A DNA stretch of 57,980 bases, taken from positions 1 to 57,980 of the forward strand of contig SVLY01000011.1 in NCBI GenBank assembly GCA_015067715.1, read 5' to 3'. The stretch comes from Oscillospiraceae bacterium. Its GTDB lineage: Bacteria > Bacillota > Clostridia > Oscillospirales > QAMX01. A model generated the notes under the pieces. The model was not told where the DNA came from and made no database searches. It was given only the letters and a program-made list of their open reading frames with translations. Both the position numbers and the translations under genes were made by a program. This document shows, piece by piece, positions 1 to 57,980 of the stretch; positions within the stretch are counted from its first letter, which is position 1; each line of letters begins with the position of its first letter.

Positions 1-21
1 TAAAAATAAAAGCACGTACCC

Positions 22-440
22 AAGGCTCCCTCTCCGAGGGAGCTGGATCGGCCAAAGGCCGAGACTGAGGGAGTGAATGCACCGGCGTATCATCCCGTTC
101 GCCTTTTCCGGCGGCATTGTGCCGATGGCAACGTTTGCGGGCGAACGCAGTTCGCCCCTACGGGTGCAATGCGCTGTAGTTCGAAATAGCGCCAAAGGCA
201 GCCTTCACCTCATCCGCCCCTTCGGGGCACCTTCCCCTACAAGGGGAAGGCAACTTAAGGCTCCCCCTCGCAGGGGGAGCTGGATCGGCCGAAGGCCGAG
301 ACTGAGGAGGTGGAGCTTGCCAAATGCACCATTTTTCAATATCTTGCAAAAGACCGCCTCCGTGCCCCCTCCGCCCCTGCGGGGGCACCTCCCCCGAGAG
401 GGGGAGGCTTTTGGCGTATCATACCGGGTCTCCCTTACCT
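22..440. repeat. Dispersed palindromic intergenic repeats
   Basis: This 490-base gene-free stretch holds two near-copies of a GC-rich element at about 22-75 and 258-312. Each copy is a hairpin of the type GGCTCCC...GGGAGC, then a second hairpin TCGGCC-AA/GA-GGCCGA, then GACTGAGG. Two further hairpins, at about 212-249 and 369-409, have the form CCGCCCC-TTCG/TGCG-GGGGC followed by CCTTCCCC or CCTCCCCC and its complement. Short segments such as GCGTATCAT and CATTGTGC recur near 38715-38750. No credible gene lies here; ORFs across it are palindrome by-products. I infer a non-autonomous, MITE-like or REP-like family but cannot name it. Confidence 0.7.
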
Positions 441-452
441 ATTTACACACGC

Positions 453-492
453 AAAAACCGCTCTGAAAGACTCAGCCTTCAGAGCGGTTTTT
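453..492 (-). terminator. Rho-independent terminator of the ECF sigma operon
   Basis: A perfect 15-bp stem (453-467 pairing with 478-492) with a 10-base loop and terminal A/T runs lies directly after the stop codon of the minus-strand lipoprotein gene. The A/T runs on both sides would let it work in either direction. Confidence 0.85.
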
Positions 493-993
493 TCACTTTA
501 CCGTCTCTACGTGAAAGGGCCTGTTGATCTGCATGGGATAGGTCTCCATCAGCAGACCGTCGTACTCGACACAGAGCTTTGTGCCGACGGCGGCCTCCGT
601 GCCTTCGGGAAGCCAGCTCAGGCTGAAAAATATCCTGTCTCCGCTTTTTCTCTCCCACTGATCCTGGGCAGGTTCGATTATGGCAAGGTCGCCGGATATC
701 TCCACGATCTGGGCGTACATGGTGTAAGAGCGGCCAATGTTCACCGCAACGTCCCCGTCGTAGCTCACGGCAACGTATTTTCCATCCACGTTCCACACGT
801 CCCGGCTCTCCTCCGCCGTCTCCGGCTCACCCCAGGCTGCATTAAGCTCTGCCCGGGTGAGCTCATTTTCCGGCTGATACCACGGCGTGTCCGAAGCAAG
901 CACATCTTCAATGTCCGGAACGGTTCCCGCTCCACAGCCGAAAAGGCCAAGGACAAGAACGGCACAGATACATATCAGAAGCAGTTTTTTCAC
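493..993 (-). CDS. Small lipoprotein of the ECF sigma operon
   Basis: A 166-residue predicted lipoprotein. The N-terminus has a lysine start, a hydrophobic stretch and a lipobox-like LFGC at about residues 16-19, so it should be lipid-anchored outside the membrane. The rest has no motif I recognise. The middle region (about 75-130) is rich in beta-type sequence and resembles small DUF3221-like modules, but I would not assign it. It is the last gene of a three-gene run (sigma factor, anti-sigma-like protein, lipoprotein), three bases after the stop of the gene before it, so it is probably co-transcribed and may be part of an envelope-sensing circuit. That role is inferred from context only. 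Confidence 0.7.
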   Translation of the reverse strand: MKKLLLICICAVLVLGLFGCGAGTVPDIEDVLASDTPWYQPENELTRAELNAAWGEPETAEESRDVWNVDGKYVAVSYDGDVAVNIGRSYTMYAQIVEISGDLAIIEPAQDQWERKSGDRIFFSLSWLPEGTEAAVGTKLCVEYDGLLMETYPMQINRPFHVETVK

Positions 994-996
994 GCT

Positions 997-2100
997 TTAT
1001 TCCTCCGTTATATTATAGGGCGGAGAGATCATCTCCCCTTCCCCGTTGGTGTACGTTGTCTGTTCAACGGCGGTCTGGGGTTCGACGTTTTCCTCCGGAA
1101 CGTAGCCGTTTGAGGTGTACTCAACGACGCTCTCCTCACCCATGTCTTCCTCAACGACCTCCTCGGTCTCGGGGTAGACGTAGACGATTTCTTTTCCGGG
1201 GACGTTGTCCTTCACCCACTCCACGAATCCGTCGGTCTTTTCCTTGCCGACGAAAAAGCTCTTCATGGTGCCAAGCAGGTTCGTCCACACGTAGCCGTCT
1301 TCGCAGATGACCAGCGCGGCGTTGTCCTTACCCAGCGCCTTGTGCTCCACGGTCACGGTGAGCACGCCCACTGCCGGCCAGGAGAGGTCTCCCTGGTTTT
1401 CAAGAGTGAGGTCCGAAAAAAGCATCTCCCACACAGCCGAGTCTTCAAAATCCTCGAACCGAATCTCGGAATGACTGCCGTCATCCTTAAGCCAGTAGAA
1501 GGTGGCTCCCCCAAAGGATACATTGTTTTCATAGTCAAGATCCTCTGTGAGCTGACCCAGAGTTGCGGGATAATACCAGTTGTTTTCGTAAACGTACCAG
1601 CCGGGCTCATCCTCAACCTTAACCGCCACGGCGCACTCCGGGGAAATGCCCGCAATTGCCCAAACACGGGCAGCGGCGGTGTGGACCGTGCCGGTGTAGA
1701 CATCGTCCCCCATCAGCAGGCCGCTTCCCAAAAGCTCACCAACCCGTTCCTCCTCAAGGGGCCCCCGGAAGGATACGTGGTATTCTCTCTCTTCGAAGTC
1801 AAGGCCGTTGTATTTCTCTGTGAGGGTCTTTTCGTCCCAATTTTTGATCACCGCAGTCTCGTTGTAGGTGGCTTCCGTTGTGGAGGCCGTGCCGAGATAG
1901 ATCTGCTCCACCGGCCATTTTGGCTCGTTGGAGCTACGGCGGGCTATTCCTACGGCACCCAGCGCCACAAGGCAGATGCACGCCGCCGCGGCAGTCCATT
2001 TTATCCAGACCGCTTTTGCCTTACTCTTCTTTTTTGCGCCCTCAAGGACGAATTTGTCCTCTGTTTCACCAAGGGCAAAAAGTATGTCTTCGCTTTTCAC
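997..2100 (-). CDS. Anti-sigma-factor-like single-pass membrane protein
   Basis: A 367-residue protein with a short cytoplasmic N-terminus (about 1-30), one transmembrane helix at about 33-53, and a large extracytoplasmic domain. The C-terminal 80 residues are acidic and rich in Glu, Val and Thr. The start is GTG and overlaps the stop of the ECF sigma gene by four bases (GTGA), implying translational coupling. That arrangement and topology are typical of membrane anti-sigma factors that hold an ECF sigma factor inactive. I do not see a ZAS zinc motif (HxxxCxxC), so this is a context call. The extracytoplasmic domain is not one I recognise and could be the sensor. Confidence 0.6.
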   Translation of the reverse strand: MKSEDILFALGETEDKFVLEGAKKKSKAKAVWIKWTAAAACICLVALGAVGIARRSSNEPKWPVEQIYLGTASTTEATYNETAVIKNWDEKTLTEKYNGLDFEEREYHVSFRGPLEEERVGELLGSGLLMGDDVYTGTVHTAAARVWAIAGISPECAVAVKVEDEPGWYVYENNWYYPATLGQLTEDLDYENNVSFGGATFYWLKDDGSHSEIRFEDFEDSAVWEMLFSDLTLENQGDLSWPAVGVLTVTVEHKALGKDNAALVICEDGYVWTNLLGTMKSFFVGKEKTDGFVEWVKDNVPGKEIVYVYPETEEVVEEDMGEESVVEYTSNGYVPEENVEPQTAVEQTTYTNGEGEMISPPYNITEE

Positions 2101-2672
2101 GTGTCAAAACCCTCCTGTTGAAGTTTGGTCTTCAAGGCTTCCCGGGAGCGCATAAGGCTCATTTTCACCTTACTCTCCCCCAGCCCCATTTCCCGGGCGA
2201 TCACAGAAACGCTTTCCATATACCAGTAGCGCTTCACAAAGATCTGCCGGGCTTCCGGCTTAAGTCCGGAGAGAAAACCGTTCAGCGCATCCCGCAGGGC
2301 AAGCCTGTCGGCAAAGTCGCCGCTGTCGTCCGGAAGACAGTCTTCCAGCTCGTGAAGGCATTCTGCCGTTCTTCCGCCGCCCCGGCGCAGAGCAGAACGC
2401 TCTCTGAGCCTGTCAAGTGCCAGGTTGCGTGTTATCCTTGCGGCATATGCCCCCAGATTTTCCGGTTTTTTCGGGGGAATTTCGTTCCAAAGCCGGAAAA
2501 GGGTATCGTTAAAACACTCCTCCCCATCCTGGGGCGAGCCGAGAATGTTTTCCGCAAGCCTTCGGCACAGACCGCCGTATTTGTTTGCGGCGGCGCCTAT
2601 GGCGTCTTTTTCCCGGGACAGAAAAAGTCCCAGTATTGTCCGGTCTTCCACGGTTTTTCTCTCCTTTCTCAT
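2097..2672 (-). CDS. ECF-type RNA polymerase sigma factor
   Basis: A 191-residue sigma-70 family protein of the extracytoplasmic-function class. Region 2 spans about residues 20-90: a 'DGEECFNDTLFRLW' segment typical of region 2.2, then 'ITRNLALDRLR', a classic region 2.4 helix. Region 4 covers about 125-185, with 'LKPEARQIFVKRYWY' and a helix-turn-helix at 'VIAREMGLGESKVKMSLMRSREALK'. It would direct RNA polymerase to a small regulon and is normally held by the anti-sigma protein encoded immediately downstream. It is the first gene of a three-gene run. I found no convincing -35/-10 ahead of it; an autoregulated ECF promoter there is likely but not shown. Confidence 0.9.
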   Translation of the reverse strand: MRKERKTVEDRTILGLFLSREKDAIGAAANKYGGLCRRLAENILGSPQDGEECFNDTLFRLWNEIPPKKPENLGAYAARITRNLALDRLRERSALRRGGGRTAECLHELEDCLPDDSGDFADRLALRDALNGFLSGLKPEARQIFVKRYWYMESVSVIAREMGLGESKVKMSLMRSREALKTKLQQEGFDT

Positions 2673-2736
2673 TACAAAAGGCCTTTCACCCTTTATAACG
2701 GATTTTTACTTCCCGGGGTCACGGGAAAACGAAAAA

Positions 2737-2772
2737 ATTTTCCCGCACACCCACAAAGGGGGCGCGGGAAAA
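2737..2772 (-). terminator. Probable terminator after obg
   Basis: TTTCCCGC and CCC pair with GGG and GCGGGAAA around an ACAAA loop, with a run of A on the plus strand (T on the transcript). It sits just past the obg stop codon on the minus strand. Confidence 0.7.
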
Positions 2773-2777
2773 CAGGA

Positions 2778-4043
2778 CTATCTTACGTATTCGAACTCGA
2801 AATTGTTTATGCTCACGGTGTCGCCTTCCTGTACGCCCATCTGCTCCAGCCTGTCGAACACGCCCATGTCTCGCAGAACTCTCTGCATATAGGCAAGGGA
2901 TTCGTAATCGTCCGGGTCCACCATGGCGATGGAGTCCATAAGCTTCTTGCCGGAGACGACGTAAACTCCCTCTTCTCTGGTGATAACAAGGTCGTCGGAA
3001 ACGGTCTTTTCCGGGGGAACGTATTCTGCCTCGAAGACCTTGATGGGGGGAAGCTTTGAAAGCTCCTCGGCAGTGCGGTTCATAAGCTCACGGGTGCCCT
3101 CGGCCATGGCCGCGCTCATGGAAAACACGGGGTAACCGTAGCTCTCGCAATGGGCAATGAGCCGCTGAAGGTTGGTATCGTCCTGGGCAAGGTCGCATTT
3201 GTTTGCCGCAACGATCTGAGGACGGGATGCAAGATCTTCGGAATAGAGGAAGAGCTCGGAATTTATGCGCTCGAAGTCCTCCACGGGATCGCGGTCCTCG
3301 CTGCCGGAAACGTCCACGATGTGGATAAGCAGGCGGCAACGCTCAACGTGGCGCAAAAAGTCTATGCCAAGTCCGGCTCCGTCCGCCGCACCCTCGATAA
3401 GGCCGGGAATGTCCGCCATGACGAAAGAGGTATCGTCCACGGAGACGATGCCGAGGTTTGGCACGAGAGTTGTGAAATGGTAGTTTGCGATCTTGGGTCT
3501 GGCGGCGCTCACCACCGAGAGAAGGGTGGATTTTCCCACGTTGGGAAAGCCCAGCAGGCCAACGTCTGCCAGAAGCTTCAGCTCAAGGGTAACGTCCCGC
3601 ACCTCGCCCTGGGTGCCGCTGTGGGCAAATCGGGGGCACTGGCGCGTGGGGGTCGCAAAGTGGCTGTTGCCCCAACCGCCGCGGCCGCCCTTTGCAATGA
3701 CGAACTCGTTGTTCTCGCCGCTGAGGTCGCAGATGACAAGGCCGGTCTCCCTGTCCTTGACGACCGTGCCGTCGGGCACGCGGAGCACAAGGCTTTTGCC
3801 GTCACGGCCGAAGCACTTTTTCTTTCCGCCGTTTTCTCCGTTGCCGGCGGTATATTTTCTGCGGTATTTGTAGTCCATAAGGGTGGACAGGTTGGTATCC
3901 GTGCGGAGGATAATGTCGCCGCCCCGTCCGCCGTCGCCGCCGTCGGGTCCGCCTGCGGCAACGTATTTTTCTCTGTGGAAGGAAACGGCGCCGTTGCCGC
4001 CGTCACCGGCCTTGAGAACGATATTTGCACTGTCTATAAACAC
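2778..4043 (-). CDS. obg: GTPase Obg (CgtA)
   Basis: A 421-residue Obg-family GTPase, which acts in late 50S ribosome maturation and the stress response and, in sporulating Firmicutes, affects sporulation entry. The glycine-rich Obg fold fills about 1-158 ('KAGDGGNGAVSFHREKYV', 'GPDGGDGGRGGD'). The G domain follows with G1 'GFPNVGKST', G3 'DIPGLIEGA' and G4 'NKCD'. The C-terminal 75 residues match the Obg C-terminal domain (OCT) of Gram-positive forms. The start is GTG at 4043, with GGAGGTGG upstream. It is followed by its own terminator and lies downstream of rpmA, from which it is separated by a terminator, though the rplU-rpmA-obg order is the usual one. Confidence 0.97.
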   Translation of the reverse strand: MFIDSANIVLKAGDGGNGAVSFHREKYVAAGGPDGGDGGRGGDIILRTDTNLSTLMDYKYRRKYTAGNGENGGKKKCFGRDGKSLVLRVPDGTVVKDRETGLVICDLSGENNEFVIAKGGRGGWGNSHFATPTRQCPRFAHSGTQGEVRDVTLELKLLADVGLLGFPNVGKSTLLSVVSAARPKIANYHFTTLVPNLGIVSVDDTSFVMADIPGLIEGAADGAGLGIDFLRHVERCRLLIHIVDVSGSEDRDPVEDFERINSELFLYSEDLASRPQIVAANKCDLAQDDTNLQRLIAHCESYGYPVFSMSAAMAEGTRELMNRTAEELSKLPPIKVFEAEYVPPEKTVSDDLVITREEGVYVVSGKKLMDSIAMVDPDDYESLAYMQRVLRDMGVFDRLEQMGVQEGDTVSINNFEFEYVR

Positions 4044-4127
4044 TTTTCCACCTCCGAAGGTGAGTCTGGGCTAATTATACCACAAGCCCCGGTTCTTTTC
4101 AACTTTTGGGTTCGACGTGGGCATAAA

Positions 4128-4160
4128 AATTCCCCGAACTGACCATCAGTCCGGGGAATT
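4128..4160 (-). terminator. Terminator after rpmA
   Basis: AATTCCCCG and ACTGA pair with TCAGT and CGGGGAATT around a CCA loop (with one bulged base), followed by T residues on the minus-strand transcript. It separates the L21-L27 operon from obg. Confidence 0.8.
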
Positions 4161-4178
4161 TGTCAGAAAGCGATCAAA

Positions 4179-4463
4179 TTACTGCTCGACGGGGTAGACA
4201 GAGACCTTCTTGCGGTCCTTGCCAACACGCTCGAACTTGACCTTACCGTCGGAGAGGGCAAAGAGAGTATCGTCGCCGCCGATGCCGACGTTGTTGCCCG
4301 GATGGATCTTGGTGCCGCGCTGACGAACAAGGATGTTGCCGGCGAGAACAAACTGACCGTCCGCCTTCTTGGTGCCGAGTCTCTTAGACTCGCTGTCGCG
4401 GCCGTTCTTGGTGGAACCAACGCCCTTCTTATGAGCAAAAAACTGGAGACCTATCTTCAGCAT
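4179..4463 (-). CDS. rpmA: 50S ribosomal protein bL27, with a cleavable N-terminus
   Basis: The 94-residue bL27 protein, whose N-terminal tail reaches the peptidyl-transferase centre of the 50S subunit. The body '[17 protein letters not shown]' and '[15 protein letters not shown]' is diagnostic. The protein begins '[14 protein letters not shown]', the extended form found in Firmicutes. In this form Prp removes the first nine residues (after F8-F9) before the protein works in the ribosome; the Prp gene is immediately upstream. It is the last gene of rplU-prp-rpmA. Confidence 0.98.
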
Positions 4464-4484
4464 TTTATGTGTCCGTACCTTTCA

Positions 4485-4832
4485 TCAAATCTTTTTCCCG
4501 GATCGCTCCGCACAAACGGAGATCCGTAGATGGGAAGCATATTCCCTGGCATTTTCCTCAAGGGTGGCTTTTGCCGCCGAGAGGATCCTGTGGCAGTTCT
4601 GTTTTTCTTCATCCGAAGAGCTTTTCAGCCTAACGGAGATCATGGGCTCGTCCGATTGGAGAACCTCGGTTGCATATCCGCACACGTCGGTGAGATAGCA
4701 TTCGCAAACCGCTATCACGGCGCTTACCGCCGCACAGACTATGTCGTTTCCCGCAGTGGCGTAGCCGCTGTGACCCCGGGCTTCGACCCCGAAGAGCAGG
4801 CCGTCACGCGCATAAAAACGAACCTTTGTCAT
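4485..4832 (-). CDS. prp: Ribosomal-processing cysteine protease Prp
   Basis: A 115-residue cysteine protease that trims the N-terminal extension of bL27. The catalytic pair is visible in 'GHSGYATAGNDIVCAAVSA': His21 and Cys33. Length and context (between rplU and rpmA, in the same orientation and closely spaced) match the family exactly. The neighbouring bL27 carries the expected cleavage motif, so enzyme and substrate occur together. Confidence 0.95.
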   Translation of the reverse strand: MTKVRFYARDGLLFGVEARGHSGYATAGNDIVCAAVSAVIAVCECYLTDVCGYATEVLQSDEPMISVRLKSSSDEEKQNCHRILSAAKATLEENAREYASHLRISVCAERSGKKI

Positions 4833-4844
4833 TTATTTAGGTGC

Positions 4845-5156
4845 TTAGCCGTTGATCTTGTTGATCTGGACCTTGGTGTAGGGCTGACGATGGCCCTGAC
4901 GTCTTCTGTAGTTCTTCTTCGCATTATACTTGAAGACGAGAACTTTCTTTGCCTTGGCGTTCTTGATAACAGAAGCTTCGACAACTGCGCCGTCAACGTA
5001 GGGAGCGCCAACAACAATGCCTTCATCATTGGAGATGACGGTGACCTTGTCGAACTTGACGTTCTCGCCGACCTCTGCGCCGAGCTTCTCCAGGAAAACG
5101 ATATCGCCCTCCTGAACCTTGTACTGCTTTCCGCAGGCTTCGAATACAGCGTACAT
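4845..5156 (-). CDS. rplU: 50S ribosomal protein bL21
   Basis: A 103-residue bL21, which binds 23S rRNA in the 50S subunit. The start '[18 protein letters not shown]' and the end '[16 protein letters not shown]' are both family signatures. It is the first gene of rplU-prp-rpmA, preceded by a structured leader and a strong promoter (see 5208-5320), which suggests autoregulation of the operon by leader RNA. Confidence 0.98.
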
Positions 5157-5207
5157 TCCTTTTACTTTCCCCTTTCATGTCAACTGACGTGCCTTTTTTA
5201 AAGTTAA

Positions 5208-5290
5208 GGCCGTGTAACTCCCGCTCGAAATAACGGAGCTGCGCCGGAAAGCCGGGCAGACTTAAAACAACCGTTCCGAAACGGCCTCAC
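5208..5290 (-). ncRNA. Probable L21 (rplU) ribosomal-protein leader RNA
   Basis: The leader starts right at the predicted transcription start. A closing stem GGCCGU/ACGGCC (5281-5286 with 5208-5213) encloses two inner hairpins: CUGC...CCGG-CUUU-CCGG...GCAG and CUCC...GGAG. This three-way-junction layout upstream of rplU fits the L21 leader family of Firmicutes, in which a ribosomal protein binds the leader and represses the operon. Assignment is by position and fold; I could not run a covariance model. Confidence 0.6.
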
Positions 5291-5291
5291 T

Positions 5292-5320
5292 ATTATATCA
5301 GAAGACAAGAGCAATGTCAA
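5292..5320 (-). promoter_or_regulatory. Promoter of rplU-prp-rpmA
   Basis: TTGACA (5315-5320) and TATAAT (5292-5297) on the minus strand, both perfect matches, with a 17-base spacer. Confidence 0.9.
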
Positions 5321-5370
5321 GGCTTTTTTTACTTATTTTTCATGTTTTTCCCGGGGTTTACACCGAAAAT

Positions 5371-5400
5371 CCCGGGCAGAGAGAAACTTCTCTGCCCGGG
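5371..5400 (-). terminator. Terminator after trxB
   Basis: A perfect GC-rich hairpin, CCCGGGCAGAGA paired with TCTCTGCCCGGG, 17 bases after the trxB stop codon. The following T tract on the transcript is short (ATTTTC). Confidence 0.75.
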
Positions 5401-5417
5401 AAAGCCGTTTTGGTTTT

Positions 5418-6329
5418 TCAGGAGATGCAGTCTGCAAATCTGCAGGCAGCAAGGGCGGCAACTGCGCCGTCTCCGCAGGCGGTAGCCGCCTGGCGGACGG
5501 TCTTTGTGCGGCAGTCTCCGGCGGCGAAAACGCCGGGTGCGGAGGTCTCGCAGCTCTCTCCGGCTACGATATAGCCCCGCTCGTCCAGATCGACCAGATT
5601 TGCGAAAGCTTCGTTTTCGGGCTGCTGGCCGATGGCGACGAAGACGCCCCGGGTATTGTGGACGAAGGTCTCGCCGGTCTCGGTGTTGTAAAGCTCAAGG
5701 CCGGTAAGCTCGCCCTCGCCCAGAAGGCTCTTTACAACGGTGTTGTAGATAAAGCTTACGTTTTCCTTTGCGGCAAGTGTCTCGGCCAGGCAGGCCTCTC
5801 CGGTGAGAAAGCCAAGGTTCTGGACAACGGTGACCTTGGGACATATCTCGGAGAGGAGCACCGCATCCTGAAGGGCGGTGTTTCCGCCGCCGATAACGGT
5901 GACCTCCGCGCCTGCGTGAAACGCTCCGTCGCACACGGCGCAATAGGAGATGCCGTTGCCCACAAGCTCGTTTTCACCCTCCAGACCAAGCTGGCGGTGG
6001 CGGGAGCCGGAGGCGATTATAAGGGCGCGGCAGGTATATTCCGCTCCCTCGCCGATGACCTTAAAGCCCTCGGCAGTCTTTTCGACTGCGGTGACGGTGT
6101 CCAGCTCGATCTCGGCGCCAAAGCCCATTGCCTGTTCCAAAAGCTTGTCGGCAATGCCGCTTCCGCTGGTCTCCGGAAAGCCGGGGAAGTTTTCAACCTT
6201 GGGAGAATAGGTTATCTGACCCCCAAAGGTCTCTTTTTCTATGACCAGAACGGTTTTTCCCGCTCTGCGGGCATAGACCGCGGCGGTGAGTCCCGCCGGG
6301 CCTGAGCCGATGATGATTATATCCCGCAT
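5418..6329 (-). CDS. trxB: Thioredoxin reductase (NADPH, FAD)
   Basis: A 303-residue low-molecular-weight thioredoxin reductase. The FAD-binding motif is 'IGSGPAGLTAAVYA' at 7-20, the NADPH-binding Rossmann motif is 'VIGGGNTALQDA' near 145-156, and the redox-active pair is C130-A-V-C133 ('YCAVCDGAF'). The C-terminal 'GVFAAGDCR' closes the FAD domain. It passes electrons from NAD(P)H to a thioredoxin or redoxin. It starts 11 bases after the stop of nrdD, so it is probably in the nrdG-nrdD operon. A natural partner is the redoxin domain fused to NrdD. Confidence 0.95.
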   Translation of the reverse strand: MRDIIIIGSGPAGLTAAVYARRAGKTVLVIEKETFGGQITYSPKVENFPGFPETSGSGIADKLLEQAMGFGAEIELDTVTAVEKTAEGFKVIGEGAEYTCRALIIASGSRHRQLGLEGENELVGNGISYCAVCDGAFHAGAEVTVIGGGNTALQDAVLLSEICPKVTVVQNLGFLTGEACLAETLAAKENVSFIYNTVVKSLLGEGELTGLELYNTETGETFVHNTRGVFVAIGQQPENEAFANLVDLDERGYIVAGESCETSAPGVFAAGDCRTKTVRQAATACGDGAVAALAACRFADCIS

Positions 6330-6340
6330 TTTTTCCGCCC

Positions 6341-8797
6341 TTAGTTGGCCTTGCCAAAGGTCTCGGTGAAGCGCTTGATGTTGGAGACATTAACGATGCG
6401 CTCCATGCCGTTCTCGCCGATGGCGATAAGGGTGGGTGCGTTCTTAACGCCGTATTCCTGGGCGCGGCCGGGCTCTTCGTCGGCGAGGATGACGGTGTAG
6501 GGAATGCCTGCCTTATCAAGGAAGAGCTTTGCCATCTTGCAGTTGGGGCAGGTCTTGGTGGCAAAGAGAACGAACTTTGCGTCTGCGCTCACCGCAGGTG
6601 CGGCGACGGGAGCTTCGACACGTCCGGCGTTTTCGGGCTCGGAGTCGGCGGCCATGGGAACTTCGTCAACGGAGGGAACACCGTCCAGCTTGAAGCCGTA
6701 GGTGTCGCCGCCGATGCGCTTCATGGAGGAAGCGGCGTCGTAGACCTTTCTGTCCTTGAACTCCTGGCTCTTGCCGTCGTTCCAGTTCTGAACGGGGCGG
6801 TAGTAGCCGGTTATGCGGCTGTAGACCTCGGTCTTGGCGCCGCAATGGGGGCAGGTGAACTGCTCGCCGGCCAGATAGCCGTGCTCGCGGCAGACGGAGT
6901 AGGTGGGAGACAGGGTGTAGTAGGGCAGCTTGTAGTTCTCGGCGATCTTGCGCACAAGGGCGGCCGCACTCTTCCAGTCGGGCAGCTTCTCGCCGATGAA
7001 GGCGTGGAATACGGTGCCGGAGGTGTAGAGAGTCTGGAGCTCGTCCTGAATGTCAAGAGCGGAGAAGATATCGTCGGTGTAGCCCACGGGCAGGTGGGAG
7101 CTGTTGGTGTAGTAGGGGGTGTTGCCCTCTTCGCTGGCGGTGATGATGTCCGGGAAGCGCTTTCTGTCGTGGAGGGCGAAGCGGTAGGAGGTGGACTCGG
7201 CGGGAGTGGCTTCCAGGTTGAACAGGTCGCCGTACTTCTCCTGGTAGTCGGAAAGTCTCTCGCGCATATGGTTGAGAACGTCCTGGGTGAACTTCTGGGT
7301 GACGCCGTGGGTCATGTCGGCCTTGAGCCACTTGGCGTTGAGACCGACCTCGTTCATGCCCACAAGACCGATGGTGGAGAAGTGGTTCTTGAAGGTACCA
7401 AGGTATCTGCGGGTGTAGGGGTAGAGACCCTCGTTCATCAGCTTGGTGATGACCCGGCGCTTGATGTCCAGAGAACGGGCGGCAACGTCCATGAGCTTGT
7501 CAAGACGGGCGTAGAAGTCCTCGGGGCTCTTGGCAAGGTAGGCGATGCGGGGCATGTTAAGGGTGACGACGCCGATGGAACCGGTGCTCTCGCCGCTGCC
7601 AAAGAAGCCGCCGGACTTCTTTCTCAGCTCGCGGAGGTCAAGACGCAGACGGCAGCACATACTGCGGATGTCGCTGGGCTCCATATCGCTGTTGATGTAG
7701 TTGGAGAAATAGGGGGTGCCGTACTTGGAGGTCATCTCGAAGAGAAGCTTGTTGTTCTCGGTCTCGGACCAGTCGAAGTCACGGGTGATGGAATAGGTGG
7801 GGATGGGGTACTGGAAGCCGCGGCCATTGGCGTCGCCGTCGATCATAGTCTCGATGAAGGCGCGGTTGATCATGTCCATCTCGGGCTTGCAGTCCTTGTA
7901 CTTGAAGGGCATTTCCTTGCCGCCCACGATGGCGTTGAGCTCTGCAAGGTCGTTGGGCACGGTCCAGTCAAGGGTGATGTTGGAGAAGGGAGCCTGAGTG
8001 CCCCAGCGGGAGGGAGTGTTTACGCCGTAAATGAAGCTTTCAATGCACTTCTTCACCTGGTCGTAGGAGAGGTTGTCTGCCTTGACGAAGGGGGCCAGAT
8101 AGGTGTCGAAGGAGGAGAAGGCCTGGGCACCGGCCCATTCGTTCTGCATGATGCCAAGGAAGTTGACCATCTGGTTGCAGAGGGTGGCAAGGTGACGGGC
8201 GGGAGAAGAGGTGATCTTTCCGGGAATGCCGCCAAGACCCTCCTGAATGAGCTGCTTCAGCGACCAGCCGGCGCAGTAGCCGGTGAGCATGGAGAGGTCG
8301 TGAAGGTGAAGGTCGGCGTTTCTGTGGGCGTTGGCGATCTCTTCGTCGTAGACCTCGGAGAGCCAGTAGTTGGCGGTGATGGCGCCGGAGTTGTAAAGGA
8401 TAAGGCCGCCCACGGAGTAGGTGACGGTGGAGTTTTCCTTGACGCGCCAGTCGTTGGTGCCGAGGTACTTGTTGACGGTGTCCTTATAGTCAAGGAGGGT
8501 CTCGTTGACGTTACGGAGCTTTTCGTGCTGACGGCGGTAGATGATGTACGCCTTTGCAACGTCATCGTATCCGGCCTGGACGAGAACGCTCTCGACGCTG
8601 TCCTGGATATCCTCAACGCTGATGAGGTTTTCTTTTATCTTGGACTCGAAATTGGCGGTGACCTTGAGACCAAGGAAGTCGATAATGCTGGGATGATACT
8701 GCTTTTCGGTGGCGTCAAAAGCAAGACGGATCGCGTTAACGATCTTTTCGAGATTAAAGTCTACGACCTTGCCGTCTCTTTTCAGAACCTGATACAT
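6341..8797 (-). CDS. nrdD: Anaerobic ribonucleoside-triphosphate reductase with C-terminal redoxin domain
   Basis: A class III ribonucleotide reductase (about 818 residues from the chosen start) that makes dNTPs without oxygen using a glycyl radical. An N-terminal ATP-cone ('VLKRDGKVVDFNLEKIVNAI') is followed by the catalytic barrel. The glycyl-radical region 'RITGYYRPVQNWNDGKSQEF' lies just after the cysteine cluster 'CREHGYLAGEQFTCPHCG'. Unlike the standard enzyme, it continues through a Pro/Ala-rich linker into about 80 residues of glutaredoxin/thioredoxin-like sequence with active site 'CPNC' and a cis-Pro 'APTL'. I chose the ATG at 8797 because AGGAG lies seven bases upstream; the ATG at 8803 overlaps the nrdG stop but sits too close to the ribosome binding site. 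Confidence 0.95.
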   Translation of the reverse strand: MYQVLKRDGKVVDFNLEKIVNAIRLAFDATEKQYHPSIIDFLGLKVTANFESKIKENLISVEDIQDSVESVLVQAGYDDVAKAYIIYRRQHEKLRNVNETLLDYKDTVNKYLGTNDWRVKENSTVTYSVGGLILYNSGAITANYWLSEVYDEEIANAHRNADLHLHDLSMLTGYCAGWSLKQLIQEGLGGIPGKITSSPARHLATLCNQMVNFLGIMQNEWAGAQAFSSFDTYLAPFVKADNLSYDQVKKCIESFIYGVNTPSRWGTQAPFSNITLDWTVPNDLAELNAIVGGKEMPFKYKDCKPEMDMINRAFIETMIDGDANGRGFQYPIPTYSITRDFDWSETENNKLLFEMTSKYGTPYFSNYINSDMEPSDIRSMCCRLRLDLRELRKKSGGFFGSGESTGSIGVVTLNMPRIAYLAKSPEDFYARLDKLMDVAARSLDIKRRVITKLMNEGLYPYTRRYLGTFKNHFSTIGLVGMNEVGLNAKWLKADMTHGVTQKFTQDVLNHMRERLSDYQEKYGDLFNLEATPAESTSYRFALHDRKRFPDIITASEEGNTPYYTNSSHLPVGYTDDIFSALDIQDELQTLYTSGTVFHAFIGEKLPDWKSAAALVRKIAENYKLPYYTLSPTYSVCREHGYLAGEQFTCPHCGAKTEVYSRITGYYRPVQNWNDGKSQEFKDRKVYDAASSMKRIGGDTYGFKLDGVPSVDEVPMAADSEPENAGRVEAPVAAPAVSADAKFVLFATKTCPNCKMAKLFLDKAGIPYTVILADEEPGRAQEYGVKNAPTLIAIGENGMERIVNVSNIKRFTETFGKAN

Positions 8798-8799
8798 TT

Positions 8800-9489
8800 T
8801 CATTCTCCTCTTATTTCTGTGTTGGGAAGATATTTTCTTGCGCATGAGAGCAGCTTTTCCATTTCTTCAGGCGTGAATGCCGCAAGGCCGCTGCCGATCA
8901 GGTCACCCGAGTCCCTGAAGCCCTGCAGATAATACCGTTCCGCTCCTTTTATCCACCGGGCGATGCTTTCAATGTCGGCGCCGGTGTGGAGCCCTTTTAC
9001 AACCGTCGTTCTGAACTCAAAGGGGGTCTTGCCGTTCAGAAGCAGTTCTGCACTTTTCTCAACGCTTTCAAGAGCGTTTTCCGCCCCTGCGGTCACGGGA
9101 TATTTCTCCGGAGAGTTTTTGATATCCATGGCGACGTAGTCCGCAAGGCCGTTTTCCAATATCTCCGCCAGCCGTTCCGGACAGGAGCCGTTTGTGTCCA
9201 GCTTAACGGCGTAGCCCATGGACTTTACCCGCCCAAGGAAATCCGCCGTATCCTGCCAGATAAGGGGCTCGCCCCCGGTGAGACAGACTCCCTCGATGAT
9301 ACCCTTTCTTTTTGAGAGGAAAGAGAGTATCTCGTCTTCGCCGAGAGAGCCCGCGTCCTGGGTGTGGGTGACGAGAGATGCGTTGTGGCAGAAGGGGCAT
9401 CTGAAATTACAGCCCACGGTGAACACCGTGCAGGCTACCTTTCCGGGAAAGTCCAGCAGGGTAAGCTTTTGTATTCCGCCTATCCTCAC
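8800..9489 (-). CDS. nrdG: Anaerobic ribonucleotide reductase activating enzyme (radical SAM)
   Basis: A 229-residue radical SAM protein that generates the glycyl radical on NrdD using S-adenosylmethionine and a [4Fe-4S] cluster. The cluster ligands are in 'GCNFRCPFCHN' (C27, C31, C34). 'CLTGGEPL' is the SAM-binding GGE motif. It resembles the NrdG2/PflA-like subgroup, starting 'GGIQKLTLLDFPGKVACTVF'. It is the first gene of nrdG-nrdD-trxB, downstream of a promoter with NrdR boxes. Its stop is right at the nrdD start. Confidence 0.93.
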   Translation of the reverse strand: MRIGGIQKLTLLDFPGKVACTVFTVGCNFRCPFCHNASLVTHTQDAGSLGEDEILSFLSKRKGIIEGVCLTGGEPLIWQDTADFLGRVKSMGYAVKLDTNGSCPERLAEILENGLADYVAMDIKNSPEKYPVTAGAENALESVEKSAELLLNGKTPFEFRTTVVKGLHTGADIESIARWIKGAERYYLQGFRDSGDLIGSGLAAFTPEEMEKLLSCARKYLPNTEIRGE

Positions 9490-9568
9490 GGGCTCTCCCT
9501 CCTTCTGCTTTTGCTATCGTCAGCGCGCGGGGAACACAGGATATTGTATCCCGGGCGCTGCAGGAGGT

Positions 9569-9597
9569 ATTATACCACAAGATATCCGGCTTGTAAA
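9569..9597 (-). promoter_or_regulatory. Promoter of nrdG-nrdD-trxB
   Basis: TTTACA (9592-9597) and TATAAT (9569-9574) on the minus strand with a 17-base spacer, 80 bases ahead of the nrdG start codon. Confidence 0.8.
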
Positions 9598-9616
9598 TAG
9601 GTTTTTAAAAAAATAA

Positions 9617-9663
9617 CCACAAAATATTGTGTTTATTTTTTCGTCGGTCACAACATCTTGTTA
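9617..9663 (-). promoter_or_regulatory. Two NrdR boxes upstream of nrdG
   Basis: Read on the minus strand, 9617-9632 is ACACAATATTTTGTGG, 14 of 16 matches to the NrdR box consensus ACACWATATATWGTGT. A weaker partner lies at 9648-9663 (about 11 of 16), exactly 31 bases away, the usual three-helical-turn spacing of paired NrdR boxes. A further half-site falls inside the promoter spacer (about 9575-9584). NrdR is the ATP/dATP-sensing repressor of ribonucleotide reductase genes. Confidence 0.75.
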
Positions 9664-9673
9664 CTTTAGTCTG

Positions 9674-10387
9674 CTACATCATTTTCTGCATATCCTTGCG
9701 CAAAGCCGCTATAATACGCTTTTCAAGCCTTGAAATATAGGACTGAGATATGTTTAGCATATCCGCCACCTCCTTTTGGGTGCGTTCTCTTTTCCCGTCG
9801 AGGCCGAAACGCATAACAATTATCTCCCTGTCCCGCTTTTCAAGCCGGCTCAGAGCCCTTCGCAAAAGCCCTCTGTCCACCTCTTCGTCAAGGTAGGCAA
9901 GGGGCTCCTCGTCGCCGGAGAGCACGTCGGAGAGCAAAAGCTCGTTTCCGTCCCAGTCGGTGTTCAAGGGCTCGTCGATGGAGAGCTCGTTTTTTCGGGA
10001 GGAATTTTTCCGCAGGAACATCAGAATCTCGTTTTCGATGCACCGGGAGGCGTAGGTTGCAAGCTTTATGTTTTTCTCCGGGCGGAAGGTGTTTATGGCC
10101 TTGATGAGGCCGATGGTGCCGATGGACACAAGGTCGTCCAGGCAGAGACCCGTATTCTCGAATTTCCGGGCTATGTAGACCACCAGACGCAGGTTGCGCT
10201 CGATAAGTATCCGCCGCACGTTGTCCCTGTCCTCGTAAAACCGGGACAGAAGATATGCCTCCTCCGTCTGGCTCAGGGGCGGCGGCAGACCGCCTCCGCC
10301 GCCAACGTAATAGGCCTCTCCCCCGGAAATGCGGGCGCGGAGTTTTTTCAGCGCCAGTTTAATTCTTACCCAAAATCCCAGCTTCAC
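9674..10387 (-). CDS. sigE: Sporulation sigma factor E precursor (pro-sigma-E)
   Basis: A 237-residue sigma-70 factor for early mother-cell gene expression in sporulation. The N-terminal pro-sequence is followed by the conserved 'YYVGG...LPPPLS' segment. Region 2 contains '[18 protein letters not shown]' and '[18 protein letters not shown]'; region 4 contains the helix-turn-helix '[23 protein letters not shown]'. I placed the start at the GTG at 10387, preceded by AGGAGG, because it gives the family length (B. subtilis 239 residues) and leaves 16 bases after spoIIGA; the open frame runs further upstream without support. Activation needs removal of the pro-sequence by SpoIIGA, encoded just upstream. 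Confidence 0.95.
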
Positions 10388-10403
10388 GTTTTTATCCTCC
10401 TCT

Positions 10404-11219
10404 TTACAGCTCAAAATTACCCATAACGGCCTCAAGCCCCTCCCGGTCCAGCCCCGGGGACAGGGCGAAAGTGACGGGGACGGGCTTTTTACCCTCAAAG
10501 CGAACTTCTCCCCGAAAGGCGTAGAGCAGAACTCCCCCGTCTCCCACGCCGGAAGCGGAGACCAGACTTCCCCCAAAGCGCAAAACAAGCTCCTCCGCAC
10601 CCGCTCCGCCCCGCACGGCCTCTGCCTCCCCGGGCGAAAGCAGTGCACAGGCCACCTCCCGGGACACGAGCATGACCCCTCTGAGAAAACAGCCGGAGTC
10701 CACCAGCACGTTTACCTCTGCCCTCCCCCCGCCGCAGAAAAGCTCCGCTTTTCTGTAGACCGCACTCCCGGCGGTCTTTGCTCCGGGAAGTCTGGCCAGA
10801 AGCTCAAACAGCCCCCACAGCGCCCCGGCAAGGATGAGAAGCTTCCACGCAGGGATGGTGAAATATACCGCACCCCCAAGATACCCAAGCCTTCCCCCGG
10901 AGAAGACCGACAGCACCCACACGCCGCCCCCAAGAGCCGCGGAAAAGAGAAAAAACCACCCCACCGTACGCAAAAATCCCCTGCTCCGGCCAAATCCGAC
11001 GGCGCACATCCCAACTCCCACGGCAAGCTTCACCGGAAGCCACACCGGCCACTCTGCCCTTGTCAGAGCGCACACCGCCGCATAGACCGCACCTGCCGCC
11101 GCCCCAAGGGCGACCCGCCACCGGCACAGCCTTTTCCGGCTGAAATGCCCGGCGAGACTGAGCAAAAGGTAGTCCGTTATGAAATTCACAAGCAAAAGCT
11201 CGTCTATGTAAACCGTCAT
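10404..11219 (-). CDS. spoIIGA: Sigma-E processing peptidase SpoIIGA
   Basis: A 271-residue membrane aspartic protease that cleaves pro-sigma-E in the mother cell after a forespore signal. The N-terminal half has five hydrophobic segments ('[24 protein letters not shown]' onwards). The cytoplasmic C-terminal domain carries '[11 protein letters not shown]', the D-S/T-G type aspartyl protease motif (the family usually reads DTGN). I took ATG 11219; an in-frame TTG at 11228 is closer to GGAGG but gives an atypical N-terminus. The gene pairs with sigE downstream, as in other spore formers. Confidence 0.92.
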
Positions 11220-11303
11220 CCCGCACAATAAGCCTCCACAGACAGAATTATACTTCCTTCTGCCCGTCGGATTTTGGTGAAACCGCCCTTTGGGGCTTTA
11301 CAC

Positions 11304-11332
11304 TTGAAAATCGGGGTATTTCGGAGTATAAT
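11304..11332 (+). promoter_or_regulatory. Promoter of the HAD phosphatase gene
   Basis: TTGAAA (11304-11309) and TATAAT (11327-11332) with a 17-base spacer, 32 bases ahead of the start codon. Confidence 0.8.
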
Positions 11333-11363
11333 ATTCCAAACACACAAAGGGAGGAACAAAAAC

Positions 11364-12179
11364 ATGGGAATCTTCAGCGGAGTTCTTCTTGCCAGCGACT
11401 ATGACGGAACTCTTTCTGCAGGAAAGGCCGGTATCCCCGAGAGGGTGAGAAAGGCCGTTGCATATTTTATCTCCGAGGGCGGCGCCTTTACGGTCTCTAC
11501 CGGCCGGACGTACATGGGCTTTCACGCCTACGAGCCCGGGCTTATCAACGCTCCGGCAATGCTTGCAAACGGCGGCATGATATACGACTACGCCACGGAC
11601 ACCGTGGTCGCCCTTGAGGGCATCGACCGGGAGGCTGTGGACGAGCTGCGCCTTATTCGGGACGCTTTCCCCTCCGTTTCAATAGAGATGTACGCCCACA
11701 GGGAGACCTTCTGCCTCAACGTACACGACAAGGCTCACCGCCACTTCACAAGCCAGGACATTCCCTATCAGACCATCTCCGACCCCGCAGAGGCCCGCGG
11801 CCCCTGGGCAAAGATAATGCTGGGCGGCGAGCCCGAAGAGATAGGCCGGGTTCAGGAATTTATGAAAGAAAACTGCCCCAACCTTGGCTTCGTGCCCACA
11901 ACCGGGGGCTATCTTGAGGTCTTAAAGCCCGGCATGAACAAGGGCACCCTTTTGCAGATACTTGCCAAAAAGCTTGGGATAAAGCCCGAGGACACCTACG
12001 CCGCCGGTGACGGCTACAACGACGTAGACATGCTCCGCATCGCCTCCGCCGCCTTCGTGCCCGAAAACGGGGACGAATTTGCCAAAGCCTGCGCCACCTA
12101 CGTCACCTGTTCAAACGAAGAGGGCTGTATTGCCGACGCAATTGAGATACTGGGAAAGATATACGCAGAGAAAGCGTAA
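11364..12179 (+). CDS. HAD-superfamily (Cof-type) phosphatase
   Basis: A 271-residue haloacid-dehalogenase phosphatase of the Cof/IIB type. Motif I is 'ASDYDGTL' (nucleophile D12, acid/base D14), motif II is 'TVSTGR', and motif III/IV is 'GDGYNDVDML'. The 'KPGMNKGTLLQIL' segment before motif IV is typical of Cof proteins. It probably dephosphorylates a sugar phosphate or flavin-type substrate in the cytoplasm; the substrate cannot be told from sequence. The ATG at 11364 follows GGGAGGAA; upstream in-frame codons overlap the promoter. It is a single-gene unit between divergent spoIIGA and a convergent glycosidase gene. Confidence 0.9.
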   Translation: MGIFSGVLLASDYDGTLSAGKAGIPERVRKAVAYFISEGGAFTVSTGRTYMGFHAYEPGLINAPAMLANGGMIYDYATDTVVALEGIDREAVDELRLIRDAFPSVSIEMYAHRETFCLNVHDKAHRHFTSQDIPYQTISDPAEARGPWAKIMLGGEPEEIGRVQEFMKENCPNLGFVPTTGGYLEVLKPGMNKGTLLQILAKKLGIKPEDTYAAGDGYNDVDMLRIASAAFVPENGDEFAKACATYVTCSNEEGCIADAIEILGKIYAEKA

Positions 12180-12186
12180 AATAGAA

Positions 12187-12221
12187 AAATCGGCAGGGAA
12201 GGACGTCTTCCCTGCCGATTT
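12187..12221. terminator. Bidirectional terminator
   Basis: A perfect 15-bp stem, AAATCGGCAGGGAAG and its complement, around a GACGT loop. It lies between the convergent HAD phosphatase and glycosidase genes and is flanked by A on one side and T on the other. Confidence 0.9.
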
Positions 12222-12223
12222 AT

Positions 12224-13741
12224 TTATATTCTGATGAATACACAGGTTCCCGGAGCGATCTCCACAGCTCCGGCTTTTACCTTTTTGCCCCTGAGCTCCG
12301 GCAGTCCCCCCTCCGGGCCGGGATCAATGGGAACCCCATTCAGATACAGCACCCGGCTGCGAAGATCTCCGTTGCCCGAAAGGGAAAAAACCTCCGCCTC
12401 ACACGGCACCGTGACACTCAGCTTCTCTCTCATAGAGTTGTTGACGGCAACACACACCAGGCCCGGATTATTGTCACTTCTTGAACGGAAATAGACATGG
12501 GCATTTTTAATCTCCGGAAGCTCCCCGACGTACACGTTACGGCCAACAAGTCTGTTCCACAGCAGGACCGCATAATAATTCGGCCTGGGCTCAAATGAGC
12601 CGTGGGAAAGAAAACCGTAATCCGAAGAGGCCAGCGTGTTATGGAAGATAATTCCGTCGGTCACCTCCGAAAAGCTGCCGAGCTCGTTCAGCGTACGGAA
12701 CACGTCCAGATACGTGGAGGCCCACGTATCGCCTCCGCCTCCGGCATCGCCGGACTCCGTGACCCACATCTGGCCTCCGGGGACGTATTTGTCTCTGAGT
12801 TTTGCGTAGGCCACTGCGTTGTTACGTGCAACGGCAAGGTATTCGTCGGTGTGGGCTTCGTTGGCATCCCAATGTGCGCCGGGCATCACCGGGGCAAGAC
12901 GTTCCGAAACACCGTTGTAGTAATGGTAACTGAACACGTCCAGAGGAATCCTTGTGTCCTTCAGAAGCCCGTCGGTGGTGCTTATACGCATTCCGGCTCC
13001 TATACCGGCCCCCGAGCTTTTGATATCTGTTTTGCCCATGGCTCCCTCTCCCAGAGAGCACGGTCCGACAAGCAGGCAATCCGGGTAGTGTTTTTTGACC
13101 CACCCGTTAAAAATGTCCTGATCTCTGGCATAGTCCGCTTCGGTATAACCTGCCGGAGCACCGGAAAAGCTCAGCATATTCGGCTCGTTCATAAACTCAG
13201 CGGCGTCAATGTCAACGCCGTATTCGTGGCTCAGGTTGAAAAGCTTTTCTGTCTGGCGCAGGTCAAGAGCTCCTCCGTCAGGATGATCGCCCTCGCAGTT
13301 GCTGACAGAAACCAGAAGCTTTCCCCCAACTGCCCTTACAAAATCCAGCACGCCGATCCACTGAGACCTTGTGAGCACACTTGCATAGCCCTTCGGAGGC
13401 CTGCCGCCTGTTGTTCCTTCAAAATCGTAATACGTCTTCGTGGCCCAGGACCCGGAAACGCGGATCCAGGCGGGGCCAAGAGCTCTTGCCCGTTCTCTGA
13501 GAGTTTCGTTACCGAGGTCTATAGGCGGATAATACTGCATAAGGTCAGCCATTGCAGTAAAGTCAGAGAGCTCGCCCGACACTTTGAATTCCTCCGTGCC
13601 TGCGATTTGCCCCGGGGTGTACGACTTCCAAAACGTCCCACCGGTAATCTCTGTCATCTCGATATTGTAAGAGACAAGTCTTTCGTCCACGGACCGAAGC
13701 CATTTCAGCTTCTCAGGCCTCAATACGATATTCCGTTCCAC
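12224..13741 (-). CDS. Glycoside hydrolase, GH79 (heparanase/beta-glucuronidase)-like
   Basis: A 505-residue retaining glycosidase of the GH-A clan. The likely acid/base is E186 in 'AAEFMNEPN' (the N-E-P signature), and the likely nucleophile is E329 in 'QMWVTESGDAGGGGDTWASTYLDVFRTLNELG', a stretch strongly like the heparanase-type nucleophile region. A C-terminal beta-sandwich of about 110 residues follows. GH79 members remove glucuronic acid from proteoglycans or arabinogalactans. There is no signal peptide, so it should act in the cytoplasm on imported oligosaccharides. It lies 19 bases downstream of an AI-2E-family membrane protein. GH39 or GH30 are less likely alternatives. Confidence 0.7.
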   Translation of the reverse strand: MERNIVLRPEKLKWLRSVDERLVSYNIEMTEITGGTFWKSYTPGQIAGTEEFKVSGELSDFTAMADLMQYYPPIDLGNETLRERARALGPAWIRVSGSWATKTYYDFEGTTGGRPPKGYASVLTRSQWIGVLDFVRAVGGKLLVSVSNCEGDHPDGGALDLRQTEKLFNLSHEYGVDIDAAEFMNEPNMLSFSGAPAGYTEADYARDQDIFNGWVKKHYPDCLLVGPCSLGEGAMGKTDIKSSGAGIGAGMRISTTDGLLKDTRIPLDVFSYHYYNGVSERLAPVMPGAHWDANEAHTDEYLAVARNNAVAYAKLRDKYVPGGQMWVTESGDAGGGGDTWASTYLDVFRTLNELGSFSEVTDGIIFHNTLASSDYGFLSHGSFEPRPNYYAVLLWNRLVGRNVYVGELPEIKNAHVYFRSRSDNNPGLVCVAVNNSMREKLSVTVPCEAEVFSLSGNGDLRSRVLYLNGVPIDPGPEGGLPELRGKKVKAGAVEIAPGTCVFIRI

Positions 13742-13760
13742 AGCGCACCCTCCTTGTAGT

Positions 13761-14903
13761 TCAGTTCCCGCTTTTCAGCTGATTCTCACGCTTGTCCGTC
13801 TCTTCCTTAAGCAGCACGTACAGCGTCGAAGCCACAGGAACGGCCAGCAACATTCCGATCGGACCTCCGACGCCTCCGCCAACGGTCACAGCGGCAAGTA
13901 TCCACATTCCCGGGAGGTTGACTCTGCTGCCCATAACTTTTGGGTAGATCAGATTGCCCTCGATCTGCTGAAGAATGAGTATGTACACAAGAAAAAGTAC
14001 CGCCTTCACAGGGTCAACGGTGAGGATCATAAACGCTCCCACCCCGGCCCCCACGAAGCCGCCCACAACGGGCACAAGCGCCGTCACCCCCACAAGAGTG
14101 CCGACCATCGGCGCATAGGGAAAACGGAATATCCACATTCCAACCATGCAAAGCACACCCAGGATAACGGCCTCCAGAGTCTGACCGAATATGAAGTTTC
14201 GGAAATTTCCGTTGGCAACAGAGGCGGCGTGGATAATCCATTCACTGGGGCGACTGGGAAGCCAGACCCTTGCAAGCCGGCTTGCCTGAGCCTTGAGCTT
14301 GTCCTTATCAAAGAGGATATATACAGAAAAAACAAACGCAATAAAGAGATCAAATATTCCGCCAACAAGAGAGCCCACGGTGCCTACGGCGGTGTTCACG
14401 ATGTTTCCGCCCTGGTTTTTCAGCCAGTTCTGAAGGGCGGCCAGCATACCATCCCAATCGGCTTTCAGCAAAAGGTTACCAAAGGGGAGCTCCGCAAGCT
14501 CGGCTTCGCTCATGGAGCTGAGCTTTTTCACAAGATCCACAGCACCCTGAACGATGACCTTAACGGCCTCCACCAGTTCAGGAATGACTATCCAGATCAC
14601 ACCGATTATGATGCCCACAATCAGCACCAGAGATACGAGGAAAGCCACAGGACGGCGAAGCCTGCAAAGACGCGGTTTATTTGTCTTTTTCCAGAAATGC
14701 GCCTCAAAAAATCTCATCGGCACGTTCAGTATCAGCGCAAAGGCAACGCCGATAAGCAGCGGCCTGACCAGCCTCGCCACCCAGGACACCGCATTGGCTA
14801 CCACGCCGATCTTCTGCACGCCGAGGAATATCAGTATGCACGCGGCCACTATGCCGATAAGCCATCTGCCAAGCTTTTTTCTTTTTTCCTTTGAACGATC
14901 CAT
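13761..14903 (-). CDS. AI-2E family (PerM/UPF0118) membrane protein
   Basis: A 380-residue polytopic membrane protein of the AI-2E exporter family. There are two N-terminal helix pairs (about 13-60), a helix at 70-95, a soluble segment (about 95-150), and four to five C-terminal helices. The family signature is the glycine-rich end 'GILAAVTVGGGVGGPIGMLLAVPVASTLYVLLKE' type sequence and 'GNLIYPKVMG'. Family members include sodium/proton antiporters and the disputed AI-2 exporter, so 'quorum-sensing' should not be read into the name. It probably shares a transcript with the glycosidase gene 19 bases downstream. Confidence 0.9.
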   Translation of the reverse strand: MDRSKEKRKKLGRWLIGIVAACILIFLGVQKIGVVANAVSWVARLVRPLLIGVAFALILNVPMRFFEAHFWKKTNKPRLCRLRRPVAFLVSLVLIVGIIIGVIWIVIPELVEAVKVIVQGAVDLVKKLSSMSEAELAELPFGNLLLKADWDGMLAALQNWLKNQGGNIVNTAVGTVGSLVGGIFDLFIAFVFSVYILFDKDKLKAQASRLARVWLPSRPSEWIIHAASVANGNFRNFIFGQTLEAVILGVLCMVGMWIFRFPYAPMVGTLVGVTALVPVVGGFVGAGVGAFMILTVDPVKAVLFLVYILILQQIEGNLIYPKVMGSRVNLPGMWILAAVTVGGGVGGPIGMLLAVPVASTLYVLLKEETDKRENQLKSGN

Positions 14904-15098
14904 ATCGGAAAAGTCCTCCCTTTAAACGTTTACGCTCATCACCCATGTCTGTCCCACATAGCAAGAACTGATTATATTTTACTCCTTTACTACACCCCTT
15001 TCATCTAACACATTCCACCCGAGTGTAAGGTTTTTCAGCAACAGATCGGATCTGTACTTTTTTAGTACATACAGCCGTAATTGCCCGGATTTCGGCAC
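14904..15098. other. Intergenic stretch without recognised features
   Basis: About 200 bases upstream of the AI-2E gene. A TATAAT-like hexamer lies near 14972-14977 on the minus strand, but I see no matching -35. There is no gene or RNA I can support. Confidence 0.4.
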
Positions 15099-15132
15099 AA
15101 AAAACCGAACGGAAAAATCCGTTCGGTTTTTT
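15099..15132 (-). terminator. Terminator of the tRNA operon
   Basis: AAAAAACCGAACGGA pairs with TCCGTTCGGTTTTTT (15-bp stem, 4-base loop), one base past the 3' end of tRNA-Lys, ending the minus-strand tRNA transcript. Confidence 0.9.
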
Positions 15133-15133
15133 C

Positions 15134-15206
15134 TGATCCACCCGCGACTCGAACGCGGGACCCTCTGCTTAAAAGGCAGATGCTCTGCCGACTGAGCTAG
15201 TGGATC
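15134..15206 (-). tRNA. tRNA-Lys (UUU)
   Basis: A 73-base cloverleaf with acceptor GATCCAC/GTGGATC, anticodon loop CTTTTAA (anticodon TTT) and T-loop TTCGAGT. It is the last of five clustered tRNA genes. CCA is not encoded. Confidence 0.95.
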
Positions 15207-15291
15207 GTATTTTTTTGTTTTAAGGCAAAAGAAAATCGGGCACTCTACCGAAAACCCTGCCACAAAGGGAGAAAGGTCTTCTTCGGCCCGA

Positions 15292-15364
15292 CTGGGATGG
15301 CAGGACTCGAACCTACGAATGCGGGAGTCAAAGTCCCGTGCCTTACCGACTTGGCGACATCCCA
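15292..15364 (-). tRNA. tRNA-Gln (UUG)
   Basis: A 73-base cloverleaf with acceptor TGGGATG/CATCCCA, anticodon loop CTTTGAC (anticodon TTG) and T-arm GTTCGAGTC. The U1-A72 pair is typical of tRNA-Gln. Confidence 0.95.
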
Positions 15365-15398
15365 ATATCGGTCTCTCTTATTGAATTAATAAGAAAAA

Positions 15399-15473
15399 GG
15401 TGGGTAATCGGATTCGAACCGACGACCCTCAGGGCCACAACCTGATACTCTAACCAACTGAGCTACACCCACC
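15399..15473 (-). tRNA. tRNA-His (GUG)
   Basis: Acceptor GTGGGTG/TACCCAC with the extra G(-1) opposite C73 that marks tRNA-His, and anticodon loop TTGTGGC (anticodon GTG). Confidence 0.94.
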
Positions 15474-15481
15474 ATATGAAA

Positions 15482-15555
15482 TACGCCTGAAGGGATTCGA
15501 ACCCCTGGCCCACTGCTTAGAAGGCAGTTGCTCTGTCCAACTGAGCTACAGGCGC
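15482..15555 (-). tRNA. tRNA-Arg (UCU)
   Basis: A 74-base cloverleaf with acceptor GCGCCTG/CAGGCGT and anticodon loop CTTCTAA (anticodon TCT), reading AGA/AGG codons. Confidence 0.94.
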
Positions 15556-15591
15556 AGACGAGTTTTTCGTCACCCCGGGAAAGCCGGGGTA

Positions 15592-15662
15592 AGCGGGCGA
15601 TGGGAATCGAACCCACGTTACCAGCTTGGAAGGCTGGAGTTCTACCATTGAACCACGCCCGC
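15592..15662 (-). tRNA. tRNA-Gly (UCC)
   Basis: A 71-base cloverleaf with acceptor GCGGGCG/CGCCCGC and anticodon loop CTTCCAA (anticodon TCC). It is the first gene of the cluster after the promoter. Confidence 0.95.
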
Positions 15663-15676
15663 GTGAAAGCTTAAGT

Positions 15677-15705
15677 ATTTTACCATATCCGCCTCCCGTT
15701 GTCAA
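15677..15705 (-). promoter_or_regulatory. Promoter of the five-tRNA operon
   Basis: TTGACA (15700-15705) and TAAAAT (15677-15682) on the minus strand with a 17-base spacer. The tRNA-Gly 5' end lies 15 bases beyond the -10. Confidence 0.85.
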
Positions 15706-15812
15706 GTATTATTTTTAATTTATTTTTTTATAATTTGCTCTTGATTTATTTCCGGTTTTGGTATATCCTATATATGTGTTGAATTACCGTCTGTCAGAAG
15801 GGAGAATGTATT

Positions 15813-16061
15813 ATGTTCAGCGGAGACACGATGAAGTTCAGAATACCCACCGACCACGAGAGTGAGATGAAGCAGATCCTCACCGAGGTCTACAGCGCCC
15901 TTAAAGAAAAGGGCTACGATCCCGTTAGCCAGATCGTGGGATACATTCTCACCGAAGACCCCGGCTATATCACAAACCACAAAAACGCCCGCAGTATGAT
16001 CCGCCACATCGACCGTGACGAGCTTCTGCAGGTGCTCCTGAAGAATTATCTGAACGTCTGA
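15813..16061 (+). CDS. ireB: IreB family regulatory phosphoprotein (UPF0297)
   Basis: An 82-residue protein of the IreB/YrzL family. The sequence 'MKFRIPTDHESEMKQILTEVYSALKEKGYDPVSQIVGYILTEDPGYITNHKNAR' is near-consensus. In Enterococcus, IreB is a substrate of the Ser/Thr kinase IreK and dampens cephalosporin resistance. It usually precedes ruvX (yrrK) and a DUF1292 gene; here it stands alone and is closed by a hairpin terminator, so the usual neighbours have been separated. GGGAGAA lies eight bases ahead of the ATG. Confidence 0.95.
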   Translation: MFSGDTMKFRIPTDHESEMKQILTEVYSALKEKGYDPVSQIVGYILTEDPGYITNHKNARSMIRHIDRDELLQVLLKNYLNV

Positions 16062-16090
16062 GCGAAAAAAATTCAGTTTTTTCCAAAAAG

Positions 16091-16123
16091 GGGCACGTAA
16101 AGGCATTTATGTGCCCTGTTTTT
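16091..16123 (+). terminator. Terminator after ireB
   Basis: GGGCAC and TAAA pair with TTTA and GTGCCC around GGCA, followed by TGTTTTT. It separates ireB from the aldo/keto reductase gene. Confidence 0.8.
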
Positions 16124-16148
16124 ATCTTTAACTCCCGGGAGACCAAAA

Positions 16149-17093
16149 ATGCAGTATCTTGAACTTGGAAAAACCGGAATAAGCGTTTCGAAGATCTGCT
16201 TTGGATCTCTCTCGGTGGGCCCCTGCCAGGCGGACATGGACCCCGAATTGGCCGGAGAGGTCATTGCCCTTGGGCTTTCCCTGGGCATAAACCATATCGA
16301 CACCGCCCAGCTTTACGAGACCTATCCCCACATACGCGCCGCCCTTCGCCGGGCAAACCACCCGGAGGGGGTCGTTATCTCCTCAAAGACCTACGCCTAC
16401 GAGCGGCAGATGGCGCTGGACGCTGTGGACGAGGCAAGGCGGGGGCTGGACCGGGACGTTATAGATATCTTTCTTCTCCACGAGCAGGAGAGTGAGCACA
16501 CCGTCCGGGGACATATGCCGGCGCTCGAGGCGCTTTACGACCTGAAGGCAAAGGGCGTCCTCCGGGCTGTTGGACTCTCCACCCACCGCATCTCCGGCGT
16601 AAAAGCCGCCCAAAAGTTCGGGCTGGACGTTGTTCACCCCCTTTTGAACAAATTCGGCGTTGGCATTGGGGACGGAACGGCAGAGGAAATGGCCGCGGCT
16701 GTGGCATCTGCCGCGGGAGGCGGAGTTGGTGTTTTCGTTATGAAGCCCTTCGGCGGGGGAAATCTGCTTGCCCACACCGAAGAATGCCTTGAATACGCCC
16801 TGAGCCTGCCCTACAGCTTTGCCGTTGGCATGCGAACCGAAGCCGAGGTGAGGGCAAACGTGGCCTTTGCCGAAAACGGAAGCTTTCCCCGGGAGCTGAT
16901 CTCGGCAATTTCCCGGCAGAACCGGCGGCTGATCATCGAGGATCACTGCATTGGCTGCGGCGCCTGCGAAAGGGCGTGCGGCCAGGGGGCGATACGGGTG
17001 GTTTCCGGCAAGGCAGAGTGCGACGGTGACAAATGCATCACCTGCGGCTACTGCGGAAGAGCCTGTCCCGAGACCTGCTTAAAGATAATTTGA
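16149..17093 (+). CDS. Aldo/keto reductase with C-terminal 2[4Fe-4S] ferredoxin domain
   Basis: A 314-residue fusion. The TIM-barrel aldo/keto reductase (about 1-255) has 'HIDTAQLYETY' (Asp and Tyr of the tetrad) and 'VISSKTYAYE' (Lys). The last 55 residues hold two CxxCxxCxxxC clusters, 'CIGCGACERAC' and 'CITCGYCGRACP'. Such proteins are common in Clostridia and presumably couple carbonyl reduction to ferredoxin-type electron flow; the substrate is unknown. The barrel part is shorter than a typical AKR (about 320). A TTGACA promoter for the next gene lies across its stop codon. Confidence 0.9.
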   Translation: MQYLELGKTGISVSKICFGSLSVGPCQADMDPELAGEVIALGLSLGINHIDTAQLYETYPHIRAALRRANHPEGVVISSKTYAYERQMALDAVDEARRGLDRDVIDIFLLHEQESEHTVRGHMPALEALYDLKAKGVLRAVGLSTHRISGVKAAQKFGLDVVHPLLNKFGVGIGDGTAEEMAAAVASAAGGGVGVFVMKPFGGGNLLAHTEECLEYALSLPYSFAVGMRTEAEVRANVAFAENGSFPRELISAISRQNRRLIIEDHCIGCGACERACGQGAIRVVSGKAECDGDKCITCGYCGRACPETCLKII

Positions 17094-17118
17094 CAACCCA
17101 GAGCAAATATGTTACAAT
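17090..17118 (+). promoter_or_regulatory. Promoter of the 98-residue protein gene
   Basis: TTGACA (17090-17095) overlaps the stop codon of the aldo/keto reductase; TACAAT lies at 17113-17118, 17-base spacer. Confidence 0.8.
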
Positions 17119-17148
17119 ATTAGAATAAATAACTCGGAGGTACCAAAA

Positions 17149-17445
17149 ATGGCTGATTCTGAAAGATCCGGGCTGTCCTACAGGGGAAGACCCCTTCTCC
17201 GCAAGGACGATACCCTTTATTACGGCAGAATGTCCGACAAATACATTATCATGCTGCAGATACAAGACAAAAAAGTTGTTTCCGGAGTGGAGACGGCCAC
17301 GAAGGTCTCCGTTTATCTTCAGCAGACCAACGAAAACATCCGTCCCAAGGAGCGCATAGTCAGAAAAACCGAAAAGCCCGGCCTTTACGAGGCATTGGAC
17401 GTTGGCGCAGTCTGGCTCGAGAGAGCTCTTGCCGACAAGATCTGA
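17149..17445 (+). CDS. Small conserved-looking protein of unknown function
   Basis: A 98-residue soluble protein, rich in charged residues, with no signal peptide, membrane segment or cysteine. It begins 'MADSERSGLSYRGRPLLRKDDTLYYG', and 'KYIIMLQIQDKKVVSGVETATKVSVYLQQT' looks like a small beta-sheet. I do not recognise the family. It is a single-gene unit with its own promoter, a good ribosome binding site (CGGAGGT) and a strong terminator, which supports it being a real, separately regulated gene. Confidence 0.75.
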   Translation: MADSERSGLSYRGRPLLRKDDTLYYGRMSDKYIIMLQIQDKKVVSGVETATKVSVYLQQTNENIRPKERIVRKTEKPGLYEALDVGAVWLERALADKI

Positions 17446-17460
17446 CCCCCAAACACCCCA

Positions 17461-17499
17461 TCTGCGCCGCCCGGAAAGCCGGACGGCGCAGATTTTTTT
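17461..17499 (+). terminator. Terminator after the 98-residue protein gene
   Basis: TCTGCGCCG pairs with CGGCGCAGA, with an inner CCGG/CCGG extension, followed by seven T. Confidence 0.9.
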
Positions 17500-17603
17500 A
17501 CCCACGGCCAAAAAGTTTGCCGAATACTGACACAATTGATACAATTTTGATGCATCGCCGTGGTATCATTCTGTCACAGACTTCAAGGGAGGTCAAAAAA
17601 CCC

Positions 17604-19508
17604 ATGTTCAAAGCCAAAAGATTCATCGCCGGGCTTCTTGCCGCGATAGTTATATTGTCCGCCGTTCCCCTTTCCGCCTTTGCCCTTTCAACGGGCACCG
17701 TCACCGGAAGCTACGTTTACATCCGCTCCGGCCCGGGCACGGGCTATTCCGTTTTGGGTGGCTGTCTCAAGGGGGCTTCCGTTACCGTGCTGGGCGAGGA
17801 AAACGGCTGGTACAAGGTGAAAAGCAACAATATCGAGGGCTATATGTCCGGAAGCTACGTTCAGCTTTCCGGCACCGCCACCTACGGCACGGTTACCGGA
17901 AGCGTGGTCAACCTGAGAAAATCCCCCTCCACCTCCTCCGCCATCATCTCCGTCGTCACCGCCGGAACACAGCTTTCCGTTCTCGGCAAGGAAGACGGCT
18001 GGTACAAGGTCGCCTACAACGAGACCGAGGCCTATATCAGCGCGGATTATCTCTCGGTCTCCTCTTCTTCCGGGGATAATTCCTCCTCTTCGGACAATTC
18101 CGGCTCTGCCGTCACAATTTCCGGCACGGGCAAGGTCAACTACGCCGTTGTCAACCTTCGCTCCGGCCCCGGCACGACCTATTCCATCGTCGCCGTGCTC
18201 CTTGAAGGCCGGGAGCTTAAGGTCACCGCCGAGGTAAACGGCTGGTACCGCGTGGACTACAACGGGGACGAGGCCTATATCTCAAAAGAGCTTCTCACCG
18301 TCTCCACCGACACAATTCTCCCCTCCGGCACCATTAACGTCTCCGGCACGGGCACCGTCACCGGCGCGGTGGTCAACATTCGCTCGGGCCCCGGCACGAA
18401 CTATTCCGTTATCGGCCAGGTCACCGCAGACCAGACCTATCAGGTGAGCGGCGAGACAAACGGCTGGTATAAGATCAGCTACAACGGCGTGGAGGCCTAT
18501 ATCAGCGCCTCTTACATGAAGGTAAGCGCCTCCTCCGACAAGGTCACCGTTGGCACCGTTACCGGAAGCGTGGTCAACATCCGCTCCGGCGCCGGCACTG
18601 AGCACGACGTTATCGGCCAGGCTCAGTACGGCGACACCTTTACCGTTATCTCAAAATCCGGCGCATGGTTCTACGTCAGCGATTCCGCAGGCCGGAAGGG
18701 CTATATCTCCGCATCCTACCTCACCACCTCCGTCTACGAAAAGGGAAGCCAGGACTCCGACGACGAAGAGGTTCCCGACTACGCCGTTTCCGAGATGAAC
18801 AGCTCCGGTATGTGCGTTGTGGACAGCGTTAACGTCAGAAAGCATCCCACCACGGGCTCTTCCATTATCGGCTCCCTCTCCTACGGGGACAAGACCCCCG
18901 TCACCGGCTATTCCTCCGGCTGGTACCGCATTACCCTCGGCGACAAGACGGGCTTTGTTAACGGAAACTACTTCCTCGTCACCGAAGACGGCAATACCGG
19001 CGATTCCGGCAGCACCGGCGACTCCGGCAGCTCCGGCGACTCCGGCAGCTCCGGCGACACCGGCAACTCCGGCGACACCGGCAACTCCGGCGACACGGGC
19101 GACAGCGGAGACGTCGGCGCCATTCCCGAGGATTTCGACGCCGAGCTTGCGGCAGAGATCGTGAACTACGCAATGACCTTCCTGGGTGTCCCCTACGTTT
19201 ACGGCGGCTCGTCCCCCTCTTCGGGCTTTGACTGCTCCGGACTCACCCAGTACGTTTACAACCACTTTGGCTACAGCATCTGCCGCACCACCCAGTACAA
19301 AGAAGGCACTCCCGTTGAACGGGAAGAGCTTTTGCCCGGCGATCTGGTGTTCTTCAACACCACGGGCTACGGCATCGGCCACGTTGGAATGTACATCGGC
19401 AACAACCAGTTCATCCACGCGCCCTCCCCCGGCAAAACGGTCTGCATAACCCGCATGGACTCTGACTATTACAAGACCAGATTCGTCTGCGCCGTGCGTA
19501 TAATCTGA
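17604..19508 (+). CDS. Secreted SH3b-repeat NlpC/P60 cell-wall hydrolase
   Basis: A 634-residue secreted peptidoglycan endopeptidase. A signal peptide (about 1-28, ending near 'SAFALS') is followed by six bacterial SH3 repeats, most carrying 'VNIRSGPGTxYSVIG...NGWYKI'-type sequence. Next comes a low-complexity Gly/Asp/Ser/Thr/Asn linker (about 469-505), then the NlpC/P60 domain with catalytic Cys544 in 'FDCSGLTQYVY', His593 in 'GHVGMYI', and a third polar residue near 'FIHAP'. SH3b domains bind the wall and NlpC/P60 cleaves stem-peptide bonds (usually gamma-D-Glu to diamino acid). The ATG at 17604 is preceded by GGGAGGTC; the earlier open frame lacks signal-peptide character. Confidence 0.93.
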   Translation: MFKAKRFIAGLLAAIVILSAVPLSAFALSTGTVTGSYVYIRSGPGTGYSVLGGCLKGASVTVLGEENGWYKVKSNNIEGYMSGSYVQLSGTATYGTVTGSVVNLRKSPSTSSAIISVVTAGTQLSVLGKEDGWYKVAYNETEAYISADYLSVSSSSGDNSSSSDNSGSAVTISGTGKVNYAVVNLRSGPGTTYSIVAVLLEGRELKVTAEVNGWYRVDYNGDEAYISKELLTVSTDTILPSGTINVSGTGTVTGAVVNIRSGPGTNYSVIGQVTADQTYQVSGETNGWYKISYNGVEAYISASYMKVSASSDKVTVGTVTGSVVNIRSGAGTEHDVIGQAQYGDTFTVISKSGAWFYVSDSAGRKGYISASYLTTSVYEKGSQDSDDEEVPDYAVSEMNSSGMCVVDSVNVRKHPTTGSSIIGSLSYGDKTPVTGYSSGWYRITLGDKTGFVNGNYFLVTEDGNTGDSGSTGDSGSSGDSGSSGDTGNSGDTGNSGDTGDSGDVGAIPEDFDAELAAEIVNYAMTFLGVPYVYGGSSPSSGFDCSGLTQYVYNHFGYSICRTTQYKEGTPVEREELLPGDLVFFNTTGYGIGHVGMYIGNNQFIHAPSPGKTVCITRMDSDYYKTRFVCAVRII

Positions 19509-19545
19509 GAAAAACCAGCCCTCCATTATTCCATAAATATAAATT

Positions 19546-19595
19546 ACCGGCGGTCGGTGAGATGACATTTGTTTGCCTCCTCACCGACCGCCGGT
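19546..19595. terminator. Bidirectional terminator-like hairpin
   Basis: A 16-bp perfect stem (19546-19561 with 19580-19595) and an 18-base loop between the convergent NlpC/P60 and S51 peptidase genes. The T tract is weak on both strands. Confidence 0.65.
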
Positions 19596-19610
19596 TCGTA
19601 CGTTTTGTTT

Positions 19611-20306
19611 TCAGTTAAGGGTCTCTCCGTCCACTATTGACATTTTGAAATTATTCTCCCTGTCCAAAAGCCAGACCGTTCCGCCCTTTACCCCGGTCAC
19701 GGGGAAATATTTTCCGTCCACGTAGCACAATGCCGCGCCGTTTTCGCAGGCGATGCCGGAATAGGCTCTGCGGCGGACGGCGGGAATGAAGCTCTGCCAG
19801 CCCAGACTCTCGAAATGGGGGCAGTTGCAATAGGGCAAAAGTCCAACGCACTCCACGAACATAAACGACCCGTTTTCGCCGCAATCGTCGTAGCCCTCGT
19901 CGAACCAGCACATTGCCCCGGAGCTCACGCCGGAAAGCACCTTGCCCTGAACGAAGGCCTCTCTGAGAGCCTCTGCGGCGCCGGTTTCGTTCCAGACCTT
20001 CATGAGAAACTCAAGGTTTCCCCCTCCGGCAAAAATTATGTCTGCGGAGAGTATCTCATTTTTCACTTCTTCGGGGCTGAGACCCGCCGTGGTGAGCGTG
20101 AGGGTCTTGAACGAGGAACAACCAAGGCCCATAAATATCTGCTCAAGAGTTGCCTCTCCGTCCGTATGGTCATGTCCCGCCGTTGGCAGGCTGAGCACGG
20201 AGGGCGCATTTTTCTCTGCAAGCTCAACTATTTTTTTGAAGACCGGAAGCATTTCCCCGTCCTCAAAGCCGCCGCCCCCAAGGGCAACGATGCGACGTTT
20301 ATCCAT
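19611..20306 (-). CDS. Peptidase S51 family protein (peptidase E-like)
   Basis: A 231-residue member of the S51/class I glutamine-amidotransferase-like fold. Visible are 'VALGGGG' at the start, 'FAGGGNLEFL' near 92-101, and the nucleophile elbow 'GVSSGAMCW' (Ser128 in G-x-S-x-G). Peptidase E cleaves Asp-X dipeptides; cyanophycinase is a relative, but this length and sequence fit the small PepE-like group. It is probably cytoplasmic. I started at ATG 20306, preceded by AGGGAGA. It is the only gene of its unit, downstream of two lipoprotein genes. Confidence 0.85.
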   Translation of the reverse strand: MDKRRIVALGGGGFEDGEMLPVFKKIVELAEKNAPSVLSLPTAGHDHTDGEATLEQIFMGLGCSSFKTLTLTTAGLSPEEVKNEILSADIIFAGGGNLEFLMKVWNETGAAEALREAFVQGKVLSGVSSGAMCWFDEGYDDCGENGSFMFVECVGLLPYCNCPHFESLGWQSFIPAVRRRAYSGIACENGAALCYVDGKYFPVTGVKGGTVWLLDRENNFKMSIVDGETLN

Positions 20307-20351
20307 AATACCGTTTTTCTCCCTGATCTGCAGTTTGAACAAATATTACCA

Positions 20352-20382
20352 CAGCGGAACGGTTTTGTCAACCGTTCCGCTG
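20352..20382 (-). terminator. Terminator-like hairpin after the lipoprotein pair
   Basis: CAGCGGAACGGTT pairs with AACCGTTCCGCTG around five bases. It lies between the lipoprotein stop and the S51 peptidase gene on the same strand. The following T tract is poor, so termination may be partial. Confidence 0.55.
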
Positions 20383-20404
20383 TTTCTCATAGCCCTCTCA
20401 GGTT

Positions 20405-21757
20405 TCATTCCGGACGGACGAACGTTCCCGTTTCCCCGTCGTAATACCAGGGACTGTCCACCGTTCCGTCAAACATATCGGATTTTTCCACGTAAACAAG
20501 ACGCGCCGCCTTTTGATAAAGCACCTTTTTGCCGTTCTCCGTTGCTTCGTACTGCGCATCCTCGTAGGTCTCTCCGTCGTTGTAATATTTGTATATCACG
20601 CCGTTTTCGCTCTCCATGACCGTTTCTGCAAGCCAATAGGTACCGTTCTCAAAATAACGGGATATATCAACCTTGCTTCCGTCACTCATCCGGCGAAAAA
20701 CGAACTTTCTCTGCGAAGACCCGACAGCAGGACTGTATGTGTCACCCTCGTAATAGAGTGAAAACATTCCGACCGTTGTGCAATTCATGACCTCTTCCGG
20801 ATCAAGCTTTTCACCCGTGGTCATGCTGAGATAACAAGGGTCCGGATACCCGGGAATGTAGATCGCCCCCGTCACAGGATAGATCCCCTCAATATACGAT
20901 CCGGAGACTTTTCCTGCCGCCATGGCTTCGGTAAAGATCGCCGCACAATCCGTCTCAACGCACTCTCCCGTTTCAAGATCCAGACAGTAACCAAAGCGCC
21001 GGTCGTATTCCACGCCGATATGGGTATCGGTGACCTCAGTTATGTATATATTCAAAGAAAGGCCGTCGGCAGTCATAAAGTGCCCCAGCGTTGTGAACTC
21101 TTTTGTTTCAAGATCGTAACATACGATCCAGCTGTTCCTTTTTACTCCCGGCTCATAGTCTGCAGAGTCGAAGATAACTGTATAGACCTTACCGTCTTTG
21201 GCATGGGTCTGCGCAAAAGCCAGAGAAGGACTTTCCGCAGGCTGACCGTCCTCCCGGACGAGAGATTTCATGCTGAAGCTTTTGGTATCCATCAGAGTTC
21301 CGTCCAGGGAAAAATAGAAAAATGTATACTGGTGTATCTCCGAAGGACCGTAGTTCTTAAAACCCGTGTGTCCGATAACAATCATGTCTTCGTGGATATT
21401 CCAATACGATGAACCGGGAACATAGTCGGCAATATTTGCAAAGCACTCCTCAGTATCGTGGGTACAGGCCGGGTCCATGCACGCAGGCAGGATCACCTTG
21501 GATCTTTCGTCAAAAATATACATTAAAAAATTACTTCCCCACTCGTCCACAGGGAAGTCTTCTCCGTGGTAATCGTAACTGCTCATGGCGCCATACGCCC
21601 CACCCTTCACAGGCCTGTACTGCCCCTGGGAAAGTGTCATATGGTCAAGCAAAAGCCCGGGAATGGCATCGTATTCATAATTCTCTTCCCCGCCCCCACA
21701 CGCCGCAAGGGACATCAGCATAAGCACGGCGGCCAAAAGACAAACAAACTTTTTCAT
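20405..21757 (-). CDS. Lipoprotein, paralog 2 of a tandem pair
   Basis: A 450-residue predicted lipoprotein with lipobox 'SLAAC' (Cys at about 19). It has no family I recognise; the long alternating beta-type sequence suggests a propeller-like or beta-sandwich fold. A Cys/His motif 'CMDPACTHDTEECF' sits near residues 97-110. It is clearly homologous to the gene just upstream (21779-23143), sharing 'THIGVEYDRRFGYC' and 'ETDC', while the last 34 residues are nearly identical. Spacing between the two is 21 bases, so they are co-transcribed. Confidence 0.75.
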   Translation of the reverse strand: MKKFVCLLAAVLMLMSLAACGGGEENYEYDAIPGLLLDHMTLSQGQYRPVKGGAYGAMSSYDYHGEDFPVDEWGSNFLMYIFDERSKVILPACMDPACTHDTEECFANIADYVPGSSYWNIHEDMIVIGHTGFKNYGPSEIHQYTFFYFSLDGTLMDTKSFSMKSLVREDGQPAESPSLAFAQTHAKDGKVYTVIFDSADYEPGVKRNSWIVCYDLETKEFTTLGHFMTADGLSLNIYITEVTDTHIGVEYDRRFGYCLDLETGECVETDCAAIFTEAMAAGKVSGSYIEGIYPVTGAIYIPGYPDPCYLSMTTGEKLDPEEVMNCTTVGMFSLYYEGDTYSPAVGSSQRKFVFRRMSDGSKVDISRYFENGTYWLAETVMESENGVIYKYYNDGETYEDAQYEATENGKKVLYQKAARLVYVEKSDMFDGTVDSPWYYDGETGTFVRPE

Positions 21758-21778
21758 AATCTGTCCCCCTTTCAGGTT

Positions 21779-23143
21779 TCATTCCGGACGGACGAACGTT
21801 CCCGTTTCTCCGTCGTAATACCAGGGGCTGTCCACAGTTCCGTCAAACATATCGGATTTTTCCACGTAAACAAGACTTGCCGCCTTTTGGCACAAAACGT
21901 CCCGTCCGTTTATCTCTTTTATGATCTGCTCATCCTCGTAGGTCTCTCCGACCTTATAATACTGGTAGATAACACCCTTTTCACTTTCGAGCATCACGCT
22001 GTTGAGGCTGTAGGCACCGTCTTCAAAGATACGGGATATCAATATCGGCTCTTCATCCTCCGCACGCTGATAGGCCCACAGTTTTTCGTGATTTGGACTC
22101 ATCACATCGTAATAAAGCTCACCTTCGTAATAGAGTGAACCTATGGTGGTATACGAACTGCTCTCAACCTCCGAGACTTCAACCGCTTTGCCTGTATCCA
22201 TGCTTATGAAGGTAGATTTCGGGAAACCGTTGGACTTGATGAGCCCTTTTATCGGAAGAATCAAACCGATGTTACCGTCTGACGGAGCCTCTCCGGCAGA
22301 CTGAGCCTTTGTGAATATCTCTGTACAGTCTGTTTCAACGTACTCGCCCGTTGTGCGGTCAATGCAATACCCAAATCTTCTGTCATACTCCACGCCTATG
22401 TGGGTTTCAGTAAATTCACATATATTGACAAAGCTCGCATACATATCCGGCACAAGATAATTGCACACAGTCCGGAACTGCCTTGTGGAAAGGTCGTATT
22501 CAATCAACCATCGGTTACACCCGCCGTCTCGGTTCCGAATGTCGCCGGCATCTGCCAGATCCAAATAGACCCTTTCCCCGTCGGTTGCATACGACGTGAT
22601 CACACCCGGGCTTTTTATCAGCTCCCCATCTGCTCTCACAAGCGCAGTGAGGTCGTAGCTGACAGAGTCAAGCAAAGTACCGTCAAAAGAAAAATAGTAA
22701 GCGTTGGCTGTGTAAGGCGTTTGTTCTCCCGCATGCTCCCGACTGAATGAGCTGGACACAACGACAATGGAATCCTCCGAAACGTTCCAATAACACGTGA
22801 AGGCCCCCAACATCGCCTTTGCAAAACAGCTATTATCTTCATGGAGGCAGGTCACGTCACCGCAAACAGGAAATAAGACTTTCGTTTCCTCATCAAAAAG
22901 AACAAACAGCACTTCTCCTCCCCAGCTGTCACGGGGAATGTCCTCACCGAGAAAGTCGTTTTGAAGCATCATTCCAAATGACCCACCCTTTATGGGTCTG
23001 CTCTTTAAGCCGCGAAGATCATAAAAATCAAGTCGTATCCCGGGAATACGGTCGTATTTATACTGTACCCGCCCGGTTCCGCAGGAGGTCAGGAGGCCCA
23101 GGAGCAAACAAATACAAATTAATGTAAATATCCGTTTTTTCAT
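21779..23143 (-). CDS. Lipoprotein, paralog 1 of a tandem pair
   Basis: A 454-residue predicted lipoprotein (lipobox 'LLTSC', Cys at about 21 from the chosen ATG at 23143). It shares the whole architecture of the next gene, including 'CGDVTCLHEDNSCF', which aligns with the Cys/His motif there, and an almost identical C-terminus 'MFDGTVDSPWYYDGETGTF'. Function unknown; a surface-exposed binding or sensing role is inference. It is the first gene of the pair, behind a good promoter at 23185-23213. Confidence 0.75.
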   Translation of the reverse strand: MKKRIFTLICICLLLGLLTSCGTGRVQYKYDRIPGIRLDFYDLRGLKSRPIKGGSFGMMLQNDFLGEDIPRDSWGGEVLFVLFDEETKVLFPVCGDVTCLHEDNSCFAKAMLGAFTCYWNVSEDSIVVVSSSFSREHAGEQTPYTANAYYFSFDGTLLDSVSYDLTALVRADGELIKSPGVITSYATDGERVYLDLADAGDIRNRDGGCNRWLIEYDLSTRQFRTVCNYLVPDMYASFVNICEFTETHIGVEYDRRFGYCIDRTTGEYVETDCTEIFTKAQSAGEAPSDGNIGLILPIKGLIKSNGFPKSTFISMDTGKAVEVSEVESSSYTTIGSLYYEGELYYDVMSPNHEKLWAYQRAEDEEPILISRIFEDGAYSLNSVMLESEKGVIYQYYKVGETYEDEQIIKEINGRDVLCQKAASLVYVEKSDMFDGTVDSPWYYDGETGTFVRPE

Positions 23144-23184
23144 CAACAGTTTCAACCTTTCCGCCGCAGCTTTTCTTTATTATT

Positions 23185-23213
23185 ATATTACCATACAGCA
23201 AGGCTTCTGTCAA
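23185..23213 (-). promoter_or_regulatory. Promoter of the lipoprotein pair
   Basis: TTGACA (23208-23213) and TAATAT (23185-23190) on the minus strand, 17-base spacer. Confidence 0.8.
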
Positions 23214-23563
23214 CACTTTCCGGAATTTTTCCGCCGTTTCACAAAAAAAAATAACACAGTCACACCGTGTATCCGTCGAATGTTTTTGACGGTTCTCACC
23301 CTTTTAGGCGTATTTCCGCTTCTCCCAAAGCCGGTATTATTATTCCGCAGGAATGTACTCTTCCCGGTTTTCCGTTGTAACTTGCGTTAGTCCGGTTTTT
23401 CGAACTTTTCAGTCCAAAGTGAGCTCCAGTATTCTCCGGGGCATATTGCACAAACAGGCATATAGCTTATTTTTGCAATTTCGCCCCATGATTTCCTGAC
23501 GCTAAAATGATATAATTAATATACAGACAATTTTGTCGTATATTTCCTCAAAGGAGAGTCCCC
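23214..23563. other. Intergenic region between divergent units
   Basis: About 350 bases with no gene I can support. A TATAAT hexamer at about 23511-23516 lies 50 bases ahead of the small-protein gene and is the likely -10 of the plus-strand unit, but its -35 is poor. There are no strong hairpins or repeats. Confidence 0.5.
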
Positions 23564-23812
23564 ATGAAAAGAGTCAAAGCCGCCTGCATCTACCAGACAC
23601 TGGTGTTTTCCCAAAAGCCGGAGCTCGGTCTTTCCGCCGAGGCCGCTCTTGAGATCAACAAAACTGAGCTCGAACGCTATAAAAAGTCACTTGAGCGCAC
23701 CCGAACCAGATACCTTATAACCGACGTCTCCGAGGAGGCTGACGGCTCCCTCACCGTTCGCGTCCGCAAGCAGTACAGCGATCGCGCCGAGGTGGAAGAG
23801 TATTTCAAATGA
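23564..23812 (+). CDS. Small protein of unknown function, partner of Veg-like protein
   Basis: An 82-residue, highly charged soluble protein. Residues 25-50 look like a single amphipathic helix ('EAALEINKTELERYKKSLERTRTRY'), followed by a short beta hairpin ending 'VRVRKQYSDRAEVEEYFK'. No family recognised. AAAGGAGAG precedes the ATG. Its stop overlaps the start of the next gene by four bases (ATGA), so the two are translationally coupled and probably functionally linked. Confidence 0.8.
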   Translation: MKRVKAACIYQTLVFSQKPELGLSAEAALEINKTELERYKKSLERTRTRYLITDVSEEADGSLTVRVRKQYSDRAEVEEYFK

Positions 23813-24060
23813 GCGACCAGGACCGCATTGCCCGGGATATTCAAAGGCTGTTCAAAACCGCCCCCTTCGTTCACGTCAACGTAAAAATGACGGCGCCCCG
23901 GGTGGAGCTGAAAAACTCCCCTGCCCGTATCGCCGCCGTTTATCCCCACGTTTTCATCCTCGAAGAGACCACCACCGGCAGACTCCGCCGCCATTCAGCC
24001 CAGTACACAGACGTGCTCACAGGAAAGATCACCCTTACAGAACTCACCAAAACCGAATAG
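23809..24060 (+). CDS. Veg-like protein (DUF1021)
   Basis: An 83-residue small protein. The segment 'VELKNSPARIAAVYPHVFILEE' followed by 'RRHSAQYTDVLTGKITL' matches the Veg family pattern (B. subtilis Veg: ...YPSVFVV...VSYSYTDVLT...). Veg is a short SH3-like protein that stimulates biofilm formation through SinR and is highly expressed in vegetative cells. The assignment is by pattern, from memory. It is coupled to the 82-residue gene before it and followed by a perfect terminator. Confidence 0.75.
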   Translation: MSDQDRIARDIQRLFKTAPFVHVNVKMTAPRVELKNSPARIAAVYPHVFILEETTTGRLRRHSAQYTDVLTGKITLTELTKTE

Positions 24061-24069
24061 CAAAAAAAA

Positions 24070-24105
24070 TTACCGCCGGGACCAAAGACTTGGTCCCGGC
24101 GGTAA
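24070..24105. terminator. Terminator between convergent units
   Basis: TTACCGCCGGGACCAA and TTGGTCCCGGCGGTAA form a 16-bp perfect stem with a 4-base loop, flanked by an A run. It serves the Veg-like gene and possibly the opposing ABC operon. Confidence 0.88.
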
Positions 24106-24148
24106 AAACAGGTCGGAAGGTTTTTCTTTCAGGGGGCGTCCGAGGGGT

Positions 24149-25675
24149 TTAGTCGTCGATAACGCCGCCGTCCATGATGATCCTGAGATCCTCTGCGATC
24201 TCCTTGAGTTTTACAACGTTAACGGTAAAGCCGGCTTTTTCAATGGGGTCGTCGTCGAAGAGCACGGCGTACTGACGGCTGGTGACCTTGTAGAAGCTGA
24301 CCTTGGTGGTATAGTCAAAGTCCTTATACTTCAAAGTCATGCTGTAAGCGGGCTCGTCCTCGATAATGGGGAACTCGTCGCTCACAACAAGCTCGTCGTA
24401 CTTAACGCTGATACAGTCGGCATAGAGGTTTCTGCCGTTGTTCTCAGAGAGAATTGCGGAAACGCCGGTGGAATGGTCGGTGATCTGGGCGATCCAGGTA
24501 CCGGTGCCCTTGCCGGAGTCAACGGTATCGTCCAGAACCACGGTATAGTCGCCGGAGGGGGTGTGAATGTCCAGAGTTCCGGCCAGCTTGATATCGTGGA
24601 TCCATGCAAGGCCGCTTCTGAAGGACATTGCGTTCATGTCAACGTAGCCCGCCTCGCCGTAGCACATGTAGACGGTGTCGAATCCGTCCACCATCATGTA
24701 AACGACGCCTGCGGTGGGGCCGTTGGGAGTGCCAATGCGGTACGTCAGATCGCCGCCGACAAGGTTGAACTCTACAGTGGCGCAATTGTCAAAGCCGTAC
24801 TGGGTAAGCTCCTCTGCGGTGGGAGCAACGGCACAGACCTGGGCAACCTGGGTGTTGACGAACTGCTCGAGCATCTGGGTGCCGATGATATCGTCGTTGA
24901 CGTAGCAGGAATAGGGAGAGGTCATGTAGAAGTTGGTGTAGATAAGCTCACCGACCTCGTCGCTCTTAAAGCTGTCGAAACGGGAGAACTTGATGACCTC
25001 GCCGGCGCGGTTTGTGAGAGTTATGTGGCGTACCTCGTCGTAATAGGTGCCGAAGTTGGGGAGTATCTCGGTGCTGAGGAAGAATGCGGGGCCGCCAAGG
25101 AAGGTACCGGCATCGAGAGTTTCAATGAGGTAGACCTCGGGGGTCTCGTCGGAAAGAACGCGGCAGTAATAACCCTCGCCGGAGACGATCTTGTTTCTGT
25201 CACCGATAAGAACCCTGACAGTCTCGGCCTCCTCGGCATAGTCGTAAGGCTCGGCAACAACGACGGTGGCAGACTCAAGGTCCAGACCGTACTGAGCGTA
25301 ATCCTCGGGAGCCTCGTCCACCAGCTCCAAAGCGGTGAGAGAGGTGAGACGCTCAAAGACCTTTTCCATGTTGTAGGGCTCGTAGTAGCCGTACTTGTCC
25401 ATCTGGTCAAACTGACCGTCGTCCCAGAAATAGTACTGGGGCTCGGCGCCCTCTTCGGCATCCTCGCCGGGTTCGAGCTTACCGATGAAATACTGGTAGG
25501 TCTGGCCGGGCTCAACAATGCCCACCATGGAATAGTCCACGGGATCCAGGTCAAGGATCTTTATTGTGCCCTTGCTCTCGTCGTCGGGAATGATCTGTTC
25601 AAGAATGAACCAGCCCAGCAGAAGCAGGACAACGATAATTCCCACGAAAACGATCTTTTTTACCTGTTTTTTCAT
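24149..25675 (-). CDS. DUF4340 domain protein of Gld-type ABC exporter
   Basis: A 508-residue protein anchored by one N-terminal helix (about 8-28, 'IVFVGIIVVLLLLGWFIL'), with a large extracytoplasmic region made of repeated beta-rich DUF4340-type units. The start ATG at 25675 overlaps the TAA of the preceding gldG-like gene by one base. DUF4340 proteins regularly follow GldG-like proteins and are thought to form the outer part of this ABC system; the substrate is unknown. It is the last gene of the four-gene operon. Confidence 0.85.
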   Translation of the reverse strand: MKKQVKKIVFVGIIVVLLLLGWFILEQIIPDDESKGTIKILDLDPVDYSMVGIVEPGQTYQYFIGKLEPGEDAEEGAEPQYYFWDDGQFDQMDKYGYYEPYNMEKVFERLTSLTALELVDEAPEDYAQYGLDLESATVVVAEPYDYAEEAETVRVLIGDRNKIVSGEGYYCRVLSDETPEVYLIETLDAGTFLGGPAFFLSTEILPNFGTYYDEVRHITLTNRAGEVIKFSRFDSFKSDEVGELIYTNFYMTSPYSCYVNDDIIGTQMLEQFVNTQVAQVCAVAPTAEELTQYGFDNCATVEFNLVGGDLTYRIGTPNGPTAGVVYMMVDGFDTVYMCYGEAGYVDMNAMSFRSGLAWIHDIKLAGTLDIHTPSGDYTVVLDDTVDSGKGTGTWIAQITDHSTGVSAILSENNGRNLYADCISVKYDELVVSDEFPIIEDEPAYSMTLKYKDFDYTTKVSFYKVTSRQYAVLFDDDPIEKAGFTVNVVKLKEIAEDLRIIMDGGVIDD

Positions 25676-27174
25676 TAGCGGTTCTTCCTCCTCTGCCAGA
25701 CCACGATGCCCATGGCCAGAACTGCCACAGGAATGAGGCAAAGCAGCACGAGCACCAGAGTGCGGTTGTTACCGGTGACGGTAAGAGCCGGGTCGGTGTA
25801 CTTTTTGGCGGTGACGCTGACGGTGGTGCTGGCCTTGTTGAACTGGGAGAACACGTTGGTGAACAGCTGCATATTGCCGTAGCTCTCGGTGTTCACAAAG
25901 GCTTCGTCAAAGACGTAGGCGGAAGAGAGGAACAGAAGGTTTCTCTCCACGGAGGTCTTGCCCTCAACGCTGGTGGCGCGGACGTGGATCGCGGCGGAGA
26001 AGCTGCCTGCAAGGTCGCCGGCAACGGGCTCGTAGCTTTCAAGGGTGACGCCGGGCTGGACGACCTTACCGTAGGAATAGCCGGAGGAGTTCAGCAGGGA
26101 CACCGCAGTCATGCCGCCCTTTTCGTCCCAGAGCATACGCATAACACGGGAGTAGGGAGCCACGACGTACTGGGTGGAGTTCAGATTGGTGGCAAGCTTG
26201 CTGTCCACGTTGGAGGGAACGGAGGTGATGATGTTGGCGTAGTTGTTGTTAACGCGGAAGTTGGCGTCACAGACAACGGCCTCTTCAAAGGCAACGCCGT
26301 ATTCACGGAAGAGCAGCTCCAGGTTGGGCAGCTTGGTGATGGCGCTGCTGTGGAGGAAGACGAAGTTGCTCCAGCCGTTGAGGTATTTCTCAAGCTTGTC
26401 GATCTCTTCCTCGGAGTAGTCCGTGGAGGGAGCGCTGAGTATGACCAGAGAAACGTCCTCGGGGATCTCGTTCATCATAAGGTTGACGAAAACAACGCGG
26501 TAGTTCGCGTCCTGGAGAAGCTCGCCGTAGCGGTTGGTGTTGTATTCGCCGTGGCCGTAAAGAATGGCGGCAAGGGGAAGGCTTTCGGTATCGGTGGTGA
26601 GGGTGACGAGGGCGTTGGTGACTCTTCTTTCGATATAGACACCGCTTACCTCTTCATGGGTCTCGTCGTACCAGTAGTAGATATCGTCGTTGGCGATGAA
26701 AGTGTAGTTGTCGGGGTTGGTCTCGTCCTGGACGATAATGTCGCCCTTGGAGAGCGCGATCTCAGCCTCGTAGGTCTGAGCAAAGGTGGGGTTGCGCAGG
26801 GGGTCAACAAAGTTCACCTTGACGTTGCCGGAGGAGTTTACTTCGTACTTTTTGAGGATCTCGGCCATTTCGTTGCCGTAGATCTCGGTGCGGAACTCTT
26901 CCTCGGTCATGAGAACGTTGATGCTGATCTCGCGGTCGAGACCCTTGATTATATCCACGGTCTCGTCGGAGATGGTCATACGCTTTTCGCTGGTCATGTC
27001 GAAATTAATGCCGTAGTAATCGGTGAGAATGCTGACGACAACGTTCAGAAGAATGACAGCGGCAATGACGACGACGGTGAAGATGGTGGCAACTGTGCCA
27101 TACTTAAAGCGCTGTTTTTTCAGCTTGAAATCATACGCCTTGATCTTTTCGCCCAGGGATTTGGTTTCTTTCAT
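25675..27174 (-). CDS. GldG-like ABC exporter auxiliary protein
   Basis: A 499-residue protein with an N-terminal helix (about 27-50), a large extracytoplasmic domain (about 55-470) and a C-terminal helix (about 475-493). It matches the GldG/'ABC-type uncharacterized transport' family: after the first helix it reads 'YGINFDMTSEKRMTISDETVDIIKGL', a family hallmark, then an IFT52-like region with 'AAILYGHGEYNT' and 'VSLVILSAPSTDYSEEEIDKLEKYL'. In Bacteroidetes GldG works with GldA and GldF in gliding or secretion; in Clostridia the role is unknown. Confidence 0.88.
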   Translation of the reverse strand: MKETKSLGEKIKAYDFKLKKQRFKYGTVATIFTVVVIAAVILLNVVVSILTDYYGINFDMTSEKRMTISDETVDIIKGLDREISINVLMTEEEFRTEIYGNEMAEILKKYEVNSSGNVKVNFVDPLRNPTFAQTYEAEIALSKGDIIVQDETNPDNYTFIANDDIYYWYDETHEEVSGVYIERRVTNALVTLTTDTESLPLAAILYGHGEYNTNRYGELLQDANYRVVFVNLMMNEIPEDVSLVILSAPSTDYSEEEIDKLEKYLNGWSNFVFLHSSAITKLPNLELLFREYGVAFEEAVVCDANFRVNNNYANIITSVPSNVDSKLATNLNSTQYVVAPYSRVMRMLWDEKGGMTAVSLLNSSGYSYGKVVQPGVTLESYEPVAGDLAGSFSAAIHVRATSVEGKTSVERNLLFLSSAYVFDEAFVNTESYGNMQLFTNVFSQFNKASTTVSVTAKKYTDPALTVTGNNRTLVLVLLCLIPVAVLAMGIVVWQRRKNR

Positions 27175-27194
27175 TGTTGCGGCATCTCCTTTCT

Positions 27195-27899
27195 TTAAGC
27201 GTAGCGGCGCTTGTCCAGCATTCTTACGGTGAGGAACAGGAACACGGCGGCAATGCTGAAGTAATACAGAATGTCGGAGAGGTCAAACAGACCGTAGGTG
27301 AAGCTTTCGTATCTGGCGAAAATGGAGACCCAGTTTACAACGATGCTCACAGCCTTGACCTCGACCTCTGCCACCAGAGTGTCCACGAGCCACAGACCGA
27401 TAAGGATCGCCCAGCTGATAAGAGCGGAGACGAGCTGGTTTTCGGTGGTGGAGGAGACGAAAAGGCCGATGGCAATAAAGGAGCTGGCGGCAAAGATTAT
27501 TGCCACGTAGTTGCCGATGATGGCCCAGTATTCCGCAACGGAGCAGACGGAAAGAATGACGGGGATGAGGAAGGTGCCGATCATGGAGATAAGGAAAACG
27601 GCCAGAGCGGCAAAGTATTTGCCAAGCACGATGTCCACGATGCGGAGGGGAACGGTGTAGAGAAGCTGGTCGGTCTTAAGCTTTTTCTCTTCGCTCATAA
27701 GGCGCATGGTGAGGATGGGGGCCAGGAAGGCCAGACCCAGCAGCAGCCAGTAGAAAATGCCCTTGACGTCCGAAGAGCCGGTCTCGACGTTCATGTAGTA
27801 GAAGCAGAGGTTCATAACGAGAATGACAACGCCGGAGAAGGCGTAGCCTATGGGCGTGGTGTAAAACGCCCGGAGATCTCTTTTAAAAACAGCAAACAC
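27195..27899 (-). CDS. ABC transporter permease (GldF-like, ABC-2 type)
   Basis: A 234-residue integral membrane protein with six helices. It starts 'MFAVFKRDLRAFYTTPIGYAFSGVVILVMN', the typical ABC-2/GldF opening, in which a permease's first helix follows a short RDL...F motif. 'LTMRLMSEEKKLKTDQLLYTVPL' is the conserved cytoplasmic loop after helix 2. It pairs with the ATPase gene three bases upstream and forms the membrane channel. Confidence 0.9.
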   Translation of the reverse strand: MFAVFKRDLRAFYTTPIGYAFSGVVILVMNLCFYYMNVETGSSDVKGIFYWLLLGLAFLAPILTMRLMSEEKKLKTDQLLYTVPLRIVDIVLGKYFAALAVFLISMIGTFLIPVILSVCSVAEYWAIIGNYVAIIFAASSFIAIGLFVSSTTENQLVSALISWAILIGLWLVDTLVAEVEVKAVSIVVNWVSIFARYESFTYGLFDLSDILYYFSIAAVFLFLTVRMLDKRRYA

Positions 27900-27902
27900 A
27901 GG

Positions 27903-28847
27903 TCATGCCTCCTTGGACTTATCTTCCGTGAGCTTGATGAAGATGTCCTCAAGCGAAGCGGAAAGGGGGTTGAGCATAAGGACGGGGTAACCGGCCTTGG
28001 CGCAGGAGTTGAACAGCAGACGGCGAACGTCGGTGTTGTTCTTTGAGCCGATAATGAAATCGCTGGTCTCTTCTTCCATGACGCCCTCGAAAACGACCTC
28101 GTTCATCTCGGGGATGGCGCGCAGAAGAGCCTCGGCCTTGTCCCGGGGAGCGGCGATCCTGAGCTGCATACGCTGGTTTCTCTCAACGTATCTGGAAAGG
28201 CTCTGGGGAGTATCGTCCGCAATGATCTGGCCGTTGTTGATAACCAGAACTCTCTGGCAGATGGCCTGGACCTCGGGGAGGATGTGGCTGGAGAGGATGA
28301 CGGTACGCTGGCGGCCGAGGACCTTGATAACGTTTCTGATCTCAACGATCTGAATGGGGTCAAGACCCACGGTGGGCTCGTCCAGAATGAGGACCTCGGG
28401 GTCGCCGATAAGGGCCTGAGCAAGACCGACACGCTGTTTATAGCCCTTGGAGAGGTTCTTGATCATTCTCTTGTAAACGCCGGTGATGCCGGCCTGTTCG
28501 CATATATCGGCAACGTGGCTCTTTCTGTTCTTATCAACGCCCTTAAGGTCGCAGATAAAGTCCAGATATTCGTTAACGCTCATGTCCATGTAGAGCGGAG
28601 GCTGTTCGGGAAGATATCCGATGTGCTTTTTAGCCTCCATGGGATCCTCAAGAATGTCGATCCCGTTGATTTTTGCGGAACCCGCGGTGGCGGAGAGATA
28701 TCCCGTGACGACGTTCATCGTCGTGGATTTACCGGCTCCGTTCGGTCCCAAAAAGCCGACAAGCTCACCATCGTTGATGGTGAAAGAAATGTCGTTGACC
28801 GCTTTTTTGTTACCATAGTGCTTGACTAAGTTGGTTACCTCGATCAT
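27903..28847 (-). CDS. ABC transporter ATP-binding protein (GldA-like)
   Basis: A 314-residue ATPase subunit. Walker A is 'GPNGAGKST' (34-42), Q-loop 'GYLPEQPPLY', ABC signature 'LSKGYKQRVGLAQAL' and Walker B 'VLILDEPTVGLDP', followed by the switch His in 'ILSSHIL'. About 85 extra C-terminal residues follow the NBD, as in GldA and CcmA-like exporters. It is the first gene of the operon with the permease, GldG-like and DUF4340 genes, which together make one exporter-like complex. Confidence 0.95.
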   Translation of the reverse strand: MIEVTNLVKHYGNKKAVNDISFTINDGELVGFLGPNGAGKSTTMNVVTGYLSATAGSAKINGIDILEDPMEAKKHIGYLPEQPPLYMDMSVNEYLDFICDLKGVDKNRKSHVADICEQAGITGVYKRMIKNLSKGYKQRVGLAQALIGDPEVLILDEPTVGLDPIQIVEIRNVIKVLGRQRTVILSSHILPEVQAICQRVLVINNGQIIADDTPQSLSRYVERNQRMQLRIAAPRDKAEALLRAIPEMNEVVFEGVMEEETSDFIIGSKNNTDVRRLLFNSCAKAGYPVLMLNPLSASLEDIFIKLTEDKSKEA

Positions 28848-28928
28848 ATGGCTTTCCTTCCTGTTGATAATTGACCTAAGATTTATTATATCATGCTATG
28901 TCAATCTTGTGTTACTATTTTGTTAACT

Positions 28929-28955
28929 AAAAACCCTTTATCTTAAAGAGTTTTT
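28929..28955 (-). terminator. Weak terminator-like hairpin
   Basis: AAAAACcCTTTA pairs imperfectly with TAAAGaGTTTTT, just downstream of the DERA-like gene on the minus strand. AT-rich and short; low confidence. Confidence 0.4.
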
Positions 28956-28963
28956 AACCCGCG

Positions 28964-29665
28964 TCAGAAGATATCTCTCTGGGGAAGCTGAATGGGGCGC
29001 TCAGCGGCCTGGTCCAGTATCTGGGCCGAATAGGGGGTTATCACCCAGTCCGCTCCGGCATCCACAAGCTCTTCCACCTGGGCAAGGGTGCGTATGCCGC
29101 CGTTGGCGATGCATTTCACCCGGTTTCCCAGCATATCCCGGATGCGGGCGATCTCCTCCGGGCGGGTGCCCGTGGCGCCGTAGCCCGTTGCGGTGATTAT
29201 GCCCGTGGCGCCGATATTGTCCGCGATCTTGCAGGCAATTTTAAAGAATCTGTCGTTGAGAAAACAACTGTCGAAGGCCACGTAAACGGGAATGCCCCGT
29301 CTGAAGGCCGTGAGTGTGACGGCTTTGAGATCCTGCTCGGCATACTCAAACTTTTCGGAAACCAGCCTGCCCATGTTTGCAACGGCAATTATCTCCTTTG
29401 CGCCGTCGTCGATGAGCTTCTGGGTCTCGGCGACCTTGATGGAGGTGTCCGTTGAGCCGTGGGGAAAGGCAACTGCCGCAACAACGGGTCTGCCGCTTCC
29501 TCTCAGGTGGCGCTCGGCATCCGCAACGTCACAGGGACGAACACAGAGGCTCCGAAGATTCCGGGAAGCAACCAGAGAGCTCCCCTCCTTCAGCGCGGCA
29601 GAGCCGCAGTCCGGGCGCATAAGATTGTGCGAAAGATACCCCGCAAGCTTACTTGCAGATAACAT
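28964..29665 (-). CDS. DeoC/DERA-like protein lacking key catalytic residues
   Basis: A 233-residue TIM-barrel protein clearly related to deoxyribose-phosphate aldolase: 'LSHNLMRPD' aligns with IDHTLLKPD, 'SLCVRPCDV' with SVCVNPCYV, 'AFPHGSTDTSIKVAET' with GFPLGANTTEVKAFET, and 'VKCIANGGIRT' with VKAAGGIRT. However, the Schiff-base lysine (usual KTSTGF) reads 'IITATGYG', Ile157, and the essential Asp (usual DMVINIG) reads 'IIAVANMG', Ile93. Only the second lysine (K184) is kept. It is unlikely to be a standard DERA. It ends the lexA-led gene run, 34 bases after a CYTH gene. Confidence 0.75.
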   Translation of the reverse strand: MLSASKLAGYLSHNLMRPDCGSAALKEGSSLVASRNLRSLCVRPCDVADAERHLRGSGRPVVAAVAFPHGSTDTSIKVAETQKLIDDGAKEIIAVANMGRLVSEKFEYAEQDLKAVTLTAFRRGIPVYVAFDSCFLNDRFFKIACKIADNIGATGIITATGYGATGTRPEEIARIRDMLGNRVKCIANGGIRTLAQVEELVDAGADWVITPYSAQILDQAAERPIQLPQRDIF

Positions 29666-29699
29666 TATATATTCCGCCTTTTTTTATTTTTTACCGGGC

Positions 29700-30308
29700 T
29701 TACAGCCCTCTATGTGAAAGCCTGTAGAGCTCGCACCGCGCCCGCTTTGACTTGGGCTGGGGCTCGAGGCTGTATTTTTCTTTCAGATAGCTTTCCAAAC
29801 TGCCAAGGGCGGCTTCGTCTCCCGAGATCAGCTCGCCTTCGGCCTCGAAAAAGATATTGTCCTCTCCTCCAAGCCAGCCGCCGTCCAGAGCAAGCTCGAT
29901 CTCCGCGCCAAATACGGAGACCCTCTTTTCCCGCCGCAAAAACTCCGCCCGAACTCCGGGAACGGGAGCTCCCGCGCGGTCAAAAAAACCGTCGAGGGAA
30001 AATTCCTTTCTCATCCGGGCAACGCCCTCTTCAACGGAGTCAGCGTCAATCTCGTATTCCGTCCGGGAAAACACCCCATTCTCAAGGGACCCGTCCAGTT
30101 TAAGGGTGACCCTGCCCCGTCCGGACTCCCAACGGAACCGGAGAGATGCGGAGCTGCTCTTCGCGAGGCCGGGAAGATCGTAATAGACCGAGCGCTGCTC
30201 CAGAACACGCTCCTCTCCCCCGGCAAAAAGGGGGTCGGCGGCGATCCGCTCCAAAACCTCTGCCGATGGGGCAGAAAGCTTTATCTCAAGCTCTTTTCCG
30301 GGCTTCAT
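29700..30308 (-). CDS. CYTH-domain (triphosphate tunnel) protein
   Basis: A 202-residue protein with the CYTH start signature E-x-E-x-K in 'GKELEIKL' (residues 4-11), then the alternating charged strands of a triphosphate tunnel fold: 'SVYYDLPG', 'ASLRFRWESGRGRVTLKLDG', 'RTEYEID', 'AEIELALDGG', 'IFFEAEGEL'. Family members hydrolyse inorganic triphosphate, thiamine triphosphate or ATP to cAMP, using a divalent metal; the substrate here is unknown. The start overlaps the end of the P-type-ATPase-like gene by four bases, so the two are coupled. Confidence 0.85.
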   Translation of the reverse strand: MKPGKELEIKLSAPSAEVLERIAADPLFAGGEERVLEQRSVYYDLPGLAKSSSASLRFRWESGRGRVTLKLDGSLENGVFSRTEYEIDADSVEEGVARMRKEFSLDGFFDRAGAPVPGVRAEFLRREKRVSVFGAEIELALDGGWLGGEDNIFFEAEGELISGDEAALGSLESYLKEKYSLEPQPKSKRARCELYRLSHRGL

Positions 30309-32524
30309 TTGTCGCTGTGGCTCTTGCGGTGGCGGATGATCGCGCCGCCGAGCTCGTAGATCATAAGGCTGACCGCGCCGGGAACAAGGGTGAGGGGAAT
30401 GTGCTTATAGGGCAGAGCCTCCATGGAGAACACGCCGGAGATGCCGTTTACAACTGCGGGCAGAAGGACCGCAACGAACACAAGGGCGGTGGCCACGATG
30501 AACTTTACGCCTCCGGGCTCGTCCTTCAGGGAAATGCAGGATTTTCCCCAGACGCGGCAGATAAGGTTGTTTACCAGCATATAAAAACCGATGCAGACCA
30601 GCGCCGCGCTGCAGGCGCCGCCGGGCCCCACGACCTCCATAGTGTAATAGGAGCCGAAAATATAGGAAGCAAAAACGGCGGTACCCAGGCAGTTCAGAAT
30701 ATTCCAGCAGGCAAGCCCGTAGCCGGAGCTGATCGGCGGCTCTGCGGCGGTGCTTTTGCCCATCATAAGGGACATCATAAAGCCCTTGGTGGGTGCGACC
30801 TCCATTTTCGCGGTGAGAAGCATCTGAGGAAGGGGCAAAAGGGCGGTGAGCACCAGCATTGCGCCGATCCCAAAGGGCACGGAGCCGTAGGCCACAAGGG
30901 TGAAGAGTGAGACCAGCATGGCGCAGACGGGAGCGCAGAACATCTGGTACTCGCCCCGGCGGGCAACGGCGCAGACGGATCTGGCCACACGGGCAACAAG
31001 GGAAACGTCCTCAACGGAGCAGTTCCTGCCCACGAAATCTGTGCTCATATCTCCCCCTGAGGAGGACACCCGAACGTCCGCAAAGCGCAGAAGCTCGTCC
31101 GAGCCGGAACGGGAGGCGGCCATCACCACCCTGTCCGCAGAGAGCAGACGGACAAGCGCCCTGCGGTGGGGCGCGGCGGCCTCGGCGCAGAGCCTTGCAT
31201 GACGGGCGGCGCGCACCAGGTTTTCGTGGCGGAAGTTTTCAATTCTTGCCCCTGTGAGCACCTGGCTCATATCCCGGGCAACGCCCAGCTCACGGGCGTG
31301 GTAAAAAGCGCAGTTTTCGTTTTCTTCGCTGACGTAAACGGGCTCAACGCCAATGCCCTTCAGTTCTCTGACGCTCTCGCGGGCCTCTTCGGAGATGATG
31401 CAGTTCATGTGGAGCAGACCCACAAGAGTGAGCTCTCCCTCCCGCCCGGACTCCTCGGCAACCGCAAGGACCTCACGTCCGGCAGAATAGGTGCGGCGCA
31501 GATGAAGGCGGAGATGGCGCATATCCGCCTCCCCAAGGGGGTGCAGACCAAGCTCGTCCGCCTCGAAGCCGATATGGGGGAAAAGCGCGTCCGGCTTGCC
31601 GGCGTATACGGTACGCTGACGCCCCTCGCTGTCGGTATACGTGGCCGCGGCATAGCCCACCCCGGGGTCGTAGGGGTGAAATTCCGTAACGTGGAGAGCA
31701 AATCGGGAGTTGTGGTCGAAAAACGTGGTACGAAGGGCCCGGAGAAGCCCGTCGGTTATCTGCTGTCTGAAGCCGAATGCGGCGGAAAGTGCTCCGTCGT
31801 CGCAGACGTAGATGGCGGAAAGCAGGGGGTAGATCTCACCGAAGGTGAGCTCGGAAACGCCGTAGGCCTTACCTTTTATGTATACGCCGCCGGTCTCGGT
31901 GCCCTTTGAAGCAAAGAAGACCGATTTGTCCGCCAGAACGTATTTCACTCTTGCGGCCTCCCCCAGCTTGTTGGGGTCGCCCACTTCGATGTCCCGCTGT
32001 TTCAGGGCGACGATGCCCCCGGAGACGGCGATGACCGCAGGAAGCTCGACCCCCATCGCCGCCGATGCGGAAAGCACGGCAAAAACGCTGAGAAGAGTTC
32101 CGTATTCCCCAACACCGCCCCATATGGCGCGGATAAGGCAGACGATAACACAGACGATGCCCAGAGCAAGGGGGGCAAAGCGGAGCACAAGGGCCATGCG
32201 AAGGCCGTTCTCGGTATATTTTCCGGTGTAGACTGAATACATAAGCCGTCTGAAGGCGGCTCTGTCAAGGCTCATAAGGTCACGGTGCTGTCTTTCTGCG
32301 CCGAAAACGCAGATCCCCGCCACCAAAAGACAAACCGCCGCGGCAATTGCCTCTGCCACACGGTCGCCTAAAAACAGCATCAGCACGGCGCAAACGCCGA
32401 AAAGCGCCGACGCTAAAAGCTCCGCGCTTATAACAAGACTCATCATATCCCCAAGGGCAAGCCTGGATTTTGCCGGCTTTTCTTCGGGGGTATTGTTTTC
32501 TGAAAGTTTTTCCTGGGTAAGCAT
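30305..32524 (-). CDS. Degenerate P-type ATPase-like membrane protein
   Basis: A 739-residue membrane protein with P-type ATPase layout: four N-terminal helices (about 25-75 and 108-170, the last with 'GVELPAVIAVSGG' in place of PEGLP), a cytoplasmic region (about 175-525), and about six C-terminal helices. The catalytic signatures are altered: 'LADKSVFF' (199-203) replaces DKTGT; 'VYVSEENE' (397-402) replaces the TGD segment although 'EARESVRELKGIGVEPV' before it is typical; 'VMAASRSGSDELLRFAD' (467-483) replaces GDGxND. No A-domain with TGE exists: only about 35 residues separate helix pairs 1-2 and 3-4. I infer a non-pumping pseudoenzyme. Confidence 0.75.
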   Translation of the reverse strand: MLTQEKLSENNTPEEKPAKSRLALGDMMSLVISAELLASALFGVCAVLMLFLGDRVAEAIAAAVCLLVAGICVFGAERQHRDLMSLDRAAFRRLMYSVYTGKYTENGLRMALVLRFAPLALGIVCVIVCLIRAIWGGVGEYGTLLSVFAVLSASAAMGVELPAVIAVSGGIVALKQRDIEVGDPNKLGEAARVKYVLADKSVFFASKGTETGGVYIKGKAYGVSELTFGEIYPLLSAIYVCDDGALSAAFGFRQQITDGLLRALRTTFFDHNSRFALHVTEFHPYDPGVGYAAATYTDSEGRQRTVYAGKPDALFPHIGFEADELGLHPLGEADMRHLRLHLRRTYSAGREVLAVAEESGREGELTLVGLLHMNCIISEEARESVRELKGIGVEPVYVSEENENCAFYHARELGVARDMSQVLTGARIENFRHENLVRAARHARLCAEAAAPHRRALVRLLSADRVVMAASRSGSDELLRFADVRVSSSGGDMSTDFVGRNCSVEDVSLVARVARSVCAVARRGEYQMFCAPVCAMLVSLFTLVAYGSVPFGIGAMLVLTALLPLPQMLLTAKMEVAPTKGFMMSLMMGKSTAAEPPISSGYGLACWNILNCLGTAVFASYIFGSYYTMEVVGPGGACSAALVCIGFYMLVNNLICRVWGKSCISLKDEPGGVKFIVATALVFVAVLLPAVVNGISGVFSMEALPYKHIPLTLVPGAVSLMIYELGGAIIRHRKSHSDK

Positions 32525-32566
32525 AAGAAAAAAATTTCCTCTCCTGATGAAAAAAGGGGGCCGGAC

Positions 32567-32971
32567 TCACTCGCCCCGATCAAGGGTGAGATTGTCTATT
32601 CCGTTTCTGGTAAACTCGGCCATGTATTCTTCAATTCGGGCACCAAGCAGGTCGCTGTCCGCCCCGTCCACGTCCCGGTCGCGAAGGTCTCTTCTGGCAA
32701 GCTCCTCGGCAAGGATGCCGTAAAAAACACTGTCCTCATAGTCCAGAATTGCCTCATGAATGCCGCCCTCAACGTATTCCCGGGAGGGCTCACAGCCGTT
32801 TTCACAGAGAAGCCCCAGCCCCGCAGAGTCGCAGTGGGCAAAAACGATCCTCTGGACCTTGTCGTACTGGCGGATGCGGTCGCCCTCTCTGGTGGAGTTG
32901 AGCACCCAGTTTCCCGAATAGACCATGTCCAGCAGAAGTCTGAAATCACGGTCAGAAAGCTGTAAAATCAA
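32567..32971 (-). CDS. Acidic soluble protein of unknown function
   Basis: A 134-residue protein, strongly acidic, with no signal peptide or membrane segment. It begins 'MILQLSDRDFRLLLDMVYSGNWVLNSTREGDRIRQYDKVQRIVF', which looks helical, and has two cysteines near the middle ('AHCDSAGLGLLCENGC'). I do not recognise the family. It lies 20 bases after lexA and 42 bases before the P-type-ATPase-like gene, all on the same strand with no terminator between, so it is likely co-transcribed with them. Confidence 0.8.
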   Translation of the reverse strand: MILQLSDRDFRLLLDMVYSGNWVLNSTREGDRIRQYDKVQRIVFAHCDSAGLGLLCENGCEPSREYVEGGIHEAILDYEDSVFYGILAEELARRDLRDRDVDGADSDLLGARIEEYMAEFTRNGIDNLTLDRGE

Positions 32972-32991
32972 AGTACGCGACCTCCGATGGC

Positions 32992-33582
32992 TTACATATC
33001 GCGCATAAGCGCACAGACCTTGCCCAGAATGCGGCAGTTTTTGCCGTCGATGGGCTCGTAAGCGGGGTTCTCGGGCATAAGCATGGCGTGCTCTCCCTCA
33101 AGGTTGAGGCGCTTTACGGTAGCCTCGTCCTCAAGAAGGGCGACCACGATGGTGCCGTTGTCCGCAGTTTCCTGTTTTCTCACCACAACGATGTCCCCGT
33201 CCAGAATTCCGGCGTTGATCATGGAATCTCCCCGGACTCTCAGACCGAAATACTCCGCGCCGGGCTTTCCCTCGTAATAAACACAGCCCTGTTCCTCTTC
33301 AAAGGCGAAAATGGGCTGACCGGCGGTGACACGGCCAAGTATCGGCACGCGAACGCTCTTCTTCGCACCGGGAAGGGTTATGGTGCGCATTTTTTTGGTA
33401 TCTTTATTTATATAGCCCAGCTTCTGAAGCCTTGTAAGATACTGCTGGACGGAGGAGGGGGATTTCAGCCCCACACCGGCGCATATCTCTCTCACAGAGG
33501 GCGGAACGCCGTTGCTCTCAACAAAGGAACATATATATTCGTATACCTGGGCAAGCTTGCCCTCAAGAACGTCATTACTCAC
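32992..33582 (-). CDS. lexA: LexA repressor (SOS response)
   Basis: A 196-residue LexA. An N-terminal winged helix (about 1-65, 'PPSVREICAGVGLKSPSSVQQYLTRLQKLGYI') is followed by the S24 autoprotease domain, with self-cleavage site Ala87-Gly88 ('VTAGQP'), nucleophile Ser120 ('RGDSM') and Lys158 ('ATVKRL'). DNA damage, through RecA filaments, triggers cleavage and derepression. It leads a five-gene run on the minus strand. I found no canonical GAAC-N4-GTTC operator at its promoter, so autoregulation is not proven. Confidence 0.96.
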   Translation of the reverse strand: MSNDVLEGKLAQVYEYICSFVESNGVPPSVREICAGVGLKSPSSVQQYLTRLQKLGYINKDTKKMRTITLPGAKKSVRVPILGRVTAGQPIFAFEEEQGCVYYEGKPGAEYFGLRVRGDSMINAGILDGDIVVVRKQETADNGTIVVALLEDEATVKRLNLEGEHAMLMPENPAYEPIDGKNCRILGKVCALMRDM

Positions 33583-33634
33583 GGTTCAACCTCCCCGGTA
33601 CACCCTCTGTCAAATGGCATACCGTCTTAGGTTA

Positions 33635-33662
33635 ATTATAGCAAATATTCGTCTCATTGTAA
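33635..33662 (-). promoter_or_regulatory. Probable lexA promoter
   Basis: TATAAT (33635-33640) with TTACAA (33657-33662) 16 bases upstream on the minus strand. The spacer holds an imperfect ACGAATATTTGCT that might be a divergent operator. Confidence 0.55.
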
Positions 33663-33864
33663 AGCCCCGAAGACATAAAACACCTAAAACCCGCCTAAAA
33701 TCCCCGGGGTTTTCATAGAAAACCGGAGAATTGTGCCGCATTTTCTTTACCCTGTAAAAGTTTACCCGATCCCTTACGGCAAAAAAATATTTTGCACCCC
33801 AACGCTTCCGGATAAACCTCCGGAAAAAAAGTCCGGCGGAACAAAAAATAAAAAGAAAAAACTA
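33663..33864. other. Intergenic region between lexA and the sugar operon
   Basis: About 200 bases with short GC and AT blocks (for example a CCGGGG...TTTTC...GAAAACCGG segment near 33703-33726) but no gene, long hairpin or repeat I can support. Confidence 0.4.
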
Positions 33865-33893
33865 TTGAAAAATTCACCGTAAAAAAGTATAAT
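33865..33893 (+). promoter_or_regulatory. Promoter of the isomerase-hydrolase-dehydrogenase operon
   Basis: TTGAAA (33865-33870) and TATAAT (33888-33893), 17-base spacer, about 50 bases ahead of the first start codon. Confidence 0.85.
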
Positions 33894-33944
33894 CAATGTG
33901 TAAATAAATTCCGTGTCACCGTACAAAGGGAGGAAAGTAACCCC

Positions 33945-34742
33945 ATGATCAAGCTCGGCGCAAACACAGTTCTTTATAAGCCCCACACCTTAAGAGATGC
34001 CGTTGAAAATCTTTCGAAGATCGGCTACGACGGCTTTGAGATCTCTGCCATCAAGGGTATGTGCGAACACCTTGACCTGGACAACTGGAAGGATCAGAAA
34101 AACGAGATCCGCGAGCTCTGCGAGGAATTCAACATGGAGATCCTTGCCTCCGAGGTCGCATCCAGCGATCCCGCCAGACTCACAGTTGCCTTCGAGGCCG
34201 CCCGTGAGATCGGAATTCCCGTTATAAACATCGGCCCCTTCGGCGCAAGCAACAACGAAGAGGATCTTAAAAACTGCATCGCCCACATGGAAATGCTGGC
34301 CGGGCTTGCCGAAAGCTATCAGGTGAACCTCTGCGTCAAGGCCCACGTCGGCGCCTCCATCTACAGCACCCCCACCACTCTCGCCCTTATCGAAGCCTTT
34401 AAGAACCCCTATTTCGGCATCGACATGGACCCCAGCCACATCTTCCGCGCAGGCGAAGAACCGGAAAAGGCTCTTGCCTCCGTTCTGCCCGCAATGAAGC
34501 ACATCCACATCCGCGACTGCCCCCACAGACTCCAGAATCCCGGCACGCCCTTTGAGCAGATCTGCGGCACCGGCCTTATCAACCTCAAGGGCTACGTCGG
34601 CGAAATGGTGGCCCAGGGCTATTCCGGCCCCGTGGATCTGGAGGTCATCGGACCCGACCTCAGCCTTGCCGACTGCAATATCGTTGCCGCCGAAACCTAC
34701 GGCTACCTCAACGCTCTGCTGAAGAGCCTTGGCGCAAGATAA
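33945..34742 (+). CDS. Sugar phosphate isomerase/epimerase (xylose-isomerase-like TIM barrel)
   Basis: A 265-residue AP-endonuclease-2/xylose-isomerase-like barrel. Candidate metal ligands are in 'LASEVAS' (Glu), 'FGIDMDPSHIFRAG' (Asp and His), 'HIHIRD' (His) and the final 'VDLEVIGP' (Glu). Proteins of this family isomerise or epimerise keto-sugars or inosose and very often sit beside Gfo/Idh/MocA dehydrogenases, as here. GGGAGG precedes the ATG. It is the first gene of a four-gene operon. Confidence 0.88.
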   Translation: MIKLGANTVLYKPHTLRDAVENLSKIGYDGFEISAIKGMCEHLDLDNWKDQKNEIRELCEEFNMEILASEVASSDPARLTVAFEAAREIGIPVINIGPFGASNNEEDLKNCIAHMEMLAGLAESYQVNLCVKAHVGASIYSTPTTLALIEAFKNPYFGIDMDPSHIFRAGEEPEKALASVLPAMKHIHIRDCPHRLQNPGTPFEQICGTGLINLKGYVGEMVAQGYSGPVDLEVIGPDLSLADCNIVAAETYGYLNALLKSLGAR

Positions 34743-34781
34743 GCTTCCCCTCTTAACACAGATAAGAAAGGAAAACCGTTA

Positions 34782-36164
34782 ATGAAAAAGAAACCCAATA
34801 TACTCTTTTTGGGCATTGACTCCTGCCGCGCCCAGAACCTGAGCCTTTGCGGCTACGACCGTCTCACCACCCCCCATATCGACCGCATGGCCGAGGACGG
34901 CATCAACTTCGTGAACTGCTTCTCCCCCAGCATCCCCACCCCTCCGGGCTACAGCGCCCTGCTCACCGGCCGTGACTGTTTTGGCACCGGCATCGTCACC
35001 CTGAGAAACGTTCCCGAAATGGATCAGGGCATCTCCCTTCAGGAGGTTCTCAGCGCCAACGGCTACAACACCACCTGCATCGGCTTCGACAGCGTCCCCT
35101 GGACCCGGGGCTTTGACAAATATCTGAACTATTCCAGCTGGGGCTCCGACACTCCCGACGGCCGCAGCCACAAGGCCGAGAGCATGAACTCCGTTGCCAT
35201 TCCCGAGCTCCGCCGCCTTGCCGCAGAGGACAAGCCCTTCTTCCTGTTCCTGCGCCACATGGATCCCCACTCCCCCTATCTACCCCCCTTCCCCTTCGAC
35301 AGAATGTTCCACTCCGGAGACGAGTGTGACCCCGAAAACCACAGCCTTGACGAGCTCTACCAGTTCAAGCCCTTCCGCGACTACTTCTGCGAGTGGTTCC
35401 CCGAAGGCTGCACCGACGCCGAATACGTCAACGCCCAGTACGACGGCGCCATCGCCTATATGGACGCCTGCATCCAGCGCATCTTCACTGTCATCTCCGA
35501 GCTGGGCATCGAAAACGAAACTCTCATCGTTCTCACCTCCGACCACGGCGAGACCCTTGACGAGCACGACTGCTACTACGACCACCACGGACTCTACGAG
35601 GGCACACTTCGCGTTCCCCTTGTGTTCAAGCTCCCCGGCGTTGTTCCCGGCGGCTATATCTCCGACGAGATCGTCCAGCAGAAGGACGTTATGCCCACCA
35701 TTCTGGACATTCTCGGCATCAAGACCAAGCTGAAATTCGACGGCCGCAGCCTTGCTCCCCTCTGGAAGGGCGGCGAGCGCGAAGCAGAGCCCGAAATGTA
35801 CATCACCGAGGCAACCTGGATGCGCAAGCACGGCTGGCGTACCCCCGAATGGAAGCTCATCGTCGCCCTTGAGCCCGACTTCCACTACAAGCCCCAGGTG
35901 GAGCTTTACAACCTCATCAAGGACCCCCTTGAGCTGGAAAACGTTGCCTCCAGGGAGCCCGGCGTTGTAAAGATGCTCACCCGCCGCATGGAAAAGCACA
36001 TTGCCGCCCGCAAAAAGCATTACAAGCGCGAGAACCCCATGGACGAGGCCGCCGCTTACTGGAACGATCTGGGCCGTCCCTTTGCAAGCAGCGACGAGGC
36101 CTACAACACCATGCACATCGGTGACCCCGCCGCCGCCCAGAAGCTTCAGGAAAACAAAAAGTAA
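34782..36164 (+). CDS. Sulfatase-fold hydrolase with Thr in place of the formylglycine residue
   Basis: A 460-residue alkaline-phosphatase-superfamily enzyme. Metal ligands are seen at 'FLGIDSCRAQ' (D13; the usual second Asp is Ser14) and 'TSDHGETLDEHD' (D254, H255). The segment that should be C/S-x-P-x-R in a sulfatase reads 'PTPPGYSALLTG', so Thr53 takes the modified-Cys/Ser position and the Arg is Tyr57. Thr is the nucleophile in nucleotide pyrophosphatase/phosphodiesterase relatives. It may therefore be a phosphodiesterase or phosphatase rather than a sulfatase. No signal peptide, so cytoplasmic. It follows the isomerase gene by 39 bases. Confidence 0.8.
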   Translation: MKKKPNILFLGIDSCRAQNLSLCGYDRLTTPHIDRMAEDGINFVNCFSPSIPTPPGYSALLTGRDCFGTGIVTLRNVPEMDQGISLQEVLSANGYNTTCIGFDSVPWTRGFDKYLNYSSWGSDTPDGRSHKAESMNSVAIPELRRLAAEDKPFFLFLRHMDPHSPYLPPFPFDRMFHSGDECDPENHSLDELYQFKPFRDYFCEWFPEGCTDAEYVNAQYDGAIAYMDACIQRIFTVISELGIENETLIVLTSDHGETLDEHDCYYDHHGLYEGTLRVPLVFKLPGVVPGGYISDEIVQQKDVMPTILDILGIKTKLKFDGRSLAPLWKGGEREAEPEMYITEATWMRKHGWRTPEWKLIVALEPDFHYKPQVELYNLIKDPLELENVASREPGVVKMLTRRMEKHIAARKKHYKRENPMDEAAAYWNDLGRPFASSDEAYNTMHIGDPAAAQKLQENKK

Positions 36165-36197
36165 GCTCCCCAACATTATATTATATAAGGAAACGAG

Positions 36198-37208
36198 ATG
36201 ATATCCATGCTGAAGGTATGTGTTATCGGCCTTGGCCACATTGGAAACCTTCACTCCCGCATATATCAGAGCCTTGACAACGTTCAGCTCATCGGCGTTT
36301 GCGACCTGAGAGAGGACCGCGCAAAGGCCGCCGGCGAAAAATTCGGAGTACCCTGGTACCTTGACGCCCAGCAGATGCTATCCGAGCTTAAGCCCGACCT
36401 GTGCAGTGTTGCAACGGGCGGCTGGGAATACTCCTCCGACCACTACAAGCCCTCAATGCAGGTGCTGGCCTCCGGCGCACATCTGCTCTGCGAAAAGCCC
36501 ATCTCCGACGACATTTCCCACGCCCGGGAAATGGTTGCTCTGGCAAAGAAGAACGACCGTTGCTTTGCCATAGACTTTAACCACCGCTTTACCCCCGCCG
36601 CTCTCACCGCCAAAAAATGGCAGGACGAAGGCCGCCTTGGGGATCTGCTGTTCTGCAACATGGCTCTCTGGATCGGCAAGCCCGGAAGCTTTGAGTCCCC
36701 CTATTATCACCTCAAGGCTCTCAACCCCCACAGTGTAAACATGATGATGTACTACATGGGCCCCATCGAAAGCGTTCAGTGCTTTGCAATGAAGGCCCCC
36801 GGCCGGGACATCTGGTCCAGCGCCTCCATCAACATGAAGTTCGCCTCCGGCTGTATCGGCCACCTCACCTCCTCCTACGACCTCTCCCGCGGACATCCCA
36901 TGGAGCGCTGCGAGGTTGCCGGCACCAAGGGCAGAATGCTGGTCGAGGATATGTGGCGCGAGGCCACCCTCTACCCCGCCGACGATATGACCAAGCTGGT
37001 CTACACCAACCCCGTCTTCGGCGGCTACAGCAATTTTGACGACACCTTTGCCGCAAGAATCAAGTTCTTCGTGGATCAGGTGGACTCCGGCGCACGTCCC
37101 GAAGAGATCAACGGCAGCGGACTTGACGGTCTCGAGGCCCAGCGGGTTATCCACGCCGCCATCAAGAGCCTTGACGAAGGCCGTATCGTTAACGTAAGCG
37201 AGATCTGA
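36198..37208 (+). CDS. Gfo/Idh/MocA family oxidoreductase
   Basis: A 336-residue NAD(P)-dependent sugar dehydrogenase. The Rossmann motif is 'VIGLGHIGNLHSRI' (about 8-21). The family signature 'CEKPISDD' (catalytic-face Lys in EKP) and 'FNHRFTPAALTAKKW' follow, then the C-terminal beta-sheet domain. It would oxidise or reduce a pyranose, uronate or inositol-type substrate. I used ATG 36198 (AAGGA at correct spacing); ATG 36207 is also possible. A second homologue follows 69 bases later. Confidence 0.92.
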   Translation: MISMLKVCVIGLGHIGNLHSRIYQSLDNVQLIGVCDLREDRAKAAGEKFGVPWYLDAQQMLSELKPDLCSVATGGWEYSSDHYKPSMQVLASGAHLLCEKPISDDISHAREMVALAKKNDRCFAIDFNHRFTPAALTAKKWQDEGRLGDLLFCNMALWIGKPGSFESPYYHLKALNPHSVNMMMYYMGPIESVQCFAMKAPGRDIWSSASINMKFASGCIGHLTSSYDLSRGHPMERCEVAGTKGRMLVEDMWREATLYPADDMTKLVYTNPVFGGYSNFDDTFAARIKFFVDQVDSGARPEEINGSGLDGLEAQRVIHAAIKSLDEGRIVNVSEI

Positions 37209-37277
37209 CCGTGCTCCTTCCCTCCCAACGGCAAAAACAGAACCGATTTTAATTAACAATATAAAGGAGAAACCCAA

Positions 37278-38393
37278 ATGGCAATTAAAACTGCAGTCAT
37301 CGGTATGGGCGGCATCGGCTACACCCATGCCAGAGCCTACGCCAACGATCCTCTTGCCAAGCTTATCGCCGTTTGCGATATCAACAAGGAAAAGGCCGAC
37401 AAGGCCGCCGAGGAATTTGGTGTTCGCGCCTTTTACTCCGTAAAGGAGCTTTGCGAGGGTCTGGGCGACGAGCTCGAGGCTGTCTCGGTCTGCACCAGCG
37501 GCTATGAAAACGGCTCCTTCCACTACGAGCCCGCCATGGAGTGCCTCACCTACGGCAAGAAGGTCCTCTGCGAAAAGCCCCTCTGCGCCGACATTCAGGA
37601 TGCCAGAGACCTTGTCAACTACGCTCTCAAGAACCGCCTGTATCTGGGCTGTAACCTGAACCACTACTTCACCGACATCGCCGCCAAGGCCAAGGGCTGG
37701 ATGGACGCAGGCGAGATCGGCGAGACCGTTTACTGCCTCCACAAGGTCGGCTTCGACGGCAGTGACTACGGCTACGGCGGCGTTGGCGACCTTAAGTCCC
37801 GCTGGCTCAAGCCCTATTCCCACTGCAAAGCCTTCCTCACCCATCCCTTCTCCGTTATGCGCTATTTCTGCGGCGACATCGTCCAGGTCCAGGCCTTCCT
37901 TGACCGTCCCGGCGTGAGAAAGACCGCCGGCGACCCCATGCTCTCCATCAACAGCGTTAACTGCAAGTTCGAAAAGGGCGGCGTTGGCGTTCTTATCAGC
38001 CAGCGCGGCGATGCCCGTTTCGGTCTTGGCGGCTGGTGGAGCTACGAGCACGCAGGCACCAAGGGCACCTTCTGCATTGAGAACTGCGTTGAACAGCTCA
38101 CCTACTGGCGCGGCCATCAGAAGGACGAAGAGGGCAAGCTCTACCTGCCCAAGCCCGAAGTCATCAACACCGGCATCACCAGCTTCGACGCCACCTTCCC
38201 CGCCAGAATCCACGCCTGGCTGGAAGATCTCACCAATAACGTCCACTACGAGTTCATCCGCTCCTCCGGCAGAGACGCTCTTGCCACTCTGGAGTATATC
38301 GAGGCCGTTATCCAGTCCTACGAAAACGGCGGCGCCACCGTCCGTCCCCATCCCCTTCCCGCGATCCACGGCACTCCCGAATACATCCACTAA
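37278..38393 (+). CDS. Gfo/Idh/MocA family oxidoreductase
   Basis: A 371-residue paralog of the preceding dehydrogenase. It has 'VIGMGGIGYTHARAYA' (nucleotide binding), 'CEKPLCADIQDA' and 'NLNHYFTDIAAKAKGW'. The two paralogs are too divergent to be a recent duplication and may handle different steps, for example oxidation and later re-reduction of a keto-sugar around the isomerase. It ends the operon and is followed by a strong terminator. Confidence 0.92.
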   Translation: MAIKTAVIGMGGIGYTHARAYANDPLAKLIAVCDINKEKADKAAEEFGVRAFYSVKELCEGLGDELEAVSVCTSGYENGSFHYEPAMECLTYGKKVLCEKPLCADIQDARDLVNYALKNRLYLGCNLNHYFTDIAAKAKGWMDAGEIGETVYCLHKVGFDGSDYGYGGVGDLKSRWLKPYSHCKAFLTHPFSVMRYFCGDIVQVQAFLDRPGVRKTAGDPMLSINSVNCKFEKGGVGVLISQRGDARFGLGGWWSYEHAGTKGTFCIENCVEQLTYWRGHQKDEEGKLYLPKPEVINTGITSFDATFPARIHAWLEDLTNNVHYEFIRSSGRDALATLEYIEAVIQSYENGGATVRPHPLPAIHGTPEYIH

Positions 38394-38454
38394 GCATTCT
38401 TCCTCAAAGTACAAATGCGCTTGCTGCAGTAGCCCAAACCCACAGAGCAACAGA

Positions 38455-38490
38455 AAAGAGAAGACTCGTATCATAACGAGTCTTCTCTTT
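38455..38490 (+). terminator. Terminator of the sugar operon
   Basis: AAAGAGAAGACTCGT pairs with ACGAGTCTTCTCTTT (15 bp, six-base loop), followed by CTTTTTG. Confidence 0.9.
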
Positions 38491-38595
38491 CTTTTTGTCT
38501 GATAAGTGATATTCTGTTCGCCAACAACTTGCGAAACAAATATCACTGCGAAGCAATATAACTCGCCGTCAGGCGAATAGAGTTGCGTGATACTC
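38489..38595. repeat. Partial copy of a 207-bp intergenic repeat element
   Basis: This shares with 38806-39012 the left end (TTTTTGTCTGATAAGTGATAT), the inner ACTTGCGAA...CAAATATCACTGCG segment, one mini-hairpin CGCCGTCAGGCG and the right end GCGTGATACTC. It carries only two hairpins in its array and lacks the closing half of the right-end palindrome. Confidence 0.75.
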
Positions 38596-38805
38596 TGCTT
38601 GGAGTAGGGCGGGGGCTTGCTCCCGCCGAAACGTTTGGAGAGGATATGGAATCCTCCCCTACGGGCAGAAAGGTAAGCCGTACACCGCAGGGGCGAACTG
38701 CGTTCGCCCGTTTGGCGTATCATCCCTGCTACCTTTCCCGGCTACATTGTGCTGAGGGAGACCTTTTCCGGACGCCCCGGGAGGGGCGTCCCTACATTTC
38801 AAATA
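38596..38805. repeat. Mosaic of dispersed intergenic repeat segments
   Basis: No gene. It contains GGGCGGG...CCCGCC and GGACGCCCC...GGGGCGTCC hairpins, and the segments GGGGCGAACTGCGTTCGCCC, GCGTATCATCC and CATTGTGC, which recur near 85-175 of this window. Confidence 0.6.
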
Positions 38806-39012
38806 TTCTTTTTGTCTGATAAGTGATATGCTGGTACTCGTCAGTGTGTTATTCTATTCTCCCATAAACTTGCGAAGCAAATATCACTGCGTAGCAATAT
38901 AACTCGCCGAAGGCGAATATAACTGCGAAGCAATATAACTGTGCCGAAGGCACAATATAACTCGCCGTCAGGCGAATAGAACTAGCGTGATACTCCGAAA
39001 AGAGTATCACGC
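38806..39012. repeat. Complete repeat element with a mini-hairpin array
   Basis: The left end matches 38489-38512. AGTGATAT (38820-38828) can pair with ATATCACT (38881-38888). Then come five short palindromes, at 38889-38895, 38905-38915, 38925-38931, 38941-38953 and 38963-38974, each separated by a nine-base linker AATATAACT (last copy AATAGAACT). The right end is a 28-base hairpin GCGTGATACTC...GAGTATCACGC (38985-39012). No protein is encoded. Confidence 0.85.
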
Positions 39013-39046
39013 CAATCGGTGCGGAAGTTTTTTATTATAAATGTTT

Positions 39047-40084
39047 TTATCTTATGCCCCGGTTGACGTAGATGCCAACGTTGCCGGAGGCCGTGGATAT
39101 GGCGTATTCGCCGCCGGACTTGCCGCAGATATATTTTCTCTCGGCGCCGGAGCCAAGGTAGAACCCGTCGAAGCCCTCCACCTTTGCTCTGCCGGAAACG
39201 GTTTTGAGATTAAGGGTGAAGGAAGCGCTCTCGGGCAGATAGAGCTTGCACATGCCCGATGCCGAGGAAAAGCTCAGCTCTTCCGGAGCGAAGGCAAACA
39301 CGGCGTGGAGGTCGCCGGAGGCGGATTCAAAGGAAATGCGCTTCACGCCGCCCCGAACGTCGCAGTCGCCGCCGGAGGTGTCGAGGTCAAGGTCGGCAAT
39401 GTCCGTATATTTCGAGGACCACTCGCCTCCGGAGCTTGAAAAGATTGCGCTTTCAAAGGCACAGTAGGCAACGGAAGCGTCGCCGGAGGCAGTTTCGCAC
39501 TCGAAGACCTCGGCAGAGAGGTTGGTCACGGAAAAGTCCGCGGACTGGGAGGCGAGCTTTATCTCCATCAACCCGGAGGCCATGCGTGCGGGGACCAGTA
39601 TCTCAAGGCATCTTGGGGGAGCAAAAACGTCCTTTATGCCCTCAAGGCTCCGTCTGACGGTCTTTTTGCCGTTGAAATCTATGGCAAGAATGCCCTTTTC
39701 GAAGGTGAACTTTGCAGGCTCGGCGGTCTCATTGAGGTTTTTCTCAAATACGACGGTGTCCGTTCCGCTGTGCTGGCGGAGGAAGACCTTGCCGTAGCTG
39801 TAGTTCACGCGGATGGCCCGAACCTCGCCACGGATCTTCCAGCGGTTGTCGCCGATGGTAAAATCTCTCCCCCGGGAGCTCTGACCGGGCTTTGCCTCGG
39901 GAGAAGGCTCTGCCGGGACGAGCGGGGTGCCAAGGGAGGCAATTGCAAGACCCATTGCGGCCTCAGGGGCTGTTCCCTTTGCGATCTCGCCGTCGTAAAT
40001 ATCAAGGGCGCGGCTCCGGTACTCCTCGCCGCCGGGTTTGTTCAAGGTAAGCTCTTTGACGTAAGAAATAAGTCTGTCCCGCAT
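39047..40084 (-). CDS. DUF4097-family beta-repeat protein
   Basis: A 345-residue protein. The N-terminal 60 residues look like the helical DUF1700/HAAS-type head ('MRDRLISYVKELTLNKPGGEEYRSRALDIYDGEIAKG'). The rest is a right-handed beta-repeat of the DUF4097 type, with repeating 'TASGDASVAY', 'TSGGDCDVRGG', 'ESASGDLHAVF', 'SSASGMCKLYL', 'TVSGRAKVEGF', 'TASGNVGIYV'. There is no signal peptide or membrane helix. Such proteins often accompany PadR regulators and signal across the membrane, but no PadR gene is here. Function unknown; monocistronic. Confidence 0.85.
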   Translation of the reverse strand: MRDRLISYVKELTLNKPGGEEYRSRALDIYDGEIAKGTAPEAAMGLAIASLGTPLVPAEPSPEAKPGQSSRGRDFTIGDNRWKIRGEVRAIRVNYSYGKVFLRQHSGTDTVVFEKNLNETAEPAKFTFEKGILAIDFNGKKTVRRSLEGIKDVFAPPRCLEILVPARMASGLMEIKLASQSADFSVTNLSAEVFECETASGDASVAYCAFESAIFSSSGGEWSSKYTDIADLDLDTSGGDCDVRGGVKRISFESASGDLHAVFAFAPEELSFSSASGMCKLYLPESASFTLNLKTVSGRAKVEGFDGFYLGSGAERKYICGKSGGEYAISTASGNVGIYVNRGIR

Positions 40085-40139
40085 TTTTTGCCTCTTTTCC
40101 CTGTGAGCAACAGTTTGTTAGCATCTAAAATTATAACAT

Positions 40140-40172
40140 GCCGCCCCGGTGAATGTCAAGCACCGGGGCGGC
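40140..40172 (-). terminator. Terminator of the feo operon
   Basis: GCCGCCCCGGTG pairs with CACCGGGGCGGC (12 bp) around a nine-base loop, 10 bases after the stop of the Cys-rich peptide gene. Confidence 0.8.
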
Positions 40173-40182
40173 AGGGAGAAAT

Positions 40183-40347
40183 CTATTTCTTTTTTCCGGA
40201 GCAATTCATTCCGCAGGCTCCGCAGGAACCTCCGCAGGAGCAGGAGGACTTACCCTTTTTCTTATTGATCACCCAGCCTGTGACGATCGCGGCAACCACA
40301 AGAACGATAACTGCCAGAACGATAACGGTCGGCCAATTCCACTCCAT
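40183..40347 (-). CDS. FeoB-associated Cys-rich membrane protein
   Basis: A 54-residue protein with an N-terminal 'MEWNWPTVIVLAVIVLVVAA' membrane helix, a basic stretch 'NKKKGK' and a cysteine-rich tail 'CSCGGSCGACGMNC' with five cysteines. It matches the short FeoB-associated Cys-rich family encoded just after feoB in Firmicutes, thought to help with ferrous iron delivery or FeoB function. It starts 30 bases after the feoB stop. Confidence 0.9.
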   Translation of the reverse strand: MEWNWPTVIVLAVIVLVVAAIVTGWVINKKKGKSSCSCGGSCGACGMNCSGKKK

Positions 40348-40377
40348 GTTTATTTCACTCCTTTTTCAGAAATTTTC

Positions 40378-42627
40378 TTACTTCACCTTTACGGTAAGGG
40401 TATTTTCGCTGTATTTGTTGGGTCGGACAAGCATGTAGACCGTGAAGCCCACAACGCAGACGGCAAGCACTGTGCCAAGGATGCTTCCCGCTCCGGCAAA
40501 CCATGCGCCGAACTGGTAGGTGACGAAGGCCATTGCATAGGCAAACACACACATATAGCCGATGGCGCCCACGGACCATTTCCAGTTGTTCATCTCACGC
40601 TTGATGGCACCCATTGCGGCAAAGCAGGGAGCGCAGAGCAGGTTGAAGATCATAAAGGAAAGACCGGCTGCCTTGTTTGCAAAGAAGGCGCAGAGGGTCT
40701 TGAGGTGGTCAAGATCCATATCTTCCACAGCGCCAAAGGCGACGTCAGCCGCATCCTCGGCCATGGAGGAGAGAGTTCCGAAAACGCCCACGACCTCTTC
40801 CTTGGCCACAAGGCCAAGAACGGTGGCAACGGCAGGCTCCCAGGTGTTGCCAAAGCCAAGGGGCTTGAAGATCCAGGCAAGACCGGTGCCGACGACCTCG
40901 AGAACGGAAACGCCGCCCCGCTCTTCGGTTATGTAGTGGAAGCCGCCCTCAAAGCTGAGGCTGTTGAGAGCCCAGATGAGAATGCTGGCCACAAGAATGA
41001 CGGTACCTGCGCGCTTGATAAAGCTCCAGCCGCGCTCCCAGGTGGCACGGAGGAAGTTGCGGGGAACGGGTGCGTGGTAGGCAGGAAGCTCCATAACGAA
41101 GGGAGCAGGGTCGCCTGCGAAGGGCTTGGTCTTTTTAAGGATGATACCGGAGATAACGACCGCCGCAACGCCGATGAAGTATGCGGAAACGGAGATAAGG
41201 CCGACGGAAAGTGCGCTGTCTCCGAAAACGCCGCCGGCGATCATGGAGACGATGGGAAGCTTTGCGCCGCAGGGCATAAAGCCGGTGGTCATAATGGTCA
41301 TCTTGCGGTCGCGGTCCTGCTCGATGGTACGGGATGCCATAATGCCGGGAACACCGCAGCCGGTTGCCACCAGCATGGGAATGAAGCTCTTGCCGGAAAG
41401 GCCGAATTTGCGGAAGATGCGGTCCATGATAAAGGCAACGCGGGCCATGTAGCCGCAGTCCTCAAGAAGAGCCAGCAGCAAAAAGAGCACCAGCATCTGG
41501 GGAACAAAGCCCAGAACGGCGCCAACGCCCCCAACGATGCCGTCCATAATGAGGGTGTAGAGCCAGTCGGCAATGACGGGAGCTCCGTCCGCACCAAGAA
41601 GGAACATATCAAACAGCTCGGGAACGCTGACCCAGTTGGCCATAAAGCCCGGAAGGTCACCGGCCTCGGCACAGTCCGCAAAGGAGCCAAAGAGACCGTC
41701 GTTCATAAACGTGACCGTCCAGTCGCCAACGGACTTGATGGAGAGGAAGTAGACCACGAACATGACAACTGCAAAAATGGGCAACGCCAGAATGCGGTTG
41801 GTAACAACGCGGTCGATCTTGTCGGAGACGGTCATCTTAACGCCGCTCTTTTTCTTATAGCAGTTCTTCATGAGCGTTCCGATGAAAACGTAGCGCTCGT
41901 TGGTGATGACGCTTTCGGCATCGTCGTCCAGCTCCGCCTCTACTGCGGCTATATCAGATTCTACATGATCGAGCACCGCTTTGTCAAGAGAAAGCTGCTC
42001 CAAAACCTTTTCATCACGCTCAAAAATTTTAACGGCGTACCAGCGCTGCTGTTCTTCGGGAAGTCCGTGGACAGCGGCCTCTTCGATGTGGGCAAGGGCG
42101 TGCTCCACGGTGCCGGAGAAGGTGTGCATGGGAACGGGCTTACCCTTTGCGGCGGCCTCGATGGCGGCCTCGGCGGCGGCAAGAACACCGTCCCCCTTCA
42201 GCGCGGAGATCTCAACGATCTTACAGCCAAGCTCCCGGCTGAGCTCTTCAACGTTGATCTTGTCACCGTTGCGCCGGACAACGTCCATCATGTTTATTGC
42301 AATAACAAGGGGAATTCCCAGCTCGGCAAGCTGAGTGGTGAGATAGAGGTTACGCTCAAGATTCGTGCCGTCCACAATGTTCAGAATTGCATCGGGACGC
42401 TCGTTTATAAGATAGTTTCTGGCAACGACCTCTTCCAGAGTGTAGGGTGAGAGGGAGTAAATGCCGGGAAGGTCGGTGACGGTGACGTCCTTGTGCCCTT
42501 TGAGCTTGCCTTCCTTTTTTTCCACCGTAACCCCCGGCCAGTTGCCAACGTACTGGTTGGCACCGGTGAGGGCATTAAAAAGCGTTGTTTTGCCGGAGTT
42601 CGGGTTTCCCGCAAGAGCTATTTTCAT
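40378..42627 (-). CDS. feoB: Ferrous iron transporter B (FeoB)
   Basis: A 749-residue Fe(II) permease. The N-terminal G domain has G1 'GNPNSGKTT' (7-15), G3 'DLPGIYSLSPYTLEE' and G4-like 'NMMD'. A helical S-domain follows to about 260, then the Gate-motif membrane region with conserved 'GCGVPGIMASRT' and 'PCGAKLPI'. It imports ferrous iron across the plasma membrane. It is the third gene of feoA-feoA-feoB-Cys-rich peptide. A palindrome at 42658-42677, just ahead of it, matches those at the operon promoter. Confidence 0.97.
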   Translation of the reverse strand: MKIALAGNPNSGKTTLFNALTGANQYVGNWPGVTVEKKEGKLKGHKDVTVTDLPGIYSLSPYTLEEVVARNYLINERPDAILNIVDGTNLERNLYLTTQLAELGIPLVIAINMMDVVRRNGDKINVEELSRELGCKIVEISALKGDGVLAAAEAAIEAAAKGKPVPMHTFSGTVEHALAHIEEAAVHGLPEEQQRWYAVKIFERDEKVLEQLSLDKAVLDHVESDIAAVEAELDDDAESVITNERYVFIGTLMKNCYKKKSGVKMTVSDKIDRVVTNRILALPIFAVVMFVVYFLSIKSVGDWTVTFMNDGLFGSFADCAEAGDLPGFMANWVSVPELFDMFLLGADGAPVIADWLYTLIMDGIVGGVGAVLGFVPQMLVLFLLLALLEDCGYMARVAFIMDRIFRKFGLSGKSFIPMLVATGCGVPGIMASRTIEQDRDRKMTIMTTGFMPCGAKLPIVSMIAGGVFGDSALSVGLISVSAYFIGVAAVVISGIILKKTKPFAGDPAPFVMELPAYHAPVPRNFLRATWERGWSFIKRAGTVILVASILIWALNSLSFEGGFHYITEERGGVSVLEVVGTGLAWIFKPLGFGNTWEPAVATVLGLVAKEEVVGVFGTLSSMAEDAADVAFGAVEDMDLDHLKTLCAFFANKAAGLSFMIFNLLCAPCFAAMGAIKREMNNWKWSVGAIGYMCVFAYAMAFVTYQFGAWFAGAGSILGTVLAVCVVGFTVYMLVRPNKYSENTLTVKVK

Positions 42628-42657
42628 GTTTATATTCTCTCTGCCTTTCTGTTTTTG

Positions 42658-42677
42658 CAGTTAGCCACAACTAACTG
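42658..42677. promoter_or_regulatory. DtxR-type operator-like palindrome ahead of feoB
   Basis: CAGTTAG and CTAACTG arms around CCACAA, in the feoA-feoB gap. The same GTTAG...CTAAC arms occur twice at the operon promoter. Confidence 0.6.
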
Positions 42678-42732
42678 ATGGGGGAAGAAAAATCCGGGGG
42701 CTATATCCCGGAAACCGTCATCTGAGTTTATC

Positions 42733-42954
42733 TCAGCCGATCTCGATCATCTGGGCATCTGCCTTGCGGATCGAAAGCTCGTAGCCGCGAACTGTGATCT
42801 CAATGGGGTCTCCCAGGGGGGCAACCTTTCGGATATAGACCTCAACACCCTTTGTAAGACCCATGTCCATAATGCGGCGCTTGACAGCACCCTCTCCATG
42901 GAGCTTAACCACCTTTACGGTCTGGCCAATTTTTGCATCCTTGAGCGTGTTCAC
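42733..42954 (-). CDS. feoA: FeoA family protein
   Basis: A 73-residue SH3-like FeoA, the small cytoplasmic partner of FeoB. 'RRIMDMGLTKGVEVYIRKVAPLGDPIEITVRGYELSIRKADA' is a full family signature. The start is GTG 42954 with GGAGGAAAAAA upstream. It is the second FeoA of the operon and lies between the other FeoA gene and feoB. Confidence 0.95.
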   Translation of the reverse strand: MNTLKDAKIGQTVKVVKLHGEGAVKRRIMDMGLTKGVEVYIRKVAPLGDPIEITVRGYELSIRKADAQMIEIG

Positions 42955-42991
42955 CTTTTTTCCTCCTTTTTTCGACTTTTACCCTGCCGGT

Positions 42992-43204
42992 TCACACCAT
43001 TATTTTCTGAGCCATTTCCCGGCTCAGAGCAACACGGGAGTTTTTGACGTTCACGATAACGTTGCCGCCGATCTCGTTGACCACGGATACCGTTCCGCCC
43101 ACGACAAAGCCCATGTCTTCAAGATGTTTTTTCATTTCGGCCTTTCCGCCCACTTTTTTTATGAGGTTGTCCTCGCCGGGAGTTGCAAGAGTAAGTGGAA
43201 GCAC
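42992..43204 (-). CDS. feoA: FeoA family protein (first copy)
   Basis: A 70-residue FeoA domain with 'KKHLEDMGFVVGGTVSVVNEIGGNVIVNVKNSRVALSREMAQKI', the family pattern. I placed the start at GTG 43204, seven bases after GGAGGT; the open frame extends upstream into the promoter and operator and is not expected to be translated. It is the first gene behind the promoter at 43265-43293. Confidence 0.92.
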   Translation of the reverse strand: MLPLTLATPGEDNLIKKVGGKAEMKKHLEDMGFVVGGTVSVVNEIGGNVIVNVKNSRVALSREMAQKIMV

Positions 43205-43237
43205 AAAAGCCACCTCCGAGAATTTATATGCACTGCA

Positions 43238-43253
43238 GTTAGCCACGGCTAAC
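43238..43253. promoter_or_regulatory. DtxR-type operator between feoA promoter and gene
   Basis: GTTAGCC-AC-GGCTAAC, a perfect 16-bp palindrome, just downstream of the -10 of the feo promoter, where bound repressor would block transcription. Confidence 0.75.
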
Positions 43254-43264
43254 CAGCAGGAAGT

Positions 43265-43293
43265 ATTATACACCTCTCTCTAACGCTTGTCAA
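43265..43293 (-). promoter_or_regulatory. Promoter of the feo operon
   Basis: TTGACA (43288-43293) and TATAAT (43265-43270) on the minus strand, 17-base spacer, with a DtxR-type palindrome on each side. Confidence 0.9.
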
Positions 43294-43310
43294 TAGGTTT
43301 TGACAAAAAA

Positions 43311-43328
43311 AGTTAGCCAAAGCTAACT
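43311..43328. promoter_or_regulatory. DtxR-type operator upstream of the feo promoter
   Basis: AGTTAGC-CAAA-GCTAACT, perfect seven-base arms, between the feo and regulator promoters. Confidence 0.7.
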
Positions 43329-43401
43329 GCAGATTTCATGGATGTGGTCGGCAAAAAAATCCAAAACAGCCCGAAAACACAAAGAATCAGCCCTATTTTT
43401 C

Positions 43402-43430
43402 TTGACTTTGGAACTGTTTCATGTTATCCT
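43402..43430 (+). promoter_or_regulatory. Promoter of the DtxR-family regulator gene
   Basis: TTGACT (43402-43407) and TATCCT (43425-43430), 17-base spacer. Confidence 0.7.
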
Positions 43431-43468
43431 ATACGAGTTAAAGAAAATTTCCCGAAAGGCTGTGTAAA

Positions 43469-43846
43469 TTGCCCATGCGCTCCTACGAATCCCGCGAGAT
43501 GTACCTCGAAAACATACTTATCCTCACAAAAACACAGCCCGACCTCCACGCAATCGACATTGCAATGCACATGGGCTACACTAAGCCCAGCATAAGCCGG
43601 GCAATGTCCCGTCTGAAGCAGGAGGGGCTTATCAATATCGACGAGCTGGACCATATCTCCCTCACCGAAAGCGGCCGGGCCATTGCCGAAAAGATCTACG
43701 AGCGCCACACGATCCTCTCGGCAATGCTGGAAATGCTGGGCGTGGACAAAGCCACCGCCGACGAGGACGCCTGCCGCATGGAGCACGCCATGAGCGACGT
43801 CACCTTCGAAGCCATCAAGCGCCACATGGCACAGTATTCTAAGTAA
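43469..43846 (+). CDS. DtxR-family metal-dependent transcriptional regulator
   Basis: A 125-residue DtxR/MntR-type regulator: winged helix ('ESREMYLENIL', 'IDIAMHMGYTKPSISRAMSRLKQEGLI') and metal-binding dimerisation domain ('ERHTILSAMLEMLGVDKATADEDACRMEHAMSDVTFEAI', with the family's Cys, Glu and His ligands). It lacks the SH3 domain, as MntR does. The divergent feo operon and matching palindromes point to iron sensing (an IdeR-like role). I used TTG 43469, nine bases after AAAGG; the ATG at 43475 is possible but is 15 bases from it. Confidence 0.93.
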   Translation: MPMRSYESREMYLENILILTKTQPDLHAIDIAMHMGYTKPSISRAMSRLKQEGLINIDELDHISLTESGRAIAEKIYERHTILSAMLEMLGVDKATADEDACRMEHAMSDVTFEAIKRHMAQYSK

Positions 43847-43853
43847 AAAAATT

Positions 43854-43895
43854 CATCCCCGTTCCGCACAAAACGCGAAACGGGGATGCTTTTTT
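43854..43895 (+). terminator. Terminator after the DtxR-family gene
   Basis: CATCCCCGTT (with inner GC) pairs with AACGGGGATG, followed by a T run at 43890-43895. Probably also used by the convergent surface-protein gene. Confidence 0.85.
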
Positions 43896-43909
43896 GTTAT
43901 CTGCAGGCT

Positions 43910-46471
43910 TTATTTTACGGTGATGGTCTCGCCGGAGGTCATCGCAAAGATGTTCTTTACGGAAGCGTCGGAGATAAGCCCCGGTCCGCCAAGAACGTAG
44001 CCGCTTTCAATGCCGGCAGGCACGGTGTAGGCCGCGGTGACCTTATTCTTCGCAGTTGCGGTAAGGATGAGGGGTGCACCGGTGTGATTTGCCAGAGCAC
44101 CGCCGGAAAGTCCGTCCGGGAAGTCCTGACCGTAGGCAAGAACGGCAGAGGTGGCGCCCGGGAAGAAGGTGCGGGCAATATTGATGGAGGTATCGTATCT
44201 GGTGGCGCCGGAAATACGGGTCACACTGCCGTAGGCCTTAAGGGCGTTTTCCACCTTCGGGCTAACGGCGTTCTCTCCGCCGATAACGTAGATATTGTTC
44301 AAGCCGCCAATTCTGTTGAGATAATTCTTCTGGGCAGTGGTGAGACCGTCCTTGACCAGCATGACGGGCATGTCAACTGCGGAGGAGGAGAGACCGTCCG
44401 CAAAGTCCTTGCCGGTACACACCAGCAGGTCGGCGCCGTAATATACGCCGCACTCTTCGAGAACGGCAAGGTTGGTGTCGTATCTGGTGGCACCGGAGAG
44501 ACGGAGGACGTCGTACTCCTCAAGTCCTCTTTCCATTGCCACGGGAACGGCGTTGGTGCCGCCAAGCAGATAAACCGTACCGCCGGGAGTAACGTTTTCC
44601 TTAATGTACTCCTTCACGGCGTTCATGGTGTTATTGTTGTTTCTCACCAGAAGGATGGGGGCGGAGTGGCGGTTTGCAAGATAGCTTCCGGAAAGGGCAT
44701 CTGCGAAGTCGGTGCCGCTGGCGACAACCACCACGTCGAACCTATAAGCGCCAAGCTCTTCCTTAAGGGCATCGGCGGCCTTGAGAGAGGTCTGGTATCT
44801 GTCGTTGCCGTAAACACGGACGACGTCGGAGCTCTCAACGGGAGCGGCGGCCTTGACAACGGCCAGAACACAGCTTTCGTCAACGGTGACCTCAACGGAA
44901 GAGGCGGTGCCGGAGTAGGCAAGCTCATCCACAGTGCCGTCGGTGTTGACCTTGAACACCTTGCCGTTGGCATTGGTGGGAAGCTTGACCTTCAGGGTCT
45001 CGCCGGAGTCAACGAAAACGTTGATGCGCTGTGCCCCGGAGAGATCCTCGCCCAGAGAGAGGGTTGCGGGAAGGGTGGCGGAGGAAGAGCCGCCGTCCTT
45101 GATATAATACCACTGGTTGTTGGCCTTGAACCAGCTGTTCGCCGTGGGAGCCGTGGCATCGGATGCGAAGACGGTGTCTCCCAGACGCCAGTTGGCGCTA
45201 AAGGTGTAGCTGCAGATGGAGGTGGCGTCGGTTATCCAGTGGGCGTTCACGGCAAAGCTGAGCTTGTCGACGTAGGTGTACTTGGTGTAGCCCTTGGATG
45301 TGATATTTGCCTGAGTCTGCCACTCCTTTCCGGCGGTGGTGTACCACTTGCCGTCGCTGCGGTAAGCGTTCCAGTTCTCGAAGGTGCAAATGTCCAGCAT
45401 GACCTCGTCAAAGAAGCTGGCGGGAACGAAGTTTGCGGCGGAATTGAGGGTGACGGTCTTTTCCCAGGTAGCCTTGGTGGCAGGCAAGGTTGCGTTGATA
45501 ACGCCGCCGTCGTAATAGAGGTTATAGGTGGGTGCAGGTGCGGAGGCGGGGTAAGAAGAGCCGATCTCAAAATAGAAGGCCTTTTTGCCAACGTTGCCGG
45601 CGCTGTCCCAGGCGCGCACCACGTAATAATACTTACCGGCGGGCCATTTTGCGAAGGTCATCTGGCTGTCGATGTCGTAGATCTTGGCGTCGGTTGTAAC
45701 TCCCCCAACGGGAACGGTGGTGTTGATAACGTTCTTGCCGGTGGAGAGGTTGGTGACGGTAACAGTGACCTTGGTGAGAGCATTCTTGGAGGTCACCCAG
45801 CCGTAGCAGGTGTGGTAAGCTCCCTGGGGATGGATGACGGGGGGATGGTTGATGGCCATGCGGATTCCGGAGAGGTCGTCGATCGCAACGCCGTTCTTTC
45901 TGTAGCCGATGGTCTTAAGGGTGTAGCCGGACTTGTGCCACTGGGAGAGAGTGGACTTTCCGGTGCCGTTTTCAATGTCTACCACAATGAAGCCGGACTT
46001 TTCAAGAGTCGTGGTAGAGCCCTTGTAGCCGCATACGACGGACCAGTGCTGGGCATTGTCGCTCTTGTATCTGTGGACGAGAACGGGATAGCCCTGTTCA
46101 AGCTGGTCATAGAGACCCTGCAGGGAATAGGTCTTGGTGGCGTAGCCAAGAGCTCCCCAGCTCTGAACCGCGTTGTCTCTGGGAACACCGGAGGTGGTAC
46201 CCAGGTTCTTGTTTATAACTGCGTTGTAAACAAGCTTTTTGTCTGCCGCGGAGGTTGCTCCGTAAAGGTAGGACTCTGCAGTGCAGAGAGAGACCAGAGC
46301 GCAGTCCGTTGAGTTGACGGAGAGGATCCTGGATTTCATAACGGCGTCAGAAAAGTCTATATTGTAATAGACCTGAGCAGAAGCCGCATTTGCGACAAGT
46401 CCTGCAGGAACAAGCCCCAAAAGCATAACAAGAGCCAGAACCACACAGGAAACCCGTTTGATGGTGGACAT
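43910..46471 (-). CDS. Secreted C39-like peptidase with cell-wall-binding repeats (CWB2)
   Basis: An 853-residue surface protein. A signal peptide (about 1-30, ending 'VANAASA') is followed by a papain-like C39 domain (about 35-190) with a likely catalytic Cys in 'NSTDCALVSL', His in 'AQHWSVVCGY' and Asp in 'FIVVDIENG'. A middle region (about 200-540) has Ig-like and InlB-like sequence ('VNAHWITDATSICSYTFSANW'). The C-terminus (about 560-853) has three CWB2 (PF04122-type) repeats ('VRVYGNDRYQTSLKAADAL', 'LRLSGATRYDTNLAVLEE', 'TRISGATRYDTSINIARTF'), which bind anionic wall polymers. ATG 46471 precedes the signal peptide. Confidence 0.88.
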   Translation of the reverse strand: MSTIKRVSCVVLALVMLLGLVPAGLVANAASAQVYYNIDFSDAVMKSRILSVNSTDCALVSLCTAESYLYGATSAADKKLVYNAVINKNLGTTSGVPRDNAVQSWGALGYATKTYSLQGLYDQLEQGYPVLVHRYKSDNAQHWSVVCGYKGSTTTLEKSGFIVVDIENGTGKSTLSQWHKSGYTLKTIGYRKNGVAIDDLSGIRMAINHPPVIHPQGAYHTCYGWVTSKNALTKVTVTVTNLSTGKNVINTTVPVGGVTTDAKIYDIDSQMTFAKWPAGKYYYVVRAWDSAGNVGKKAFYFEIGSSYPASAPAPTYNLYYDGGVINATLPATKATWEKTVTLNSAANFVPASFFDEVMLDICTFENWNAYRSDGKWYTTAGKEWQTQANITSKGYTKYTYVDKLSFAVNAHWITDATSICSYTFSANWRLGDTVFASDATAPTANSWFKANNQWYYIKDGGSSSATLPATLSLGEDLSGAQRINVFVDSGETLKVKLPTNANGKVFKVNTDGTVDELAYSGTASSVEVTVDESCVLAVVKAAAPVESSDVVRVYGNDRYQTSLKAADALKEELGAYRFDVVVVASGTDFADALSGSYLANRHSAPILLVRNNNNTMNAVKEYIKENVTPGGTVYLLGGTNAVPVAMERGLEEYDVLRLSGATRYDTNLAVLEECGVYYGADLLVCTGKDFADGLSSSAVDMPVMLVKDGLTTAQKNYLNRIGGLNNIYVIGGENAVSPKVENALKAYGSVTRISGATRYDTSINIARTFFPGATSAVLAYGQDFPDGLSGGALANHTGAPLILTATAKNKVTAAYTVPAGIESGYVLGGPGLISDASVKNIFAMTSGETITVK

Positions 46472-46506
46472 ATTAGTTTGCCCCTCTTTCTTTTTGTTTA
46501 TAAAAA

Positions 46507-46544
46507 TATCTGTGTGCCACCGTTTTTCCGGCGGCACACAGATA
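46507..46544 (-). terminator. Terminator after the large membrane protein gene
   Basis: TATCTGTGTGCC pairs with GGCACACAGATA, with an inner CCG/CGG extension and a T-rich loop, lying between that gene and the surface-protein gene. Confidence 0.75.
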
Positions 46545-46595
46545 TGATAGCATATTTTAGTTCAAAAGTAAATAGAACCGCAACCTTGTCCCGGA

Positions 46596-48290
46596 TTATT
46601 TTTCTCTGACAAAGTCCACAGCCGGGATAATGGAATCCTCCGCGGCCTCGTATTCCACGGTGACGGTATCCCCCACGTTCAGAAGCACCGCCTCGGGGAA
46701 TTCGGATGCCCACAGGGCAAAATAGGCGCTTTCGCCCTCAAGGGCAACGTAGAAACAGGTGTTGCCTCCGATAACGGCAGAGCGGACGTCCGTGACCCTG
46801 CCGGAGATGCTAAGGTTCGTGTTTTTGTCCGGCTCGGGCTCGGCGACGATGCCGTTGTTTGCAAGCTGAAGCTCGTAGGCCTCAACAGCCTGCTCAACGG
46901 TGTTGCCCACGGAGACGATCTGATACTGCTGAACGTTGACCAGAGCGTACATCTTAACAAGTCCCGCCGCATCCTTAAGAGCCATGAAATAGGTGGGCTG
47001 ATCCCCAAGGTTCAAAAGCAGGGGGAAGGTGGCCTGATAGGCGTACTGCTGAACTGCGCCCTCGGCGCTGTCCATGGCGGAATACTCCTCTGCTCCGGCG
47101 CAGGAATAGTACCGTGCCTCCTTGGTGCGCTGGTTTACCAGCACGAAGCCGATATTGCCCCTGTCGCCGCTGACGGAGGTTATGCCCGTGTAGAGCCAGA
47201 CGTCGTCGTTCTGGGCGATATAGTTATAGCCGTCGGTGGTCTCGGTGCATCCCTTCTGACCGAAGATGGAGTTGAAAAATCCGTTGTGGTAGACGCCGTA
47301 ATAATCGTACTGCTCGATTATAAGCTCTGCGGAGAAGACTCTGTCCACCCAGGTGGGCACCTCAGAGACGGGCAGATATTCCGTCTCGCCCGTGACCGCG
47401 TTCACAAGCACCGCACCAACGATATCCCGGCCGCCGAAAAGGCCGATCTTTTTCTCCACCACCGAGGCGATCCACCAGGGGGTGCCATCTTCGTCGATCT
47501 CGAAGTTCACGTCGTTGAACATCTTCGTGGGATAGTTCAGCCGGAGATATCTGGTGATATTTCTGTTGAAATACTCCGAGGGGGAATATTTAATTCCCTC
47601 TTCAAGGCGGACGACCTCAACCTCCTGGGTGACCATGTCCACGATCATGTAGGCAGGAATGCCCTGGTCGCGGTTGTTGAACCACTTAAAAAAGCTGTCG
47701 TAATCCAGATAGATCACTCTCACAGGAGTGCCCCGGTAGTTTATCTGGGCGGAGTTTTCGTCCACGCCAAACTGGGATACAAGGTCAGAAAGCTCACCAA
47801 GCTTGCGGTTTGCAAGGTTGTTTGCGCTGGTGGAGTCCAGCATGGGGATATGATCCCAGGATATCTCCGTGACCTCAGCGGCAAAGTCGCCTTCCTTTGT
47901 TTCGAGAAGCTTTGCATAGTCGCGGCTGCGGAAGCCGACCCAGCCCACAACCGTGCCCACCAGCACCGTCAGACACAGCGCCGCAATAAGCCAAATAGAG
48001 GGAAGGCGCTTGAGGTTATACTTCAAAAAGCTCTCCCCGGCCGGGCGTGTGCCCCCGAGGATCACCATACACACCGTCCAAACCACGCAAAGCACGGTGA
48101 GGAAATTGTAAAACTCCCTGTCCTGGAAATTCAGGGCGGGCAGGGTGAAATAGAAATACACCGCGCCAAACAAAAGAGTAATTCCCAGACTGATAAGAAC
48201 CCTGGTCAGGGGCGTGCCCTTCGGAGCACGGGGCACCTGAGCGGTCCGGTCATTCCGGGCGGTGTGGAACTGCGTGAAAAATTCTGCCAT
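46596..48290 (-). CDS. Large membrane protein of unknown function
   Basis: A 564-residue protein. Three to four helices lie in the first 130 residues (about 28-50, 62-82, 100-120), followed by a large, probably extracytoplasmic region with no motif I recognise ('GTPWWIASVVEKKIGLFGGRDIVGAVLVNAVTGETEYLPVSE', 'PTYFMALKDAAGLVKMYALVNVQQYQIVSVGNT') and an OB-like segment near the end. The start at 48290 fits the promoter at 48331-48359. Clostridial relatives exist from memory, but I cannot assign a function. Monocistronic. Confidence 0.75.
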   Translation of the reverse strand: MAEFFTQFHTARNDRTAQVPRAPKGTPLTRVLISLGITLLFGAVYFYFTLPALNFQDREFYNFLTVLCVVWTVCMVILGGTRPAGESFLKYNLKRLPSIWLIAALCLTVLVGTVVGWVGFRSRDYAKLLETKEGDFAAEVTEISWDHIPMLDSTSANNLANRKLGELSDLVSQFGVDENSAQINYRGTPVRVIYLDYDSFFKWFNNRDQGIPAYMIVDMVTQEVEVVRLEEGIKYSPSEYFNRNITRYLRLNYPTKMFNDVNFEIDEDGTPWWIASVVEKKIGLFGGRDIVGAVLVNAVTGETEYLPVSEVPTWVDRVFSAELIIEQYDYYGVYHNGFFNSIFGQKGCTETTDGYNYIAQNDDVWLYTGITSVSGDRGNIGFVLVNQRTKEARYYSCAGAEEYSAMDSAEGAVQQYAYQATFPLLLNLGDQPTYFMALKDAAGLVKMYALVNVQQYQIVSVGNTVEQAVEAYELQLANNGIVAEPEPDKNTNLSISGRVTDVRSAVIGGNTCFYVALEGESAYFALWASEFPEAVLLNVGDTVTVEYEAAEDSIIPAVDFVREK

Positions 48291-48330
48291 TATCTGTCTC
48301 CTCCTTGTTCAGGAAAAAGTCTGCATGAAA

Positions 48331-48359
48331 ATTATACCACAACCCTCTTTCCCGGTCAA
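48331..48359 (-). promoter_or_regulatory. Promoter of the large membrane protein gene
   Basis: TTGACC (48354-48359) and TATAAT (48331-48336) on the minus strand, 17-base spacer. Confidence 0.8.
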
Positions 48360-48405
48360 TACCGTACAAAATACCTCCGGTGTACGAACAAACGCCGGAT
48401 ATCAC

Positions 48406-48434
48406 TTGTAAAAGCCCACGGGTTATGGTATTAT
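48406..48434 (+). promoter_or_regulatory. Promoter of the MATE gene
   Basis: TTGTAA (48406-48411) and TATTAT (48429-48434), 17-base spacer, 36 bases ahead of the start codon. Confidence 0.7.
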
Positions 48435-48470
48435 ATATACGTATTATTATGTGTACCGGGAGCGTATTTA

Positions 48471-49835
48471 ATGTTTGGAACAATGACAAGGGAGCAGATG
48501 ACCCAGGGCCCCCTTTTGAAAAAGCTTTTTCTCTATTCTCTGCCCATTATGGCAACGGGCATTCTCCAGCTTCTGTTCAACGCCGCGGACCTTATCGTGG
48601 TCGGCCGCTGGGGAGGGGACGTTTCTCTTGCCGCGGTCGGCGCCACGGGCGCGCTGATCAACCTTATCGTAAACCTGTTCATCGGTCTTTCCGTGGGCAC
48701 CAGCGTCACAGTTGCCCAAAGTGTGGGAGCCGGTGACAAAGAAGGGCTGCAGAGAGTTATACATACCTCAATGGCGGCGGCCGTCGTGGGCGGAATTATC
48801 GTTTTCTTCATCGGTTTTTTCGGCGCCCACACCTTCCTTGGCTGGATGGGCACACCGGACGACGTTATCGACCTCTCGACCCTGTACATGAAGATATACT
48901 TCGTGGGCATTCCCGCCAGCATGATCTACAACTTCGGCGGCGCCATTCTCCGCTCCTCCGGCGATACCAAGCGCCCCCTGATCATCCTCACCTCTGCCGG
49001 CGCGCTGAACGTGGTGCTCAACGTGATCTTCGTTATCGGCTTTAAAATGACGGTGGACGGCGTTGCGTGGGCAACCACCATCTCCCAGACCATGTCCGCC
49101 GTGCTTGTCGTCATCCACCTCATCCGTCACAAGGGAGACATTCACCTTGACGTCCGCAAGATCCGCTTCCACAGGGAAGAATTCCTTCAGCTTCTCAAAA
49201 TCGGCATTCCCGCAGGCCTTCAGGGCTCCATGTTCTCCATTTCAAACGTTATCATCCAGAAGTCCGTCAACTCCTTCGAGTCGGAATTCATGTCCGGCAA
49301 CTCTGCCGCGGGCAACCTTGAGGGCTTCATCTACGTTGCAATGAACGCCTTCCACCAGACCGCCCTCACCTTCACCGGCCAGAACGTGGGCGCAAAAAAG
49401 CCCGAGCGTATCAACCGGGTGCTGGCTCTCTGCACCATGTACGGCGTTGCCTCCGGCGTTATCCTCTCCGGCATTGTCTACCTCCTGCGCTATCCCCTGC
49501 TGGGGCTCTACCTGCCAGACGCACCGGGAAGCGTTGAGGCCGGAATTCAGCGACTTAACGTCATCGCCACGACCTATTTCCTCTGCGGCGCGATGGAGGT
49601 CATAAACGGCGTGCTGAGGGGCATGGGCTCGTCACTCGTGCCAATGCTGATGACGGTGCTAACCGTCTGCGGCTTCCGCATACTCTGGATATTCACGGTC
49701 TTCGCCCAGCACAAGACCCCCTTCACCCTCTTCCTCTCCTACCCCATCTCCTGGATACTCTGTATTATCGCCCAGTTCATCCTCTACTTCTTCGTTAAGC
49801 GCAAGACCGAACGCAGACTTCAGCTATACAACTAA
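48471..49835 (+). CDS. MATE family efflux transporter
   Basis: A 454-residue MATE exporter with twelve helices in two halves. It opens 'MTQGPLLKKLFLYSLPIMATGILQLLFNAADLIVVGRWGG', close to the DinF/NorM-like clostridial type, with 'GAGDKEGLQRVIHTSM' after helix 3 and 'GQNVGAKKPERINRVL' in the second half (the symmetrical counterpart). It exchanges drugs or metabolites for sodium or protons. The ATG at 48471 is well placed behind the promoter; the upstream open frame overlaps an opposing gene and is a shadow. Confidence 0.93.
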   Translation: MFGTMTREQMTQGPLLKKLFLYSLPIMATGILQLLFNAADLIVVGRWGGDVSLAAVGATGALINLIVNLFIGLSVGTSVTVAQSVGAGDKEGLQRVIHTSMAAAVVGGIIVFFIGFFGAHTFLGWMGTPDDVIDLSTLYMKIYFVGIPASMIYNFGGAILRSSGDTKRPLIILTSAGALNVVLNVIFVIGFKMTVDGVAWATTISQTMSAVLVVIHLIRHKGDIHLDVRKIRFHREEFLQLLKIGIPAGLQGSMFSISNVIIQKSVNSFESEFMSGNSAAGNLEGFIYVAMNAFHQTALTFTGQNVGAKKPERINRVLALCTMYGVASGVILSGIVYLLRYPLLGLYLPDAPGSVEAGIQRLNVIATTYFLCGAMEVINGVLRGMGSSLVPMLMTVLTVCGFRILWIFTVFAQHKTPFTLFLSYPISWILCIIAQFILYFFVKRKTERRLQLYN

Positions 49836-49855
49836 AAACTCCCTCCAAATAACCA

Positions 49856-49905
49856 AACGGGAGAAGCCTCGTCCCCCCATAGGGGGTGGCAGAGCTTCTC
49901 CCGTT
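49856..49905. terminator. Terminator between MATE and the small-protein gene
   Basis: AACGGGAGAAGC pairs with GCTTCTCCCGTT; an inner CCCCC/GGGGG pairing adds stability. A following ATTTTTGTT gives the T tract for the plus strand. Confidence 0.85.
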
Positions 49906-49923
49906 ATTTTTGTTATACAGCTT

Positions 49924-50373
49924 TTATCTTCCGTAGATCGCAAGGAGCATTGCCAGAGCCTCTTCGGCGTTGGTGGCGGGATAGTAATAGAGCTGGGGGT
50001 CGGTGCCTTCCTTGTGGTCGTAGGATATCTCGAAATAGTTAAACTCTTTGCCGTAGACGTGGCCAAAGACGATGATCTTTTCCTCGCCGTCCACGTTGGC
50101 GGTGAAATATGCGCCCTCGGGGACCTGAAGACCCTCGGAGGTGTACTTAACGCCGTTCACAGTAATGTCTCCGCTGATCTTATCCTCGGAGAAGACCCTG
50201 TTGTGCCATTTGAGATCAAGCTGCATCTCAACGGACTTTCCGTCCACGGAGAAGAGCTCGATATCCTTTTTTCTTGATCCGGGAACGTAAACGCAGACCG
50301 CCCAGATCGCAACGGCCAGCAGTACGGTGCCCAAAATAAGCTTTCCCAAATGCTCTGCCAAAAACTTTTTCAT
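49924..50373 (-). CDS. Small membrane-anchored protein of unknown function
   Basis: A 149-residue protein: one N-terminal helix (about 10-32, 'LGKLILGTVLLAVAIWAVCVYV'), then a beta-rich extracytoplasmic domain ('IELFSVDGKSVEMQLDLKW', 'ITVNGVKYTSEGLQVPEGAYFTANVDGEEKIIVFGHVYGKEFNYFEISYDH'). There is no lipobox and no motif I recognise. ATG 50373 is the first methionine with signal-like sequence; the TTG at 50382 is unlikely. It lies 61 bases after the next gene's stop, on the same strand. Confidence 0.75.
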   Translation of the reverse strand: MKKFLAEHLGKLILGTVLLAVAIWAVCVYVPGSRKKDIELFSVDGKSVEMQLDLKWHNRVFSEDKISGDITVNGVKYTSEGLQVPEGAYFTANVDGEEKIIVFGHVYGKEFNYFEISYDHKEGTDPQLYYYPATNAEEALAMLLAIYGR

Positions 50374-50433
50374 AAAAACCAACCCTTCGCACCCATTTTT
50401 TCAGGGGATCAATTTGATATCCCGGATATTTTA

Positions 50434-50913
50434 CTATATTTTTTCGCCGCTGTCAATATCCTCCGGGATAACGTCAGCCTCACACGCCGGGATCTTCTTT
50501 GCCGCATAGAAAAGGCAGGGCACCGATCCAAAGGGGACCAGCAGAGAAATACAGGTCAGGAGCATGTATTTTTCCGGAACGAATTTTTCGTAGAGGGAAG
50601 CCGCGGTGTACCATCCCGCCATCATCAGAGCAAGCTTTCCCAAAGGATAATTGAACGTGCCGACGCTCAAAACACCCGAGGCAACACAGAGCTTGTCCAG
50701 AGTGCGGTCTCCGGGCTTTACGTAACTCAGAATGCCTCTGAGCTTTACCAATCTCAAAATCGGCACGAATGTTAGCCCGGGATTTTTCAGGCCCAGCTTC
50801 TTTGCAATTTTACTGTAGGCTAAGCCCAGTAAGATCAAAAGCGCCAGCTGATAAACACACACACCGCAAAACAGGAGAAGAGCGCCGTAGATAATGTAGA
50901 TCAAAAGCAACAT
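50434..50913 (-). CDS. Small polytopic membrane protein of unknown function
   Basis: A 159-residue membrane protein with three to four helices. It has a 'LGLKNPGLTFVPILRLVKLRGIL' segment between hydrophobic stretches, which resembles 'LLCLIPVVRYVPLGLVI' in the next gene. Function unknown. The ATG at 50913 is two bases from the previous stop codon, so translation is coupled; the longer open frame upstream belongs to overlapping sequence. Confidence 0.7.
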   Translation of the reverse strand: MLLLIYIIYGALLLFCGVCVYQLALLILLGLAYSKIAKKLGLKNPGLTFVPILRLVKLRGILSYVKPGDRTLDKLCVASGVLSVGTFNYPLGKLALMMAGWYTAASLYEKFVPEKYMLLTCISLLVPFGSVPCLFYAAKKIPACEADVIPEDIDSGEKI

Positions 50914-50914
50914 A

Positions 50915-51493
50915 TTACTCAGCCTCCTCCTTTTCTGCCGGGTCAGGGCTGATTTTTCTGCGATGGGCTGCCGCCAAAAGCGCAAAAGGCGCCACGGGAA
51001 GCACCACACCGCATACCCCCAGAACAACAGCGAGCCATTTTTTGAAACAGCGCAGATATACCGTCAGATGACCGGCGGAGAGAACTGTGCGCCAGACCAG
51101 AACGACAAGGGCCACAATGCACCACATTGCCGTCTGCATTGCTTCCCCGATATACCGCATATCATAATCAAGTTCCACGGTATAGTTATCTATCGCGACG
51201 CTTACAGGCAAAGCCAGCACCAGGGCAATTGCCATACCGATCCCGGACAGCATCAGCATAACCGTCCAGATAACCCGTGACGCTCTCCTGCCATTGGAAA
51301 TAACCAATCCCAGCGGAACGTATCTCACCACCGGGATCAAACACAAAAGAGTCCTGTTTCGCCCGAAAGCCTCGCTCATTTTGCCGCACCCCATAGCCTG
51401 CATAAACCACAGGGCGCCCGAAAAGCCTGCAACGATCATAAACAGGAGCATGACCTGGGCAATGACCGCCGCCAACACCCAATCCGAACCCAT
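50915..51493 (-). CDS. Polytopic membrane protein of unknown function
   Basis: A 192-residue membrane protein with four to five helices (about 5-30, 48-65, 72-98, 122-140, 150-172). A short conserved-looking segment 'RNRTLLCLIPVVRYVPLG' follows the first helix. The tail is acidic ('SPDPAEKEEAE'). It is the first gene of a coupled pair and is otherwise unassigned. Confidence 0.7.
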   Translation of the reverse strand: MGSDWVLAAVIAQVMLLFMIVAGFSGALWFMQAMGCGKMSEAFGRNRTLLCLIPVVRYVPLGLVISNGRRASRVIWTVMLMLSGIGMAIALVLALPVSVAIDNYTVELDYDMRYIGEAMQTAMWCIVALVVLVWRTVLSAGHLTVYLRCFKKWLAVVLGVCGVVLPVAPFALLAAAHRRKISPDPAEKEEAE

Positions 51494-51529
51494 AATCTAC
51501 CCCTCCCCAAAACTGCTAAAGACAAAAAA

Positions 51530-51575
51530 CGCACTCCCCGGAGAATGTCCAAGGGATCATCTTTCGGGGAGTGCG
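51530..51575 (-). terminator. Terminator after the ROK kinase gene
   Basis: CGCACTCCCCG pairs with CGGGGAGTGCG (11 bp, long loop), 18 bases past the glucokinase stop, ahead of a T-rich stretch on the transcript. Confidence 0.75.
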
Positions 51576-51592
51576 GATTTTACTGACAGGAC

Positions 51593-52555
51593 TTATTTGC
51601 CCAGCATTGCGGCGCCGACGATGCCGGCGTTGTTGCCAAGCTCTGCCAGCTTGACTTCGGTCTGGGGCAGATTTTCGATGGAACGGGTGTAGACCTGCTC
51701 ACGGACAAGCTTCTTCACAGGCTCCATAAGGCGGTCGCCTTCGTGGCTCACGCCGCCGCCGATGCAGAAGACCTCGGGCTGGAAGATGTTGATAACGGTG
51801 GCGATACCGGAGGCAAGATGCTCCTCGTATTCACGGGTGACCTCAAGGGCAAGCTCGTCGCCTTCCTTGGCGGCAAGGTATGCGGTGCGTCCGGAAACGC
51901 CGGCCAGAGTGCCGTCCTTGGACTTTGCCCAGAGAAGGCTCTTCTTTTCGGTGTCCTTCTTCATGGCCTCAACGGTCATGTTGATAAGACCGGTGGCGGA
52001 AGAGTAAGCTTCCCAGCAGCCCTTTCTGCCGCAGGAGCAGGGCTTGCCGTCCTTAACGATAACGGTGTGGCCGATCTCGCCGCCTGCGCCGTTAAAGCCG
52101 GCGTAGATCTTCTTGTCGATGATAATGCCGCCGCCAAGGCCGGTGCCAAGGGTGATCATAATGGCGTGGCGGGCGTTCTTGGCCGCGCCGGCATATGCTT
52201 CGCCAAGAGCGGCGCAGTTGGCGTCGTTGCCCAGATAAACGGGAACGTCAAAGGTCTCGCGGAAGATCTTTGCGGCGGGAGTGTCGAAGAACTTGATGTT
52301 GTTGGCGTAGGCGATAACGCCGTTTTCGGAGTCGATGGTGCCGGGGGCGCCGATACCGACCCACTGGATATCCTTTGCGTCGATATTGTTCTCGGCGCAA
52401 AGCTCGAGGGCAAGCTCAGCCATGGCTTTGACGATCTCTTCGCCGGTGCGAACGTCGGCGCAGGTGGGAACGCTCTTGGAAGCCAGGATCTCGCACTGGT
52501 CGTTGACCAGGCCGGCGGCGATATTGGTACCGCCAAGGTCGATGCCTATGTACAT
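51593..52555 (-). CDS. glcK: ROK-family glucokinase
   Basis: A 320-residue ROK kinase that phosphorylates glucose, the entry to glycolysis. 'MYIGIDLGGTNIAAGLV' is the phosphate-1 ATP motif; 'GIGAPGTIDSENG' and 'ITLGTGLGGGIIIDKKI' follow. The zinc motif is 'CSCGRKGCWEAYSS'. No N-terminal DNA-binding domain, so it is an enzyme and not a ROK repressor. Monocistronic with its own terminator. Confidence 0.93.
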   Translation of the reverse strand: MYIGIDLGGTNIAAGLVNDQCEILASKSVPTCADVRTGEEIVKAMAELALELCAENNIDAKDIQWVGIGAPGTIDSENGVIAYANNIKFFDTPAAKIFRETFDVPVYLGNDANCAALGEAYAGAAKNARHAIMITLGTGLGGGIIIDKKIYAGFNGAGGEIGHTVIVKDGKPCSCGRKGCWEAYSSATGLINMTVEAMKKDTEKKSLLWAKSKDGTLAGVSGRTAYLAAKEGDELALEVTREYEEHLASGIATVINIFQPEVFCIGGGVSHEGDRLMEPVKKLVREQVYTRSIENLPQTEVKLAELGNNAGIVGAAMLGK

Positions 52556-52615
52556 AATCAGACAAACCTTTCGATAATTTTATTGTTTCCGGTTGGTTGG
52601 TGCAAAAAAAGCGAA

Positions 52616-52657
52616 AGTTCCCGTCCTCACGGAAATATTTCCCTGAGGACGGGAACT
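52616..52657 (-). terminator. Terminator of the decarboxylase operon
   Basis: AGTTCCCGTCCTCA pairs with TGAGGACGGGAACT (14-bp stem), 11 bases after the last gene of the operon. Confidence 0.85.
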
Positions 52658-52667
52658 CTTAGGTCAA

Positions 52668-54059
52668 TCAGACATTGTGGACCTTATTGTCTCTGTCGCC
52701 GCGGGCAGAGTCGAGACCGTACTTTCCGGCTTTGCGGAACTCGAAGTACTTGGTAGCGACCTTGTCAAACAGCGCGTAGGAGAGAACGTCCTCGTCCTGC
52801 TCAAGGTATTCGCCGATGGCGCCGCGGAACTTGTCAAGCTCGTTGGGGATATCGTCGGCGGGACGGTGGGTGATGGGCTCGGCGTCGCCGATGATCATCT
52901 TGCGGAACTCATCGGAGATGGGGGCGGGAGTCTGGCCGTATTCGCCGCGAACGAGACCGCGGAACTCCTTGGTGACCTGCTTGTACTTACCGAACAGAAC
53001 GTTCATAACGGCCTGAGAGCCAACGATCTGGGAGGTGGGAGTGACAAGGGGCGGATAACCGGAATCCTTGCGGACGTTGGGAACTTCGGCAAGAACCTCG
53101 TCCAGCTTGTCGGCCTTGCCGGCCTGCTTGAGCTGGGAGATGAGGTTGGACATCATGCCGCCGGGGATCTGGTAGAGCAGGGTGTTAACGTCAACGCCCA
53201 GGCTCTTGGGATCCATGAGACCGTCCTTGAGATACTTCTCGCGGAGGGGAGCAAAGTAGTTACGAACCTTGTTGAGCTTGTCCAGATCCAGACCGCAGTC
53301 GTAGGGAGTGCCCTCGAAGGTCTTGACCATGGGCTCGGTGGCGGGCTGGGAGGTGCCCAGAGCCAGGGGGGAGATGGCGCAGTCAACAACGTCAACACCG
53401 GCTTCGATGGCCTTCATGTATGCCATGGAAGCGGTACCGGCGGTGTAGTGCATGTGGAGCTGAATGGGGATCTTGACAGTCTCCTTAAGAGCGGTCACAA
53501 GCTCGGAAGCAGTGTAGGGCAGCAGAAGGCCGGCCATGTCCTTGATGCAGATGGAGTTTGCGCCCATCTCTTCAAGCTGCTTTGCAAGCTTGGTGAAGCT
53601 CTCGATGGAGTGGTAGGGGCTGATGGTGTAGCAGATGCAGGCCTGAACGTGACCCTTTTCCTTGATTGCCGCATTGATGGCGGTCTTCAGGTTACGGGGA
53701 TCGTTAAGGGCGTCGAAGATACGGATGATGTCGATGCCGTTGGCGATGGACTTCTGAACGAAGTACTCAACAACGTCGTCGGCATAGTGTCTGTAGCCAA
53801 GAATGTTCTGACCTCTGAAGAGCATCTGAAGCTTGGTGTTCTTAGCTCTCTCGCGGATCAGACGGAGTCTCTGCCAGGGGTCCTCGTTGAGGAAGCGGAG
53901 GCAGGAGTCGAAGGTGGCGCCGCCCCAGCACTCAAGGGAGTGGTAACCGATATCGTCCAGAAGCTCGACGGCGTCGAGGAACTGTTCGGTGGTCATTCTT
54001 GTGGCGATGAGAGACTGGTGGGCGTCACGGAGAATTGTCTCGGTAATTTTAAAAGCCAT
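52668..54059 (-). CDS. oadA: Oxaloacetate decarboxylase alpha / PycB-type carboxyltransferase (no biotin domain)
   Basis: A 463-residue carboxyltransferase of the oxaloacetate decarboxylase alpha/PycB/5S-transcarboxylase family. 'MAFKITETILRDAHQSLIATRM' (metal Asp), 'CIKDMAG' (the carbamylated metal-site Lys), 'QLHMHYTAGTA' (two His ligands), and the PYC-OADA region 'QIPGGMMSNLISQL' are all present. It is shorter than classical OadA (about 590) because it lacks the C-terminal biotinyl domain; the carrier is a separate protein (55283-55690). It moves carboxyl from oxaloacetate to biotin, or the reverse. It is the last gene of the operon. Confidence 0.93.
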   Translation of the reverse strand: MAFKITETILRDAHQSLIATRMTTEQFLDAVELLDDIGYHSLECWGGATFDSCLRFLNEDPWQRLRLIRERAKNTKLQMLFRGQNILGYRHYADDVVEYFVQKSIANGIDIIRIFDALNDPRNLKTAINAAIKEKGHVQACICYTISPYHSIESFTKLAKQLEEMGANSICIKDMAGLLLPYTASELVTALKETVKIPIQLHMHYTAGTASMAYMKAIEAGVDVVDCAISPLALGTSQPATEPMVKTFEGTPYDCGLDLDKLNKVRNYFAPLREKYLKDGLMDPKSLGVDVNTLLYQIPGGMMSNLISQLKQAGKADKLDEVLAEVPNVRKDSGYPPLVTPTSQIVGSQAVMNVLFGKYKQVTKEFRGLVRGEYGQTPAPISDEFRKMIIGDAEPITHRPADDIPNELDKFRGAIGEYLEQDEDVLSYALFDKVATKYFEFRKAGKYGLDSARGDRDNKVHNV

Positions 54060-54083
54060 AATCTTATTCCTCCTTTAAAATTT

Positions 54084-55262
54084 TCAGCCGCCAAATCTGG
54101 ACAGGAAAACACCTGCCGCAACGGCAGAGCCGATAACGCCGGCAACGTTCGGGCCCATGGCGTGCATGAGCAGGAAGTTGGACGGGTCTTCCTTCTGGCC
54201 GACGCTCTGAGCAACACGGGCGGCCATGGGAACGGCGGAAACACCGGCAGAGCCGATGAGGGGATTGATCTTGCCCTTGGTGATCCAGCACATGATCTTG
54301 CCGATAACAAGACCGCCAACGGTGCCGAAGATAAAGGCAGTGAGACCGATAGCGATGATAAGCAGGGTCTTGACAGAGAGGAAGCTCTCGGCGGTGGCGG
54401 TGGCGCCAACGGTGAGACCCAGCATGATGGTGACAATGTTGCAGAGCTCGTTCTGAACGGTCTTGGAAAGACGGTCGGCAACGCCGGATTCCTTAAAGAG
54501 GTTACCCAGCATGAGCGCACCGACAAGGGTGGCGGCGTCGGGCAGAACAAGAGCAACGATGAGGGTGACGTAGATGGGGAAGATGACCTTTTCCAGCTTG
54601 GAAACAGGACGCAGGTTCTTCATACGGATCCTGCGCTCCTTCTTGGTGGTGAGGAGCTTCATGAAGGGAGGCTGGATGATGGGTATCAGAGCCATGTAGG
54701 AGTAAGCCGCAACGGCAATGGGACCCAGAAGGTCGGGAGCAAGAGTCTTGGTGACGTAGATGGCGGTGGGGCCGTCAGCGCCGCCGATAATGCCGATGGA
54801 GGCAGCTTCTTCAAAGTTAAATCCGAAGATCAGAGCCAGGAAGAAGGCCGCAAAAACGCCAAACTGGGCACCGGCGCCCATAAGAAGGCTCTTGGGGTTT
54901 GCGATAAGGGGGGAGAAGTCGGTCATAGCGCCGACGCCCATAAAGATAAGCGGGGGGTAAATGCCCAGCTTAACACCGAGGTAGAGGATGTCCAGAAGTC
55001 CGCCCTCTTTCAGGACCCGGAGATAGTCGATCTCCGTACCCTGGAAAAGTTCCATGTGCATGATTCCGGCACCGGGAAGGTTGGTGAGCAGCATGCCGAA
55101 GGTGATGGGCAGCAGCAGCAACGGTTCGAACTTCTTGACGATCGCCAGATAGAACAGCACGCCGACGATGAGGTACATCACCAGGTACTTCCATCCGCCC
55201 TCAGTCACGACAAGCTTGTAAAAGCCGGTCGTCATGAGAAAATCAAGAATATTTTCTAACAT
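54084..55262 (-). CDS. oadB: Sodium ion-translocating decarboxylase, beta subunit
   Basis: A 392-residue polytopic membrane subunit that decarboxylates carboxybiotin and pumps sodium ions outward. The family landmarks are '[30 protein letters not shown]', '[20 protein letters not shown]' (the Asp used for sodium coupling) and '[19 protein letters not shown]'. About nine helices. It is shared by oxaloacetate, methylmalonyl-CoA and glutaconyl-CoA decarboxylases, so the name of the substrate cannot come from it. Confidence 0.95.
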
Positions 55263-55282
55263 CTGTCGGTCTCCCTATTTCG

Positions 55283-55690
55283 TTAGGCGATAACGACCAG
55301 AGCATCACCGGCGTTAACAGAAGCACCGGCAGCGGCGGGAACGGCGGAAACGGTGCCGTCCACGGGGGAGTAGATCTCGTTTTCCATCTTCATGGCTTCG
55401 AGAACCAGCAGCAGATCGCCCTTCTTGACGGCGGCGCCGGCGGAAACGGCAACCTTAAGAACGGTGCCGGGCATGGGAGCTTCGACCTTGGTTCCGCCTG
55501 CGGGAACTGCGGCGGGAGCAGGAGCGGCAGCGGGTGCGGGAGCAGCGGCAGGAGCGGCAACAGGGGCGGGTGCGGCTACGGGAGCGGCAACAGGGGCGGG
55601 AACTGCGGCAACAGCGGGTGCGCCGGCGCCGATCTCTTCGACTGCGACGTCATAGGAGACGCCGTTAACGGTGATCCTATATGTTTTCAT
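55283..55690 (-). CDS. Biotin carboxyl carrier protein of the decarboxylase
   Basis: A 135-residue biotin carrier. A short N-terminal strand region (1-20, '[17 protein letters not shown]') is followed by a 45-residue Ala/Pro linker (about 24-66), then the biotinyl domain with 'EAMKME' (Lys is biotinylated). The linker lets the biotin swing between the carboxyltransferases and the membrane subunit. It is the only biotin domain in the operon. Confidence 0.95.
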
Positions 55691-55723
55691 GGTAAATTAT
55701 CCTCTCTTTGTTATCAAATCAGA

Positions 55724-56146
55724 TTACTTGTTCCAATTCGTGGTTCTGCGCACAGAACGGATGCGGATCCTCGTTTGAGATTCTCCGCCGAAGGCCGCAA
55801 TGGCGGCAGTCATAACGGCAACCAGCTCGGCCTCGGAAAGGTCGGTCTGGACAGGAGCCGGAGCAGGTGCGGGGGCGGGGGAGGGAGCAGGTGCCGGAGC
55901 GGCAACGGGAGCAGGTGCGGCTTCCTTCTTGGCGGGCTTGTTGGCCGCGCCGATGGCCTTGCCAACAAGGGCAATGATGACCCAAAGGAAGACAAGAACG
56001 GCAAAAACCGTGCCCATACCCAAAACAAGGGTGATGGCGCCCTCGGTCATCTTCTGACCGAAGGTCAACTGCTCAAAAGCCAGCTCTTCGCCCGCAGTAC
56101 CTGCGGCGGTCAGCGCCGCGCAAGACATAGTGAAAAGCTTCATCAT
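55724..56146 (-). CDS. Decarboxylase gamma subunit (OadG family)
   Basis: A 140-residue OadG/MmdD-like subunit that holds the complex together and helps assembly. One transmembrane helix at about 38-63 ('ITLVLGMGTVFAVLVFLWVIIALVG') and an Ala/Pro-rich cytoplasmic segment (about 70-105) fit the family. The C-terminus ends 'TRIRIRSVRRTTNWNK', typical of MmdD/GcdD-type delta subunits, so this protein may combine gamma and delta features. Confidence 0.88.
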   Translation of the reverse strand: MMKLFTMSCAALTAAGTAGEELAFEQLTFGQKMTEGAITLVLGMGTVFAVLVFLWVIIALVGKAIGAANKPAKKEAAPAPVAAPAPAPSPAPAPAPAPVQTDLSEAELVAVMTAAIAAFGGESQTRIRIRSVRRTTNWNK

Positions 56147-56157
56147 AGGCCCGTCCC

Positions 56158-57570
56158 TCAGTTCTTGGTGGACAGCAGACCCAGAGCGTAAACAAGAGCC
56201 TGTCTGGTCTCGATGGGATCGATGATCTCGTCAACGTAGCCGCGCTTTGCAGCCTCGTAGGGGGCGGCAAGCTTGTCGTTGTACTCTTCGGTGAGCTGGG
56301 CTCTGGCGGCAACGGCGTCCTCGGCGGCCTTGAGCTCTTCGGTGCAGAGCAGGTCGACGGCGGCAGAAGCCTTGAGAGCGGAGATCTCGGCCTGGGGCCA
56401 GGCAAAGACCATGTCACAGCCAAGTCCCTTGGCGCCCACGGTGGCGTAGACGGCGCCGGTGGCCTTACCGGTGATAAGGGTGACGGTGGGAACGGTGGCG
56501 GTGGCGTAGGAAGAGGCAAGAGCGGCGGCGGCGGAAAGGCCGGAAGCCTCGAAGCCGAAGGAGCACTCGTAGCCATCGGAGTTGAGAACGGTCACAAGAG
56601 AGAGACCGAACATATCGGCAAAGCCGATAAAGTCGGCGGCCTTGGCGGCGCCGGCAGCGGTAAGCTCGCCGCAGTAGCCGACAACGGCAACGCTTTCACC
56701 GTCGAAACGGGCAAAGCCGGTGAAGACCTCGGTGGCAAACTTGGCGCCGACCTCAAGATACTGACCGCAGTCGGCGGCGTTGGCAAGAACGCTTCTTGCG
56801 TCGCCGGCGTCCATGGCGTTCATATCGGCAAGGCGGTTAATATCGTCGGTGGTGGAATCGTAGTTCTTATCGCCGGAGCTGTTTGCGGGAAGATAGCCAA
56901 GCAGAGCGCGGACGATACCGGCGGCTTCGGCGTCGGAGGCGCAGTCGAAAGCGGCGAGGCCCTTTTCGGCAGCGGCGGCGGCAGAGGCCTTTACTTCGGC
57001 CTTACCAAACTTAGACGCCAGAACGGTGGGAGAATTGTAGTAGAATTCAGAGCCTTCAACAGCAACTACGAAGTCGAAGCAGGAGGCAACGATGGCGGTA
57101 GCGCCGCCGCAGTTACCGGCAACGACAGCGATCTGGGGCACGAGAGCGCCTGCGGCTGTGGCCTTTGCGATAACGGAAGCATAGCCGTTGAGAGCGTCAA
57201 CGCCCTCGGCAATGCGGGCACCCTTGGAATCAAAGATGCCGATAACCGGAATACCGGTCTTAAGAGCGTAGTCGTAGAGAGCGCAGATCTTTCTGGCGTG
57301 CATCTCGCTCACGGCGCCGCCCATTGCAGAGACATCCTGGGAGAAAACGCAGACGGGAGCACCGTCGATAGTGCCCCAACCGGTGACGACACCCTCGGCA
57401 GCTGCGTCGGCAATGCCGCCCAGCTCCGTGGGACGCTGCTTAACGAAGGCTCCGACCTCCATAAAGCTGCCCTCGTCAAGGATCATCGCGATCCTGGTTC
57501 TTGCGCTGCTGTTCCCGGAGATCTCAGCCTTTTTCTCGAGAAAAAGATTTCTTTTCCCGACATTGTCCAT
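56158..57570 (-). CDS. CoA carboxyltransferase subunit (methylmalonyl-CoA decarboxylase alpha-like)
   Basis: A 470-residue protein of the MmdA/PccB/12S-transcarboxylase family. It has the N-terminal 'GAFVKQRPTE', the oxyanion and CoA-site segment 'DVSAMGGAVSEMHARKI', 'GIFDSKGARIAEGVDALNGYA', and a second crotonase-like half ('VTLITGKATGAVYATVGAKGLGCDMVFAWPQAEI'). It is about 40 residues shorter than typical MmdA, mainly in the middle. It would carry carboxyl between an acyl-CoA (methylmalonyl- or malonyl-type) and biotin. It is the first gene of the five-gene operon. Confidence 0.9.
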   Translation of the reverse strand: MDNVGKRNLFLEKKAEISGNSSARTRIAMILDEGSFMEVGAFVKQRPTELGGIADAAAEGVVTGWGTIDGAPVCVFSQDVSAMGGAVSEMHARKICALYDYALKTGIPVIGIFDSKGARIAEGVDALNGYASVIAKATAAGALVPQIAVVAGNCGGATAIVASCFDFVVAVEGSEFYYNSPTVLASKFGKAEVKASAAAAAEKGLAAFDCASDAEAAGIVRALLGYLPANSSGDKNYDSTTDDINRLADMNAMDAGDARSVLANAADCGQYLEVGAKFATEVFTGFARFDGESVAVVGYCGELTAAGAAKAADFIGFADMFGLSLVTVLNSDGYECSFGFEASGLSAAAALASSYATATVPTVTLITGKATGAVYATVGAKGLGCDMVFAWPQAEISALKASAAVDLLCTEELKAAEDAVAARAQLTEEYNDKLAAPYEAAKRGYVDEIIDPIETRQALVYALGLLSTKN

Positions 57571-57624
57571 GATGAACTTACCTCCTTGAACACTGACAAA
57601 ACAGTAAAATTAACAGAATAGCTT

Positions 57625-57651
57625 ACGGAAAATGCCATATGGTCATTCCGT
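57625..57651. promoter_or_regulatory. Palindromic operator-like site ahead of the decarboxylase operon
   Basis: Arms ACGGAA and TTCCGT flank CCATATGG, in an imperfect 27-base palindrome (offset by one base) just downstream of the predicted transcription start. It may bind a regulator; identity unknown. Confidence 0.45.
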
Positions 57652-57661
57652 ATCAAGTATA

Positions 57662-57690
57662 ATTATACCATATACCCCCCGAGAATACAA
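57662..57690 (-). promoter_or_regulatory. Promoter of the decarboxylase operon
   Basis: TTGTAT (57685-57690) and TATAAT (57662-57667) on the minus strand, 17-base spacer, about 92 bases before the first start codon. Confidence 0.7.
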
Positions 57691-57725
57691 GCAGAACTTT
57701 TTATAAGTTTCTATAGGAATGGGGG

Positions 57726-57754
57726 TTGACAAGTGCGCGAGAAATGTGTATAAT
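57726..57754 (+). promoter_or_regulatory. Promoter of tRNA-Trp
   Basis: TTGACA (57726-57731) and TATAAT (57749-57754), both perfect matches, 17-base spacer. Confidence 0.9.
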
Positions 57755-57783
57755 AATGGAGCTTTCGGAAATAACCGAAACGT

Positions 57784-57856
57784 GGGGGTATAGCTCAGCT
57801 GGTAGAGCGGCGGTCTCCAAAACCGTAGGCCCAGAGTTCGATCCTTTGTGCCCCCG
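57784..57856 (+). tRNA. tRNA-Trp (CCA)
   Basis: A 73-base cloverleaf: acceptor GGGGGTA/TGCCCCC, anticodon stem CGGT/ACCG with loop CTCCAAA (anticodon CCA), T-arm CAGAG-TTCGATC-CTTTG, discriminator G. CCA is not encoded. Confidence 0.93.
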
Positions 57857-57860
57857 TCAG

Positions 57861-57892
57861 AAAAACCGACAAGTTTTGACTTGTCGGTTTTT
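57861..57892 (+). terminator. Terminator after tRNA-Trp
   Basis: AAAAACCGACAAG pairs with CTTGTCGGTTTTT (13 bp) around a six-base loop. Confidence 0.88.
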
Positions 57893-57900
57893 CAACTAAG

Positions 57901-57980
57901 TGCGCCTTTCGGCGCGTGAAGTTTGCTCCGCAAGTGAAGTTGTCCTGCGGACAGTGAAGTTTCTGCGGAAGTGAGCGGCG
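57901..57980. repeat. Mini-hairpin array with GTGAAGT linkers (runs off the window)
   Basis: Four short palindromes at 57902-57915, 57923-57933, 57941-57953 and 57961-57970, all of different sequence, alternate with the constant linker GTGAAGT (57916-57922, 57934-57940, 57954-57960; GTGAG at 57971). It continues past the window end. The architecture mirrors the array at 38889-38983, with different linker sequence. Confidence 0.8.

Follow-up and report, generated by a model that had tools for sequence, protein, structure and literature searches.

Can a protein built on the plan of an ion pump be kept by selection for something other than pumping? What defines P-type ATPases is a phosphorylated Asp together with an A domain that drives dephosphorylation and gating. 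The window, meaning the whole 57,980 nt stretch analyzed here (contig SVLY01000011.1 of assembly GCA_015067715.1, Oscillospiraceae bacterium, forward strand), encodes a pseudo P2-type ATPase, here named pATPase. A sequence-only reading of this DNA had proposed that the protein is not an ion pump but a maintained pseudoenzyme. That proposal is well supported by a P-type fold without an A domain, by motif losses shared among homologues, and by low dN/dS. Judged from sequence, pATPase is almost certainly a maintained membrane pseudoenzyme derived from a P2A-type (PMR1/LMCA1-like) pump. Its features are as follows.

30305..32524, minus strand: pATPase, 739 aa, ten predicted membrane helices.
32276..32419, minus strand: M1-M2 hairpin, residues about 36-83 (model helices H17-52 and H56-83), aligning with M1-M2 of intact pumps.
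32177..32290, minus strand: residues about 79-116, a short M2-M3 linker in place of the TGE-bearing A domain of intact pumps (alignment, model).
31916..31930, minus strand: DKSVF at the DKTGT position, residues 199-203, with Asp retained and TGT lost (alignment).
31325..31333, minus strand: VSE at the TGD position, residues 398-400 (alignment).
31094..31120, minus strand: AASRSGSDE at the TGDGVND position, residues 469-477 (alignment).
30311..30964, minus strand: M5-M10, residues about 521-738, a Pfam Cation_ATPase_C-like end (Pfam, model).

The reading frame at 30305-32524, reported earlier with the strand unstated, is present on the minus strand as 739 codons with an ATG start and no internal stop; the plus-strand translation contains several stops. 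As a single sequence, pATPase matched only Cation_ATPase_C in Pfam, below threshold. Its top NCBIfam family was TIGR01522 (PMR1-type; E 6.7e-9, residues 127-496), with a score of 34 bits against a family cut-off of 798, which places it below the curated limit for P2A (PMR1/SERCA-type) membership. A profile of six homologues matched Listeria LMCA1 at E 3e-26 over positions 98-722. pATPase is homologous to P2-type (PMR1/LMCA1-like) cation pumps, far above chance, and the homology extends over the P and N domains and the membrane helices. An AlphaFold model, built from four sequences only (mean pLDDT 62, P domain mostly 70-87), shows the ten-helix P2 plan, with long hydrophobic helices arranged 4 + 6 around a P-N insert (M4/M5). 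All 50 PDB matches listed by Foldseek were P-type pumps, the best being SPCA1 (E 2.8e-15); global TM-scores were modest (0.36-0.47), so the model supports the fold and not its fine detail.

Homologues of pATPase were found in eight genomes from five genera of one family of uncultured Clostridia, and they fall into two types that are about 15% identical. Type A is carried by the window genome, G002, G006, and G015; in G001 a contig end preserves just its C-terminal piece. Type B (G008, G014, and G018), at about 15-16% identity to the window protein, was recognized through the same flanking neighbours, and hhalign gave E-values of 7.6e-6 (G014) and 4.5e-4 (G008). The named records of three of the bearer genera are MAGs, among them Oscillospiraceae bacterium SIG491 and, from sheep rectum, Clostridia bacterium RGIG6452. 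Across 295 genomes of the order, the remaining matches that were read, which do not include a 747 aa frame (G273:C20), were intact pumps. No further pATPase was found among 391 genomes of the class (E 1e-42) or 399 of the phylum (E 1e-40), where the two matches were intact pumps; with cut-offs this strict and scoring confined to the top candidates of each genome, highly diverged members may have been missed.

The absence of an A domain, claimed in the sequence-only reading, is borne out by both alignment and length. Against intact pumps the family profile aligned in two blocks, M1-M2 (about 15-84) and M3-M10 (about 113-730), and skipped the roughly 130 residues that make up the A domain. For comparison we used 44 intact pumps drawn from related genomes. 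The segment preceding the phosphorylation Asp measures 172-205 residues in the homologues (198 in the window) versus a median of 330 in intact pumps, while the span from Asp to GDGxND is 271-273 in type A and 253 in type B (median 276), and the length after GDGxND is 253-269 (261-269 in type A; median 268). The P and N domains are of normal size; the A domain alone, with its TGE, has been excised. Structure prediction had been suggested as a check on this point, and the model and its Foldseek matches do show a P-type fold lacking the A domain.

When aligned with the same 44 pumps, DKSVF, VSE, and AASRSGSDE fall on the DKTGT, TGD, and GDGxND columns, as previously placed, and neither a true DKTGT nor a true GDGxND, named earlier as contrary evidence, occurs elsewhere in the protein. 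The claim that the catalytic signatures are lost holds for TGD, GDGxND, and TGT, but the phosphorylatable Asp survives in all four type A proteins (Asp351 column, D[KQ]xxF). In type B this column carries Asn in the best alignment, with a nearby Asp alignable at the cost of a gap; on that alignment the phosphorylatable Asp is probably lost in type B. Type A retains the Asp without TGT, and type B would then lack the whole motif. Thr353, Gly354, Thr355, Gly626 and Asp627 (of TGD), Arg678, Lys684, and Asp703 are lost in all six aligned homologues, which lack both TGD and GDGxND. All six have Glu in the Arg678 column, and the family shows no variation at R444, A447, and E448 (window numbering), so it has conserved positions of its own.

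The genes around pATPase bear on what such a protein could do.

29700..30308, minus strand: CYTH/triphosphate tunnel metalloenzyme, 202 aa, ELEIK and other conserved residues intact (Pfam, alignment).
32567..32971, minus strand: small conserved helical protein, 134 aa, directly upstream of pATPase in both types (neighbourhood).
32992..33582, minus strand: lexA, which opens the putative transcript in type A genomes (Pfam/NCBIfam, neighbourhood).
28964..29665, minus strand: deoC-like aldolase, closing the cluster in the window (NCBIfam, neighbourhood).
33635..33663, minus strand: TTTACA-17-TATAAT, promoter-like by consensus match alone, lying upstream of lexA and carrying TG ahead of the second hexamer.

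The four-base overlap with the CYTH gene, already noted from the sequence, is an ATGA at 30305-30308 shared by the pATPase stop and the CYTH start. In type A the gene order is lexA, small helical protein, pATPase, CYTH, and in most cases a deoC-like gene, with hisS (and aspS) following in relatives; in type B it is small protein, pATPase, and CYTH, with no adjacent lexA or deoC. Comparison of the two orders leaves small protein, pATPase, and CYTH as the invariant core. The small protein lies upstream and CYTH downstream wherever the contig covers that side, in both types (in G001 and G018 the contigs end there and the core is only partly visible). The link between pATPase and CYTH survives changes in the other neighbours from genome to genome, which makes it much stronger than a four-base overlap.

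The CYTH protein scores above the Pfam cut-off and carries ExExK with the conserved Arg, Lys, and Glu residues; E6, E8, K10, R57, R59, K70, R82, E84, R125, D142, E155, E157, E159, and K188 are invariant in eight sequences. In a tree, the pATPase-linked CYTHs cluster together and exclude the remaining CYTHs of the same family (support 86/95, which is moderate and accompanied by long branches). pATPase and CYTH are also the fastest-diverging genes of the cluster, at similar rates: between the window and G001, identity is 35% for pATPase and 44% for CYTH, and 69-86% for the other cluster genes. No match to PP_kinase was found in seven pATPase genomes, which makes a ppk-based polyphosphate role for this CYTH unlikely.

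The 134 aa protein is predicted to be all-helical; its model is of low confidence with no PDB match at E <1, and searches of Pfam, NCBIfam, PHROGs, and PADLOC gave no match, leaving an unnamed family. It is kept in 52 of 197 sampled genomes of the order (about a quarter) and, in the loci read elsewhere in the order, occurs without an accompanying CYTH or pATPase. A defence or phage system was considered and rejected, with no PADLOC match for pATPase, CYTH, or the small protein and only a weak "ATPase" match for pATPase in PHROGs. LexA-box control was also rejected: the stretch from lexA to the divergent gene (33583-33945) is free of the canonical Gram-positive LexA box (GAACnnnnGTTC), even with one mismatch allowed, so the LexA site of this clade may differ. 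Downstream, hisS (in some with aspS) follows the CYTH/deoC genes in four relatives; in the window (28848-28963) hisS is absent and a GldA-like ABC gene comes directly after. Farther away, the two lipoproteins encoded side by side at 20405-23155 (450 and 458 aa) resemble each other in their N-terminal parts, and their genes have the look of a tandem duplication.

In a genome of the same bacterial family (G005:C114, L183:5996-8961), a CYTH gene overlaps the gene of a 774 aa P-type ATPase that is intact, its TGE, DKTGT, and GDGVND all present. This pump belongs to a different subfamily and does not match the pATPase profile, and the pair is apparently a second, independent CYTH/P-type neighbourhood. 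An origin of pATPase from that subfamily was rejected, as P2A pumps match the family profile and this pump fails it.

The constancy of the CYTH neighbour suggests that pATPase could be the membrane partner of a CYTH triphosphatase, a role to which we give at best an even chance; that pATPase is a conserved pseudoenzyme and also such a non-pumping partner falls slightly short of one. Common transcription, or a relaxation of constraint common to both genes, can also produce the shared neighbourhood and matched rates. Unlikely, though the best of the competing accounts, is that pATPase acts as a sensor or regulatory subunit with a partner other than CYTH, for instance an intact P2 pump in the same cell, or that it is a lipid receptor. 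pATPase genomes do encode intact P-type ATPases, and TMEM94 has been described with bound lipid and no nucleotide at its proposed phosphorylation site (PMC12134183); against this, the small helical protein and CYTH are the only genes that consistently adjoin pATPase, and the loci read show no intact pump nearby.

A second account retains transport in an unorthodox form, with a solute (Mg2+, another ion, or a lipid) moved passively or by atypical chemistry at the retained Asp. All four type A proteins have the Asp, so some chemistry could remain, and ERMA likewise keeps its Asp, where D427N is reported to abolish Mg2+ uptake (PMC13322241). The cation ligands argue otherwise. All six homologues lack the TM4 Glu along with the Asn and Asp of TM6, the TM4 Pro is also gone with the exception of one Pro, and the membrane helices carry few charged residues. 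"GVELPAVIAV", earlier taken for a PEGLP-like remnant, does not stand as one: across the four type A homologues the Pro column reads A/V/S/P and the Glu column M/S/V/P. As aligned, the loss of the TM4 and TM6 ligands also speaks against an ion sensor relying on the ancestral site. Lys492 and Arg560 are lost in all six homologues and Lys515 in type A, and most ATP-contact residues are gone from the family. The A domain, which gates transport, is absent, and type B is also without the Asp by best alignment. We consider a transporter of this kind improbable. On established P-type chemistry, the loss of nearly every element of phosphorylation, dephosphorylation, and ion coordination leaves no Post-Albers cycle.

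The sequence-only reading had suggested homologue collection and dN/dS as a check; the same motifs proved to be lost across homologues, with dN/dS far below 1 where measurable. Among three type B species of one genus, dN/dS for pATPase was 0.06, 0.13, and 0.19 (dS 1.0-1.6), similar to neighbouring genes. Purifying selection on type B is shown by these values, which mark a maintained pseudoenzyme and not a decaying gene. Type A offers no close pair, and its dN/dS of 0.38-0.52 comes from near-saturated synonymous sites; the value of 0.52, for the window against G001, covers 144 codons only, also near saturation. For type A we infer purifying selection from intact frames and kept domain lengths. 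A functionless pump gene in slow decay would account for the fast divergence (26-30% identity between type A genera) and for the higher type A ratios, and the fast rates, as in the window-G001 comparison, could mean weak constraint. Nonetheless, every fully covered copy is an open frame with no stops or frameshifts, domain lengths are kept, type B ratios are low in three species, and R444, A447, and E448 are invariant at 15% identity, making decay very improbable. A split pump with its A domain supplied by another protein, suggested by the clean loss of that one module, can practically be set aside: the P-domain motifs are lost too, the adjacent 134 aa protein is predicted all-helical and has no TGE, and the substantial A-domain matches in seven bearer genomes all lie in ORFs of at least 471 aa, with only two short matches, both at contig edges.

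The family is thus a real one, a group of pseudoenzymes from P2 pumps kept by selection, for which we infer a function from its neighbours. In the reading we prefer, that of a pseudoenzyme partnered with CYTH, a P2A-type pump has had its A domain deleted and its catalytic, most ATP-contact, and cation-binding residues lost, and what is left would serve as a ten-helix membrane platform or receptor. The retained P-N headpiece may dock the CYTH triphosphatase made from the overlapping gene, and pATPase may either keep CYTH at the membrane or control its activity upon binding a ligand; the small helical protein from the upstream gene would be a likely third component. In sum, pATPase, descended from a calcium-type ion pump and found in several uncultured gut bacteria, probably has a new, non-pumping job. 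More tentatively, a P-type fold without an A domain may have become a membrane receptor or scaffold controlling a triphosphate-cleaving enzyme, an arrangement for which we found no described bacterial counterpart. A selected lineage lacking the A domain and phosphorylation motif shows that the P-type fold has non-pumping uses, and the constant CYTH neighbour supplies a concrete candidate partner.

In the open-access literature we found no description of a bacterial pseudo-P-type ATPase, of the pATPase family, or of a CYTH/P-type pair; subscription papers may differ on the former two. P2A Ca2+-ATPases (Listeria LMCA1, lmo0841, and SPCA/PMR1) are the best relatives in sequence and fold over M1-M2 and M3-M10; pATPase, unlike them, lacks the A domain, the catalytic motifs, the TM4/TM6 ligands, and most ATP-contact residues. 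With CYTH/TTM inorganic triphosphatases (e.g., PDB 5a60) it is the downstream neighbour, not pATPase itself, that shares ExExK and the conserved set. The closest precedent, by analogy, would be the disputed human TMEM94/ERMA, which, like pATPase, has a ten-helix P-type fold near SPCA, with DKQGI for DKTGT (Asp kept), GSSANL for GDGVND, and no TGES (PMC12134183, PMC13322241). In TMEM94, which carries a bound lipid, one group detected neither ATPase activity nor Mg2+ and saw the proposed site free of nucleotide (PMC12134183); another reported ERMA-mediated Mg2+ uptake dependent on the Asp of DKQGI and abolished by D427N (PMC13322241). TMEM94/ERMA, an animal ER protein, retains an A-like CTD1 along with a large CTD3 of about 400 residues, whereas pATPase, compared here by description only, lacks the A domain entirely and has its gene coupled to that of a CYTH protein. 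Whether TMEM94/ERMA pumps is in dispute, and pATPase offers a compact bacterial point of comparison for that question.

Follow-up and report, generated by a model that had tools for sequence, protein, structure and literature searches.

What is a string of very short palindromes, each different from the next and set on a nearly constant nine-base linker, doing in two tandem copies between two convergent genes? This question is raised by one intergenic locus in a contig of 57,980 nucleotides from an Oscillospiraceae bacterium, the whole of which is referred to here as the window. Our analysis has confirmed that mini-palindromes on a 9-mer are present there in two tandem copies, which lie 317 bases apart by their left ends and 341 by the starts of their arrays. 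It has also shown that the array forms the interior of a dispersed element, about 350 bp long, that is found in terminator loops, which the original prediction had overlooked. The features of the locus are as follows.

37278-38393, plus strand: gene for a Gfo/Idh-type oxidoreductase (identity read from the translation)
38406-39012, plus strand: whole composite element, from the far end (truncated, boundary approximate) to the T-end hairpin, placed by core and end matches
38455-38490, plus strand: long inner hairpin with a T-run, terminator-like (15 pairs, tail CTTTTT), kept in G000 copies
38505-38513, minus strand: left-arm linker AGTGATATT (the reverse of AATATCACT), copy 1
38514-38522, plus strand: centre CTGTTCGCC, one mismatch to GGCGAATAG, 5′ side of the enclosing helix P1, copy 1
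38529-38539, plus strand: first hairpin (HP1) TTGCGAAACAA, one mismatch, copy 1
38548-38554, plus strand: mini-hairpin GCGAAGC, copy 1
38555-38563, plus strand: linker AATATAACT, copy 1
38564-38575, plus strand: HP4 CGCCGTCAGGCG, GTCA loop, copy 1
38585-38606, plus strand: T-end hairpin of copy 1, broken after GGAGTA
38607-38805, strand not assigned: block of other palindromic repeats between the copies
38822-38829, minus strand: left-arm linker AGTGATAT, copy 2
38854-38862, plus strand: centre CTATTCTCC, one mismatch, 5′ side of P1, copy 2
38870-38880, plus strand: HP1 TTGCGAAGCAA, copy 2
38889-38895, plus strand: mini-hairpin GCGTAGC, copy 2
38905-38915, plus strand: mini-hairpin CGCCGAAGGCG, copy 2
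38925-38931, plus strand: mini-hairpin GCGAAGC, copy 2
38941-38953, plus strand: mini-hairpin GTGCCGAAGGCAC, copy 2
38963-38974, plus strand: HP4 CGCCGTCAGGCG, copy 2, which together with 38975-38983 is the 3′ side of P1
38985-39012, plus strand: T-end hairpin GCGTGATACTCCGAAAAGAGTATCACGC, element end turned toward the 3′ end of the next gene
39047-40084, minus strand: gene convergent with the oxidoreductase gene

Between its linkers, copy 1 holds the hairpins GCGAAGC and CGCCGTCAGGCG, preceded by the imperfect TTGCGAAACAA, and copy 2 holds GCGTAGC, CGCCGAAGGCG, GCGAAGC, GTGCCGAAGGCAC and CGCCGTCAGGCG, preceded by TTGCGAAGCAA. The two and five palindromes originally counted are correct, and become three and six if the first hairpin is included. 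The block at 38489-38516 is repeated at 38806-38833 (96%) and that at 38521-38568 at 38862-38909 (92%). The linker AATATAACT occurs five times in the element and once elsewhere in the window, against 0.13 expected, and none of 100 shuffles reached six; genome-wide it was counted 93 times, with 13 for the reversed control. It had been called invariant, which is too strong for a near-constant sequence that becomes AATATCACT before the first inner hairpin and AATAGAGTT or AATAGAACT after the last. AATATMACT is used below as shorthand for the near-constant 9-mer (AATATAACT or AATATCACT). The range first proposed, 38489-39012, lies within the element, which is larger: it begins near 38406, where it matches the core of other G000 copies (L007, L008, L031), and ends with the hairpin at 38985-39012, a type-B end hairpin. 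The composite contains the two tandem array copies and the intervening block of other palindromic repeats; the window copy is a type-B element with a truncated far end and a duplicated array region. As an aside, the intervening block (e.g., GGGCGGGGGCTTGCTCCCGCC, GGGGCGAACTGCGTTCGCCC) splits the T-end hairpin of copy 1, and a similar block also lies between tandem copies in L010, L017 and L028.

The design recurs beyond this genome. When the suggested linker search was run in related genomes, the two-linker pattern (5 to 20 free bases between linkers) found arrays in 17 of 40, its own genome included, and the three-linker pattern in 52 of 295 genomes of the window’s order, spread over 33 of 148 genera; the reversed control gave 0. 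A phylum-wide draw of 398 genomes, six of them from the order, gave two positives, both inside the order, and AATATMACT arrays were found in 0 of the 392 genomes sampled outside it. A second linker family, AAYTTCACT, was present in 37 of the 295 genomes of the order. The scan of named genomes gave at least 115 stretches; among the matches listed, nearly all were in Clostridia or Oscillospiraceae MAGs from animal guts, and the carriers were mostly MAGs from ruminants and other herbivores. The sole cultured named species among the matches listed was Sporosalibacterium faouarense (L110), by a 41-base match that may be chance. No array was found behind the orthologues of the window gene at the loci of seven relatives (57-87% protein identity), and the sole same-genus relative of the window genome gave no array match. 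In IMG/VR, 12 stretches were retrieved, in which 9 of 33 units were palindromic and most were AT-rich repeats; a few of these contigs (within L221-L232) carry true array units and are perhaps mis-binned host DNA. Lone linkers that lack hairpins, for the most part within coding sequence and accounting for about 13 of 39 stretches, were set aside as chance. A linker-free detector picked up further arrays in L157, L171, L199, L215 and L074, with linkers such as GTGATAT, ATGATAT, ATTTCATC and AATATCTCT.

Hairpins between linkers can be fairly counted because the search pattern makes no demand for palindromes. With a perfect hairpin defined by a loop of 3 to 5 and a stem of at least 2, perfect hairpins made up 59 of 60 units in the own genome, 115 of 132 in relatives and, among the matches listed, 306 of 365 in named genomes; the corresponding numbers after shuffling the inserts were 3.0, 3.7 and 8.0. 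Units were merged only if identical including 25 bases of context, and the relatives and named-genome sets share some organisms. The prediction that stem pairing is kept rather than sequence was borne out by 316 distinct inserts between AATATMACT linkers, with 102 distinct 5′ arms; GCGAAGC is the commonest unit. Swapping 3′ arms among inserts of the same length reduced perfect pairing; at length 13, for example, 51 of 69 inserts were perfect before the swap and 2.1 after it. At length 8, where there are six inserts with one arm, swapping did not reduce it. The orthologous copies L059 and L090, whose flanks are 91% identical, differ by a double compensating change in a stem, from C-G to T-A. 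Unit number also varies between arrays, as had been proposed.

The strand on which linkers read AATATMACT is called R; in a two-armed element, whose arms are head to head, it reads away from the centre in each arm. On R, GNA accounts for 65 of 120 triloops and GNNA for 75 of 112 tetraloops, and the forms expected were the other strand relevant are nearly absent (TNC, 3; TNNC, 0). C-G closes the loop in 212 of 232 distinct tri- and tetraloop hairpins; a GNA or GNNA loop is present in 140 of the 232, so that not every unit fits, and other loops (AAA, TTTA) are common. For 456 ordinary hairpins taken from the same sequences but lying outside the arrays, the corresponding numbers were 37 GNA, 25 GNNA, 31 TNC and 27 TNNC. 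The AAYTTCACT family, among the matches listed, behaves alike: 79 of 105 distinct inserts are perfect hairpins, with GNA in 24 of 43 triloops, GNNA in 19 of 30 tetraloops, one TNC and no TNNC. Single stem mismatches on R were G.T in 29 cases and A.C in 10 (p 0.003), and 10 and 3 in the AAYTTCACT family among the matches listed. This excess would fit either G.T pairs being tolerated as R folds or deamination acting on an exposed R, both of which imply a single-stranded R.

These loops match a known DNA rule. Made of RNA instead of DNA, GCGAAGC is much less stable. In the excerpt of PMC4686876, extraordinarily stable DNA mini-hairpins have GNA or GNNA loops and two or more G-C pairs, and GCGAAGC is nuclease-resistant and melts at 78 °C; the GNA loop is also described in part of PMC6479982. 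The array hairpins follow this rule, though not in every unit, with a GNA or GNNA loop, C-G closure and at least two G-C pairs. At its third base GNNA has A or G in 41 of 75 cases and C or T in 34 of 75; the GNRA preference of RNA is therefore absent. DNA and RNA fold energies did not separate the two, and the energy models are not decisive because the DNA parameter set gives GNA triloops no bonus. Whole elements folded as DNA are far more structured than shuffles on both strands (z of -7.9 to -13.1; three elements, 20 shuffles each). Both strands fold about equally well, and therefore folding alone picks no strand; the loop and mismatch data do. A pairing of left and right linkers as one ladder was considered and rejected, as the A/C variants are not in nested order in L041, L046 and L048.

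The original prediction knew of no named family with this design. Rfam does hold one: RF01706, Gut-1, published as a candidate non-coding RNA from the human gut only, its expression being inferred (PMC2864571, in part). Its matches in the window are as follows.

38522-38585, minus strand: Gut-1 match to copy 1, 34.0 bits (gathering 50)
38892-38963, minus strand: Gut-1 match to copy 2, 49.3 bits (gathering 50), E 1.1e-8
57893-57965, plus strand: second window array, with linker GTGAAGT, behind a tRNA terminator; 52.2 bits, above gathering

The alignment of the window array spans positions 1-77 of the 77-position model, with three hairpins and a constant spacer. At 57784-57980 a tRNA is followed by its intact terminator and then by the GTGAAGT array, which belongs to another linker family. 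Above gathering, 13 hits were obtained in 9 of 20 hand-chosen loci. A genuine non-coding RNA of small hairpins, made from the strand of the Rfam model or as the 3′ extension of an upstream gene, would explain these matches, and the G.T asymmetry is also compatible with an RNA of the opposite strand. Several observations speak against it, and against the transcribed chain of stems first proposed. The two head-to-head arms of L109 match the model on opposite strands, and the strand favoured by the G.T excess is opposite to Rfam’s. No promoter-like site lies inside the window arrays (one was found at 39049-39078, against 0.9 expected), arrays lie beyond terminators, with a strong hairpin at the array foot, and a GNNA third base of C or T in 34 of 75 is not the R of RNA GNRA. 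For the STAXI motif, RNA was chosen over DNA by tetraloop chemistry (PMC2864571, in part); the same argument applied to these arrays points to DNA and to the other strand. We read the array as a folded single DNA strand that is selected, not an expressed RNA, and an RNA identity seems to us quite improbable.

Two further explanations bear on the same data. Each hairpin with AGTTATATT could act as a weak terminator, the array being a bidirectional string that stops transcription from either side. Three terminator-like minus-strand calls fall inside the window arrays, incoming RNA from both sides meets a hairpin and then a U-rich linker, and arrays are located between gene ends. However, hairpins of 2 bp are probably too weak in RNA, selection on incoming RNA would favour A.C on R where G.T is favoured 29 to 10, and the end hairpins already do this job; we give the proposal little credence. 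Alternatively, the palindromes could be made and re-made by fold-back template switching with linker slippage, in an array without function. The varying unit number, nine-base linkers ideal for slippage and the exchange of a whole hairpin between L108 and L203 (GGGCGAAGCCC for GCAACGC) are what such a process would leave. It does not account for the one-strand c-GNA-g loop grammar, the covariation of P1 (see below) and the constant hairpin order, which require selection, nor for the double compensatory change in L059/L090, and the loop and strand bias is already seen in many independent genomes. A functionless array is hard to credit, and we favour selection on the folding of R.

Array loci were then compared all-against-all, which revealed blocks of constant length at unrelated places. 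Sharp common ends were found when 11 type-A and 12 type-B copies were aligned (L163 being placed in the wrong orientation in the type-B alignment), and the sequence outside them is unrelated. The element is short and non-coding, with multiple dispersed copies that share these ends, and its common layout is a long palindromic T-end, the T-side array, a centre, a second array, a core and a far end. The T-side order is fixed, from centre TATTCGCC through three hairpins to CGCC-loop-GGCG-AATA, and the centre can pair with the 3′ side of the last hairpin to form helix P1. Outside ATTCGCC/GGCGAAT, the next two bases show complementarity in 38 of 43 cases; the mean number of contiguous extra pairs is 3.5, versus 1.9 for swapped partners (highest swap, 2.5). 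A search with the far end alone recovered sister subfamilies in the same genome, with linkers GATGAAATC, TGTGAAATA and AGTGATG beside AGTGATATT. In L309, L313, L315 and L329, other P1 helices of 12-13 bp are found at a spacing of 71-73; in L335 and L346 the longest pair computed is the linker, not P1. Sister elements that share these ends and differ in their linkers and helices were noted at L309, L313, L315, L316, L318, L319 and L329. Since the subfamilies differ in both linkers and P1 helices, sequence has been replaced wholesale under a constant architecture. The T-end and far end are related (GBGTGATRYYCTTARCGGAG), and the orientation of a terminal inverted repeat is ambiguous because the T-end is itself palindromic.

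A site of the BIME kind, at which cruciforms between terminator and promoter absorb supercoils or bind a nucleoid protein or topoisomerase, would agree with head-to-head repeats between transcription units, with AT-rich linkers and very stable hairpins, and with the excess structure of whole elements over shuffles. It is less easily reconciled with linkers that are wholly different between subfamilies in one genome, with sharp mobile ends, and with a patchy presence within one genus, in which matches numbered 22, 5, 4, 4, 0 and 0 (22 in G076, none in G104 and G174). Such a role is unlikely in our view, and a mobile element describes these copies better.

The genomic sites of the copies follow a pattern. 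Only 3 of 236 arrays overlap a predicted gene (home-made gene calls). T-side arrays face the 3′ end of a gene in 71 of the 82 having a neighbour, and between co-directional genes they point toward the gene 3′ end in 22 cases versus 4 in the opposite direction. At loci with known tRNAs, the distance from a tRNA or tmRNA to the start of a T-side array behind it is 36-42 bases in five cases, and each of these arrays faces the 3′ end of the RNA gene. By impression, arrays close behind tRNA or tmRNA genes seem commoner than expected (L108, L109, L112, L115, L122, L147, L048). A hairpin of at least 8 pairs follows the array in 59 of 91 cases, its start falling at base 0 in 42 of these and at base 1 in 11; shuffling left one such hairpin among the 91. 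In 14 of 17 two-ended elements the two host flanks complement each other with a score of at least 8, and swapped flanks gave 0.98; at L055, L139, L163 and L148, A-runs lie outside one arm and T-runs outside the other, and the flanks of the remaining 3 of 17 have no complementarity. In a linker-blind set collected by the far end, with the second arm at 287-366 bases, a score of at least 10 was reached in 8 of 16 versus 0.22, this set overlapping the 17 (L008 is L311 and L027 is L312). Among all 152 array clusters, complementary flank words of at least 11 nt were found in 17, against 1.43. The natural reading is that the element has been inserted into the loop of a host intrinsic terminator. At the window copy, where the far end is missing, no split terminator was found between the left flank TAAGCATTCTTCCTC and the right flank CAATCGGTGCGGAAGTTTTTT. 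A 3-base target-site match was seen in 5 of 17 elements, which is not significant (swapped mean 1.9, maximum 6).

Three candidate enzymes were compared between carriers and non-carriers, and none tracked the arrays: Y1_Tnp was present in 7 of 17 carriers and 9 of 23 non-carriers, IS110 in 2 of 17 and 3 of 23, and DUF559, whose test was prompted by the single locus L343, in 8 of 17 and 9 of 23. Neither an element end nor two linkers occurred at any of 30 DUF559 loci. The parent transposase that defines a MITE was thus not found among Y1_Tnp, IS110 and DUF559, nor did Y1 transposase mark the carriers as it would for REP/BIME sequences moved by RAYT. No partner arm, as an autonomous copy would have, was found beyond 560 nt in L342, L343, L329, L337 and L309, of which L342 and L343 may be chance matches to the end pattern. 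The ends of Y1 (IS200/IS605-type) elements at L096-L103 also bear three hairpins in a row, their loops being GTA or CATA.

Taken together, these analyses suggest, with a probability of roughly two in three, that the window holds a truncated copy of a non-autonomous, MITE-like mobile element whose outward DNA strand is selected for folding. The element is about 350 bp long and was found in a single order of gut Clostridia; it combines two head-to-head mini-hairpin arrays on a constant 9-mer with a conserved core, a long palindromic T-end and a far end related to it. Its usual site is the loop of an intrinsic terminator of the host, and there its own end hairpins could take over termination; insertion would be cheap because these hairpins would stop transcription in place of the split terminator. 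Selection would keep the outward-reading strand able to form a chain of very stable mini-hairpins with GNA/GNNA loops. Folding may take place while the strand is single, either at the replication fork or in a single-stranded transposition intermediate that joins into a hairpin loop, and the folded array may protect the strand and mark it for an enzyme. Active transposition would then pass through a single-stranded stage and end in a terminator loop, where DNA hairpins would expose single strand. Tentatively, and at somewhat less than even odds, we propose a broader view: a single-stranded DNA mobile family that recognizes the shape of its target (a terminator loop) instead of its sequence, that carries an ordered chain of mini-hairpins selected for one-strand folding, that freely replaces linkers, hairpins and enclosing helix, and of which the ‘Gut-1 RNA’ is a misread piece.

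On the main reading, an orphan Rfam family would gain a physical identity and a testable reading as a DNA element, not an RNA. A mobile element landing in terminator loops could spread at little cost to its host. The arrays, whose hairpins differ by the hundred and are for the most part perfectly paired, would be a natural case in which DNA hairpin folding is apparently selected, down to the GNA loop rule known from the test tube. The enzyme, once found, would open a new structure-guided insertion system.

The Gut-1 name already covers part of this element. Like the arrays, the model has three hairpins on a constant linker (GUGAAAU), with CUUCG or UUGC loops on the model strand; it is filed as a human-gut sRNA, whereas the arrays here are two head-to-head arms within a mobile element of about 350 bp. 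They also depart from the model in their DNA-type loops, opposite strand, terminator-loop site and, among the matches listed, herbivore carriers. In the open-licence literature, we found no description of such arrays as DNA elements with selected mini-hairpins or of their insertion into terminator loops.

Bacterial MITEs (BOX, RUP, SPRITE, Correia), as covered in part of PMC10969869, are likewise short, non-coding, intergenic and dispersed, with end repeats and hairpins. Unlike them, the element has palindromic ends that are only loosely inverted and no clear target duplication, and the available part of PMC10969869 makes no mention of terminator-loop insertion or mini-hairpin arrays for MITEs. 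REPINs and BIMEs (PMC3116915, in part) are also head-to-head intergenic hairpin repeats in many copies, but REPs keep their sequence and the element here varies its hairpins and keeps its linkers. A further contrast is that Y1 transposase does not track the arrays. Group IIC introns use intrinsic terminators as landing sites, recognized by structure; they are retroelements and insert after the terminator, not inside it. The element differs in its size of 350 bp, in having no RT and in its position inside the terminator. The hairpin elements of organelles, such as the double-hairpin elements of Allomyces, are mobile and change in sequence while pairing is kept. They differ in being mitochondrial and in having one or two hairpins, and we know of none with an ordered array or a terminator-loop site. 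The organelle comparison was made with the repetitive hairpin-forming elements of PMC2800124 (in part), and stem-loop families have been surveyed across 40 genomes (PMC2267715, in part). Finally, d(GNA) and d(GNNA) mini-hairpins are known from in vitro chemistry and aptamers, and natural arrays are not described in the excerpt of PMC4686876; the units of the array have the same loop rule and the same G-C stems.
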